Of a DNA stretch of 64,000 nt, positions 1 to 64,000 are shown one piece after another (position 1 is the first letter of the stretch; every line of letters starts with the position of its first letter). This DNA comes from Syncephalis fuscata (lineage: Eukaryota; Zoopagomycota; Zoopagomycetes; Zoopagales; Piptocephalidaceae): contig JAHLTZ010000026.1 of assembly GCA_025786725.1 (NCBI GenBank), positions 310,001-374,000 of the forward strand. Reading direction: 5' to 3'. Made by a program: the position numbers and the translations under genes. Under the pieces are notes generated by a model. It was not told the DNA's origin and did not search any database. It saw nothing but the letters and a program-made list of their open reading frames with translations.

Positions 1-296
1 ATTCAAATATTGTATTAGTACTAATCTAAAACACACTTATACAAGGCTATTATATGTTTTTAATATAATTAAAACTAACAAGCAAATGTTTATTTGTAAT
101 TGTTTCGATCATATAACCCAACAGTGCTCTAATATTAGTTACCTGTTATGCAGAAAACGTAAAAAATTTAATAAAATGTAACCATGTTCAATGACTTAAA
201 AAAATGCCGCTTGCTTTAGATGTACAATAGTTGAGCATACTGTAAAAGCTGTCTAAATATTAGTCAGTCATGTACTACTATGATAATAAAGTGTTA

Positions 297-790
297 ATAC
301 CAATGATCGGAGTGAAGAAAGTGAATAGCAAAAAAGAGTAATGCAAGAGAGTAATGCAAATAGTGTTATACTTGACTAGTAGTCAGTCAACTACTGGTAC
401 TATCTAAATAGCATATATGAAGTGCACAAGTATATGTAGTGAATATATGCTATCAAGTGTAAAGAAAGAGAAAGAAAATGTGATGACGTAGATTGTGAGA
501 TGTGGGCCTGTCAGTCAATATTTATAAACAGCGAGTTTGACTTATTAATAAATGGTGTAAATAATAAAAGTCAATCTACCCAACATGTGTACATCATAGA
601 ACAGATTATAGTAAAGGAATAAATGCATCAAGAATAAAAGTCATTTGACACCAAAACTACTCATTATTATAGAACATATATTCAGTATAATGGCGAATGT
701 ATTAAAAGAATAAAAATCATTTACACCCAAAAAACACTCATCATCATAGAACATGTTGTCAGTATAATAGCGAATGTATTAAAAGAATAA
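297..790. repeat. Dispersed non-coding repeat, copy A
   Basis: This stretch matches 6161-6602 in the same orientation over about 440 bases, with small indels. The best conserved block is around 475-525, containing GTGATGACGTAGATTGTGAG. Near 391-413 lies a short palindrome, AGTAGT-cagtca-ACTACT. The 3' end contains a roughly 65-70 base subrepeat (CATAGAACAT...CAGTATAATAGCGAATGTATTAAAAGAATAAAA) present twice here and once in copy B. No open reading frame is seen. The rest of 1-959 is AT-rich without a gene that I can support. Confidence 0.85.
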
Positions 791-959
791 AAGCCATTTG
801 ACACCAAAACCATTAAAATAAAACGATGATTTATATACTAAATAAAATATTTACAATATTTATTGGTAACATACAGGTAATGAATAGATGATGTAAAGCA
901 ACTAAGTATATTAGATAGTTAGCATTATGATTTGATTGATTGTTAATAAGTTCTTACCT

Positions 960-3354
960 TTAACTAATATGCACCTTTATTGAGGCGGCATTTTCGGAGA
1001 GAATTGACCGTTTGGCAGCACCTTGTGATTTGTATTTTGAGTAGCATCGGCGTTTTAGGCGGCGTCGCTGTAAAAGCTTAGGCGCTAGCCGCTGCTTCTT
1101 TGTTGTTGGCCCAGATGCTGCTTGTGTTGGTGGTGATGGTGTTGTTATTGGTGGTGGTGATGGCATTGGTGTTGTTATTGGCGTCGTTGGTGGTGGTGGT
1201 GGTGTTGTTGATGCTTCTGGCTCTTCTTCATTTAAAGAAACAACATTAAGTGGTGCAGCCGCATCCACTTGTTCTTCCTCCTCATCAAACCAGTGACAAG
1301 CCAGCGCGTCTTTTGCTGTACAACGCGTGCTACCATCAATGGTCAGTAGCCGCGTTATTAAATCAATAGCTACGCAATGTTAGTTATTGCTAATAAATAA
1401 ATATTTAACTTACCTTTATCGCTAGAATGATTTCCTTGTTTAAAACCAAACGGTGTATTTAATACATCTTTCAAGTACCCAAAAACACCATGCCAATTAT
1501 CATAAGGATAATGGCCTAATTGCAGCATAAAATAGTTAGTATGGTAGTTTGTTTTTGTTTGCATTTACCTGTTAACAACTCATAGAACATTACACCTAGG
1601 CTCCACATGTCAATGGGCGTGACATACCCACTGACAGTTGACGAGTTTAGCTGGTTGTGAAACTCATGATCCTCATTGCCTAGTGCAATTGACAATAGAT
1701 TTTGTCGCATAGTCGATGCCAACACCACTTCGGGTGCTATATATGGCACCGTGCCACCACAAACATACGACATGGAAGGCTGTATAAACCGAGCCAATCC
1801 AAAGTCCGTATATACGACTTTAGGGCGCTCAGAGTCCGCAACCAATAAAATGTTATGAGGCTATTTAATCGTTATTAATGACGCGTAATATTAAATAAAT
1901 AAATTACCTTGATGTCTAATTATGTGATAATAATAGCAATCATTAACAATTGTATTGCAGATAAATGAATGTACTTACCACCATGCGCAATATTCAGACT
2001 GTGTAAAATCTAATGCATTATTAGCTTTTTATTATTAATTTATAATAATACTTACCAAAACACCTTCGAAAAGTTGTTTAAAGATATGTTTTACTTCCAT
2101 CTCTGGAAGTGGGCCATGGCGGCGAACATATCTGGCTAGATCGCCACCTGCCATGTACGGGAGGACTATGTACACATTATGAGCAGTGTATCGCTCATCC
2201 AAATACATTACAAAATGAGGATAGCCTTTTATACTACGTAAGGCATTGATCTCATTTATAATGGATTCTTCGTTATTACGACGTGCTACAATCTTTACTG
2301 CAACACGTTGACCTGTGTTGCGGTCCAATGCCAGACGCACTGCACCAAAGCCGCCTCTGTTACAAATAGTTGGTTGGTTATCTAGTTATTTTATTTAGTC
2401 TAACTACTTACTTGCCAAGAAAATCATTGGTGATTTTATAACGTCGGTGAACGTTCTATAATAGCAATAGCAGTGTTATTTTGGTATCTGATTGTATTTG
2501 TAATCTTACCTCGATATACTCTGAACTAAGTTCTTCTGGCACAATAGTGGCCAGTTTAAGGCTGTACACAGTAAATGTGGCTGCAATGTATAATTAATAA
2601 TGATAATAATAATGATAATAATAATTAATACTTACTTTTACAACCTGGTACCTTAATAAAGCATTTATCGGTATCTTGATCTACTTCGTTTTGAACTACC
2701 TTATGGTCATTCACTAAATTAAACGTTAATAATTTGATTTCTATTACTTATTAAAACTTACTCATTAAAGTCGGCAATCCCATGTTCTAATTTACTAGTT
2801 AGTAATAAAAATGTTAAATATTATTACTTACCGTGCATGAGACTGTTGTATGGTCCTATGATGATTCATAGTTAATGATTAGTTATTAAAGTGTATGATA
2901 TACTTACTGCCGATACTGCAAAGCAGACCTGTGGCATATCAGCCACACTTAACTGGTAGTCACTATTGAAGATTTGGCATATGTTAGTTCGCTACTATAC
3001 ATAAGTTTATTGTTACTTACCACTGTTGGTCGGCACCAACAATGAACTCTTGGTTAGCCATCAAAATGAATTCTAAGCAGCTATTATTTAGATACATATA
3101 CGTTTAGTATCATTCCAACATACTTGAGGCTCTTCTCCATATACTTCAAGCCAGCATACAGCGCTATTGCGCTTTTCTTGCGTCAAAGCATCCCAGCAAA
3201 CCGGAATCTTTGCGTAGAATGCTTTGCCATTGCCTAAAAGGCCCGATGGCAAGGTGGCGGTAGAAAGAGCCGCGACAGGCGAGGCTGAGCGTGAGTTTAA
3301 GGAGGTGGACTCAGAAGCTGGAGTCGCCGCTTGCTGATTGTTTGAAGGATTCAT
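960..3354 (-). CDS. FHA-domain protein kinase, Chk2/Cds1/Rad53-like
   Basis: A serine/threonine kinase of the Chk2/Cds1 type, expected to act in DNA-damage or checkpoint signalling in the nucleus. Reading about 14 exons gives roughly 580 residues: a low-complexity N-terminus, a degenerate FHA-like domain (QEFIVGADQQCDYQLSVAD, then MNDHKVVQN), and a full kinase domain. Visible kinase motifs are the glycine loop FLGKGGFGAV, VAVKIV (ATP lysine), HGDIKPHNILL (catalytic loop), DFGLARF, VPYIAPEV and PIDMWSLGVM. The tail is proline/threonine-rich and ends in a basic cluster that could be an NLS. Two exons are tiny: 1979-2009 (31 nt) and 1908-1915 (8 nt, giving D-I-K). Other exons near the 3' end are 1569-1860, 1414-1515 and 960-1369. 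The catalytic loop has HGD where most kinases have HRD. Exon borders in the FHA part are less certain. The start is the first Met of the 5' exon. A decayed paralogue lies at 27,887-30,235. Confidence 0.8.
1908..1915 (-). other. 8-nt micro-exon in FHA-kinase
   Basis: The exon ACATCAAG is bounded by TAG upstream and GTAATT downstream on the minus strand. The flanking introns are 63 nt (1916-1978) and 47 nt (1861-1907). Joining the neighbours ...GCGCATGGTG and CCTCATAAC through it reads A-H-G-D-I-K-P-H-N, the kinase catalytic loop, which could not be completed otherwise. Confidence 0.9.
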
Positions 3355-6160
3355 GGTTGTAAGATATCAAGTAAAAACAATGGAAATGAGCAATTGTTTA
3401 AAGCAAAGAAACAAAAGATGAAAGTGTAATAGCGACAATGCTTAAAATAAAATATATGTTTGGCCCACGTTAATAGTGCCATCTGTTTTTTCAAATAACT
3501 GTAACAATAAATTGCATTAATTTAAATACATTTATAATAGTATAATATCAGTCAGTATTGAAGATAATATAACGATAGTATACTTTATTGTACAATAATA
3601 GCATTATACTTGTAGTATGTTCTGCTTACTGATGCATAGTTCAGCCTTAGGTTGTATAGCAAACTATTGTGCATATCGGTATTTGCATAGTCACTTGGCT
3701 AAGCATGCATGTGCCACATCATACTGGTTTTCATGTTGGCCTTTGCAGTCGATATGGTTACGTGTTTATTCCTGCTTTTACTTCACAACTTTAACGGACT
3801 TTGTAATGTAATATGAACAACGTGTATTTTATTTCTATTTAGTAGCATTGAAACTCAATCGGTGAATTATTTTATAGACCATATTTCTAAAGAAAAGTAG
3901 TCATTTTTATTTAACTAATACAGTAATAAATTGTGTGGATCGACTGATTTAATTGTGTGCGAAATGGCAAGAATACTTGGGGGAAAGTGAAAATACCCGC
4001 TAGATCCTGACAATATTGATAGCATCGGAAAGAGCCGCTATTATAGTGGTACAACTGATTAAGAATGGTCGCATTTGGCTATGTTTCAGTTGCATTGGCC
4101 AATTGATTCAACTAGCCAGTGTAGATATGCTGATTATGCGCGGAAATGACTGGCAAATGGAAGGCAAAAAGTGAGCAAATAGGGAAATAAGGAAGGGATT
4201 ATAATCCAATATACTGATAAGATGGTATCTGACATTAGAAGGTTTCAGTCAGTTGCAATACGCCAATGAGCAGTTGTTACATACTATTTACCAATATTGT
4301 TCATTCTAATTGGTAGATATGTTTTGGGGCAATTTTATAAGGTTGTGCTGAGATTACTTTTGCTCATTACCTCGCCTTCTTCTGTTTCCAGTTGTTACTG
4401 TGCTGTAAGCCGTTTGTTAATGGTCAGCACCAAATCTAATAGTTACATCCGGTGGTGTGTGGTCCTCTTGTTGGTTGATCACGAATACTGTGTTCTTGCT
4501 TTTGAGCTGTGTTGAATGTGCAATACAGTATTTGCAGACTATTGTGTTATACTAGCTCAGCAATTATATGGCTACCCGTAATAGGCGGCTGTATACTAGT
4601 GTAATGCGGAGACATGTGGGATAACAGGGCGTGCAGTAGCAGTATTTAGCAAGTCAACATTGCTACACGCTCCCCTCATGTGGATGCGGCGACCTGTGAT
4701 GGGTGGCTATATGTTAGTGCTCATTTGTTTGTAATGCGCACTGGAGGTGTGTGGCAGTATTCAACTTGCTGAACACTGCCATCACACACTAGATTGGTGT
4801 GGTATGTGGATCATTTGTGATGAATGCCACATATCAACTACTGTTTACTTGTGGATGTTGTTAAAGGAATCACGATAGCGTTAGCCTAAATGTCATCTAT
4901 AAAAAAAGTTGCTGAACGATGTACCATAGAAGCATTGCGTCATCACACGGGGCTAGTGACTAAATTTAGATGATATTTCTGCGGCTGGCTACAACGTGGC
5001 AAAAGCTGCGCTATTTTGCGACTTTAATAACATATCAGTATTTGACATGTGTTGTTTAGTTGTAATGTGCTGTAGTGTTCGTATGCGTTTGGCTTTTGCG
5101 CACTAACTACAATTGGGTGAACCAGTAGTTTAGTAACGCATGTTACCGCACTTGCATTACTACATCATATTATAACACTATTAAGCGGCATAGTCATCTT
5201 GTTGGTGGCTAGTAAAAGCTATGTGCATCTGACAAATGTTACTTACGCCCAAGTCGTAGTATTGTCAGTACTCCAGGTGGACATATAGTTTCTTTATCGG
5301 CTGCTATCACGATTAACAACTTTAACAACATTTCTAATCTATTTATAAAATTGTATAACAAATAATAATAATATCCAGACAACAATCACATTACATGTGC
5401 ACCATAAATTACATATGAACAACGACCAACTAATTGTATAATATTTCATTACTACTAAACAACACTAACAAACATTGTTATAGTCATTCAAATATTGGCG
5501 CCAGTTCGGCAAATACACCTGAATACACTTATCACCATTTATCATCATTTTTGCATGTAATTTACAATACCAATTATTGCCTTCGTTGGCACAAGTATCA
5601 ACAGTAGTATTATGCATTGTTGTTGATACTATCACTTGACATGGTTTTCCAAACGGAGGGGATATATATTCATTTGGTTTTTTATCCAGTCAAGTTTTAA
5701 TTGGTATTATTACACACCTTTTAACTGTGTTGGTTAAATAAATGAGATGATATTGGCAACAAAAAAGTATATATATTTACATTAAACTGAAATGATTTCA
5801 ATAAAGAAATGTATGGCGTGTTTATCAAAGCGACATCATCTTATTGCAATACCTTTTGCTGTTGTTTATTTAATACTATGCTTAGTATTTGCTTTAAGAT
5901 TAAAGTGCCATTATTTATTTGATTAGAAGAGCTGTTGATACTTGAATAGCTAAATTGCAATCACACTCGATATATCTACACACTATCTATTTAAACAATA
6001 ACATTAATAATTTATTTTGTTTATTATTTTATACATTTCTTTTATTATTGAATTTCTATCAAACAATCAAATCATTCAAGCACATTAGGTATTTTTACAT
6101 CATATATTCAACATAACATAAAACAAAGCTAAAAAATCCATTTATTGCGTCAATGAAGGT
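3355..6160. other. Gene-free stretch with hairpins
   Basis: No coding gene can be supported; short open frames here lack recognisable domains. The sub-region 4,560-5,260 is less AT-rich than its surroundings and contains a cluster of imperfect hairpins (separate entry). The remainder is AT-rich. It might be a degenerate mobile element lying between the two repeat copies, but no transposase similarity is seen. Confidence 0.5.
4628..4833. repeat. Cluster of three imperfect hairpins
   Basis: Three neighbouring inverted repeats are visible. At 4628-4674, GGCGTG..GTAGCAGTATT pairs with AACATTGCTACACGCTC. At 4747-4789, GTGTGTGGCAGTATT pairs with AACACTGCCATCACACAC. At 4803-4833, TATGTGGATCATT pairs with AATGCCACATA. 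The first two have similar stems, and their loops (TAGCAAGTCAA and TTCAACTTGCTGA) are nearly reverse complements of each other. Function unknown. Confidence 0.6.
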
Positions 6161-6602
6161 ACCAATACTAATGATCGGAGTAATGAAAGTGAATTGTAAA
6201 AAAGACAGATTACAAAAGGGCAATGCAAGTACATAGTGTAAATAGTTTTGTACATAACTAGTAGTCAGTCAACTACTGACATCATCTATACATTATATAT
6301 AAAGTGTACAAGTATATACTATGGATATATGCTATCAAGTGTAAAGAAAGAGAAAGGAAATGTGATGACGTAGATTGTGAGATGTGAGCCTGTCAGTCAA
6401 TATTTATAAACAATGAGTTTAATTGATTAATAAATGGTGTAAATAATAAAAGTCGATCTACCCAACATGTCAGTACATCATAGAACAGATTAATAGTAAA
6501 TGAATAAACGCATTAAGAATAAAAGTCATTTACTTTCAAAACTACTCATTATTATAAAACATATATTCAGTATAATAGCGAATGTATTAAAAGAATAAAA
6601 GT
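6161..6602. repeat. Dispersed non-coding repeat, copy B
   Basis: Direct-orientation partner of the repeat at 297-790, about 5.9 kb away. It shares the AGTAGTCAGTCAACTACT palindrome and the conserved GTGATGACGTAGATTGTGAG block. It carries only one copy of the terminal subrepeat. No coding capacity is seen. The two copies bracket the FHA-kinase gene and the hairpin region. Confidence 0.85.
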
Positions 6603-6835
6603 TATTATTATAGACTATATTTATAATTAAACTAATGAAACAGCGCCAACACATTTTAGAAGCTTAGTAATGGTCTACTAGCTTAAATAAATAACATTAA
6701 ACATGTTTAACTAATGCATATTGTTAAATAGTAATGTTTAATTTTTATCAGCTAATTAATAGGATTGGGGTAATATTGGTTATATATAACCATCATAGTA
6801 ATAATAATATGTTCAATTGGATTATATCTATTGTT

Positions 6836-8252
6836 TCAGTTACGCAATAAAGATACGACTACCGCTGCCACCGATAAACCGACTAAAACGCGCAATCCAG
6901 GACTGGTTGCTCGGGGATTAACATCTAATCGGCGACGTCGAAATCGATCTAAATCGCGCTGTATTTGCTTTTTCTCTTGTGCTATACGTTCAGAGCGACG
7001 GCGATCCTCGCGAAGTGCTTCTTTAGCGGATGGCCCTTCTATATCAATGTGATCAGTATCTTGTACATTATTATCGGCTGGTGCACTAATCATCTGCTCA
7101 ACATTTGTGCCCAAATATTTTTCTTCGGGCGACAATTCGACTAGTAACCACTTATGATCAGATGCTGAGTAATCGTGATTGCCCATCCGTTTTGCTTCAA
7201 GTTCCCAGCCAAGTAATAGCGTCCAGTCAAGCTTTCCTTGATACAAGCCACAGTATGCCTTGTTACGTAGTGTAATATCACTAGCTGTGTCCCATGGGTC
7301 CCAGAAGCCAGGGTTTCTTGTTGCGCGTATAGCTGGCTCAGAAAATCCGCCTTCGCGCTCTAAGAAAAGATTACGCGGGCCGTCTTCGCAGTGCCATGCA
7401 AATACATGCCGATCCCACCATTGCGCCTCGCTGTAACCGAATGAACGCCAGCGGTATTTATCGCGGCAATAACGTGAAGATAACCGTGCAATTGAGTGTG
7501 CCATCGTATTAAGATCGCCACATATAAGCTGGCGTGTGTGTGTGTAGCGATGTGCCGTTGCATCAGCCAATATATCGGAAAATTGAGTAACTCGGCCAAT
7601 AATGCCACAGAATACTTCCAAATGCACGCTATAGCATAAAACGGGTGCTTCTCCTGGAAATAAATTAATTTCTGCTGCCAAAGTGTATCGTCTAATGGCC
7701 CATTAATACTCGCTTAGATTTACGTTCTTCACAGAACTTACCGTCCACGCCTTGGCTCTCTTAAACTCATGCCTTCTCGTTCCCAGTTAACTGGATGGTG
7801 TGTATGATTAAGCACGCGGAACTCGGCATCCAATTTTGTAAGAATTGCATTACCATGGACACCACCGCCTTGATCTCTTGGGGATCTTACTACGCTTTCC
7901 AGCTCCTCGTATTCACATACAAATCCTGCACGCATCTGCAGAGCTTTGGCCAGTTCATGCAGGTGGTTACGCGAGCCGCTTCGTTTACAATTGATATCAA
8001 TTTCCTACCAAACATTGGTTAGTATCTATACCACTAACAAATTTTACTATCGTCTACCTGTAGACAAGCAATATCTGGGTCTATTTCCCGAATTATTTCA
8101 ATAATACGACCTGCTTCATAATTACGTTCTACATTCCATTGCAGTACGCGAAGTGGTCGGAATGAAGTGGGTGCTGGTATTGGTGTCGCCGAACTTGGTC
8201 GATAGTCATATACAAGCAGTGTGCCAGGTGCTGGTAAGCTGGTCGAGGTCAT
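6836..8252 (-). CDS. Endonuclease/exonuclease/phosphatase-family protein with C-terminal anchor
   Basis: A DNase I-like (EEP superfamily) Mg-dependent phosphoesterase in three exons: 8058-8252, 7742-8004 and 6836-7691. Visible motifs, in order, are LQWNVERN (metal-binding Asn), CLQEID (catalytic Glu), YSVHLE, ICGDLNT (GDxN) and SASDHKWL (SDH with the terminal catalytic His). The substrate (nucleic acid, phosphoinositide or other) cannot be told. After the domain comes an Arg/Lys/Glu-rich, probably coiled segment, and the last 20 or so residues (GLRVLVGLSVAAVVVSLLRN) form a hydrophobic helix with a very short tail. The protein is therefore likely tail-anchored in ER, mitochondrial outer or nuclear membrane, with the catalytic domain facing the cytosol. 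The start is the first Met in the 5' exon. The frame is clean throughout. Confidence 0.85.
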
Positions 8253-10733
8253 GTTTAGCGAATGTATAAAAGTGCTGCTATTTAATATAAGATGAGAATA
8301 AAAACAAGAACATATGTGGCGGAGTTTGCTATTCCAGCCTATTTCATGTGGCTGAAAATTGACAAGCTACCAATAACATGTTTTATTCCTCGTTTCATTA
8401 TATTGAATAAAACAGCTTTATTACATGTACTTGGATTCTAATTTACACTTCTAAACTTCGTATTTAAGTTTTAGAATGATGCATTAGATTTCCCAATAAA
8501 GGAATAACTAATGTACTGACAAAAATGCAATAGATATTGATTTTGAAAGAGCTACTAACTTAAAGCCATCAGTTTATCGTAACTATATTTGGTAATCTTT
8601 ATTATCCAAATCCTCCTATTCTTACACACTTTTTACAATTATAAAGCTAAAGCCATTCATATACTTTTATCCCATTCATTTTTTATTAAACAGTATATAT
8701 ATATATTACTACACAGTTGCATAGGTACAAATAGTTTTAGTCTTTCATTTAATATAAATTTGTTATTGTGCTTTTAAATATTCATTACATTGCAATTCCG
8801 TATTACAATATAATTGTTATAATGGAATACAACACATATTTTGTGTTTGATTAGTAAACACAATATTGTTTAGCGTTTTAGTTGTACACTTATTAGCTCC
8901 GATTTGTAAAAAAAATCAACACTTATCACTGTATATTCACTATATTGTATATCAATTTATTGTCTAATAGCTACGCGTTATCTATTGCAGCTGTTCTTTT
9001 GATTCTAACTGTATTATTGATAGAGTTCAGTTAAGCTCACTTGTCAATCTATATACGCAGTAGCCTCAACGCAGCTAATTGTCAATTTAGTTTGTATATT
9101 ATTTATAATATTCTATTGCTTTATTATATAAGAGCTACGAGCTGTACAAAAACGTTATCCGTTTGGCTCTAAATATATTAATAAAAAGTTCGGCTTATTT
9201 TTCTTACTGTGCTCATTAAACTGTATGTATTTGAAAGCTATATGCAATAGTATGGAATAGAATGAAAACGATATAGGTGAATAAAGTATATATGTGTACT
9301 GGATAACAAATCTATAATGGCGAGTATTTAATTGCTAACATCAATCACCACCTAGTTCTATATTCAATATACCAACTATGTGGTTAAATTATGCAGATGT
9401 TGAATATATTCATTTGACCTATAAACAATAATAAATAGTCAATAGTTTGTATAATAATGTTAAATGACACCACATGTTATATTATTAACTAAACAGATTA
9501 TTGTTTTTAAGTAGAATAATGTAACTGTATCAAATATAAATTATGCAAATAAAAGCTAAAATCATTATTAATAAATGGCATACTTATTTGCTATTTGAAA
9601 CTTGAAGGTAGCACATTAATACATAGCAGATACTATTTATAAATGTTATGCGTCGTGTTAGACTAAATGTGATTAGTGTGCAGCTATTGATTGACCAATT
9701 TCAACATTTTTCGTAAACTATTAGTTGCATCACAATTAGCAGGAAAGCTTAAAAATATGTTTGTTTAATTGGTTGTAAGTTCGGCGCAAATAATAATGCT
9801 TCAACTAAACGTACTTAGGGATGATAATAGCATTTTTACTCATTCAACAACACAAAGAAATGAGATAAGCATTCAGAGGACATTAAAATGCCTCTTATTA
9901 CAAGTAACTTCATATTGTCTGCCAACAACATCGATAAACGATCAACTTTGCGTTTGTCTGAATTTTCGAAAATAACAATTGTCTACCCGTGGTTTCGGTC
10001 AATAACATGACTTGCGATAACCTGTTGTTTGTATTACTTATTGTTTGTATTACTTATTGATGATCACTGTTGTGTTTAAGCCACCATAGGCCAAATTTAC
10101 TAAATACTAATAAAATATAGATGTAGTATTTAAATTATCTTATACTATCGTATTCAGTTACATATATATATATGTAAGTTATTCATTAAACAGTTTGATA
10201 ATACAAGAGCTATTTGACAGTATCTGTAATTTTTTAGTAAGTACAGAAGCCATATTATTGCTTTACAACAGGACTAGAGTAAACCTATGATCTGTTTATA
10301 CAGTTATGACAGGCAATGATTTTTATATAGGCACTTGCTCGTGTTTTTTAAACATCAGACTCGCCATCAATAAATCTTTAAAAACTTGACCATACAATAA
10401 AATCACGCCATAGAATAGGACTGTGATAACCGGGCAATATCATTGAGTGCAACATGTCATTGGTATTGCAAATTATCTAGTTAGCTTGACTAAATAGCTA
10501 CTTATTTTTTTAAAATAAAACAGCTTTCCAAATATAAATACTTGTATAAATATTCGTATTTCAATAGTACAATACTTATCATATTTACTTTGCTTTACTC
10601 TTCCCTGGAATAGCTAGTTACGACATAACACATCTTAAAAACTTGTTAACGTATTTTACGCAACCACCAACTGCTTTAGCCACTCTACATATCTAAGCTT
10701 AACAAGGCAAATTATTATTTTAAGTAATTCAAC
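8253..10733. other. AT-rich intergenic stretch
   Basis: About 2.5 kb without a supportable gene. A short tandem duplication, TGTTTGTATTACTTATTG, is seen near 10,027-10,062. Small open frames at 8,589-8,777 and 9,769-9,975 have no recognisable features. Confidence 0.6.
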
Positions 10734-11924
10734 ATGCAGCCACAAATCAGCGCTTTTATTTTATTAGCTTTAGCAGCAGCAGCTTACGTACATGCCGCAC
10801 CAGCCGAGTCAACATCTACCAATCGCTTCCCTTCTCTTCCATTCAAACATACCCAAATAAGCACCAATGGCTTTCCAATAACGAGAAAGGCGAAAGCTTT
10901 CACCTGATCCACAAGGAGTAGACCAGTAACCTGTGTGGCTGTCCGAATCGCAAGTTTGGGATATTGAAAAGACCCAACGTAAATTCATGAATGTTACTTT
11001 TCATCCAGATATGATGGAAAAAGCAAATACACTTCATCGTACTCAAAAGCTAAACGCTTTGAGTAAAGACATCCAAAGATTTGCTAGAAACTCGCCTGTC
11101 GTTTTTTTCCGTAAAAATCAGGTGGCTTCTATTGTCGCCAGTTGTAATACCAAGCTAATGAAAACAACGTTGAAGAAATTGGTAACTTTTTTTAATCGAC
11201 GTTACGATAGTAAACATGGAGCCAATGCATCCAAGTGGCTGCTTTCCAAAGTACAAGAAGTAGCTAAAACTGCCAAACCTGGAGTTGAGGTCAAAGTAAT
11301 TGAATTTAAGCATCCTTTTATTCAATTTTCAATCATTGCTCGAATTGAAGGTCAGAAAAACCAAGAAGAAGCGGTTATTATTGGTGCTCATCTGGACTCT
11401 ACCAATAGCAAGGATCATGCGGGTCGAGCTCCAGGTGCCGACGACGATGGATCCGGTACTGTGTCCAGCTTTGAAGCTTTCCGTGCTTTAATTGATTCTG
11501 GATTCAAGCCAAAACGTTCAATCGAATTTCACTGGTATGCTGGAGAAGAAGGCGGTTTTTTGGGATCACAGATGTTGCGTACAGCTACAGCAAGCTAATC
11601 GCAAAGTAGCAGGCATGCTGCAACTAGACATGACCGGCACGCCTGTCAAAGATCATCCGAACGAGATAGGCATCATTCCGATAACATTGATCCAAATCTT
11701 ACGATTACACTTAAAGAAATAATTAAACAATATTTGCCAGATGTCACCACCAAAGATGGTTTATGCGGCTACGGATGCTCGGACCATTATTCGTGGAATA
11801 TACGTGATTACCCGGCAGTTTTTTCTTTTGAGTCGGCCAGGTAAGCGATAATCGTAGAATTCATTCGGTTAAAGATACTATTGATCAGGTGAATTTTGAT
11901 CATGCACTTCGTTTTACTAAATAG
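10734..11924 (+). pseudogene. Secreted M28-family aminopeptidase, disrupted
   Basis: The sequence encodes a secreted zinc leucine-aminopeptidase-like enzyme (peptidase M28) but not in one frame. A signal peptide (MQPQISAFILLALAAAAYVH) starts at 10,734. The propeptide continues in other frames to VWLSESQVWDIEKT at 10,933. The catalytic core is open from there: IIGAHLDST (first Zn His/Asp), APGADDDGSG (bridging Asp) and WYAGEEGG (Glu pair). The frame then shifts near 11,590 (KVAGMLQLDMTGT continues) and again near 11,675 (ITLKEIIKQYLPD, CGYGCSDHYSW). A last shift near 11,845 leads to RRIHSVKDTIDQVNFDHAL and a stop. All metal ligands expected for the family seem present. At least four disruptions, including a stop in the propeptide, make a functional product unlikely unless sequence errors are responsible; such errors are common in this window. 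Confidence 0.75.
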
Positions 11925-12583
11925 CCGTAGTATTTGCAATTGAGTTATCACTTAAGTAATTATGCATTGCTATTAGTATGAATAAAATTTGATTTTATTT
12001 ACTCAAAATGCTATAAAACATAACATGGCAGTTAGTGTAATCCTAGTACTCAGAAAAACCAACGGCAAAAGATTAAAATATCTGTGCTTAAAATGTTTTA
12101 TATCATATCAAAATAGTTTTAGTATTTAACAATAGCTGTAGTGTAAATATAATGTTATTAGACGAAAATTGTATAATTAATTAAATTTCTACGATTTTGC
12201 ATCTTTAATGAATATTTTATGTATATAACTGACAAAATTCAAGACCATTTAGCAACTGCCGCTCAGTTTATTTGCCTATTAAGCTTTATCCAATGCTCCG
12301 GTTTATCTATTATCAATAAGTCTGATCTATCGATGCTTATTCTTTTATCCAAGCTTATAGTGTAAACATATAATTTTATTTTAGTTATATTTGATCAAAC
12401 GATCATAACTATAACCATGTTTGATTTGCATCTAGTATTTACAAACATTAGTCAAGCAAGAGTATTAACATTATATTTGTAGAAAGATTACTCTGTTTAT
12501 TATCTATAGAGTAGCAAAAGAGCAGTATAATCCTATTAAACGAAACAAGCTATGATCACCCATGGTGACTATATCAGCACTAT
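11925..12583. other. Intergenic stretch
   Basis: AT-rich sequence between two gene 3' ends, the M28 remnant on the plus strand and the OTU gene on the minus strand. I see no feature here beyond presumed polyadenylation regions. Confidence 0.6.
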
Positions 12584-13968
12584 TTATTTATGCGCTGAAT
12601 GCAGCGAATTATAATGCTCTCCCAATCCATAAGCATGGCGATGATAACTAATACAGGTTAATCGATACTAACTTTGTTAATAAACAAAGTTAGCTATATA
12701 AAGGATACGATATACGCAGTGGACGATCTGTCGAATATTCTTCGGATATTTTCATTACTGGCGCGCCCATTTGAACAATATGAACAGGCAATTGATAAAC
12801 GCGTGATAGTGCCAATATCTATCAATCCAATTGTTGTTGTTAGATAATGTAATATGTTTTAACTAATAGTCTAATAGCTATACCTCAGTATGTCCACCCC
12901 ATTCTGCCGTATTGGCCAATTGATTGCAATAATGATCAAATTCACCTAAAACAATTTAGCCCAGTAGTTCATATGATTTAATCATAGCAGCTTACTTTGA
13001 TCTAGCATATTGCCTTGTGCATTAGTAAGGAATGGGATGAATTCATCTTGATGTCCGCGCATAAACTGAGCCGCTTCTTGCCTTAATGTACGATAGTCAA
13101 CCTAAAAATAAATGAAAATTAGTTAGATGATTATTGCTGTTTTATTGCCAAATAGACTTGCCTTAATGCTATGCTGTACTTTTAATTGATCGGCCAGTGC
13201 ATTGTACAAACTATTATCGTTGTCATTTACATTAATCTATCTTATACTAGTAATAGCCTACCAATGTCCATCGGCAGTAACCTATTTATCATTTAATACT
13301 GCTTTGTCAATATCACTCATTCAAGTGTAATCCACTTACTTCCGTTAACGATAGCTTCATTGCGCCTAATAGCTCTGTAATTGCGGTCATTTCTACTTTT
13401 TGCATATCTACTTGCTGTGATGCTTCTGCCTCTGCTTCTTCTTCCATTCGCTTTAATTCAGCTTCTTTCTTTTCCTATAATAACACCATTAATCTACAAG
13501 TATTTTCTAGCAACACCCTTGTATCAACTTACTTTACGACGCTGCTGTTTACTCTTTTTTGGCTGGTTAGACGCAACTGCCGCCTCCACTTCTGCCGCTT
13601 CTTTTTTCTCTTCCGTCTCTTCCTGTTCCTAGTTTAAAACGGTGGTGTTGTCATTCCATTAAGCATCTAATACGACTAATGTACTGCCATACTAATAAAT
13701 GTTCTACTACTTACTATCGTTGCTTCTACAAATCTGTTTGGTCTGAATTAGCTCTATGACCGCCTTGCTGCCAATCTTCCTTTTCTTGTGCGTGACGTGT
13801 GTCAAGCTCTGCTTCTCGTCGCGCCATTTCTACTTGCACTTCTCTTTTTTGTTTCTTATCGCCCTTGGGTGCTGCTTTCTTCAACGCTGTCAGTTGTACT
13901 ACCAACTCACGCTGTTCACGACGATGACGCGCCTCCAATGCTTCAAATGTCTCTTGCTTTCCTTCCAT
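12584..13968 (-). CDS. OTUD6B: OTU-domain deubiquitinase, OTUD6 type
   Basis: A cysteine protease of the OTUD6 family that removes ubiquitin and is tied to translation initiation in animals. The N-terminal helix (HRREQRELVVQLTALKKAAP, KGDKKQKREVQVEMARRE) is characteristic. It is followed by a charged linker (KKSKQQRRKEKKEAELKRME) and the OTU domain: VTADGHCLYNALADQL (catalytic Asp/Cys), DYRTLRQEAAQFM, EFIPFLTN, NTAEWGGHTE, LALSRVYQLPVHIVQ and HRHAYGLGEHYNS (catalytic His). About eight exons. The catalytic DGHC lies in a 20-nt exon (13262-13281). The intron starting at 13161 has a GC donor. The end of exon 1 (13,727-13,775) does not join in frame to the next exon, so a base is missing or an exon border is misread. 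Start Met at 13,968 precedes the conserved helix. Confidence 0.85.
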
Positions 13969-14059
13969 AGCTATACCAATGCAATGTACGAGTGGTTTAC
14001 TAATTTTGAAACTACAAATAATGTAATAAAATACGCTATTTTATATCAATTATTTAATT

Positions 14060-15118
14060 TTATTCTGTATCTGTATTTGCTGCCACCAATTCATCTATCG
14101 GTTCCATTTGCAAATCATCGTCATCGTGACTATGTACATCGCTATCATCGTCATTATCTTCTCTATCCGAGTCGTGAATCGTTTTAGCTCGTTTATCGTC
14201 ATCAATATTACTTGAGAGTAGGCAGTGTTGAATGAAGCGCTCCAAGGTCGGCACTACAAGCCACCAAGAGACTGCCAATACTACAACAATGGCTACAATA
14301 AGTTTTAATGCTTGATACGGAATACCATGCACAGTGTCTCCAACACTATATTGGCTTAATTAATAGCAGTTCATTATTTAGAAACAAATGGTCGAATTTA
14401 CCAATATTGTAAGGCACAGGCCGTTTTGACAATTCAGGCTGATTTGATACTCCAGCATGAATAGCTTGTACACGTAGTATTAATCGAGATGTTTCAATCT
14501 ATGTATATTACAGTATATATTATATATATATTAGCATATTATTGGCTCTGCTAATTAATTAATTATTTGTTAATTACCTTAGATTCGATAGTATCGGACT
14601 TGTCGGACTCTTCTGCAAATAGTAAATTGCCTACTTGATCATAGCGTAGTAGCGACATAACAAAATCTGTCGGTGTCTATATATAACATTAAATTAACCA
14701 ATAAAATCCTATATTATATAATAAAATATATACAACTTACAGTAGCGCCATAAGATATACGACATTCGTAGCGTTCTCCTTGTGTAATGTTTTCCAGTAA
14801 ATACCATCGTTCAGTAAGCTTAGTATCTTGAATTAGCAATGCTGCCTCATTGTGCTGCTTATCAGAAGTATAATGTTCTAAAAGTACTCTATCGACATCT
14901 GTATCACTTGGTACAATCGATTGCTCGCCATAGAACGTATAAGGTGGTGTTAAAAGAGGCCATATCGATAAATGGCTTAGCTGTTCGTTGACCCGATGCC
15001 ATAGTGTTGAATCAATCGTATACATCTCACCCGTAAATTCAACTTTTTCAATATTACCAGTTACCAACACAGCATAACCTACACTGGCCACAACAATACT
15101 TGTAAACCATCGTGTCAT
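14060..15118 (-). CDS. PGA1-like subunit of GPI mannosyltransferase II (tentative)
   Basis: A type I membrane protein of about 290 residues in four exons. It has an N-terminal signal peptide (MTRWFTSIVVASVGYAVLVT), a lumenal domain, one membrane span (LKLIVAIVVVLAVSWWLVV) and an acidic, Asp-rich cytosolic tail. The lumenal segment GERYECRISYGATTPTDF and later RPVPYNIV resemble fungal Pga1, the co-activator of the ER mannosyltransferase that adds the second mannose to GPI anchors. The match is from memory of the family pattern, so the assignment is moderate; otherwise it is an unnamed ER membrane protein. It is transcribed divergently from SEC24, with 453 bases between the starts. Confidence 0.5.
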
Positions 15119-15571
15119 CTTGAGTGTTATAGTCAGTAATTAGTAGTAGTAGTAGTAGTAGGAGTGTTATTGTAGTAGTGTTGTTTATCAAATGGAATAA
15201 ATGGATACTGAAATCTATAACCAATCAAAATAGGCCAGACATGCGAATGACATCGCTGTAGGTAATTTCCCTGTTCTCGTCTCTTTCTTCGTCTCTCCTC
15301 TCGCTCTCTCGCTCTCTCGCTCTTGAGTTACTCTCTTTTGTATTATCGTTGCTATTGCTGTTGCTGCCGTTGATATTATAGTAAAATTGGTGGCCGTATT
15401 GGTTGGTTGTGCTTTTTATTCATCTTTAACGACCATACACAAGTGATCAGCAACTAGTTACTGACGCGTCATTTGACTTTGAATAGCCGTGCCATTAGTT
15501 GAATAGTTATTACGGCGTAAGTATTTATTACTTTTAAGCAATAGCCCACACGCTAAGCGTCTATATAGACT
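15119..15571. promoter_or_regulatory. Shared divergent promoter region, PGA1-like / SEC24
   Basis: Both neighbouring genes start from this 453-base interval, and both act in the ER or early secretory pathway. It contains a pyrimidine-rich CTCTCGCTCTCTCGCTCT tract near 15,297-15,325 and a GTA trinucleotide run near 15,141-15,160. No TATA box is obvious. Shared control is inferred from position only. Confidence 0.4.
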
Positions 15572-18500
15572 ATGTCGGGCCCACCACCACCACCTCAAGG
15601 ACAGGGGCAATCACCGTATGGATATCCACCACCACCACCGCCACCAGGCCAACAAGGATATTCACAGCCACCGCCTCCGGGTGCTGGTTTGCCACCACCA
15701 CCACCTCAGTTTGCAGGACAGCAGCCACCACCACCACCACATTTGGGACAGCATCCGCCACCACCACCACCTCAATTTGCAGGACAGCACCCACCACCAC
15801 CTCAATTCGCGGGACAACCACCTCTACCACAACATCCTGGACAACAGCCATCACCAGCATTCTATCCATCAGGTACTATGACATCACCACCAGGTTCAAG
15901 AGGACCACCACAGAATGTCATGCCACCACCACCACCGCAACAACAACAACATCCGGGACAGCATCCACCATCATCACATGTATCGAGTGGATCAGGTATT
16001 ACTTCTCCAGGTTCACCACCCGTGACAGGAACTCAACCAATGGCCCAACATCCACGTCGCCGTCAGTACCCGGGTGCACAGGCCCCTGGATATGATTTAT
16101 CTAGTGGTCCGTCTATGCCACCAGCTAATCCAATGATGGGTGGACAGCCTGGTATGAATCAACCATCGCAATTCTTTGTACCAGGTGATACAAGTCAGAT
16201 GGCACCACCAGCTACTGCAGGTTATCCACAGCCACCACAGCAGTCTATTCATCCAGGTATGGGTGGACAGCCACCACAACCTGATATGGCAGCATTACAA
16301 GGTCAATTTAATCAAATGAATATACAACAACAACAACAACAACATGGACCACAAGTGAGTTATATACTATATACTATATAATAGAATAGAATATTAATAT
16401 ATGATATAGCAACCATATAATGTAACATTAGATGGTGTTCAACCAGAAGTAGTTGCTATAACGGCATCTCCACCAACAATCCGATTACCACCTCGTGTAA
16501 GCATGTTATTAATTAGTTAATTAATTGATATTATTTAATTAATATTATTTAATTAATACTATTTATTAGTCATCGGTAACACCTTCTCCTGAGGCAGTTT
16601 GTGCACCAGATTACTGTCGATCAACAGTGAATGCTATTCCAAACTCGTCTTCTTTAGCCAAAAAGATTAAATTGCCACTTGGTCTATTGGTAACACCCCA
16701 TAAGACATTGGCACCACAAGAGGTAAATAGATATTCATATATTATATAGATATTAATATTTAATATTTATTTGTATATATATATATATGTATTTAATTAC
16801 AGCCACCTGTACCTACTGTGTATGAAATTACACGTTGTCGTCGTTGTCGTACCTATATTAATCCATATGTACAATTTATGGATGATGGTCGTCGTTGGAA
16901 GTGTAATCTTTGCTATGTTATCAACGATGGTAAGTAATCATTGTAACTAGTTAGATTATAACTAAACTGTACTTAATAGTGCCACACTTCTTTGACTATA
17001 ATGCCAATGAGCAACGTATGATTAATCGATGGGAGAGACCGGAATTAAACTGTGCTGTGGTTGATTATATTGCACCATCTGAATATATGGTAAGAGAGCG
17101 AATAAACAATTAATATGTGTAATTAATCGTAGCCTCTATTTATTCATAGGTGAGACCACCTCAACCACCTGTCTTTTTATTTGTAATCGATGTATCGGCA
17201 CCCGCCATACAAGCAGGTAAGGATTAATGAGTATATTAGTATTAGGACATCGATATTGATATTTATATAATAATAGGTGTATTATCTGCAGTTTCTTCTA
17301 CCCTGTTGGCCTGTCTCGATCGTATTCCTAATGATGATAAACGGGCCAAGTTTGGTCTTATTACTGTGGATACATCATTGCACTTTTACAGTCTAAAGGT
17401 ATTTTAGTATATGTATTTAGTTGTTGTATTAATTATAGAATAATATTGATAGGCAGATGATCCAGAACCACGCATGTTAGTGGTATCTGATTTAGATGAT
17501 GTGTTTATTCCACAGCCTGATGATTTATTAGTTAATATGGATTCATCAAAGACGGCCATTGAAGGTTTATTGAAGAAATTGCCTGATATGTTTAAGAATA
17601 ATCATGCTACGGGCAATGCATTGGGACCTGCTTTACAAGCTGCATTTAAACTAGTGGTATGTATATAATAGATGGATTGAATAACTTGTAATGATACTAA
17701 TATATATGTATATACATATATTAATATAGTCACCTGTTGGGGGTAGAATTATAGTGTTGCAAAGTAGTCTACCTACATTGAATGAGGGTGCGCTTAAACT
17801 ACGTGAAGAGTCGCAAATGCTAGGTACATCCAAGGTAATGAGCCGATATTAATAATAATATGTATATATATATACTAAGATATAATGTAATAGGAATCGG
17901 CTTTATTGGGTCCAGCTGCTCAGTTCTATAAAACATTTGCTGTTGATTGTTCACGAGTTCAAGTATGTGTGGATATGTTTATGTTCAGTAGTCAATATAC
18001 AGATGTGGCCACTTTAAGTAAGTAATAAATACATTAGTTATAAATCACTATTAATTAAATATAATTGTAATATAATCTATTAGGCTGTCTACCTAAATTC
18101 ACGGGTGGTCAAACTTATTACTATCCAGGATTCCATGCTTCTCGTCGAGAAGATGCAGAAAAGTTTGAATTTGAATTTAATCATTACTTGGAAAGTGAAG
18201 TTGGATTAGAGGCTGTATTACGTTTACGTGCCTCTCGAGGTAAGTCATGGTTATTATACTATTATAATAGCAATATGGTATTAATCATTATTCTTCATTT
18301 TAGGTATTCGTATGACGGCATTCCATGGCAATTTCTTTTTACGTTCTATGGATTTATTGGCCTTACCGGCTGTGACACCGGATCATTGCTATGGTGTTGA
18401 ATTTGCCATTGAAGAAGATATTACGACACCATCAGTAGGATTCCAAACAGCAGTACTCCACACATCATGCCATGGTAATTAATCAATATATATATATATA

Positions 18501-19659
18501 TATGTGTGTGTGTATATGTACTAATATAATGATGTATAGGTGAACGGCGTATTCGTGTCGTGACTCTAGTTTTACCGGTTGTTTCTACCGTCAGTGAAGT
18601 ATATGCATCGGCCGATCAGATTGCACTTACTAGTTTATTGGCCAAGAAGGGTAAGTGGAGATAGTTGATTGTTAAATAGTACTTATTATGAATATAGCGG
18701 TGGAGCGAACCATTAGTTCAAAACTAGAAGATGCTCGAGAAGCATTGAATTACAAGTGCTACGACATTGTCAATACATACAAGACAGAATTGACAGCATC
18801 AGCATCGGGAGCGGCAGTGCATTTACAATTATGCGAGAATCTAAAGCTATTACCGCTATTTACACTAGCACTACAGAAACATGTAAGTAATAAAGAATAC
18901 AAATATATATACAAATATACATATATATATATATATATTACTAATAAATCAATTGTAGGTGTCATTACGAGGTGGATCACAAGTACCGTCGGATTTGCGT
19001 TCTTATGCTATGAATCTACTTTATACAATGCCGCCCGAACTTCTTATTCCTTATATTTATCCACGCCTTTATGCTCTTCACCTAATGCCACCTGAAGTAA
19101 GTAGTATACCATGGTTAATCCAATATATCTAACCAGTCTATTTAGGTGGGCACGATTAATGCCGATGGTGTTACGCTTATGCCATCGCCTATCAATCTTA
19201 GTAGTGAACGGCTAGATCGTGGTGGTGCATTCCTACTTGATGATGGTCAAACATCAATGATATGGCTAGGCCGTGATGTGTCACCACAATTACTACAAGA
19301 TCTATTTGGTGTAGTGAGCTATGATGCACTCCGAGGCGGTAAAGTAAGGGGACTATTTCATAGCCTCCATTTATTGAATACTAATAACCACTTGCCTACC
19401 CATCCAATTATCAATATAGACAACACTGCCCACAGTTGATCACGACTTTTCACGCCGAGTAAAGACGGTGTTGGCCAAACTGCGTCAAGAGAAACGCAAT
19501 ATCTACTACCCAAATCTATATGTAGTTAAGGAAGACGGAGAGCCAGCGTTACGTCTCTGGTTCCTATCTCATCTAATTGAAGATCGTACCGGTGAACAAC
19601 CTGCTTATCCTATGTGGTTAGCACAAATACGAGAAAAGGTTAACTCTGGTTCTTATTAA
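15572..19659 (+). CDS. SEC24: COPII coat subunit Sec24
   Basis: Cargo-binding subunit of the COPII coat, which with Sec23 forms vesicles at ER exit sites. It is built from about 15 exons and roughly 1,000 residues. The first exon (15,572-16,354) encodes a Pro/Gly/Gln-rich N-terminus with repeated [10 protein letters not shown]-like units. The conserved part follows: a zinc finger ([14 protein letters not shown] ... [13 protein letters not shown], four Cys), a vWA-like trunk ([28 protein letters not shown]), beta-sandwich and helical regions, and a C-terminal gelsolin-like domain ([32 protein letters not shown]). All joins examined keep frame with GT-AG introns. The start Met immediately precedes the proline-rich repeats. 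One of the most secure calls in the window. Confidence 0.95.
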
Positions 19660-20078
19660 TCCAATGGACTATAGCTATATTGCATTGACTGTATAGGCTA
19701 TCCATATATGAAATAAGAGAATTGATGAAGAAGAATATGATTAAAAATGCAATTATCTATGTTATCATTTTATATAATGTAAAGTGTTTACTGTTTATTA
19801 TAAAGTGCCATAATAATAATAATAATAATAATAATAGTAATGTCTCCTGGTATTTCATTGTTGTCATCTCCTGTACTTGTACTACCATTGTAATGACAAT
19901 CAATAAAAGTGATATCCAGGAGTGTGTGTTACAATGATTGAATATAGACCATTGATGTGTGTGTGTGTGTGTGTTAAAGTGTGACTGGTCTAACCCGGAA
20001 CCTTTCGTTTCAATTATCGTCATTCCTCATTCCAATGTTATTTCAAGACCATAACTATTATTGTTACTAACCAACACT
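19660..20078. other. Intergenic stretch with AAT and GT microsatellites
   Basis: Contains an AAT run near 19,811-19,835 and a GT run near 19,955-19,974. It lies between the SEC24 stop and the tetraspanin start. No gene is seen. Confidence 0.6.
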
Positions 20079-21260
20079 ATGAATCTACAAAAACACACTA
20101 GTACTCGACGAGAAATGAATCAAAGAAATGAAGAACGGGGAAAAGTAGCGGATAGTTGGTCAGTTTGTTGGTCGGCACTAAATCACTTTGCCATACTCTT
20201 TGGTGCTGTTCTACTACTACTTGGTAAATATATATACATAACTATATATACATATACAAAAGTAGCCATTACATCTATTTATTAATAAACAAACCAATAA
20301 CAGGTGCGATGATTGTTGGTGATCTTTCACCAATAGCTACCATGGTTAATAGTGAACTTGCCGTATTACTTGTTGGTCTTGGCGCTTATGGATTTATTTT
20401 AGGATTTGTTGGATATCGACAACAACATAATGAACAACAACAAAGACAACAACATGATCAATACCGCAATCGCCAATATCTACAGCCATTAACAACACTG
20501 CGCCATCTAAATAGCACTGAACTGAATAGCCATACTAACCATAGTGGAAACCGACGACATATCACTGGTCTATTTGGCCATATTCTCCTTTACACACTAC
20601 TATTATGTAACTATTTAATAATAATAACCACGCAATAACCATATACCCAATAGATTAATCAGGTTATTGTATAATAGGGGTGGGTCTACAAGCAATATAT
20701 TATATACCAGGGGTAATGCATATTCAATAGCTATAACCTATACACTAATCATTTACTATGTATTAATAATAATAATAATAATGACTATTATAGATTCACA
20801 AGGAGTTGAGTACAGCATGGACAAGTGAATACGCACTTCATCCAGATGCACTACAAGAATTAGAACGCAAGGTAATAAGTGAATAACAACAACAACAACA
20901 ACCACAACAATAATACCAACTATTGAATATGAATACTATAAATAGCTTAATTGTTGTGGCTATAACTCGTTATATGATAGAGCCGTACCATCAACATGTG
21001 CAGCTGTAATGAATCGATTAAATCCATGTCAACCACGTATTTATGCACTATGGAATGAATCACTCTATGCTATTGCTATTATTAGTCTTAGTATAGTGGG
21101 ACTGGAGGTAAGTCTATTACCATTTACCATTACTAGTACATTTAATCTAATGTAATGTAAATATTAGATTATTGGTATATGTACTACTGTAGTGACACAA
21201 TGGCAAGTACGACGAAAGACACGTTCATCCTTAGAAGGAAGAGGAACCGCTTTTTGTTAA
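20079..21260 (+). CDS. Tetraspanin-like four-span membrane protein
   Basis: A four-transmembrane protein of the tetraspanin type, which organises membrane microdomains; fungal members such as Pls1 act in polarised growth and appressorium function. About six exons. Membrane spans are visible at HFAILFGAVLLLLGAMIVGD, LAVLLVGLGAYGFILGFVGY, ITGLFGHILLYTLLL (continuing over a splice) and YAIAIISLSIVGLEIIGIC. The large extracellular loop carries LNCCGYNS, the CCG hallmark, and further cysteines (STCAA, NPCQPR). The tail ends in ...GRGTAFC. The loop between spans 2 and 3 contains a Gln-rich segment, unusual for the family. The Met at 20,079 is the first ATG. The joins keep frame. Confidence 0.75.
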
Positions 21261-21481
21261 TAATGCTTCTTCACCAGATAGTCAGTCTTACTATCATTCT
21301 ATGTCATCATCAAATTGATGGATACTCATTGAACACATCGTATATACACACAAATACACACACATATATATATTAAACGTACTCGGTACAAATAAACAAT
21401 ACCAATATTTTTATTTTTAATATCATTGTAAAAGTAGAAACAGTACAGCAAAGTGTAATTACACTTCAGTGACATACGTAT

Positions 21482-23310
21482 TTATTGCAAAGCCCATATT
21501 TCTATATGAGCACAGGTAAATGTCTCATGAGTTGATAGTTGTGGATTATCAAAGGTGGCACACGGCATACTTGAGCCATTATCAAAACTACTATCAATCC
21601 ATAGACCAAATTTGCCATTACTAATGTCATTGATAGTGTTGATAGATAGGATATTAGTATTGTGTCATTCGTTATTGTGTTGTTATCCCAACACTTACTC
21701 AACACCCATAGCAATGTAATTAGGCTCAGTCATAATGGAATAGTCATTTTTGCCCGTCCATGAATACACTTCAAGTTTATCTTTACCATTAGACGGATCT
21801 TGATCTAATTGCCATAAAAGCTAGTATCAAACGTATTAGTATATTAATAACTATATAGGATTATTATTTATATGGTTATTATTACCATTCACCAGATCCA
21901 TAACAGCCAATATGTGGTTTAAATGATTCAGTAGCATATCCACCAAATATCTAATAGTATTGGTTAATAAACAGCCATATCATTATTAATATTATGAATC
22001 TAATTACTTTGTTTTCTTCATCTTGAATGGCTAGAATAATTGGACCTTTGTTCTCTACACGATTTAGCATGGTAGTAAAACTAATGCCATGTTGATCAAG
22101 ACTATACAAAAGAGACCATCGCCGAGATAAACGTTGTAATGGTGGTAGTTTTAAACGAAGCTACAATAAAAATGATTCATTAATACATTAATATATTGTT
22201 GTTAATAGTTACCTGAGATGCTATCCTAGTTGTTAATACACGCGGACAGTCTGAATATCGACCTATTAGATCAACTTGAGGTGGTGGCACCATAGTACTT
22301 GAATGACTGGTGCCTGTATGCATGGGTGATCGAGGAGGATATGGATCGTTGAATGTACCCAGGGTCATTGGAGATCTAGGAAAGACGGCAATACTATGAC
22401 GTGGTTTAGTATAAAGATTGTCTTTAGATTGCTCTGGTGTAATAGATCCTGATATATAGGATTTACTACGAGATTTAAATAATGGTTTACGTCCAAACCA
22501 CCAACTGCCCATTTCCTCTTTATCACTCTCTGTATTCTGTTCATCTCTATCTGTCTTTTGAACATGATCAACCTCACTATCTTCAATTCTACCATGACTA
22601 GGCATAGCATCCAGCGATAAGGTCGATCCCCGTTTATAATGATTTGACGGGTCTACATGCGTAAACTTTACTTGACCGCCCCGTGAAAACCGTGTCGTGG
22701 GAGACATCGTTGTCCAGGTGTATTCCGAATGTTCCTCCACTGGACTGGCCGCCAATACAAATGACGATGTCGAGTGTCGTTGTCCACGTCGCAGGGCAAC
22801 ATAAGGCGAGCTCTTTGGCGTTGAGTGCGGGGCCGGTAAAGGAGAAGTGGGTGCCGATGACTCAGTCGGTGACTCACATAGCACTAGTGAAGATGTGCTT
22901 GTGGCCGGTAGACCGCCGCTAGTTATTTGTACCGGCTCTGAAATAGTCGACAGAGAACGAGAGAACCCATGACTAGTATCGGGCGGCGATCTCGATATCA
23001 CCTGGACTTGTTGGTGCGAGTGAGCCGTGGTGGCCGTCGTTTGTTGTGACGAGCCGTAGATTAGATCGCGAACAAATCGACCAAAAGCACCACCACTAAC
23101 CGGTGCACTGTTGTGACTGCGTGTTGTAGTTGTGGTGATAGCACCCGTTGAAGCGGGTGGCTGTGGGCTACTGGCACTGCTGTGACCATATTTGCCGCTG
23201 TTATGGTCACTATCGTCTGTGGTAGCACGATGACCCACCGGCATAGACTGGCTTCGGATAGCCTGGCGCTTCCAAGGGTCCAGTATACGCTTAGTATCAG
23301 TTTCAGTCAT
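21482..23310 (-). CDS. TLDc-domain protein (OXR1/TLD family)
   Basis: A protein with a C-terminal TLDc domain, the module of OXR1-type oxidation-resistance proteins that also regulates V-ATPase. The first exon (about 360 residues) is Ser/Pro/Thr-rich and looks disordered with many likely phosphosites. The domain follows over four exons: RRWSLLYSLDQHGISFTTML, GPIILAIQDEENK, IFGGYATESFKPH, LLWQLDQDPS, KFGLWIDSSF, PCATFDNPQLS and IEIWAL at the very end. Joining the exon ending GSGE-TG to the next needs one more base: the run at 21,816-21,819 seems one T short on the coding strand for ECFLWQL. A single-base sequence deletion is the simplest reading. The gene is divergent from the lipid kinase at 24,088. 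Confidence 0.8.
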
Positions 23311-24087
23311 TGCAGTAAAAGGCTCAATAGGCGGTATTTAAAAGGAAATAGATCACGACGAGCAGCAGGTGCGATATAAACAAAAAGAAACAAAGAATAG
23401 AATGCTGCCAACGCGAAACACGGCCTCCACCAGCACTAGACGCTTTTATATTGGCTGTCGTTATGGCTAACAACAATAATAACACGGCCAATGATATTCA
23501 TACTCTATGCTAAACTACCATATACACAGCCGTTGACTCAATACTGCCCCCACCAACGTACCAATACGAAGAATGACTACTGACAAGCCGCAATGCTGAT
23601 AGACTACTATTGCTATTACTGCTACTATCGCTGCTACCGTCCAATAGACGATAAAAGGATTAATGATGCACTGTATCCGGAAAGTCTTTTGTGCATAAGC
23701 TGCCGAAGCAGAATAAAAAAGGAGTAACAAAAGTTAAGCGATAGAGTGAAGAGAGGAAGTGTAAAAATAGACAACTGGTAAAGTGAAATATAATACAAAA
23801 TGGGGCATTCATATAATTGAGACCGGATGTGGTTAAATGTGTTGTTTAATTATGATATTGAATGTGTAACATACGTATCATATTGGATGGATGGTTGGTT
23901 ATGAATCAATAAACTGTCATGACTTATTAATGAATATATCAGTGTTATTGATACATTGACCTATTCTATAGACTATATAGATTGTTTACCAATTTATTGG
24001 TTGTAACTCAGTTTATTTTCTGGCGAAAGGGCCTGTAGTATTGGTGTAGCTCTCTTTCTTTTTTGGTTCTCGTTCTATTTCAGTCCA
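23311..24087. other. Divergent intergenic region
   Basis: 777 bases between the starts of the TLDc gene and the lipid kinase gene. It presumably holds both promoters. A small open frame at 23,515-23,730 on the minus strand has no recognisable content. Confidence 0.5.
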
Positions 24088-25548
24088 ATGAATTCTAACG
24101 ACATGCCTAGCCAGAGAAAAGTAGCGTTTATTGTTAATGGCGTGGCTGGCGGCGGTAAAGGCTATGCTGTATGGAATGAAGTAAGAACTGTAAATACTTC
24201 AAGTATGTTCAATTGATAGCGTCTACATTAGGTTAAACCACTAGTGGAGGCTGATTATCCATTAGGATATACTATGGCTTCCACTGAACGATCGGGCCAT
24301 GCTATTGAATTGGCACAATCATTCGTTACAGATGGTATGTATAGGGTAGATAATAGATATGAGTGTATTGATTATGATAGTATAGGATATGAATTAATTG
24401 TAGCCATTGGTGGAGATGGCACTATTAATCAAGTCATTAATGGCTATTTATTAGCAGGTGGTAAAGAACGTGGCACTGTTATAGGAGTGATGTCAGGTGG
24501 CAAGTAACATGGATGAATGATGATCGGTATCGATAGTAACACACTACATTAGGCACAGGAGGTGATTTTATACGTTCATTAAATATGAATAAATTAACAT
24601 CAAAGATGGCATGGGCAGGTATCTATAGATGTGCACTATGCATGATTAACACTGTTCTATTTAGGAGGCGGTCAAGGAAGGAAAGACGATGGCCGTTGAT
24701 GTAGGCTTGGCCACGTATAGACCAGTACCCGAACCGGTATCGACAGCATCTCATGAAGAACAACGATACTTTATCAATATCTGCAGTCTAGGCATGACGT
24801 AAGTTATATAGAGGATCAACATCAGTAGGTTGTAACTATATCATAATGTGCTATTAGAGCGGAGGTAGTTAAAAGTGTAGAAAACAGATCTTTGTTAAAG
24901 AAATGGAGTAGATCATTTGCTTATTGGGTGCAAGGTGTACTTACGCATTTGCCGTATTATCCATTACATCCGGTGACTCTTTCATGGTCATCACCGAGTA
25001 TGAGTTCGGCCGATGTTGCCAGTGATAGTGCGCATTCACCGACGGCTACCATTATAAAGGAGAAGGTGAAGCTCTATTTTGCGGCTATTTGTAATGGACA
25101 GTATTTTGGTGGTGGTATGCGAGTGGCACCCGATGCACAACTATCCAGCGGTAGGGTAAGTACTTTTAGCATAGATATTGTTGTTATTAATGCTTGCTGA
25201 TATAGCTTGAGTTGGTGCGTGTACGGGATATTAATTTATATCGTGCCCTTGCGCACATTATTCCTGGCCTTAAAGAAGGACAAGTATTAACGAAGGCTGG
25301 TCCTGCCCATGCTGTATCGGCCTCATGTACAACTTTTAAAGCCGAGCCTGACCCATTGGACGAATCTTTTACTTCGACATTTATTGAGCTCGATGGAGAG
25401 TTTGTTGGTAAGTCATGGCTAATGATAGACGCATTATAATAACATTTATAGGATAGGTACACTTCCCATGGAAGCATCGGTTATTAATGAGGCAGTTTTA
25501 CTTCGTATGCCTAATTCTAATTCTGATTCTAATTTTGATTCTATTTAA
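24088..25548 (+). CDS. Diacylglycerol/sphingosine-type lipid kinase (DAGKc domain)
   Basis: A lipid kinase of the DAGKc superfamily, phosphorylating a diacylglycerol, sphingoid base or related lipid. The nucleotide-binding motif is clear: KVAFIVNGVAGGGKG near the start and LIVAIGGDGTINQVINGYL (GGDGT). Further conserved stretches are IGVMSGG...TGGDFIRSL, YFINICSLGMTAEVVKS, YFAAICNGQYFGGGMRVAP (ligand-binding NGxxFGGG) and SFTSTFIELDGEFVGTLPM (DGE near the C-terminus). This layout matches YegS/BmrU-like lipid kinases, with about six to seven exons. It is shorter than fungal LCB4-type sphingosine kinases, so the substrate is uncertain. The last exon ends in a short Asn/Ser-rich tail. The stop is ten bases from the stop of the convergent RRM gene. 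Confidence 0.8.
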
Positions 25549-25558
25549 TACTACAATT

Positions 25559-26482
25559 TTATTCATCATCATCATCTTCTTCTTCTTCTTCTTCTTCTTC
25601 GTTATCGGATGCAAAGTGAATATGTTCGCGTTTCTGTTTGTATTTGCGTTTTTTCAATAACTTTCTTTGTTTAACTTTATCGGAATCGATTAGTTCAGAT
25701 AGTTCTATTGGCTGTTTATCTGTCTTCATAATTACTCCACTAACAGTGTTATTGATATGTGATGCCTTTCGTTTACGTCCATAATCGGTAGTTTGATGAG
25801 TGCCCATTAACATTTGTTGATTGGTGTTTATATGGATATCATTAGGATTAGACTGCATTTGGTGCTTTTCTTCTCTTAATCTATCTCTATAAGCAATATA
25901 CTCTTGTTTTAATTGTAGCCAGTCGTGCCTATATCGAATAGCTGGTTATAAATAGCTTTTTACACTTTACACCTTGCTTACTGGCTCATTATCCGTGTAT
26001 CGCTCAATTCTTTACGTAATGCTGCTAGTGATGAGGGCACCTCTGAGCTTTTACTAACTGAGACTTCATTGACTTGTAATTTATCTATTCAGTGATAAGT
26101 TATATATATATATATATATATATCTAATAACAATTGACTGTTCATTGTCTTACAAAGAGTTGTTTGAGATTGCAACTGGTCAATAAACTGTTTTGCTAAT
26201 AAAGCGTTTTTAAACTGAATAAAGCACCAGTCGCGTAAACGTCCTTGTTCATTACGTGGAAATTCAATACATTGAACTGTGTCTGTTCCTATAGCTGCTT
26301 CTACACTGTTACATATTTTCTCTTCAGTCTTCCAGGCTGTTGGTAATTGCTCCTATTACATAGATTGGCGTCTATTGGTATACTCAAGCTATTATTTATC
26401 TACCATCTCTTACCAGATACACACTGCCTGCAATTACCTCTTTATCTTCGTTTGTACTAATTAAAGTAGTAGCAGTAGACAT
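25559..26482 (-). CDS. RRM-type RNA-binding protein, weakly LARP7-like
   Basis: A small putative RNA-binding protein. Exon 1 starts MSTATTLIS and ends GSVYL; joined to EQLPTAWKTEEKICNSVE and RDWCFIQFKNALLAKQFID it reads like one RRM (RNP2-like GSVYLEQLP, RNP1-like WCFIQF). A linker follows (SLAALRKELSDTRIM), then HDWLQLKQEYIAYRDRL, a basic segment KQRKLLKKRKYKQKRE and an acidic Glu/Asp tail. The RRM and the W-x2-LK-x-EY segment recall LARP7, but no La motif is seen, so the name is only a suggestion. About four exons; the middle joins near 26,100-26,160 are uncertain. It is convergent with the lipid kinase. Confidence 0.5.
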
Positions 26483-26700
26483 GATTCATTAATAAAGGAT
26501 AGGTTGGAATATCAGTTAATTTCGATCAATAGTGGTGTTTGTTATGTTACTAATTAGTAAAAAGGATTTGGCTTAGGTGAAGTACATATTCAACCCAATA
26601 TTTTTTAGTTCAGTTTTCTATTGATACTGAAAAATACTATTATCATTACACTTATTATTTCATTTTAATTTCTGCGTAAAGCTTTAGTATGATTTATATG

Positions 26701-26884
26701 CTATAATAGTATAACGATTTTAGCTACAAACCAACAAACCATGATGTTAATAAATATATCGATCTGCACATTACTATAATTGCAACATACTACAGCGAAC
26801 TAGAACTGGCATATCATCCACCATGGCTATACTGGCTACAAAAGTCACGAGGATGATACAGATACCAACAATAAAGAGCTTCAT
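26701..26884 (-). CDS. Small secreted protein, paralogue of the locus at 59.3 kb
   Basis: The first exon (26,791-26,884) encodes MKLFIVGICIILVTFVASIA, a typical signal peptide, then MVDDMPVLVRC. It ends in phase 1 at a GTATGT donor. A plausible second exon, 26,701-26,723 after a TTTGTAG acceptor, adds CTKIVILL and a stop, giving about 38 residues. The exon-1 sequence and about 120 bases upstream match 59,245-59,460, so the two loci are duplicates including the promoter. Here no micro-exon chain is seen downstream, possibly because the RRM gene begins only 219 bases away. Function unknown; the second exon is tentative. Confidence 0.4.
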
Positions 26885-27886
26885 GGTGATACTGATTTAT
26901 TAAGACAAACAAGTAGAATAGACAATAGATTGTGGTGGTAGAAAGTAGTGTGTGTGGGTAATACTATTAGTTGCTTGTGTGTATTGTGTGTCCTATTTAA
27001 GTCTATGGCTATACTGGAATATCAATATAATGTATTGTATAAACTATATTGTTGATGCGCAATGTAAACCAATAGCAGCACATTTATATGATAGTTCGAG
27101 ACTTGCGTATGCCAATATATCGATGGCGCAATAGTATACAACCAAATCTTTGCTTTAACCTGTTCAACATTTACGCAGATGGCACAGTATTCTCAGCATC
27201 CGGTACATATGCGGTAGAATATATATGTAAACCTGTATCTTTTTACACAATTCAACTGTTTAATGAAAATGTGCATTGGTTCAGTAAAAACAGGAATAAT
27301 GTCTTTGTTGCCACTTTTACCAACTAGCTCAGTCTCCAACATTTGTATGCATACCAAACAGCGCACAGCACCAATGCAGTAACAATTCTGATGCGTTAGG
27401 ATATGGCCATTATCACAAAAACGAAAGATACCATTTAAAAAATGTATTGTTATAGTGTTAAATATACGAATAGTAACAGTTAGTACACTAGCATTATTTA
27501 AACAATTGACTAAAAAATAAATTAAATTAATATTATATAACGCTATCATGATGATTTATTAAAATAAAGCATTTAAAAGTTTTTAGCTAGTAAAATACTA
27601 GTCAGTGTAAATGTCACACAATTGGCATCTACTTACAATGCTTGAAATCTTTAACCGATCTTCATTTGTAAACGATTCATTTGATATTGATTGTTTTAAA
27701 ATTTGCTAAGCCATTGGTAATAATGCATCTAATAGCGTTGATATTGTTAACGGCTTTTGCGCTAATAGCTGGATTACTGTTGTTGGTAAAGCTGCTGTTT
27801 TAGACACTTCCTGAATTATTGCTGGTATTGACTCGCTTGTGTCATCTAATTGCAATATCTTTTTGTTGCTTTCTTGTGTTCTTCAA
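26885..27886. other. Intergenic stretch
   Basis: Holds the upstream region of the small secreted-protein gene. An open frame at 27,193-27,549 (minus) contains several Cys/His residues (RFCDNGHILTHQNCYCIGAV) but no accepted zinc-finger spacing, so I do not call it a gene. Confidence 0.4.
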
Positions 27887-30235
27887 CTAATTGTAGTCTG
27901 GCAGTTTTTTTGGTTGTTTAAAAAACCAAGAACTAGCCAACGCTTGATCCACCGTTAAACAAGTATTGCAATTGATATCGAGTAGATCAGGCATTAGCTC
28001 TTGACCTGTAATAATAGTAATAGCTGCTATTTACATCAATACTATTATATTTGTGTACTACCTTTATTTAAAAAATGATTTCATTGACCAGGAAAAGGTA
28101 GCGGTTCGGTTAAAAGCCTTATAATATATTGTTCACGCATTTTGCAAATACTACAAAAATGACTGCCTAAATAAATACTATATTAGCACAAATGCATATG
28201 CTGTTTATATGTGTCTACCTAATAGTAGAATGTGAAGTACTATACCAAGACTCCACATATCCACTTCTTTTCCATAACCCTCCTCAGCAAACTGCGAATT
28301 TAGCATGTTTTGCAAAAAAGGATTTAAATCAAGTATAGCTGCAACTATTTTGTCTTTAGATTTGGCCTTAAAATTATATCTGGAGCAGCAAATCCAGGTG
28401 TTCCACATGTGTCAATAAAATATGGTTTTTTTCGGTAAGCATCTGCACCAAACCAAAATCTGAGACTACTACAGTGGGATTGGTACAATGTTGCTTCAAG
28501 AGAAAAACATTCGGCTAACGTTAAAAAGTTAAATGCTGTTAAAAACAATATAATGTAACTTCTCTACTTACTTTGATGTCCAGTGATATTTAATTAATAT
28601 GCTGGTTATAGTAGTAATGTATATATTAATAGTTATGGTTATGTACTTACCCTAATGAACAATATTTCTATAATGAAGACACTAAATTTATATAAGCAGT
28701 GTATTATTGAATTTTAGTAAAAACTTACCTTTACTCCGTTCAGCAATTGCGTAAAAATGTACTTTGACTCTGTTTCAGACAGCGGTGCGTATCGCATGTA
28801 GTAGTCAAACAGATCACCACCGAGAGCATACTCAAAACCATATATGTATTTTTCTTGGTCACTCCAGTGTTCAAAAGCTGTACAACATTTTTGTGTCTTT
28901 AAAAAGGCTTTAACAATTTAATTTCTTGCCTTATATTATTGGGATTGTTGTCGTCCTCCAAATGCTTAATTCGATCATTGCTGACTATTTTAATAGCAAT
29001 AGGTGTATGATTGTTGCGCGTGTAACCTGAAATAACATATTCATACCTGCCGCTATTGTTCATATTTTAACAATGCAGTTAAATAGTATTAAAGACCTAC
29101 GGTGCAATTACTCTACTGCTCAAAACATACTTGTTTTAATTATCTTGATTACCAAAAGCGTTAAATTAATATAGTTACAATTGCAAACATTATACTTCAT
29201 CATACTCGTCGCTTTCATCGTCCTTATAAACTTGAATGGAAATCAGTGTGTATATATTGAAAGTAGCTAGTAATAACAGAAATTAGGCAGTTACTAGCAT
29301 GAAGAAACACTTACTAGGACATCCAGGTATACGGAAATAGCTATCAAAGTAATTCTCGCACGTATAATTTGGTTGAATTTTTTCGTCATTGACTATGGAA
29401 TTAATTAGTTGTTGCATGTAAAAATTATATTCGTGACCCACCAACTATTACAGAGTTGCTTATATTCTAAAATAAAAACATTAATATGAATACAGCTAGA
29501 CACAGTTGGCCTATCTGAAACTAAATAATATTGACAATCTAAATAACGATTGTTAGCTAGCATCATCAAAATGCTATTAAGATACAATCTATTACTTACA
29601 CGATATATACGAAAGTGTTTGGAACAAATGCGCTTTTCACTCAATACGTAGTCACTAAAATATGCAATAGATTGCTAACAGGTGATGCTATAATAAATCC
29701 ACACTATTTATCAAAGTAAATTACAACCGACTACACAATCTTTAAAATTACGAATGAAAAACTCTAAATAAACAGTTACAATTAATTTGTTTTGTTTAAA
29801 ATGCAATTATCTGTTTTTCATCATCAAATGCTTCAACCCACACAATTGTTCCTTCTTTTTCTCTTTGTCTAAACTGTCCCAACAGTGAACATTTTTGATA
29901 AACAACCCTTTCTCGCTGGAAATCCGATATTGCAGTTAAACCAGAATCAAATGGGATAAAAAAGCTGGAGGATAAGAGCATGAGATATCATTACCTACAA
30001 CAGAGACACTTGCGTGCATGAACGATGCTGGACTAGCAAAAGCAGAAACAAAACGCTGAGCTAATGCAGTAGTATTTGGAACATACGTTGGAGTAACGGT
30101 AGTAGATGTCGTCTTTTCTGCATTTCTGAAAGGTATTGGAGCTGACATGGATGCAGTATTTACGGCATAATCGTTTACATCTCTGTTAGTATTTACTACC
30201 AAATTAGATAAAGGCAGCTTATCAAAGGCAGACAT
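27887..30235 (-). pseudogene. Decayed FHA-kinase paralogue of the gene at 960-3354
   Basis: Fragments follow the same order as the intact FHA-kinase: MSAFDKLPLSNLV (start 30,235), TIVWVEAFDDEKQ (compare CWLEVYGEEPQ), SEKRICSKHFRIYR and VNDEKIQ (FHA-like), TPIAIKIVSNDRIK, RHKNVVQLLNT, FEYALGGDLFDYY, then DIK, PNVFLLKQ, VVVSDFGLVQ, CGTPGFAAPDIIL, KEVDMWSLGIVLH and DQALASSWFFKQ. Intron positions agree with the intact gene, including an 8-nt ACATCAAA exon at 28,572-28,579, but here its acceptor reads GG rather than AG. Breaks include a stop after KLLKPF, frameshifts near 28,850, 28,433 and 28,378, and a TGA near 28,088 where the paralogue has GGA. Some shifts could be sequence errors, but the stops and the lost acceptor point to real decay. 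Confidence 0.75.
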
Positions 30236-31820
30236 AAGTCGAGGCTAAACAACGTAAAATAGCTTTAAAAATAAAGTAAGACGTTTGTTTGTATAAGACG
30301 GCAATGAAATAAAATTATAATGGTTTAAATATTTTATTTTCTGTTAACCGAAAGCGCCAATACTATTACATTTGAATGACGCTTATTACAAAGTCTTAAA
30401 AAATGTATAGCCATCAATAGTGTGCATTATTTAGAAAACATCAACGCGTTGATAATAGTTCTAAAAACGGGTCTATTCAAACCAGCTCCATTTGTTAGTA
30501 CAGATGTATCTATTTTTTATCTTCACATGTTAATTGGCTCTAATTTAATCGCATTTCCAAGTGTCATATTAATTATTATTATCTAAGTGTCATGCAATTG
30601 ACAGCATTCTATACAAAACTCTTAATTTTTATTTTTAATTACAAAATACAACAAAGTATTGTCCAGTCTAAATATACTAATTTAAGCTATTGTTACAAGT
30701 TAAATTAATTTAATAATAATAATAATTTTTATCAAATTAATATTAGAACATTTGACTAAGCTACTACTACTATTTCTTTTCTCTTTTAGTTACTTGAGCA
30801 ATGTTACATCTTTTTATTACTGATGTTATAACAACATCATTTTTTAATGAATTAAAATCAAACTAAGTGTTGTAATAAGAAACAATAGCATCTATTGAGC
30901 TATTACAATTGTTGGTGTATATCCAATAATTAGATATGTACTTAATGCTTTTGTTTGTACATTTTTTGACTTTACATTTGAAAATACAACAACATCGTCT
31001 ACAATTGCCAATAAGCTTAAACCTGTCAACGGCAATCCTTAATTCTTTGATACTGGTAAATATGACCCCTTCAAACAGTTTGTTAAACATTGCAAGTGAT
31101 TGAAAGATGCAATTAGACTATTTCAGCTACTTGTGACACACTGTGACGATTAGCAATTTAATGGCTATCGTCTTGTTTACGCTTACTTCTATCGCCTAAG
31201 CATTAGTAACCACTAATTAATTGCTTACCTTGGTATAACACGGGCCTGATGCTATTATAACATAAACAATAAGTAATCATTCTTTTAATTATCGACTACC
31301 ACAGCTAAGCTTTAACAACTAAATAACACGTGCAACTAAAGCGGAGAAAAGAATATAGAGCCAAGGATATAGAAAGTGAACTAAAATCTTTAGTAATAAT
31401 TTAAAAACGGTGTATGTTTCAAATATCTCCTACTTATTTACTAAATTATTTACTTTGTTGTAATTAAATGTCAATCTTCAACATTTTGCTCTAGTTTTTG
31501 TTTCTTTATTTGGCTATATCAATTAAGTAATTTCTACTGTCTATTTAACTCAGCAAAGGCACAAGCTGTTTGTGATTGCAAATAGCAATTCTCCATGTGG
31601 CAGTAATTATTGCTTTAATGGTAAAAAGGCTGAGTTATATGGATATATATATGTATCTCCACACGTTCTTGATACTGAATAAGAGTTATCCAAAATTTTA
31701 AATATTTTTATAGTAATAGACAAAAAGAAGCTATTATAAAAGTCCATATTGGCGCCGCTGCTCTGCTCCAACTACTTTCCTCAATCTTTATTTTTACGCT
31801 AGCTCAATCAAAACGCCATC
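30236..31820. other. AT-rich intergenic stretch
   Basis: No secure gene. An open frame at 30,863-31,090 (minus) reads GVIFTSIKELRIAVDRF followed by several cysteines, faintly like the N-terminal zinc-binding part of MULE/FAR1-type transposases. At 31,233-31,255 (minus) a 23-nt segment sits between TAG and GTAAGC and could be an isolated exon. Neither is called as a gene. Confidence 0.4.
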
Positions 31821-32971
31821 ATGATATTTGGTATTCAAACCAATATTTACGCAACCACTGTTGTGCTACTTACAGCTCTAGCGGTCAGTAGCAATGCAGC
31901 CTCAATATATAGGCGTGACGATATCCAGCAAAGTAAGCTAGATATTCTATTTAATGTGCACTGGAGTTTACAGATTTTAGCAGGCAAATTCTTTGATCAG
32001 CCTATCAATACGCCCGACGCCTTTAAACAAAGCACACTTACCATAAACAAGGTTCTAGAAAGTAAGCATGGCATATCTTATGCCGAGGGGACCTATCAAG
32101 ACAAGCCTATCCGCATTGCTTGTGGAAACGATAATGATAACGCTGACGATCATGAGCTTTTGGTGCTCAAGGTATGTTCTGCGAAAAATACATCAGCAGC
32201 AGCCAAAGTTTTAAACCTGGCAACAATAGGATCTTAGGAAAGCCACTGCCATTTCACGTGCATCGGAACCCGGCTACAATTATCTTGCCTACCCAATACA
32301 CGACTTTAACATTAATGAAAATAAATGCTACATCACCTCAGCTCGATGCGATCACAAACTAAGCGATCAGAATGAAAAGAAACTAAGTCCATCAATTTTA
32401 TCCAATACAAAGCTTCCTATGCTAGGAACGCAATATTTGGAAGGTAGATATTGTTTGTACATTAATTTACAACACTAACTTATATTATCAGCACTTTATG
32501 CTTTACGTAGAATTGGATGGTCCTATGGCGATGCAGAGCCAGAGGGTAGGTTTTAATTATTAGTACATTATTAACCAGTAACTGATTTTATTAAATGCTA
32601 GACTTTTGTGTCAATGCCGATGAAAACGAAGGTTTGCAGCTTGTTGTTCGCAACTTTGAAAAGGCCGACTATTTAAAAATCTCGGGTACTCAAGGTGTTA
32701 GCGTCAAGCGCTTTGTTGAATTGGTGAACTGGCACACGATCTATCTGATTATGCTGACCAACAGCTTTATCAATGACTGGCTTTTTTCCGTAGGAGGATT
32801 AATTAAATCCCGTTACATTGTAACTGAAATTATGAATGAAAAGTACTATGGCCATATTTAAAAGAGACTGGCGATCAAACTTTAACCAAACCAACCGAGA
32901 CCAAGCCAGCATACCCGGCTATCTCGTCACCACCTAGTGCGCAATTAAAGGATGATCCTATTGGATATTAA
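31821..32971 (+). CDS. Secreted protein-kinase-like protein, probable pseudokinase
   Basis: A predicted secreted protein of about 300 residues in four exons. The signal peptide is MIFGIQTNIYATTVVLLTAL followed by AVSSNAAS. After a spliced join (LLVLK|DLRKATAISRASEPG, intron 32,172-32,229) comes a kinase-like C-lobe: ALYALRRIGWSYGDAEPEDF resembles the catalytic loop HxDxxxxN with Tyr for His and Asp for the final Asn, and VVRNFEKADY takes the place of DFG, with Asn for Asp. It would therefore bind ATP poorly or not at all. A stop at 32,860 interrupts the end; one extra base in the T run at 32,857-32,859 would continue to TGDQTLTKPTETKPAYP and a stop at 32,971. The cellular role is unknown; secretion suggests interaction with prey, host or substrate. 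Confidence 0.6.
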
Positions 32972-33436
32972 CTTAATTGCATGACCATCCAAGTGTACTG
33001 GTTGTAACGATGACCATTAAAATAAACCAATGAATTAACAAATAAAATGTGATTGAATAGATTTATTCTATCGATGTTACTAGTTACTTTACAGTGCACG
33101 TCACGACACCAGTCAGCTGTTGCCATTCATTTATTGCTTTCATCCTGCAGTTGATCACGAGGTGTGTTCAGCCGACTATAGCCACTTTTCTGTTTTATCA
33201 TCTTGTCTCTGCCAATTGAATTACCAAAGCTCAACTCTTTCTATTCCGCTACTGTAACCAATTGTTTGTTTTTATTTGACATTGGAACGTGTGTATACAA
33301 CCACGCAACGTGACGGTGCTAACACGCACCCAGCTTTTACAATTCAATCCACCCGACGCGTAAGTTAGGTAGTAGCAGGAATCCAGGTTATATAATAGCT
33401 GGTACAGCTGTTACCGAGGTAGTCAACGCAGCAATC
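32972..33436. other. Intergenic stretch
   Basis: Holds the 3' region of the secreted kinase-like gene and the promoter of the PI4-kinase gene. No further feature is seen. Confidence 0.6.
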
Positions 33437-36400
33437 ATGGAATGGTAAGTTCTCGCGCTAGATGACCGATGATTGGACGCAGTCTGATGTCAATACTGTA
33501 CTAGTATCAATTACAATCTATATGAAGATATTTTGCAAAGTATAGCAGAAACAACGCAGAAAAGCACTACGTCACAAGATGATTTGAGGAAAATACTGGT
33601 GCAATGTCCGGTTCTTGAAGGCGTTAACCTGACGATTTGATGGACGAAAATGGAGGGCGTCGTAACGAGGAAATTGTAAGTATATCAATAGGCTGGTCAT
33701 GAGTATTGAAGCTAATCATGTATAATGAATATGGAATTGAATGATTTAGACGCAGCGTGCCGGAAAAGCACTAGTGACACTAGCGCGTATGATTCCATCA
33801 GCACCAGCATCAGAGCAAGCACGTTTGGTTGATTATTTGCTAGAATTTCTACGCCAAATGCTAAGCTTTACATTTGAGGAACGACTTTATAAAGGTAAAC
33901 TAAAGATACTTAATAAACAAATGTCATATTTAACACAAAATCATTTTAGATAAAACGTTGATCGAGTCATTTACGCATGATTTGGTGGCCGAATTATTGT
34001 GCATTGCCATTAAATGTCCACAATTTGCAACGACGATTAGTCAAGAAGTTTGGAATTTTTGGAAGAGTTTTCAAGTGCACTGGCCCGAGATGATCTTGAC
34101 CGTACTTTTTGTATGATTATGCCATCATTGATCGGTCTATTGGACGCGATAGAGAAGACGGAATTTGTATTCCCTGACGAGTATTTCCGTCCATTGTTAG
34201 ACTTGAGTGGCAAGTTATTGCACACCTCCGTGCTGGACCGAGTACGTGAAGCTGTGCAAGCCGCGTTTGATCAACCGGAAGGATCGTACGCCTATCGTTT
34301 GGCCCGTGTCGCATTAAGAAATTGCAAACTATCTGGCAATTATTTAATTTTATGCTATTTACGCGTGATGAGTGCCTATCTAGCTAGACATCTTAATTTT
34401 GTATCGGATCAGTTTATGCCGCAAGCCGCCATGCTAATGACCGATCGATGGGCAGCTTTAAGTTCTCACGAAGCCGTATCAGCCCTTAGTGGTGGCGATG
34501 AAGCACATCGTGTGCTGCGTGGTGCTTATGTGATGGCCGGACAATATTTTAGTGATTTGTATACATTTGCAATTACACTACGTGATGAAGATAAGATTTG
34601 TAGTTCCGATTTATATGCCAGTGACATTATGAGTGTTAGTTTGGTAAGTAAAATAAACAGTAGTGCAGTTAATATAGTAACAATTGCATCACCACATAGA
34701 TGGTATCCACACTAAGCGCAGTCCATTTGCGCAATGTAGATGAGTCGCTTTTATCTAAGCTGGATTCTGTTCTTGTCAATGGTCCATTACGTATTGGCAA
34801 CTTTTCAGATACTATTCTTCATTCAGCTTGTTTGCAAGCATGTACGATCTTGGTTAAAAAGTTTGTATAGATTATAGATACTATTAATATAAATATTAAT
34901 GATATATATATCTATATTTATTGGGTCCTAGTTTCCGACAACTTCGAGAAAGAATCGGTGATTTAATGGCCAATGCTCTTGTATCTCCCGCTACTTCATG
35001 GCAAACTATGGATGATGTGGAAGTCACTGAACTACGTGACATGACAGTCAATGCACTAGGCTGTTGCATGAAAGTAGTCAATGTATGTTTACATTTATTC
35101 AAGTTAAAATTGGTTTAAATTAATTATATTATTATAATAATAATAATATTATTATTATTATAGGATACGGATGGTGATGAACGAGTTGTAGCACGTATCA
35201 ACATGCTATTAAATGCATTATATGCACTGGCTATAACGTCAGATAATGCTGAAGAAGACTATATCCGTCATCGTTTGGTCAGCGAGAGTATTGTATCGGC
35301 TATTGCCGGTATTGCCAGTATATTAAAAGATAATAAGGTAGGAGCGATTTAGATAGCCATAGCCAAGTGACCCAACATCTATATACATCTAGGTGACCGC
35401 TTTCTGTTTATCTATTCTATCACGCCGTCTGGGCAATCCAGTATCTCCATTAGATCCAGTTATTCTAGCAAAACTGGTCGATATTGCACTAGTAGCACCA
35501 GAAACTGTATTTGAAGAAGTGATCCATATGTTTACACATATTGGCAAACAGCGATCTTCATCAAAGAATGCCGCTATTACAGCTGCTGTAAGTAATGTGA
35601 TCCACTGTAAATACACAGTATATTAATCAATTGACTATAGGCACTTCAAAGCCAATTATCGTTAGCCAATCGCATTAATTCACGACCTGATTTATATGAA
35701 GCACTTTTAAAGTCTTTATTAAATCAATTTAACGAGAAAGGCGTCATGATCCAACAAATGATACAAGACAGTGGCAAGAACCAGCAAATGTCATCACTGG
35801 CGGCAGAATTGGGCGTTCTCCTTCCAGTGCTTCATGCTTTAATTAGCCATGATGATTTTGATGAAAAGTTGCTGCATAAACAAGAGGCAGCCGCACTTAT
35901 GCGCAACGTCTGGTTCCATTGTGTACTCTTTGGATTCTGTCACGAACCCGCCTGGTTACGCGAATGGGGCGATGCTCTAAGAGGTATTGCTATGAAGACG
36001 CCATTATTAGTACCACCTAGTGCGGCTGCCTATTTAGATGAAGAAATAGCACTTAATTCAGTACTGCGTCGAGGATTCTCCGATCAAGTAAGTCGTAACA
36101 ATAAGCCATAATAGCTATAACCAACCATTACTGTAGATTATTCAAGCTTTACGCAATAATCTAGCATTGATTCTATCTGAACCACCATCAGCACTTCGTC
36201 AATTATCATTTGGACATCATATGTTTTTATTGGCTGTTTACTACATGGAACTATTCCGTGCACAGTCTGGTTCTTGTTCTCATGTATTTAAATACTTTGA
36301 AATACCCGGCGTTAATGAAAATAGATTGGCTCCCTATTTACGTACCATTTCCGATAAAATACTTGAAGCGTTTATCGATACGCAAATGCAACAAGCCGAC

Positions 36401-39400
36401 AGCATTAACGAACATACACAACAAGAAATGCGCAGTCTAATGATTGGTAGCTGTCATGGTATACCCAATGCCCATGTTCAGTATTTAAGAGGTGCTGAGC
36501 GCATGGTCGGTCAATTCCCTATGCTAATGGCCGATTGTAAGCTTGTTTATCTTGGTCTTGAGCTTGTCCATCTACTATGGCTTAGTTGCGAGGCTGAAAC
36601 ATTGGAAGAGGCAAGTATTTCATAGATAAATAGTATGAATGTTATTAATAACCCTATTTATAGTACTCGACAGAATATCATTTCACATCACAATTGTGTA
36701 ATGTAACCCTTGAACTGCCAGATAATATTGGTTATCGACGTGATTTATTAAGTCGGGTTAAAGCATCAATTGAAAACTGGATTATCATTGCTTATAAACA
36801 AAGTCCTGATGAAGTATCTGCCGTGTTACAGGTAACCATCCAAGTATATATATACGCGTGCATATTTATTATTAACTGTTATAATCAGCATTATCTATTC
36901 CATACAGAAGAGAGTGAATTACACGATCTAGGTCATACAGGACGTGTATTAGCCTTGCAGATAGGACAGAGTGCATCGCGTAAGTATTGTATTAATAATA
37001 GTAAAATCAATTACACTAATACTAATACTTGTAACATTAGATAATGTCGGTGCGTTAAAACATACCGGGTCATCATTTCTACGTGGATTTGCCTCAAGAC
37101 AACGTAGTTGGGGACAAGTTTATAAGATTGTTGAAGATCCAGATCTACCAATATCCGATAATGATATTGCCAGTGATTTGGAACATAAACTTGAAACGAT
37201 GTTAACAAATGCTCGACGATCAATGACCGTGTGTCCATCTGAACTAAGTGAACAGCTACATCGAGCAGCCGTTCTTCTTATTAGTGCTAAAGAGGTAACT
37301 AGCGTAGGTTATTGTGTTATTATTAGCGTTAATATTCTTGTTTAGATTAATTATAAGATACTTGATTATGTCTGTGATACACCGGTGGCTGTATTTACAC
37401 CAGAATCTATGAGAGCTGCCACTTCCGTTTGGTTATGGCTTTGTCTAGCTCGACCAGAAATTGAACCATTCTTGGCAGTTAAAATATCGCTTTGTTGGTC
37501 GGAAATGTTACGTGGTCGCAAGGGTATTTTCTCTGAGAGTTACAAGTTAGTCTTTCAATATCATAATAGTATAGTTATTAATATAGTTTATATAATATAT
37601 TATAGTCTAACAGATCCAATGATTACCAAGATGCACTATGCGCCATCAGAAAAGAATCCACGCTATCGACAGAACCGTATGGCTATTAGAGCATTTGCCG
37701 CCCATACTATTTGGATTAAATTCTTTGCCAATCATTTTGAAGTAGTTCGTATGCGTAGTCAAGATTTGGTTCGGTTCTTTACCAATACCCTTATTGTTAC
37801 CTTTTATAATCGACAAACCTTTAGGTATGAATTAAAGGTATGGACATTTACAATACTAATTTATCTATTGTTGATAGTAATCATCCATTGGCCCGTGAAC
37901 CTATATTCCGACTTATTCGTCTTGGTCTACGAGTACTTGAACGGGCCAACATCGATGTTGTGTGCGAGTATCGTTTCCGGTCATTATTGTATAATGCCGC
38001 ATTTGTATGGTTCTCAGGTCCACCCAAATGGAGCTCTAATGGCAATAATAAGCTGGCCGCCCAGGAAGTTGAACTATTACTCGATGTTTACCAAGCAGTT
38101 CAAAGCGATACAGAAAGTATTGACCAGGCCGCATTTGAACACCAAACCAACATGAGACGTGACAGTACACAATTACCTGGATTAAAGGAATTACGCGATA
38201 CGGCGAAAGATATTGCCCCCGGTCTACTTAAGAATATCCACCCCGTATCACTCAATGGTAAGTTGTTACTTAATAATAATAAGAATACCAATACCATAAC
38301 CAGTTATTTATATCTATGTTTCTATTAGATAATCTAAGACGATTTTCAAGATGGAGACGTTTATTGCTATTGTTACTAGAAAGTGAAATTAGTCGATTGG
38401 GTGCATGGAATAATCCAATTCTTGGTACAACATTTACTCCATCCATTTCCAAGAGTTTAACTGATGTACGTTTACTATATTACTAATGATGAATTACTAG
38501 TTATTAACATGCATATTAATAGGATGCTTGGAAGAATGCTATACGATATGCATGGGATGTATCACGTGAATTGGCATTTGGTCTATTATCTCGATACCGT
38601 ACACCTATTTTAGAGGCTGAAGTACTTAATCTACTAACAACTGATCCCAATCAAGCAGTTGGTATTCCAGAGGCTATGCCTTATTTAGTTGAGCATTTAC
38701 ACGAACTATCATCATTCCAACATAAGGTTAGTTTTAAATGATAGATAGTAATCTATACTAATCTATACTAATATGTATTTGTATATATATATATATATAT
38801 TGATTAGTATTTACTTTATTGGCATCCAGTGCCACCAGTGACAGCCATTACGTATTTCATGCCCCAATATACTGGTCTACCACAAATGTTACAATACGCC
38901 ATTCGTTCACTTGAACACTTTGATGTCAATCTTGTCTTTTTCTACATTCCTCAACTTGTACAAGCACTTCGATATGATCGTCTTGGTAAGTAGATGGTAT
39001 AAATACTATAAGTTATTCTAATATATATATATATGTGTGTGTGTGTATGTGTGTATATATGTATATATGTATATGTGTATATGTGTAGGTTATGTTGAAA
39101 AGTATATTATTGAAGCAGCACGTGTGTCTCAATACTTTGCCCATCAAATTATTTGGAATATGAAGGCCAATATGTATAAAGATGAAGATTCTCAAATAGT
39201 AAGTTGATAATAATAATAATATTATTATTACTTAATATAATATTTAATGTTAATCTATTATAACTATAGCCTGATGATTTGAAATCAGTACTGGATCGTA
39301 TTGTTGATGAAATTGTTAATGGATTATCTGGAGAGGATCGATCATTCTATACACGTGAATTCACCTTCTTTAATGAAGTAACTGGTATTTCTGGTAAACT

Positions 39401-41037
39401 TAAACCATTCATTAAAAGTAGTAAAGAGGAGAAGAAGGTAATAAAGTACACGTAATGAATACACAATACTAACTATTTAAACTATTTAAACTATTAAATA
39501 TAGAAAAAGATCGATGAAGAGATTCGTAAAGTACATGTTGATGTTGGTGTCTATCTACCAAGTAATCCTGATGGCATTGTTATCGGCATTGACTATCAAT
39601 CAGGTAGACCACTACAGAGTCACGCTAAGGTTAGTAATAAATAGATTAATATTGATACTTTATTAATATTAATAACGATTGATAATGATAGGCACCATTT
39701 ATGGCTACTTTCCGTATTCAACGTACAATTGAAGAAGAAAGCCCAGATACCGCAGCACATAATAGTGCATTGGTATCAACTTCATCGGTAGTGGCTACTT
39801 GTTCGGATACTGCAGTAGAGAGTAAAAAGAAAGCGGTTGTACCCAATAAGCGAACAAGCAGTCTAATCCAACGAGATCCATTAATGTTAAAGAAACGATC
39901 TCGCGTAATTGAAACTTGGTTATCGGCCATTTTCAAAGTAGGCGATGATTGTCGACAAGATTTATTGGCCCTCCAATTGATTGCCATGTTCCGCAGTATA
40001 TTCGATGCTGCTGGTCTAGATTTATGGGTATTCCCTTATCGTGTCGTTGCTACAGCACCTGGAGTAAGTGGTTAATTATTAGTAATTGGTAGAGGAATAG
40101 GACTAATGACACTCGCTCCATTAATAGTGTGGTGTTATTGATGTTATTCCCAATTCTATATCGCGTGATCAATTGGGTCGTGAAAAGGTTAATAGTCTCT
40201 ACGAGTAAGTATTATGCTGTGTAATATTTGTATATAGTTACTAATCGTTAATAGTTATTATATTACTAAATTTGGTGGTGTCGACTCGATTCGATTCCAA
40301 CAAGCGCGTAATAACTTTATTAAAAGTGTTGCGGCCTATTCAGTCATCTCTTATTTACTACAATTTAAGGATCGACATAATGGCAACATTATGATTGACT
40401 CGGAAGGCTATATGATTCATATTGGTAGGACCATTAGTGTAGGTTAGTAGATTTAACCAACGCTTTTATAATATATAGATTTTGGATTTATATTGGATAT
40501 TTCACCGGGTGGTATTAATTTTGAAAGTTCTCCATTTAAATTGACCGCTGAAATGATTCAAGTAATGGGTGGTAATGCCGAAGTACAGCCATATAAATGG
40601 TTCTGTGAATTATGTATCAATGCTTACCTAGCCAGTCGGTAAGTATATCATTGAACTATAATAATAATATTTAATTCATTTACTTCATTTCTATTAGATC
40701 TTATATGGATCAGATCTGTCAGATGGTTGAACTTATGTTAGATTCAGGACTTCCTTGCTTTAAAGGTAAGTAATTCATTGGTTAATTAAGATATAATTAT
40801 AATAACATTATAACATTATTTAGGTGAAACGATTAAACGATTGAAATATCGATTCCAACCAGAAAGGACTGAACAACAAGCAGCTCAATTTATGCTTGAT
40901 CGTATTAAGGAATCATTTGAGAATAGACGTACTGTTTGGTACGATTCTTTCCAAAAGGCCACGAATGGTAAGTAGGATACACATAATTAACTAATTACTC
41001 ATCATACTAATTGATATCTATAGGTATTCCATATTAA
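33437..41037 (+). CDS. STT4: Phosphatidylinositol 4-kinase, type III alpha (Stt4/PI4KA)
   Basis: The large lipid kinase that makes PI4P at the plasma membrane, acting with Efr3/Ypp1. It has some two dozen exons and about 1,900 residues. Most of the protein is a helical solenoid (for example [17 protein letters not shown] at the start and [19 protein letters not shown]). The lipid-kinase unique region and catalytic domain are at the end: [49 protein letters not shown]-type catalytic loop ([13 protein letters not shown]), [12 protein letters not shown] and the terminal GIPY. An insert rich in Ser/Thr ([17 protein letters not shown]) interrupts the N-lobe. The start at 33,437 (MEC, then a 65-nt intron) needs one added base in TTT 33,636-33,638 to join to [12 protein letters not shown]; the Met at 33,640 is the fallback start. 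A second possible one-base gap lies near 37,840-37,880. Confidence 0.93.
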
Positions 41038-41337
41038 ATATTCATTCTAGGGTATTAGATAGGGTAATTGTTTATCATATCTATTATATCCATTTATCCA
41101 TTCATCTGTTTGACTATATCTTAATTCTACATATGAATAGTTCAGTATCATTAAGAATAAATAAAGTAATAAACCATTCTTATATTCAATCAATTGTCTG
41201 TTTGTAAAGTAGGATGTGTGTGTGTGTACTATAGATGTAATGGTAGTAGTAGCTGTTGTTGTTGTTGTTGTTGTAGTAGTGTAGTAGAATACTAATGATA
41301 AAGTAGTCATTATCAAGTATATCGACGCCTAGACACG
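41038..41337. other. Convergent 3' region, STT4 / SmD3
   Basis: 300 bases between two stop codons on opposite strands. A GTT repeat is present near 41,258-41,274. No gene is seen. Confidence 0.6.
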
Positions 41338-41896
41338 TTAATGTGGTCCTGGGAATCCACCACGCATACCACGACCACGACCACGCGCTATTTAAACATA
41401 AATATAGATTAATAAGGTATTATATATATATTAGTTGTTTAATATTTACCTTGAGCACGAGCCACTGTCGCTCTACCACGTCCCATACCAACACCACGTC
41501 CTTTAAAGGCATTGGGTCCCATTTGTAGAAACATAGGCGCGTTCTTTAACATATCCGGTACGACAAAGAAACGAATCTGTGAACCACGTACATAGACCTG
41601 ATCAAGATGGGCCGTTCGTCCATCGCGTTGCGTCACCGTAATATTACGCATCTGTACATTCATATTGTCCTCGGCTAATCGTATTAGAGTGCACAAAAAT
41701 GATATTGTAGATTAGAAAACGTTTAATTGATTCAGCGCGGTCAACGATCTAACCACCCGATGATGTCTTGTGGTAAAGAGAACGCGTACTTACCTTCATA
41801 CAATTTACCACGATAAGTCTGACCCGTTTTAAGTTCAAGTGTCACGATATGGCCCTGAGCCTCGTGTAGTAACTTGATAGGAACACCGATAGACAT
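41338..41896 (-). CDS. SMD3: Small nuclear ribonucleoprotein Sm D3
   Basis: Core spliceosomal Sm-ring subunit. Three exons, about 125 residues. The Sm1 motif is [20 protein letters not shown] followed by [14 protein letters not shown]; Sm2 is [17 protein letters not shown]. The tail contains GRGVGMGRG, then [16 protein letters not shown], the Gly/Arg-rich end methylated in this family. Joins: exon 1 ends at a GTAAGT donor after GKLYE (phase 1) and resumes [13 protein letters not shown]. The start Met is at the family's usual place. Convergent with STT4. A functional spliceosome core fits the intron-dense genome. Confidence 0.95.
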
Positions 41897-42931
41897 AATT
41901 GATTACGGTTACGGTTATTGCTATGGTTGGTTAATCAAGTAAAACAACCACCTTGGTAAATGAAAACAAAAGGAAAGAAAAATACTACTCGTTCGTTGGA
42001 TCAATGGATACTAGATGAACATTCGGATATTAATTAGACATGTCACGTGATATTGTATGTTTGTAATGATGGATCACTCAAATTAGCGTATTTACAACAT
42101 TAGTATGAATTACTGTATCAATATTAATAATAGTGTTATTAGCTTAGTATTAATATTAGTAGTTGGTATGAATTATCTTAATGATTATAGTTGTATACAA
42201 TAAATATAATAGTTTATTATTCTATAAACCATTTAAATACTTGTCATGTGTGTATCTATTTGTGTGTGTATTTATTTGTGTGTGTGTGTGTGTGTTGACA
42301 TCAACTAATCATCCAGTCAACACACACACAAATAGATACACACAAATAGATCCACACGCAGTATTGTGGCCATTTTCTTTCTTACCCTCTCTTACTCCTC
42401 TTTCATCTTACTTCACATTGGATTGACGTGCGTGCCTGTGTACGCGGCTGTTATTTCATACTTCTCGTCTAGTCTGGTAAGTAAACAACTGCGGTGTTTC
42501 TAGTACTATTATCTAGTCATCTACTGTCTATGGCATATATCTATGTGTGTATGTATGTGGTACATAGCGCGGATGATAAATGTAGAGTGGCTAATACGCA
42601 AATACACGTCCGCTATTTCTCCGCGCTATAAACTACGACTTTTATGGTATGACTTATGTTACTTGCTATTACTACTACAACTACCATAACTACTTAATAT
42701 AGCTATTATAAGTATAACCATACTAACTAGTTATCTTTCTTTTAACTTTGCTATTTAATATTTAATATTTAATATTTAGCCTTGTTACTAAGCCTATACC
42801 TCAAGTAAGTAGATGGGTTGTCTAGTATCTATATAGACATATATAGACAGATATATATATATAATATGGCTGAGCTAACTATAATACTTTATGACCTAGC
42901 CTATATAACTCTACTCACTTTCTATTCCACG
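41897..42931. other. Divergent intergenic region, SmD3 / LC8
   Basis: About 1 kb. It contains GT-rich runs near 42,262-42,296 and the complementary ACACACAC near 42,321-42,330, forming a potential long imperfect hairpin. GTAAGT sites at 42,478 and 42,804 suggest 5'-UTR introns of the LC8 gene. No protein gene is supported. Confidence 0.4.
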
Positions 42932-43301
<370 letters not shown>

Positions 43302-43545
43302 TAAAAGCATAGGCTTTGTTTTATGCGTGGATGATGCGCTATAGTATGTGTCTTGTCAATTGATTTTAATATACTAAAAGACGTATCAAATCATTAATTT
43401 ATATTGAATTTTAATGTGTATGCCTTGTATTATATATATTATATTATATATATATGTATGTATGTATGTATGTATAGTTTTATACCATGTTAGAAATAAT
43501 CATTTATTAGTTTATATTTAAACTGAAGCATTGAACACTATTCTT

Positions 43546-44028
43546 TTATGCTACAGTTCTTGTGGAGGTGGATGTTGTTGTTGCTGTTGCTGTTTTATCG
43601 TCTATCGGTATAGCTTCATTGCTTTCAGGCGTGCTAGACATTCGATTCTTCCAGCCACGGGTGCGTGCGCGTAGTCGTTCACGATATGCCTTTGCCTCTT
43701 TGCCGCCAAAGTCATCTTCAACATTAGGTGGTTCGGGGAAGTTAAATTCGTCAGCGAGCGTAACAATTACTTTCTTCCAAGTTGGATCTCGCTTTACGCG
43801 CGGTATACCTGATTTCGTTATATGTGTGCGTTCACGGCCGAGAAATACGGCTGTACGTACATCAAGTATACGTACACCATAGACGTGCCATAGGTAATCG
43901 CGTACGTCAAGTTTATTGACGTGTGGTTCAACGCGAAATACCGCTTGATTTGGTGGCAGATTCGAACGCACTAGCGTAAGGATCAGATTGGGAAAATAGA
44001 CGCGCTTTGTACCAAGTCGAAAGGCCAT
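43546..44028 (-). CDS. MRP20: Mitochondrial large-subunit ribosomal protein uL23m
   Basis: A mitochondrial ribosomal protein of the uL23 family, located at the polypeptide exit tunnel. A single exon of about 160 residues: MAFRLGTKRVYFPNLILTLV, PPNQAVFRVEPHVNKLDVRD, YLWHVYGVRILDVRT and KRDPTWKKVIVTLADEFNFP are typical. The C-terminus is basic, then Thr/Ser-rich. The open frame extends 29 codons upstream to 44,115 with a hydrophobic stretch, but the Met at 44,028 matches the start seen in the family; use of the longer form is possible. Confidence 0.85.
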   Translation of the reverse strand: MAFRLGTKRVYFPNLILTLVRSNLPPNQAVFRVEPHVNKLDVRDYLWHVYGVRILDVRTAVFLGRERTHITKSGIPRVKRDPTWKKVIVTLADEFNFPEPPNVEDDFGGKEAKAYRERLRARTRGWKNRMSSTPESNEAIPIDDKTATATTTSTSTRTVA

Positions 44029-44351
44029 CGTATAACAATATAACAATATAATAAAGAACAATAGCCACGTAGTCAATAATCTGCCAAAAGAAAGGAAAGA
44101 AGAAAAGTCTGTCAAACTATGTGTGTGTGTGTGTATTGTTATAATAGAATATTAATGACTGATTAATAAAATAAAATATAATGTAATGTATATGTGTGTG
44201 TGTTGTGTTTGTGTGTGGCAAATGAATAGAAAAAGTAATTATGAAATTTTGGTTTTCTTTTTTTTCCTTGTATTGTTCTTTCAATTCTACTCGTCTATAG
44301 ACGATTTACTATTGTATTTCTGTACACGCTGGTTTATGCACGATTAACGAC
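44029..44351. other. Divergent intergenic region, uL23m / UTP15
   Basis: 323 bases with GT microsatellites near 44,119-44,134 and 44,191-44,216. Presumed to hold both promoters; both genes serve ribosome production, in mitochondrion and nucleolus respectively. Confidence 0.5.
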
Positions 44352-46373
44352 ATGTCACAACCAACACCGTCCTATCGACGACTGGCCGTGAAACAGTACC
44401 CGCGACTAGCCTCACAGAAGGAAAATATTGATGGCAAGCATTGGAAGAAATTACAGGTAAACTAGCGTCTATTAAAGAAGACTGGCTAGTTCTAACACTA
44501 ATGGTATGGTCTATTATAGGCACCGGCACTTATTAAAGAATATGGTACTATCAACGCTATTGCCTTCTCGCCTGTTGCACCGCATGATTTTGCAGTAGCT
44601 GCTTCAGCTAGAATACAGCTTTATGATGGTCGTACGCGAACAGTACAGCGCACTGTCTCGCGTTTTAAAGAGCCTGTTCATTCTGTCGACTATCGTAGTG
44701 ATGGTCGTTTAATAGTGGCAGGTGACGGTGAAGGCTTGGTACAAATATTGATGCAAGTAGTCGCGCTATTCTTCGCACACTGCGTGGACATACACGGTGG
44801 GTTATTATAGAATGAATGATCAAAGAAAAGTAGATTAATTATATGTTTATTAATCATTATAGACCAGTGCATGTTACGCGGTTTGCTTCCAACAATACAC
44901 AAATACTTAGTTGTTCCGATGATCGATCTGTACGACTATGGGATGTACCAAGTGAACAAGTAGTTGTACAATTCGATGAACACCAAGTAAGTGATTAGTA
45001 TACAAGATAGAATATAGTATTTAATATTAATATGTATACTATATATTGTCTATTAGGATTATGTACGAGCAGGTCGATTCTCTACTGATTCTCCATCGCT
45101 ATTTATTACCGCTTCATACGATCATACAGTTCGGCTATGGGATGCTCGAATGCAACAATGTGCTATGACCATGCAACATGGACAGCCAGTTGAAGATGTG
45201 ATTGCATTCCCAGGTGGTGGTCTTATTGTATCAGCGGGTAAGTTGTTATATCTATTTAATTAACTATATTTATTTGATAATATACACTAGGTGGCCCACT
45301 ACTTAAGGTTTGGGATCTATTGGCGGGTGGACGACTTGTCCAGGCCATTGGTAATCATCAAAAGACGGTGACCAGTTTGGCATTTGCCTTAAATGGTACT
45401 CGACTCATGACAGGTTCGCTCGACCAACAAGTAAAGATTTATAATCCACTTAATTGGCAAGTGGTGCACACCATCTCGCAACCAGCTCCGGTGCTCAGTC
45501 TAGGTATATCAGTAAGTATTTTGGTATTTGTATTAATTGGTAATTAATGGTCTATTATTTTATAGTCAGATGATTCAGTGTTAGCAGTGGGTCTATCCAG
45601 TGGCATGCTGTCACTGCGACATCGCCGTCAAACAGCCGATGAATTTGCCCTTCAGTCTGAACGTGATGATGCAGCCCGTCGTGATATCTTTGACTTTAGA
45701 TCACATGGCGGTATGAGCCATGACGGTACTCAGGATGACTTTGTCGTTGAAGCACGCCGTATTAAGAAATTGGCTGTTTATGACCGATATCTACGCTCGT
45801 TCCAGTATGGTAATGCATTAGACGCGGCTCTAGGCGGTGTAAGTAATATTGATTTACTGAATATGTATAGCTTATATAATCTATTAATCATTGTTATTAC
45901 TACTATAGGGACATCAGTAGTTATTGTTGTATCGTTATTGCAAGAACTTATTCATCGTGGTGGTTTACGTATGGCTTTGTCACGACGTGATGATGTGGCA
46001 TTAAAACCACTTTTACGCTTTTTGTGTAAAAATATACGACGACCACGTTTTACCGCTACACTCATTCAAGTGGCAGAAGTGGTGCTTGGTAAGTATGATG
46101 AGCATAACAACGATAATGAATCCATTATTAATGCGATATCTTGTAACAATAGATATTTATGAGCCTGTACTATCGGACTCGCCATTAACGGCCGATTTAC
46201 TGGCTAAATTAAAAACGGCCGTACACCAAGAAGTACGCCAACAAGAGGAACTAATGCGTGTTATGGGTGCCTTGGAAATGGTTCTATCCATGGCTACACT
46301 TAGTGCTACTTCAACTACCGCTAATACTTCAGAAGACTTGCTCGATACTACCACTATAGAAACGAGCCATTAA
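44352..46373 (+). CDS. UTP15: U3 snoRNP/t-UTP protein Utp15
   Basis: A WD40 protein of the small-subunit processome (t-UTP/UTPA complex), needed for rRNA transcription and 18S processing. The N-terminus (SYRRLAVKQYPRLASQKEN), WD repeats (VRLWDVPSEQVVVQFDEHQ, YDHTVRLWDARMQQCAMTM, LKVWDLLAGGRLVQAIGNH, GSLDQQVKIYNPLNWQVV) and the C-terminal Utp15 domain (RRIKKLAVYDRYLRSFQYG, VVSLLQELIHRGGLRMALS, RPRFTATLIQVAEVVL) are all present. About eight exons. Between GDGEGLVQI and DASSRAILRTLRGH the frame slips by one: TT at 44,748-44,749 should be TTT. As the gene is essential and otherwise intact, a sequence error is the best explanation. The splice at about 45,838 needs an unusual GTGTAA donor to keep frame. 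Confidence 0.92.
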
Positions 46374-48206
46374 TTGTTTGTTTATGGATTAGACCAGTCC
46401 TAGTATTCATTGATGGCATGCCTTCACTATTATGTTATAAATGCTTATTACTCTCCTCTTTAAATATTGCCGATGTGTATTTGCGTCGGATTTGCATTTG
46501 AGTTTCAATTGTTTGTCGGGGCAATAGAATAGAAACGTGTTTATATGTCGGCCTATGAATGACGACGTGTTTGTTCTATGCAGACTGGCGTTGCATATGG
46601 AGTGCAGTCATCTGCTGAGGACTAGCTGCAGCGTTACCTGCATAACGCCAGTATTAACTGCAAGGTCGTGTATGGCATATGCACGCGTGTAGTATAAGTG
46701 TGATGGGTAGAGCTATTTCACTTTAAACCCATATATCTTATTTAGTTTATTAGTTCAATATAACCATTTATTAATAATTTGTAATAGCTTAGTGGCCAAA
46801 TGACTATATTTAATAACACCTAATCTATTGAACATGGTGATGGGCGGTGAGTGACATCAATCATCAAATACTCATTATTGTAGATTCATTATCCAGTACG
46901 CATATATCCACCATTTACCTATATCATTTCCATTCTATTACATACTACTATATATCATTCTACGATACACTAGACACATTATATTCATTATATGTTTCAA
47001 TATATTCCACTCATTATATTATATGCACTATAACTTTAACATCGTTTTATATCCCTTCATACCGTATATTTATCATTCTATACTCGTTTATCCTTTCTCA
47101 TCCAAAACTGTTTTTATTTTTGTTCTACCTTTATTATTAATAAATCTCAGCTCAATCAACAAGTATCAGTATCCATAAGCTATAAAATTAAAGTTAAAAA
47201 TAAAATAATCCATGCTGTACGTAGATGCAACAACGACTGCGGAATGACATGGAATTGGATCATATGGCTTCTATTGATATTTAATCAATCTTTCTACACA
47301 TGGCCAACAACAATAATGATCAACTTCAAATGTTCCAAAGAAATCAAATAATACGCTATATTTTTATTTAAATCGATTTATTAATAGAATATTTATTTGG
47401 AAACGATATAATTATGGTGTGTATAACCGCATGGCTTCAATTAGAACGAGTTTTGCTTTGAAAACTCAAAATAGAATTCAACGTGATGGATGATGCATAG
47501 AAATACATGATAATAAGCAAAATTAGATCAACAATAATAGAGCGATACTACAGTAATAATGATAGTAATAAAGGTCTATTTGACCAATTATATGCCACAC
47601 AATAGTTATTTGGGATTAAATAGCGGACATTGTATGTAAAATCTTAATTGGTAATACAAGTTGGGTAATTTATCAAACAAACTATTTATTTACACATACT
47701 TATACAAATATATACATTTATATGAGAGAATAGAAGTGTGTGTGTATAGCTATCGGTAATTGGTGTGGATGGGTGGATGTATGCATATAGAAACTAGACA
47801 GGTATTGATCATATCCATACAAATGGAGAGAGAGAAGTAGAATGACGAGCGGGAATCCATTTCATTCGACTCCTACACACACACACACACACACACATAC
47901 ACACGCACACATTGAGAGACAGAGAGAAGGCCACACGTGTATAGAAGGCAGCTTGCACATCAAGTTCCTTCGTTCATCTTATTCCTCTTTCACTCTCATC
48001 GACTACTACTACTACTATTACTATTCTTACTTCATCTATAGCCTGTCTTTGCCAGTGTTTTGTTTTATCTGATTACTTTGCTGGTTCTACTACACTTTCT
48101 CTATACTATATACCTCGTTTATTGAGGTGGCTGTTTTATTGTGCTGATTAGTTTTACTGAGTGATCTTGGCCGCGCCAAATCTCGGCGACTAAACACCGC
48201 GACTAT

Positions 48207-48244
<38 letters not shown>

Positions 48245-48418
48245 TTTTTTGGACGTTGTGTTTGTTAAAGTAATAAAACACGCGCCCAGTTTATTATCTT
48301 GTGCCAATCGTAGTACTGGTAAGTAAGAAGGGCCCGTAACAGTAAAAGGGCGACGTGGTGCGTGCACAGACAAATAGCGACTAACATTGACTGGTACGTG
48401 TAAAGATATAGTTTCACC
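46374..48418. other. Intergenic stretch with microsatellites
   Basis: Two kilobases with no supportable gene. It contains an inverted repeat (ACTGGCGTT at 46,584-46,592 and AACGCCAGT at 46,644-46,652), an AC run near 47,873-47,896 and an ACT/CTA run near 48,205-48,243. The latter lies in the presumed promoter or 5' UTR of the MAP kinase gene. An open frame at 46,847-47,140 is AT-rich low complexity and rejected. Confidence 0.5.
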
Positions 48419-49845
<1,427 letters not shown>

Positions 49846-50891
49846 ATAGACGCTAGCAAAAGTGCCATCTACCGGTGTGTCCCTCGGACGAGTATTCGAG
49901 GTGGCAGCATGCATCTTTTTTAATAATTGCCTATTACTCTTTGCGAATGTATATGCCGTTCTTTATTGAAGGCAGGGATCGTTTATAAGCGATCAGGTGT
50001 AAGGGCCGATACTTTTCCTTTTATTTTCCGCATTAAAGTCTGATGCAAACACATACACGCACACACCTACACAAGAGTGACACAATGTTTATAATAGAAC
50101 AATACAAATGTTACTAATGAGCTATTATTAATAATAACTAACTGCATGTTTACTTAATATTTATTATTATGGCTAGTTTATTGTACCAGTATTATATTGT
50201 TTAAGCAATTGTATGCTTAAGTGTTTCAATAGCTATAACTTGCTGTTTATCGCTAACACTCGGCTGATGTTGTGTTGTAGGTTATGGTTTGATTGACTAT
50301 AGCAATACTTGTACGTCAATATTGCCACAAGGTAAATTGTTCACGCGTTTAATGCAATTGCAAGGCCTAATCATCGGTCACTGTGCCGTGCTGCACACTC
50401 ACGGTAACACAAGCAACACATGATGGGCACTTGAACACGTTATTGCAATAAAATGTAATATCAAATTACATTAAGTATATTTGTATATTTATTATTAAAT
50501 AATACATACATAGATGTAATGCTTATATTTTGTCAACAACTACTAATATATATATATAATAAATATTTCTTTAATTTATTAACAAACATGATACATTTGC
50601 CATGCATAAACAACCAACTTGTAACAACACATTTGTGGTCATTGATTCACATGTATCGTGCATTGTTTAATGTTAACTGAGAGCGATGTGAGAAACTATT
50701 CTAGTCATTATCTTTAATACCGCATGCTAATTTACCACATGAATTGCCTACTATGGATATTGTTATAATCATATACTGTTCATTGTCTTACGATAAATAG
50801 ATAATATGCAAAAGTCTATTCCACCTTCTTTAATTCATTCTTCTAGTCGCCTCTCTGTACTCTTCTATCTTTCTATCAAAACGATACAACT
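49846..50891. other. Intergenic stretch with a hairpin after the MAPK
   Basis: Just past the MAPK stop, 49,862-49,906 can fold as two stacked stems (TGCCA with TGGCA, and CCTCG with CGAGG) followed by a T run at 49,915-49,921. Near 50,281-50,424 a 48-codon open frame starts at a TAG acceptor (GYGLIDYSNTCTSILP) but matches nothing I know. The rest is AT-rich. Confidence 0.4.
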
Positions 50892-51722
50892 ATGAAGTCC
50901 TTTGGTGCTGTCGTACTCGTCCTCGTACTGAGCGTTTTATCCAATGTAGCTGTAGTGACCGCCAAACCCATACCGTTTTATAAAGGTATTTGCAATAATG
51001 CATAACTAAATACTAGATCATCTATAATATTTGCTATTTGTTCTAATACATTGATACTGGTAGATAGTAGGTTATAAGGCTTGGCCGTTGATGTAAATTA
51101 ACAATTGTATCTTTCAATGGTTCTACTCGACATGTCAATATAATAGGTAATAAGCACGGATATTTCACAAGCTATTTAGTACTAACAATACACTATTTGA
51201 CACTTTTAAATAACTATAACAGTCAGTAGGTTTTTAAACATTCAAATAAACGACAATTAAATAGTAGCAATAGCCTGTAGGTGATAGTATACGACATATC
51301 ATTGGCAATACTAACCGTATACTATCTACATGATTTGATAGCCCGTATATGGCGCTTTTGATTGATCAGCAAATGGACTGACCGATCAAGATTAGCCATT
51401 ATCGTGCTTGCTGGACAAGCACATATATAAGGTTAGTTGCAATTGTAACAATAACTACGACTCATACTGTATTACACTTACTAACACTGCGTTACTATAT
51501 CAACATTATAATATATTAGGCCATTAGTCTCAGCAAAATATTCAAATTATTAATTATATGTTTTCGTTTTATTGTTTTCTATATCAGTAAACACCGGTAA
51601 AATTGGATTTGTTTATTAAAGACTTATAAAAACTACAACTACTTTTGTTCTATTTAAAATGATTATGATGCATTAGCTATAAGTAATAATTGTAACACAT
51701 TTATTCAAGTAACAAATAGGAA
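50892..51722 (+). CDS. Putative secreted micro-exon gene, locus 1
   Basis: Exon 1 (50,892-50,985) encodes a clear signal peptide, MKSFGAVVLVLVLSVLSN followed by VAVVTA, then KPIPFYK, and ends in phase 1 at GTATTT. Downstream on the same strand follow tiny segments framed by a 3' and a 5' splice site: ATA (51,064-51,066, TAG|ATA|GTAGGT), TCA (51,223-51,225, CAG|TCA|GTAGGT), CCT (51,274-51,276, TAG|CCT|GTAGGT), CCC (51,342-51,344, TAG|CCC|GTATAT), a 9-nt segment (51,588-51,596, CAG|...|GTAAAA) and GAA (51,720-51,722, TAG|GAA|ATAAGT). All are multiples of three, and joining them in phase 1 reads D-I-T-S-L-N-T-G with no stop. AG|GT junctions without any exon occur at 51,146/51,147 and 51,431/51,432. 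The final exon is not identified. Splicing is not proven. Confidence 0.45.
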
Positions 51723-52118
51723 ATAAGTAATCCATTCAAGTTATATTGTATAAATGTCAATTAGTTATTTATAATGTGTTTTTCTGATATTTGCCATATA
51801 TTTACAATTTAGATGTACATTATTTTGTTCATCTTAGAAAGTCACTGGGTGCATTTAGAAATAATAAACAATATAAAATTGCAGTCAATTAACTTTATAT
51901 ATTATTTGATATTCTAACTCGCCTCTCATTATAACTTTAAAATAAATAGATTAATAATATATTTAATAACACTAATTACTATTTATTCTTCCTTTCTTTA
52001 ACTTTACAATGAATATAGCATTATAATACTGTAATGGGATCCCTTCAAACTATAGTTTAATAGCAAATCATTCTAATTATATTTTAATAACTATGTTCAT
52101 TACATCTGTGTTTCCATT
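51723..52118. other. AT-rich stretch after micro-exon locus 1
   Basis: Probably contains the unidentified 3' end of the micro-exon gene and the 3' region of the convergent RPB9 gene. No other feature is seen. Confidence 0.4.
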
Positions 52119-52686
52119 CTATCCTGTCCATAAATAGCGACAATCCTTATTAACGCACACGTAGTAGAGGGTCATTTTAGTATCTGCTCGACGAGAACTC
52201 GATTGAAAGTATACTGCTTCGGTAGATCCACAAAGTGGGCACGCACTCGTGGTACGTGGCTATACTTCGTCAATCACCATTCTATATTCTTGCTATCACT
52301 CTATCAATAACTTACCAGTGACGGATCGCTACTTAGATCCATATGTGCCATATTGCCCTCACTATCATGGACGATGATATATCATTAATTAATAGTCACT
52401 TGCCCATTCACTATATAGCTTACGATGGTGTTTGCTGCACTACATGTTCGTACACTCGATAATTATCGGCATGTTCACGATAGTCACAGTTGCGACACGC
52501 GTACATAAGACGCCTATGCGCGCGATCCTCCCAGGGGTAAAGCATATTCGAGCTGCAATTAAATATAGATTAACAAATACATACCAAAGTTTAAAGTTAA
52601 ATAGCTACTTGCCAGATCTTGCAATACTTGAAGGAAGGCCGTGCCGTCGACTGGGCCTCATTGCTTTGATTAAAAAAGTTATCCAT
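52119..52686 (-). CDS. RPB9: RNA polymerase II subunit Rpb9
   Basis: Small Pol II subunit with two zinc ribbons, involved in start-site choice, proofreading and elongation. Four exons, none long enough to stand out alone. The protein reads FKYCKICSNMLYPWEDRAHR, LMYACRNCDYREHADNYRVY (first ribbon, C-x2-C twice), MAHMDLSSDPSL, PRTTSACPLCGSTEAVYFQS, and then SRRADTKMTLYYVCVNKDCR with YLWTG at the end (second ribbon). The N-terminus has about 18 extra residues before the first ribbon. The first intron uses a GC donor (starting 52,612); the next starts GTAAGC. Only 179 bases separate its start from the divergent NDUFA1. Confidence 0.93.
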
Positions 52687-52865
52687 GACAGCGGCAAATG
52701 CAGTGTCGTTAGATGGAATAAGATAGATAGGTAAGAGTGTGCAAGTTATAACAACAACAACACTTTGAAGTTATAGCCTTTTCGTTGATTCTTTCTCTTT
52801 ACAACTCTACACTCACCACACACGCACACGTCCTTTTCGTATAGGATTCATTGGATTATCTATCA

Positions 52866-53327
52866 ATGCCGGTTCCATTTGAGGCTCTATTGCCACTTGG
52901 CATTATTACTGGACTGATGGCCGCGACTGGATTTGGTTTGCGGGCAATAAAAAGGTCTGCCAACGAAGGTCATGTAAGTAGATAATATGCGCGCATATAA
53001 ATATACATATATATATATGCTAGCTAACAAGATCTAATCATCTCTAAATTGATTCTCTGTTAACAATACTAATATATATATATATATATATATTGTATAT
53101 ATTCTAATAAACTTTAGAAACCACGCTATCACTTGGATACTTGGGATCATAGCATGATGCGTCGTGATAATCGTTTGACGGGCACTTTCCGTGGTCAACA
53201 GGCAAGCAATATTGTTTATTTAAATATATTAATATTAACAGGCTAAACACAATAGAGCGATGAAAAGGCGCCAAGTGATTTTGCTACCAGCAGTATTTGG
53301 TACGCAGAAAAAGTACCAATGATTTAA
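52866..53327 (+). CDS. NDUFA1: Complex I accessory subunit NDUFA1 (MWFE)
   Basis: A small membrane subunit of mitochondrial NADH:ubiquinone oxidoreductase. Three exons, about 83 residues: MPVPFEALLPLGIITGLMAA with the single membrane helix continuing to TGFGLRAIKR, then KPRYHLDTWDHSMMRRDNRL, TGTFRGQQ and the C-terminal SSIWYAEKVPM. The layout fits the fungal form (MPVPFEALLP start, RDxRLTGxxRGQ). The second intron has a GC donor (53,202) and TAG acceptor. Its presence shows that the organism keeps respiratory complex I. Confidence 0.92.
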
Positions 53328-53401
53328 TTGAGTTTATTATGTTTGGCGATATATATATATTCATATAAATATATAACACGGCAATACATTTAATAATGTG
53401 A

Positions 53402-53893
53402 TTATTTTCTATGTTGTTCTACAGTAGTTGGGTGGTCGTGGACCAATTCATTAAATCGATGACCTTGAATACGTAGCCAGTGATCGGCCAATTTACCCGA
53501 GTAGAATAGTTTACTAATATTGTATTTGTATTCATAGTATTGATAGTTATTAGTAATGGATATACAGCTAGAGATTACTTTAGATTACCGTGATGCATAA
53601 AGTTCATTGATTGAACTACCTAGTGCTTCACTTTGCTGTATATTCTCCAGTGCATTCGATAGTTGATTTTTAAGATGCTCTTTTTGAGTACGATCATCTT
53701 GATGAATAACATCTATATTGATGATTTATAAGCAAAGTACAAGCTATAATTGATAGAATGCTACTTACCAGCTAATAGACTAGCCATTGGGTGGCATACT
53801 TTATGTTCAGTTATCGAGTTGGGAATAGTAACCGGTTTTAACAAAGGCATTTGTTGGATGGTATTTGCTAGTGTAGTTATAGTTGATTAACCG

Positions 53894-53924
<31 letters not shown>

Positions 53925-56562
53925 TAGATAATGAATAGCTTACTATGTAATTGAGTCGATTGTTCTAAATGGGAAACAATCTGTCGTTGTTCCTTGGTCA
54001 TTGCTTGTTGCATAATTACTAAAGTGATGATATTAGCAACAATTAAATATAATGAATGACAATTTACCTTTAGCACTTAAATCACCAAGATGAATGGGTA
54101 GCGAGTCAAATGTCTAATAAATATTAGTTTATGTATTCTTTAATTAATGGTGTATATACCTGATAGGTTTTGAAATGAGTAGCATTGTAGAGTTCAAGTA
54201 TAGCAGGATCTGTTTTTATACGGTTATTTAATAGTGACCCACTTAATAGATTCTTGTTTGATCGACTATACAGCTAACCGTTAATACCAACACTAATGCT
54301 TAACTAAATGTATGAATACTAACTCTGATGATATCGAGAGAACTTGGCCTCGAGTCACGTCAACATTATTAAATAGTGCACACTCCTGTGCTATACACGT
54401 TGTTAATTGCCGTTGATGGTTAGCAAGTACTTTGGAAAGTGGTGCAGTTTGATTTGAATAAATATTATTCGTCTTTAATGCGTTCAATTTAATGAGTCGT
54501 CGATATTAATATTACTATCGACTAACCTGTAAGCTCAATTGAAGAATCTTTTCTCGAAGCGTAGCAGTAGCTTTTGTAATTGGCCTATCCATAGGCGACG
54601 TTGAATCTAATCATCAATACATTAGCTATATTAATAGTTTATTACACTATTATTACTCTCTTACTAGTGTGTCATCTAGTGCATCTAATGCTTCATTCTC
54701 TAAATTATTTGTGTGTTCCCAAGTGATTATCCACTGTAGAATGCTGATTTAAATATTTATCTTGTATAAATTATTCGCTTTCTCTAAACCACTAATATGT
54801 GCATTACATAAGCTATTTTTCTATTAAAGATATACATATACATATATGTATTAAATTCGTATTAATGATTGAATGAATTACTACATAATTGTTTGAGCTC
54901 GCATTTCATCCAGTTCACAATTTGATATCGTGTCTTTTAAAGTCGATTCTGCTTGTAAGATATCATCTAATATTGTTTTACTTGTTGCCTGTAATTGTTT
55001 AATATCTATAAACAATTGAACGTGTGCTTGTAAACAATCCTAATTATAAATATATTAAATACATAATAGCATTAATACTATTAAATGAATACCTCAATTG
55101 TTGTTAACAGTGGTTTATATCCTTCTTGTTCCAATTCTTTTCTATAGTATAGCTAGTTAGCAAATAAATGGCTTGTATATCTTAAATGACTACCTCATAG
55201 TTTGAGCATCTTTATTAAAATCAACACTTGCTATCCTATCCTTTACTTGTTGACTAGACATTTTTAATGAAAGAGCTACCGCTTTAAGCAGGACTATTGG
55301 ATTTGACGAGTTATATATCTCCTACATGTTAATAGCATATCAGTAGTAGAATGACACCGTATCCATCTACTTACATTGATCCTTGTTACCATTGTCTCTT
55401 GTTGTTTCTGTTCAATTGCTGTGTTTCTATTAAAGTTTAGATATTTGATCTGTGTGCACTTAATACAATATACTTACGTAGTTAAATGTTGCTTAAATGT
55501 TGGTTTCACACTATCAACCATAAAAGACAATTGTTTCTATATCGCGTGTGATTAAGTAGATCTATAGGCTATTCACAACTATTACCTGAGTCTGTACAAT
55601 ATCCATATCCGATACTCGATATGTAGTATTTTCTCTACATTAACCAATTAGCATTTAATATTGCAGTTTACTAACAACTTACTGATTTGCCGATATTCGT
55701 GCCATTGCTTCCATTGTAGTACTATAAGTTTTCATTTCTTCAATTGTAGATTGAATACGTGCACGATAGCTACGTTTTAAATGAATTCTATGTTGTGCTT
55801 TTCTAATTCTCTCTTCCAACTCATTAACCGTATTCTCTACCCATTACTGCCATTAGATTCGTGTATTCAACATGGCTATATATACATATATACCTTTCTC
55901 ACTAATCTGCTTCACCAATAGTTGACATTGTTGTTGTTGTATTTCAGTACACTGTACAATAGCTGTCATCCTATCATTTTGAGCTTTTCTTGTTTCCTCT
56001 AACCGTGTCCGTTCAGTAGATTGATTGGGTGGCAATTGGTGCTTTTCATAAGCACTAAATATTTATATATCATTAGACATTTGTATATTATCGTTATAAT
56101 AGCTTACTATTGAATAGCCCGTCTTACTTTTGCTACATGTCTAATAATAAAAGTAATAATAATAAATTTAGTATATTAATTAAACTGAATTATTATTATT
56201 AATATATCATTGCTTACGTGCGAGCAAATAAATGTTGTTTAAGATGTTGTAATATCGGTTGTATAGGCCCTCGGCAAATACTAAAATACGTTAGATATAC
56301 GCTATTTATTACTTTTAGCCACCTACGTTTCAAGTGTCTGCGGCGTAAATTGTTTATTATCATCGATACCCTGCTTATGCTGTGTTTGTATTAGTGTTAT
56401 GGTGGATCGATAACCCAGTTCTTGAGTTAACCACGTATATGTCTGTTCAGACAGTTGCTGTGGTGAGATAGCTGAACTTTCACTATTTCTTGCCTGTACA
56501 GGCGTTGTTCGGCGTGTGGCCGTTGTTTTTATCGTTCTGGTCGGTCGTTTAGACGATGCCAT
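53402..56562 (-). CDS. HAUS5: Augmin subunit, HAUS5-like
   Basis: A long coiled-coil protein in some 15 short exons, roughly 650 residues. After a basic, disordered N-terminus (MASSKRPTRTIKTTATRRTT) comes TYTWLTQELGYRSTITLIQ, then CRGPIQPILQHLKQHLFART and HVAKVRRAIQYAYEKHQLP. This matches the HAUS5 pattern of a leading helix, a G-x-I-W/Q-x-I-L-x-H-V-like segment and R-x-V-x-K-I/V-R. Gln/Glu-rich heptad-like helices fill the rest (ERTRLEETRKAQNDRMTAIV, IHLKRSYRARIQSTIEEMKT, SSQQVKDRIASVDFNKDAQT). The end reads YSGKLADHWLRIQGHRFNEL. Augmin branches microtubules through gamma-tubulin. Exon joins were not all checked; a different coiled-coil spindle protein remains possible. The gene is divergent from centrin, 262 bases apart. 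Confidence 0.6.
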
Positions 56563-56824
56563 ATTACTGTAGCGTGTAAGAGTAATCGTGACCAATAATA
56601 AGAAAATACTTTTCTATCTACCAAGAAAGCGAAACGCTACTTTATTTCTCTCTTTCTCTCTCCCCTTTACTCTTTTCTCCAATATCATATTTCATTTATT
56701 ATTTAGTAACGTGCATCTAGTGTGTAGTTATCATCATTTATCTATTGTCTTTGTTTCATCGCAGTCTCGTTCAAGTGTATAGTTTATTGTTATTAGGGTA
56801 GTCGGATTACTATAACGTCGACGA

Positions 56825-57613
56825 ATGGCGGCTTCATCAAATGGTGGTTTGGCTGGTCGAGGCGCCGATTCAAGAACACCATCGCCGCCACCACGACTGG
56901 TTAAAAGCGCCAAAAAGACTGGAAAGAGTCCGAGTCCATTTACTGGATTGGGCAAGGCTCAAGCATCTCGACTATCGCTTACGTCTGAAGAAATGGAAGA
57001 TATTCGAGAGGCATTTGAGATTTTCGATTCAGATAAAGATGGATTGTTGAATGAGGTCGAGTTACGTGTATGTGATCCTACACTAAATTGCCTATCTACC
57101 AACTGGTTACTAATGACGAGAATAGGCGGCATTTAGAGCATTGGGTCTACCGCTTCGTCCCTCAGAGTTTGTCCGCATACTGTCCAAGGCGGGTAGACGG
57201 TTTGAGAAATCACCGGAAAGCCTAATAGGCTATAAGGACTTTCAACATTATGGTAGGTCAATATAGGCAATTATATATATATATATATATATACGCATAT
57301 CATTAACTTTAAAAGTATAGCTACACATTTTATGCTTCGCAAGTCTTCAGAACATTTAGTCCAAGATGCTTATCGTCTATTTGATATGGATGGCAAGGGT
57401 GGCATTACTGTGGATGATCTACAACGAGTGGCGTTGGAACTTGGACAAGCAGTTGATGATGTGGAGTTACATCGTATGATTCAGGAATTCGATAAAGATG
57501 GTGACGGCAAAGGTAAATTTAAACAATTGGTTTAATGACATATTAGTAATTGTTGTTTATTAGTGACGGAAATGGAATTTATGCATATACTACAGCCTAG
57601 AACAAGTGAATAG
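56825..57613 (+). CDS. CDC31: Centrin / Cdc31-type EF-hand protein
   Basis: Calcium-binding protein of microtubule-organising centres (spindle pole body duplication), also a partner of Sac3/TREX-2. Four exons, about 200 residues. A Ser/Pro-rich N-terminus is followed by LTSEEMEDIREAFEIFDSDK with loop DSDKDGLLNEVE (EF1), AAFRALGLPLRPSEFVRILS, a degenerate EF2 (AGRRFEKSPESLIGYKDFQH), VQDAYRLFDMDGKGGITVDD (EF3) and IQEFDKDGDGKVTEMEF (EF4). Joins: ELR|AAF after an acceptor at 57,123, HY|ATHF and GK|VTE. EF2 lacks acidic ligands, so two or three sites bind calcium. The N-terminal extension is longer than in most centrins. Confidence 0.9.
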
Positions 57614-58393
57614 TTATTAAGGCTTTGATTTATTTTATTGTATAATATATATTGCAGTTTAATACAATAGTACTATATATATGATTATCATCAGTTGTTA
57701 ACACTAAAAAGTGGACACTTAATTTGTTGATGTACAAGGTAGCGAGAAAATAATAGACCTTGATAAACTACTTGCTATTACACTAAATATACTGCTTGTG
57801 TGTTTATTGAAATTGATATCGCGGTGTTATACCTTACAAAAGCTATTTTGTGGATAAACAATGATATATTGTATCGGAACTGGATAATAATAATAATAAT
57901 TTGTATTTGTTTAGTTTATTAACAAGGCAGTGGAAGTATTGCTTGTATGTTACCAAAGATTTTCTGTTATAGGATCGTTATTCTGGATATAATATATTTT
58001 TTTAAAATATTAGCATTACATCGTAGCATTTAATGCTGTCGCGCTATATTAGTAGACTAATAATAATACCAGTGGCTTATTTAGTATTATTACTACGAGT
58101 TTACATAGTTAAATAAACAACTGAATGCAGGCTTGTTGGTAATATAATAATGCATTGATTAAAAGCGGATAAATTGGAGTATTGGATGGAACTCGATATG
58201 AGAATGGACTAGAGATTGCCGTTAAGTGATCTTGACTTTTGCTAAATTTAAATACTTAAAGTATATTAAACTAACAGTTCAGTCCTATCACCAATACAGA
58301 TATCTTGGAAGCAACGCTTATTCTGTGTTCATAAACATATACAATCATGCAGTATAATTAGCATATGAAATATAGATATATGATGTCACTTAC
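57614..58393. other. Region downstream of micro-exon locus 2
   Basis: AT-rich. On the minus strand a further unit-like TAG|CAA|GTAGTT lies at 57,772-57,774 and a TAG|CTTTT|GTAAGG at 57,837-57,841 (5 nt, breaks frame). These may be outlying or decayed members of the chain at 58,394-59,337. No conventional exon could be identified. Confidence 0.3.
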
Positions 58394-59337
58394 AAGCTAT
58401 TAATATTAGATTTTAATATAAGTATTAAATATTATGTAATGGGCGTATTATTAACTAATATCTAATGTTACTTACGAGCTATCATTATGCTTAAATTGGT
58501 AATGCACGCAGTATAAATGATGGAATCAGCACATAACCAATTATATACGATATTACTTATGAGCTATTAGTGTTAAATTTTCAAAAACATATATGTATAA
58601 AGCCTGTTTAGTGAATAGTTAATTGATACAATTATTACTTATGACCTATAAAGTACATAGAAGTAATTAATATGTAAATACTCTATATGCATTGTTACCT
58701 ACGTCCTATTGATACAATTTATTAAACACACACACAATGTATAATATGTAATTGGCATGTAGTTAATTGATATACGATAAAACTTACGAGCTATTCGTGT
58801 TGGTTATTAAAGATACAGTATATAATATCTAATTAATACATCTTTAATCAAAACACAAAATTACTTACGGGCCATGAACGCTATTTTAGTTATACAAATA
58901 GTATTTAATTAGCTAAATAACTAATATTTTAGTTTTATTTTACCTCCTATTAATGGAAATTCAACATATTAGCACCATCAATACAATATTTTATTTATAT
59001 TTAATGTTAAGCCTACCTTCATTTAATGGATTTGATTTATTTATTATACATTAACAAATAGCCATTAATCAACACATCAAAAACATATATTTTTATTACT
59101 TACCAACTAATATAATGCATTTAAAGCGCACAGTAAATGTTGGGATAACTATTTATAATTGCGACTTACTGGCTAATATTATGATTAGTTAGTTATAATC
59201 TAGTACGTATGCCAATATGCACATTTGTTATGATTATAACATACCATGACGGGCTAGAACTGGATTAGCATCCACCATGGCTGTACTGACTACAAGGGCT
59301 ACGAGAATGTGCAGGTAACGGCAATAGAAAGCCTCAT
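58394..59337 (-). CDS. Putative secreted micro-exon gene, locus 2
   Basis: Exon 1 (59,245-59,337) resembles the signal-peptide exon at 26,791-26,884 (VSTAMVDANPVLAR against VASIAMVDDMPVLVR) and ends in phase 1 at GTATGT. It has a one-base deletion within the signal peptide. Minus-strand micro-exons follow, each after TAG: CCA (59,170-59,172), TTG (59,104-59,106), GAG (58,944-58,946), a 12-mer (58,869-58,880), CTC (58,788-58,790), GAC (58,703-58,705), GTC (58,643-58,645), CTC (58,561-58,563), CTC (58,476-58,478) and CTT (58,394-58,396). Most donors are GTAAGT; GTC and the CTC at 58,561 are followed by ATAAGT. The phase-1 joined reading is A-I-G-A-F-M-A-P-R-R-P-P-P, without stops. Most introns are 57-82 nt, and those near 58.4-58.8 kb share sequence, pointing to tandem duplication. 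The last exon is not found; the gene may be decayed. Confidence 0.45.
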
Positions 59338-59989
59338 GGTGTCTTGATTTGTTAAATCAAACAAGTAAAATGGCCGATATATTGTAGTAATGATGCTACT
59401 AGTTATTTGTGTATATTTTGTGGTCTATTTAAATCTATAATTGTGCTGAGATGTCGGCAGAATGTTTTATGTCTAATATGCCATTGAAATATAACGTGAA
59501 CCAATAAAACACGTATAAATAGTAACATAAAGCTTGTGTATTAATATATTTTTGCTTTGCTTTATGTAGTCTAGTTCTTTGTTTTCTAAAATATTCAATA
59601 ACAAGTGTTTTCATGTACTTAAACAAAGTAGGTTGTACTGAAAAACCTAATGCATTGTGTTTTTTGTGAATGCATATCATATGCGTAAACTATTTGTAGT
59701 TTATCAAGCCATAGGGTTATTCTAGACAGAAATCGTTATCATAAAATAAGTATAAAGCAAAATGCAGTGCACACAGGTATTATGTGTTTATATCATTTAT
59801 TGGAAAGTAATCGTAGTATGCTATCATGGCTATTCAAACAAAAGCAAGAATATAATTATATAAAATTGAAGTCTTCTATAATATTAAATATAAAGCAATA
59901 TAACTGTTGATATTTATAGCATAGCAATGATCAGCTAATTGCCATTGCTACAATAGTATTAACGATAGCAATGGTTACCATTTAGCCGG
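59338..59989. other. Upstream region of micro-exon locus 2
   Basis: The first ~120 bases match the region upstream of the paralogue at 26,885-27,015, including CTATTTAAATCTAT-like and TTGTGTGTCC-like blocks, so promoter sequence was duplicated together with exon 1. The remainder is AT-rich without a gene. Confidence 0.5.
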
Positions 59990-61716
59990 TTAAATAATTC
60001 GTTGATTTTGTGACTGTTTACATTTGTCTTCACTTGCCCAATATTCCCGTACTTTATCCTTCTCTTTTTTCCGCTGATTCATATTTACTTGCTTAGAACT
60101 ATAATTCTTTTATAATCGTTAATTATTGTTGATTAAAATTATTCTATTCTTACTTGTAAACTAAATATGTCCGACTGATTATTGGTTTGATTCGGTACAT
60201 GCGGAACAAATATTCTTGGCGTTGACGCTAGCTTATCTAGCACTGACGTTGATGAAAGCTGTCCTTTCTTTTTAGATGACAATTTAGTAAAAAACTCTTC
60301 ATTTGTTTTTTGACATAATTCTTTTGTTAAAGCTTTGTTTTGTTTTGACGAAAGTGCCTGTTTGCTTTTTTTCTTAAATAACAATTCAGTAAAAAACTCT
60401 TCATTTGTTTTTTGACATAATTTTTTGTTAGAGCTTTGTTTTGTTCTGGCGAGACCGCCTGTTTGCCTTTTCGTTCAACTTTGGTGTTTACGTTATCATC
60501 ATCTAATATAACTGTAATAGATGTAGTTTTTCCCTTTGACTTATTTAAATATGAGTCCAGTTTTGATCTATGTTTGTATTTTCTTTGATAGATGCATTTG
60601 GCATTTCCAAGCAAGCTGTATCATTAGTGGATGTATTGGCACTATTATCAGTATCAGTAATACAAGTGTTTGTAGTGGTAGCATTATTAGTTGTCGTAGA
60701 AGTAACAATACTAGAGTGAGTATTGCCATTTTCATTGCTGATGATTTTAGCCATAGCAACATCAGTGACAAGATCTGAAGTTGTACAAGTCGGTGTATTT
60801 TCACAATCGTTGGAGATAATTGTGTCTACTTGACAACTGGCGCTAAAGATTCTGTAGTTATTTCTGTATTTAAATCCACAATCTTACTCCAATCAACCTT
60901 TTGCATCTTATTGGATAATGTTTCTACTGAATCGAGCACGTCATCTGAATGGCTTTTCATCTATTTAGCTGTCAGATACCATTATTACTATCGTTGTTAC
61001 AGCTCGCTATTTACCTCGTCCGCAACTGCTTTGCACATATCTATCATAAAAAATAAATGACCTGGAACTAATTAAGTAGCATTGCTTACCTGGATGATTG
61101 CCATTAGCTTTTTTTCTAGCAGGTTGGCTCTTTTATGCTCCCATGTTATAGTAGCTATAAAAGTTTTTAGTATAGCTTCATGGAAAAATAGACGTTGTTC
61201 CTCTGGCCCATTAAGCAACGAGTATGCATTGCGACAATCAAACTTCCAATCCAGAGTTTTGCCTCCAAACTTTCTAGAGACTTTTAAACTGATCTAAATG
61301 TATAATTGGATCAATATCTTGTCGATGAATTATATACAGCACTAAACACTTGCTTTATCATCTAATTCTTTATTAGTAAATACCACGCCTTTCTCCATAT
61401 TGAACATTTCAGCTAAAAAACACACTAGAATTTGTCGTTGATGAGTGTCACATGGCACCAAGTCATATTTGACATTCTAAATAACATTAATAAACCATTC
61501 ACAACATGGATACTTTACAAATACCTTGGCACGATTTGTTAAATCTTCTTTTTCGAGAATATCGACCCAACAATCATATAAATTAGTTAACATAAAGAGA
61601 TAGCCATCAGGTAGTATAATAAACTTATAAAACAACCGTTGCTTTATACTAGGTTTTTGGGCTGGTAATGATGTCCATTCAACATCGTTCAATCTAGACA
61701 ATAAATCTTTACGCAT
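59990..61716 (-). CDS. NHEJ1: XLF/Cernunnos (NHEJ1) non-homologous end-joining factor
   Basis: XLF bridges XRCC4-ligase IV filaments during double-strand break repair. The N-terminal head domain is clear: LNDVEWTSLPAQKPSIKQ, LFYKFIILPDGYLFMLTNLY with DCWVDILEKEDLTNRAK, YDLVPCDTHQRQILVCFLAE, KGVVFTNKELDDK, SLKVSRKFGGKTLDWKFDCR and FIATITWEHKRANLLEKKAN leading into a helical stalk. The long Ser/Thr-rich C-terminal tail contains two tandem 34-codon units (near 60,281-60,382 and 60,383-60,484) with QNKALTKELCQKTNEEFF in common. The end is basic (MNQRKKEKDKVREYW). The second intron has a GC donor (61,353). Three one-base deletions in the tail (60,830, 60,561-60,564 and 60,421-60,426) break the frame; each is fixed by one added A on the coding strand. 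Confidence 0.8.
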
Positions 61717-61835
61717 TTTAAATTCTTTTGCTTAATAACAATAAAATAGAAAAATGGCCGTTTATATCTGTTTTATTCTTTTGTTTTTATTGTTAAACAA
61801 AATAGGCAACGCGTTTATTTACGATTCCAAACACC

Positions 61836-63461
61836 ATGCACGCTTATTATAGACCAATTCTACCGGTGTTAACACGACGATTCTACACGTCTGGCCAGCC
61901 TCTAATGTCTGGCGTGTCTACAATACGCCAAATATTAATAAAGCAACATGCAGGCCAGCCTACTTGTATACACGGCTGGATTCGCTCAGTGCGAAAGCAA
62001 AAGAATATGGCGTTTGTCGATGTCAATGACGGCAGTTGCATGCGTGGTATTCAAGTCATCGTCGATCAGCCTATTGACGGGTAAGTTATTCGGATATCTG
62101 CTATTGACGTCCAGCTCTGACATATTCAGTAAAGACTGGCAGCTGGTTGCGCGGTGCAGATCGACGGACATTTAGTTGATAGTCCAGGTCATGAACAGTC
62201 GCTTGAACTGCATGCTCGAAATATTAAAGTAGTTGGAGAATGTGATGCAGAGGTATGTAAACACATAGGTATTCAGTTGGTTTACTGATTTGTAGAATAG
62301 AAATATCCATTACAAAAGAAAAGACATACATTAGAGTTTTTACGAGAATGGCCTCATTTAAGATCACGTACACATACAATGGGAGCAGTATTACGTATAA
62401 GAAACCAGGCAATTCATAGATTGCATCAATTCTTTCAGGTCATTAAATTAATGTTATATAGTGTTTAAACTAATAGATGGTTTAGAATAATGATTTCTTA
62501 CAAATCAATACACCAATCTTGACAGCACATGACTGTGAAGGTGGTGGCGAAGTATTTCGTGTAAGCACAAATACACCAGCTGTCCATGGTAGCAATAAGG
62601 TAGAGGATGGCTTAGATAGTAGTAATAACGAGTTTTTGGTCGACCGGTCTATCTTACGGTATCGGGCCAGCTTCATTTGGAGGCTATAGCTATGGCTGCA
62701 TCTCGAGTATACACACTGAGTCCTACATTTCGTGCGGAGCCTTCACAAACATCCCGACATTTGGCGGAATTCTGGATGTTAGAGGCCGAAATGTCATTTA
62801 TTACTGAGCTTGATCAATTAATGGATCTGTGTGAATCATGTATTGTCAATACAACACGACAGCTACGCACTACACTACCAGATGAGATAAATCTATTTAA
62901 GCGATGGGTTGATCCAGAGCTAGAAAAGCGGCTTGCTTTGCTGGCTGCAGATCAGCAACAGTCCTATGCTCGTATGACATATACCGAGGCTATTGAGGTG
63001 TTGCAGAAAGCGCCAGTCAGTTTTAAATTTGCGCCTACATGGGGTGCGCCACTTCAAAGTGAACATGAGCAATATTTAGCTGATCGTCACTGTCAGCGTC
63101 CGGTATTTGTCACACACTATCCTGCTTCGATAAAACCATTCTACATGTTGGTTGATCCTGCATCGGCCTCTGAATCAGATAAATCAACAGTGGCATGTAT
63201 GGATTTATTAGTGCCAGGTGTAGGCGAGTTGGTGGGAGGAAGTCTTCGAGAGAGCAATGAAGCGACATTGAGAACACGTATGGAAAAGGCGGGCGTGGAT
63301 CCACAAGCTCATGCTTGGTATCTTGATCTTCGAAGATTTGGTGGTGTACCTCATGGTGGCTTTGGTCTTGGACTAGAACGTTATTTGCGGGCCGTGACGG
63401 GTATAGCAAGTATCAAGGATCTAATACCATGCCACGATCCATTGGCCAATGTCCCTGCTAG
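61836..63461 (+). CDS. NARS2: Asparaginyl-tRNA synthetase, mitochondrial type
   Basis: Class II aminoacyl-tRNA synthetase charging tRNA-Asn, probably mitochondrial: the start [20 protein letters not shown] looks like a transit peptide. The OB-fold anticodon domain is [20 protein letters not shown]. The catalytic core has motif 1 ([15 protein letters not shown]), motif 2 ([28 protein letters not shown]) and motif 3 ([15 protein letters not shown]). About four to five exons. Two single-base deletions are apparent. TTTTT at 62,633-62,637 should be six T, giving [20 protein letters not shown] at 63,427-63,428 lacks one base, after which [10 protein letters not shown] and a stop at 63,461 follow. 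Uncorrected, the frame reads on to 63,534 with unrelated residues. Divergent from XLF, 119 bases apart. Confidence 0.9.
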
Positions 63462-63465
63462 CTGT

Positions 63466-64000
63466 CTAATAGCTATCATTAAGCAAGTGTTTTATGATTC
63501 CGAGTGCGCTGTAGCGATATGTATCACTGCCTAATAAAATATAATGATTAAGATGATGATAGAGTTCATATAGCTTTACTCGGCGATCTCGCTGTTTAGT
63601 AGGTGGAAATGAGCGGTTGTATTCTTCATAAAAATCTAATAATAATAATGTATATATATAAATATAAATAGTACTATACAATTATGTGCAATATTAATAC
63701 CATGCGATAACCCGCCAACATTCTATTATGCCAAACTCGGCCTCATAGTGTCCCTGATTATTTGATTAATAGTTTAATTATTAAAGTTTGTAATTTGCTT
63801 AAAAATAAAGAGCAGGATCATAAATACTGCTTGACCTGTATCGGCTCGTATACCCCAATTACCGGCCCCTAATGAATATTTAGTAATAATAAATATCATG
63901 TTGAAATACTTGCATAAATTCCATGAATTAGACTTGGCTTAATCAATGTATTGTCCCCAATAATCTGCGGTACTATTTCTAATAATTCTTCACCTAATTG
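63466..64000 (-). CDS. Fructosamine-3-kinase family protein, 3' part
   Basis: The C-terminal part of a fructosamine/ketosamine-3-kinase, which removes early glycation products from proteins. Reading from the window edge: LGEELLEIVPQIIGDNTLIK, PSLIHG (catalytic HGD region), AGNWGIRADTGQAVF, then a DPAL-like metal-binding segment, GHYEAEFGII, MLAGYRM, FYEEYNRSFPPTKQRDRR and VKLYELYHHLNHYILLGSDT, followed by YRYSALGIIKHLL and the stop. The order and residues fit the family closely. Small introns separate the pieces. One or two one-base slips are likely (near 63,827 and 63,716). The gene continues beyond 64,000. Its stop is four bases from the AsnRS stop on the other strand. Confidence 0.75.

Follow-up and report, generated by a model that had tools for sequence, protein, structure and literature searches.

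Putative single-codon exon arrays in a family of small secreted-peptide genes of Syncephalis fuscata

A chain of micro-exons and its relatives in the genome

The window considered here (the whole stretch of Syncephalis fuscata DNA that was analysed, 64 kb long) carries on its minus strand, at 58394..59337, a chain of very short segments that lies behind a longer first exon and is followed by a candidate terminal exon. A preliminary description had placed ten segments there, all of 3 nt except one of 12 nt and all directly preceded by TAG, and this is what the sequence contains. Its tally of donors was right for GTAGGT (one), GTAAAA (one) and ATAAGT (two) and has to be amended for GTAAGT, which follows six segments, the 12-nt one among them, rather than five. 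The features of the locus are as follows.

59245..59337, minus strand: exon 1, leader and pro-region, ending ...CATG; frameshifted, with its second half reading ILVALVVSTAMVDANPVLARH in another frame
59239..59244, minus strand: 5′ splice site of exon 1, GTATGT, the same hexamer as in paralogues
59170..59172, minus strand: micro-exon CCA, flanked by TAG and GTAAGT
59104..59106, minus strand: micro-exon TTG, flanked by TAG and GTAAGT
58944..58946, minus strand: micro-exon GAG, flanked by TAG and the weak donor GTAAAA
58869..58880, minus strand: 12-nt micro-exon CGTTCATGGCCC, flanked by TAG and GTAAGT
58788..58790, minus strand: micro-exon CTC, flanked by TAG and GTAAGT
58703..58705, minus strand: micro-exon GAC, flanked by TAG and GTAGGT
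58643..58645, minus strand: candidate micro-exon GTC, flanked by TAG and the degenerate donor ATAAGT, probably not usable
58561..58563, minus strand: candidate micro-exon CTC, flanked by TAG and the degenerate donor ATAAGT, probably not usable
58476..58478, minus strand: micro-exon CTC, flanked by TAG and GTAAGT
58394..58396, minus strand: last micro-exon CTT, flanked by TAG and GTAAGT
58318..58322, minus strand: start of the terminal exon, acceptor ACAG and then AATAA, of which the first 2 nt finish a split codon and TAA is the stop, an arrangement shared with paralogues
58090..58317, minus strand: 3′ UTR similar to that of paralogues, its extent judged by eye

It had also been held that the frame set by exon 1 is kept along the chain without a stop. 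This is true of the joined segments, which are open (AIGAFMAPRRPPP) when read with the final base of exon 1 as far as the TAA at the terminal exon, but not of exon 1 itself, where translation from the ATG at 59337 reads MRLSIAVTCTFS and is stopped after 12 codons by a TAG in frame. Since exon 1 measures 93 nt here and mostly 94 or 97 nt in the modelled paralogues, it must contain a 1-nt frameshift or a sequence error. With ATAAGT at two donors, GTAAAA at a third and an in-frame TAG in the 93-nt exon 1, the window gene is probably not functional; it is probably a decayed family member with a short proline-rich reading, or else a copy carrying a sequence error. In two similar array genes elsewhere (C135:166080 and C122:2175) exon 1 measures 92 nt (2 mod 3, where most are 1 mod 3). 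Its phase is therefore off, as in the window gene, and their micro-exons still read DPGNCEACVTKC. Upstream of the window gene, a 101-bp tandem repeat (2.1 copies) occupies window positions 60264-60471.

The argument that such a chain is not expected by chance holds up: TAGNNNGTAAGT (TAG-N3-GTAAGT) occurs 6 times in the 64-kb window against 0.65 expected, none of 100 dinucleotide shuffles reaches 6, and five of the six occurrences lie inside the 58394..59337 locus. The relaxed motif TAGNNNRTARGT is found 15 times in the window (3.4 expected), 8 of them within the micro-exon locus. Across the 28.95-Mb S. fuscata genome, TAGNNNGTAAGT occurs 4287 times as compared with 302 for the reversed control; a spacer of N4 shows no excess (431 versus 531 in the control) and one of N6 gives 494 versus 297. 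When the motif is extended to a donor, 55-80 nt, ATAG, N3 and a second donor, the genome holds 2742 occurrences and the control 2. Shuffles and genome controls together rule out a chance origin of the TAG-N3-GTAAGT arrays. The genome search for repeated TAG-N3-donor units that had been suggested beforehand returned many arrays behind a conserved leader exon instead of one isolated locus. As each of the seven arrays read to their end contains 16-23 strict pairs, the 2742 pairs translate into an estimated total of roughly 120-170 arrays. The longest run to 34 units behind the conserved leader exon, and the leader peptide itself has at least 150 matches in the genome, uninterrupted genes included (150 of 331 candidates were scored).

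Some array genes form inverted pairs of closely similar copies within one contig, and some of these recur on short contigs. Such pairs are seen at 475-535 kb and 575-611 kb of C1, at 155-175 kb of C46 and at 418-476 kb of C57, as well as, by positions alone, on C234; they may be segmental duplications or haplotype copies. In loci L009 and L010 (C1, about 477500-478000) an insertion, recognised by eye, lies between micro-exons, and that of L010 ends in a tRNA-like stretch. The inserted sequence is probably a short element derived from a tRNA. Similar insertions are present in the arrays C35:47649, C135:94388, C135:144675, C135:166080, C122:2175, C251:19437 and C278:50300.

Anatomy of the array genes and codons formed across introns

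The product of exon 1 is a near-constant leader such as MKLSIAVVCTIVVALVASTAMVDANPALVRR, which usually ends in a Kex2-like RR and whose signal-peptide character was judged by eye. Its length is 94 nt in 34 of the 49 modelled rows (among them the window's row, counted from a shifted start), 97 nt in 11, 115 nt in 2 and 92 nt in 2. The lengths of the exons that follow were obtained with a length-free model that allowed anything from 0 to 15 nt; in 57 stretches it returned 794 exons, 775 of them of 3 nt and 16 of 6 nt, the other three measuring 12, 1 and 2 nt. On the antisense strand of the same stretches it returned no unit. An artefact of fetching stretches by a 3-nt motif was considered and rejected, the lengths being the same in the 26 stretches labelled as fetched solely by another query, which runs from the end of exon 1 through intron 1 into the first unit and still favours genes having intron 1: these contain 352 exons of 3 nt, 16 of 6 nt and 1 of 2 nt. 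This exon-1/intron-1 query gave at least 40 matches (40 of 97 candidates scored), and all 30 of its fetched loci lie in stretches with at least three motif sites on the gene strand.

The introns are mostly 73-82 nt long. Among 637 introns of 60-95 nt, 541 begin with GTAAGT and 18 with GCAAGT, 628 end in TAG or CAG, and 469 contain a branch-site-like CTRAY at least 10 nt before their end, against 155 after shuffling. The arrays thus present the GT donor, branch-site-like motif and AG acceptor of spliceosomal introns, with a GC content of 24.6% in the introns and 48.5% in the micro-exons. By length, 224 of the 637 introns fall into class 0 modulo 3, 143 into class 1 and 270 into class 2. These boundaries bear on the notion that the units are joined at the level of DNA, by programmed DNA elimination as in ciliates instead of by RNA splicing, a notion for which the uninterrupted copies in the same genome might be cited. 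Elimination is hard to square with GT...AG boundaries accompanied by branch-site-like motifs, and the uninterrupted and array genes that were compared differ in their mature sequence; programmed DNA elimination is not known from any fungus, and we regard this explanation as scarcely credible.

At the 3′ end, a rule that looks for an acceptor followed by NN-stop 50-120 nt past the last unit was applied to the 36 stretches that extend 190 nt or more past their last strict unit. It found a candidate terminal exon in 22 and none in that interval in the other 14, some of which carry an insertion. Of the 22 candidates, 17 sit at a distance of 69-72 nt and seem to be homologous, and five look spurious (two in C46, one in C72, and C57:417069 with its copy). 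Positional homology of introns among five arrays is weak except for intron 1, and an intact ancestral array is for this reason unreadable.

Since the introns lie in phase 1, a codon of the joined message would consist of the last base of one micro-exon and the first two bases of the next, which in the DNA are separated by about 80 bp. At the consecutive junctions of 36 de-duplicated genes, stops number 3 of 611 against 36.7 expected (z -7.4) and Cys codons 95 against 45.5 (z 10.1); lags 2 to 5 among the same genes show no such depletion of stops. The 637 adjacent pairs, whose tests are partly non-independent because units are duplicated within arrays, contain 90 Cys codons where partner shuffling predicts 49.7 (z 8.1) and 6 stops where 34.2 are expected, five of the six being true stops and one a short-exon artefact. 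In a thinned set of 272 pairs with introns less than 85% alike, the counts are 38 for Cys (19.0 expected) and 3 for stops (14.6 expected). For the alternative split phase, a depletion of stops is not clear (42 against 47.9).

The preliminary description compared the chain with the micro-exon genes of schistosomes, in which skipping makes secreted proteins variable, and proposed an analogous diversity system. In such a system alternative skipping of triplets would give many peptide variants from one gene. Nearly all exons being multiples of three, the frame would indeed survive almost any skip. Selection, however, appears to have seen only one arrangement: stops occur at 44 of 554 single-skip junctions (34.4 expected) and at 43 of 506 double-skip junctions (31.6 expected), so that their avoidance is confined to consecutive junctions, and skipping would also break the spacing of the cysteines described below. 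That stops are few at consecutive but not at skip junctions implies that selection acted on an in-order, all-included message. The evidence consequently points to inclusion of all triplets in order, with diversity arising from gene copies and fast-changing triplets, and the proposal of diversity by skipping now looks improbable.

Joined peptides, uninterrupted paralogues and rate of change

When arrays are read to their last unit, six of seven give a mature peptide of the form C-x2-C-x3-C...C-x3-C...C. The joined peptides are GSYEECKACMVVCKDRGELSKEQCQGKCYNQC (C157), GESPCEECRSKCKEWKDYISACVFKCRQTEC (C66), SRDPAKCEECRKRCPKVYGTLFCVGLCSKYC (C24:653572), DPANCEACVKRCFATNPFWKTWGSYCRSDFCKDWC (C210) and GTVECKTCLSHCTRGGDTKKFCSIQCSHNYFPAQC (C154), of which last the sixth, C1:530224, is a near-copy; the seventh fully read array, C1:473895, contains a stop and does not show the framework. 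In C24:653572 and in C210 the run of units is broken once, by a gap of about 490 nt. The rule-based terminal exon is found in C66, C154, C1:530224 and C210 and was not found in C157 or C24:653572.

The cysteine spacing depends on the order of the exons. In 32 de-duplicated genes CxxCxxxC occurs 13 times, against 0.13 when exon order is shuffled, and stops occur 4 times against 37.6. These figures speak to the possibility that the arrays are a tandem minisatellite that happens to resemble splice sites and whose triplets are neutral. The units are alike, as such a repeat would have them, but neutral triplets would show neither avoidance of joined-phase stops nor enrichment of Cys; none of 5000 shuffles reaches the observed number of CxxCxxxC, and uninterrupted coding paralogues exist. 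We give a minisatellite very little credence.

Not every gene fits as well. CxxCxxxC is present in 17 of 49 modelled genes and a joined stop in 7 of 49, many of the models ending at the edge of the fetched stretch, and a profile built from six uninterrupted mature peptides prefers the true exon order (no more than 2 of 200 exon-order shuffles scoring as well) in 12 of 24 array genes. All three results weigh against the reading proposed below. Modelled genes with proline-rich, arginine-rich or other readings, including that of the window, look like other subclasses or decay.

Further information comes from family members that have no array. Twelve further leader loci were picked for a long open frame; two proved to be arrays (L079, L083), and ten are uninterrupted behind the same leader, six of them (L076, L077, L078, L084, L086, L087) with a mature region that starts CxxC(x3-4)C. 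In L076, GDRCTDCIDACTATKKNAVVCLNQCTNQKKCPA leads directly into sequence resembling that of the array genes' 3′ UTR after the terminal-exon stop; in L084 the open frame continues past the 3′ UTR-like point. An alignment of seven uninterrupted and four joined peptides, selected for the cysteine framework, has six invariant Cys columns. The same leader also heads uninterrupted genes with other mature types (L070, L071, L080-L082, L085 and the public proteins P0129, P0131 and P0132), some of which have further KR sites and are without the cysteine framework.

The shared framework also bears on recursive (ratchet) splicing, in which the units would be intermediate splicing points in one long intron and the triplets would be absent from the mRNA. 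Recursive splice sites have an acceptor and a donor almost back to back, and so do the units of the arrays. Exon 1 and the terminal exon alone would nevertheless leave nothing to code for a mature peptide. The very cysteine framework of the uninterrupted genes is found in the triplets, and recursive splicing is a highly improbable account. The triplets are instead almost certainly single-codon exons that are normally all included, given the avoidance of stops, the richness in Cys and the framework common to uninterrupted paralogues.

As to how the uninterrupted genes arose, the regions upstream of all four for which they were fetched match five array genes at 71-93%, depending on the segment, over up to about 800 bp. 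Simple retroposition, which would make these members processed retrocopies, is disfavoured because the upstream regions match those of array genes; intron loss in place fits better. Placed on an unrooted tree built from 48 leader regions, six uninterrupted genes need four changes, two of them forced by well-supported branches, with two of the six being long branches of unsure position. The tree fits repeated in-place loss of introns, with gain as a possible alternative.

Divergence between copies was measured in 10 chosen paralogue pairs. Triplets differ at 116 of 503 positions (23.1%) and introns at 1354 of 13176 (10.3%), a 2.2-fold difference that misalignment of repeated units could have raised. 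Splice sites differ at 1.4-1.6% (acceptors 8 of 488, donors 14 of 1036) and exon 1 at 2.8% (26 of 945). Triplets are more diverged than introns in seven of the ten pairs, including all five whose introns are more than 13% apart, and in the remaining three the triplets are identical. This pattern suggests that diversifying selection acts on the mature peptide while leader and splice sites are held fixed.

A proposed reading and its known parallels

We propose that these loci form a family of small secreted-peptide genes with arrays of single-codon exons, all included in order, whose product is a disulfide-rich peptide released at RR, and we put the probability of this reading at roughly 0.87. 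Computation establishes the arrays, the lengths of their exons, selection on codons across introns, a framework common to uninterrupted paralogues and the fast change of the triplets; for the steps beyond, arrays of single-codon exons are very likely and constitutive inclusion is likely. In an array gene, exon 1 would encode a signal-peptide-like leader and a short pro-region, usually ending in RR, and would be followed by up to 34 units, each an AT-rich intron of about 78 nt and an exon of 3 (sometimes 6) nt, before a terminal exon in which a stop follows directly on the first two bases. Removal of the introns would proceed one by one through intron definition, every micro-exon normally being included, and Kex2-type cleavage at RR would free a disulfide-rich peptide of about 30-35 residues, which may act on a fungal host or on competitors. 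Syncephalis species are mycoparasites (PMC6784888), and a host-directed effector or antifungal role for the putative mature peptides is plausible.

Beside the genes that fit less well, the 14 stretches where the rule finds no terminal exon and the three paralogue pairs with identical triplets, it weighs against the proposed reading that the removal of about 30 introns lying 3 nt apart is demanding for a spliceosome. We nevertheless consider it probable that in more than 100 genes for secreted cysteine-rich peptides some 30 one-codon exons are brought together by splicing out about 30 spliceosomal introns, that the unit of intron and codon serves as an evolutionary device whose gain or loss changes the peptide by one residue without a frameshift, that triplets outpace introns, and that complete in-place intron loss, more than once, gave rise to the uninterrupted paralogues. 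If true, the family represents an extreme of spliceosome performance and tests models of intron definition, with up to 34 introns three bases apart. It would likewise allow the evolution of rapidly changing secreted peptides to be followed naturally in a fungus that parasitises other fungi.

The family has so far been found by protein searches in S. fuscata alone. Searches of a set of 5.8 billion proteins returned 13 public relatives (3 of 3 matches in one search and 13 of 13 in the other), all of them S. fuscata hypotheticals. Two of them, P0123 and P0126, begin with a match to the leaders of two array genes and continue into other sequence inside the arrays, so that at least these two are models of array genes in which different sequence stands where the micro-exons belong; standard annotation can be seen from them to overlook such families. 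Searches of Pfam and PDB gave no convincing match, a Pfam scan of four family proteins yielding below-cut-off matches for three and none for one.

That a fungal secreted-protein family might be built from a leader exon and a chain of 3-nt micro-exons was the core of the preliminary description, and the arrays across the genome and their conserved signal-peptide-like leader support it. Its remark that its author had not seen such a system described is in keeping with the open-licence PMC papers that were listed, among which no account of consecutive 3-nt-exon arrays like those of S. fuscata was found. Individual elements of the design do have parallels. Cone-snail conotoxin precursors have a conserved leader, a dibasic cleavage site and a hypervariable, cysteine-framed mature peptide, and form a large family with ordinary exons. 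The array genes share this design of leader, dibasic site and cysteine frame with conotoxin and other animal venom precursors, but not the ordinary exon structure, and the organisms are unrelated.

The micro-exon genes (MEGs) of Schistosoma mansoni number 35 in the account of PMC10526429, with exons mostly of 15 bp (range 6-81 bp in its text, 3-81 in its abstract), introns of 0.1-5 kb and alternative splicing. Their products are secreted and have a conserved signal peptide, to which the leader of the S. fuscata family, signal-peptide-like by eye, may correspond. Both sets of genes are rich in very short exons whose lengths are mostly divisible by three, and both are hard to annotate automatically; they differ in that the internal exons of S. 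fuscata are nearly all of 3 nt, its introns are about 78 nt long and alike, and skipping is unsupported. Protein searches, which returned only S. fuscata proteins, and a Pfam scan of four family proteins found no sequence relation to MEG proteins. Aphid bicycle genes, with about 17 exons on average, phase 2 and a CYC motif, likewise make up a large and divergent set of putative effectors in which small internal exons are numerous and share one phase (PMC9168663); the exons of S. fuscata are in phase 1 and encode C-x2-C-x3-C...C-x3-C...C and not CYC. The protein searches found no homologue outside S. fuscata.

Other fungi offer micro-exons of a simpler kind. Xlr2 of Trichoderma virens, a transcription factor gene, shares with the array genes the presence of a micro-exon but has a single one, of 20 nt, regulated by glucose, and the 2024 paper that reports it states that a functional micro-exon was previously undescribed in filamentous fungi (PMC11121469). 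In lipS of Dactylellina haptotyla, two exons of 3 nt have been noted (PMC5639578). Isolated 3-nt exons are thus already known, and what would set S. fuscata apart is their consecutive arrangement into arrays that together specify the entire mature peptide, and this across a large family of genes.
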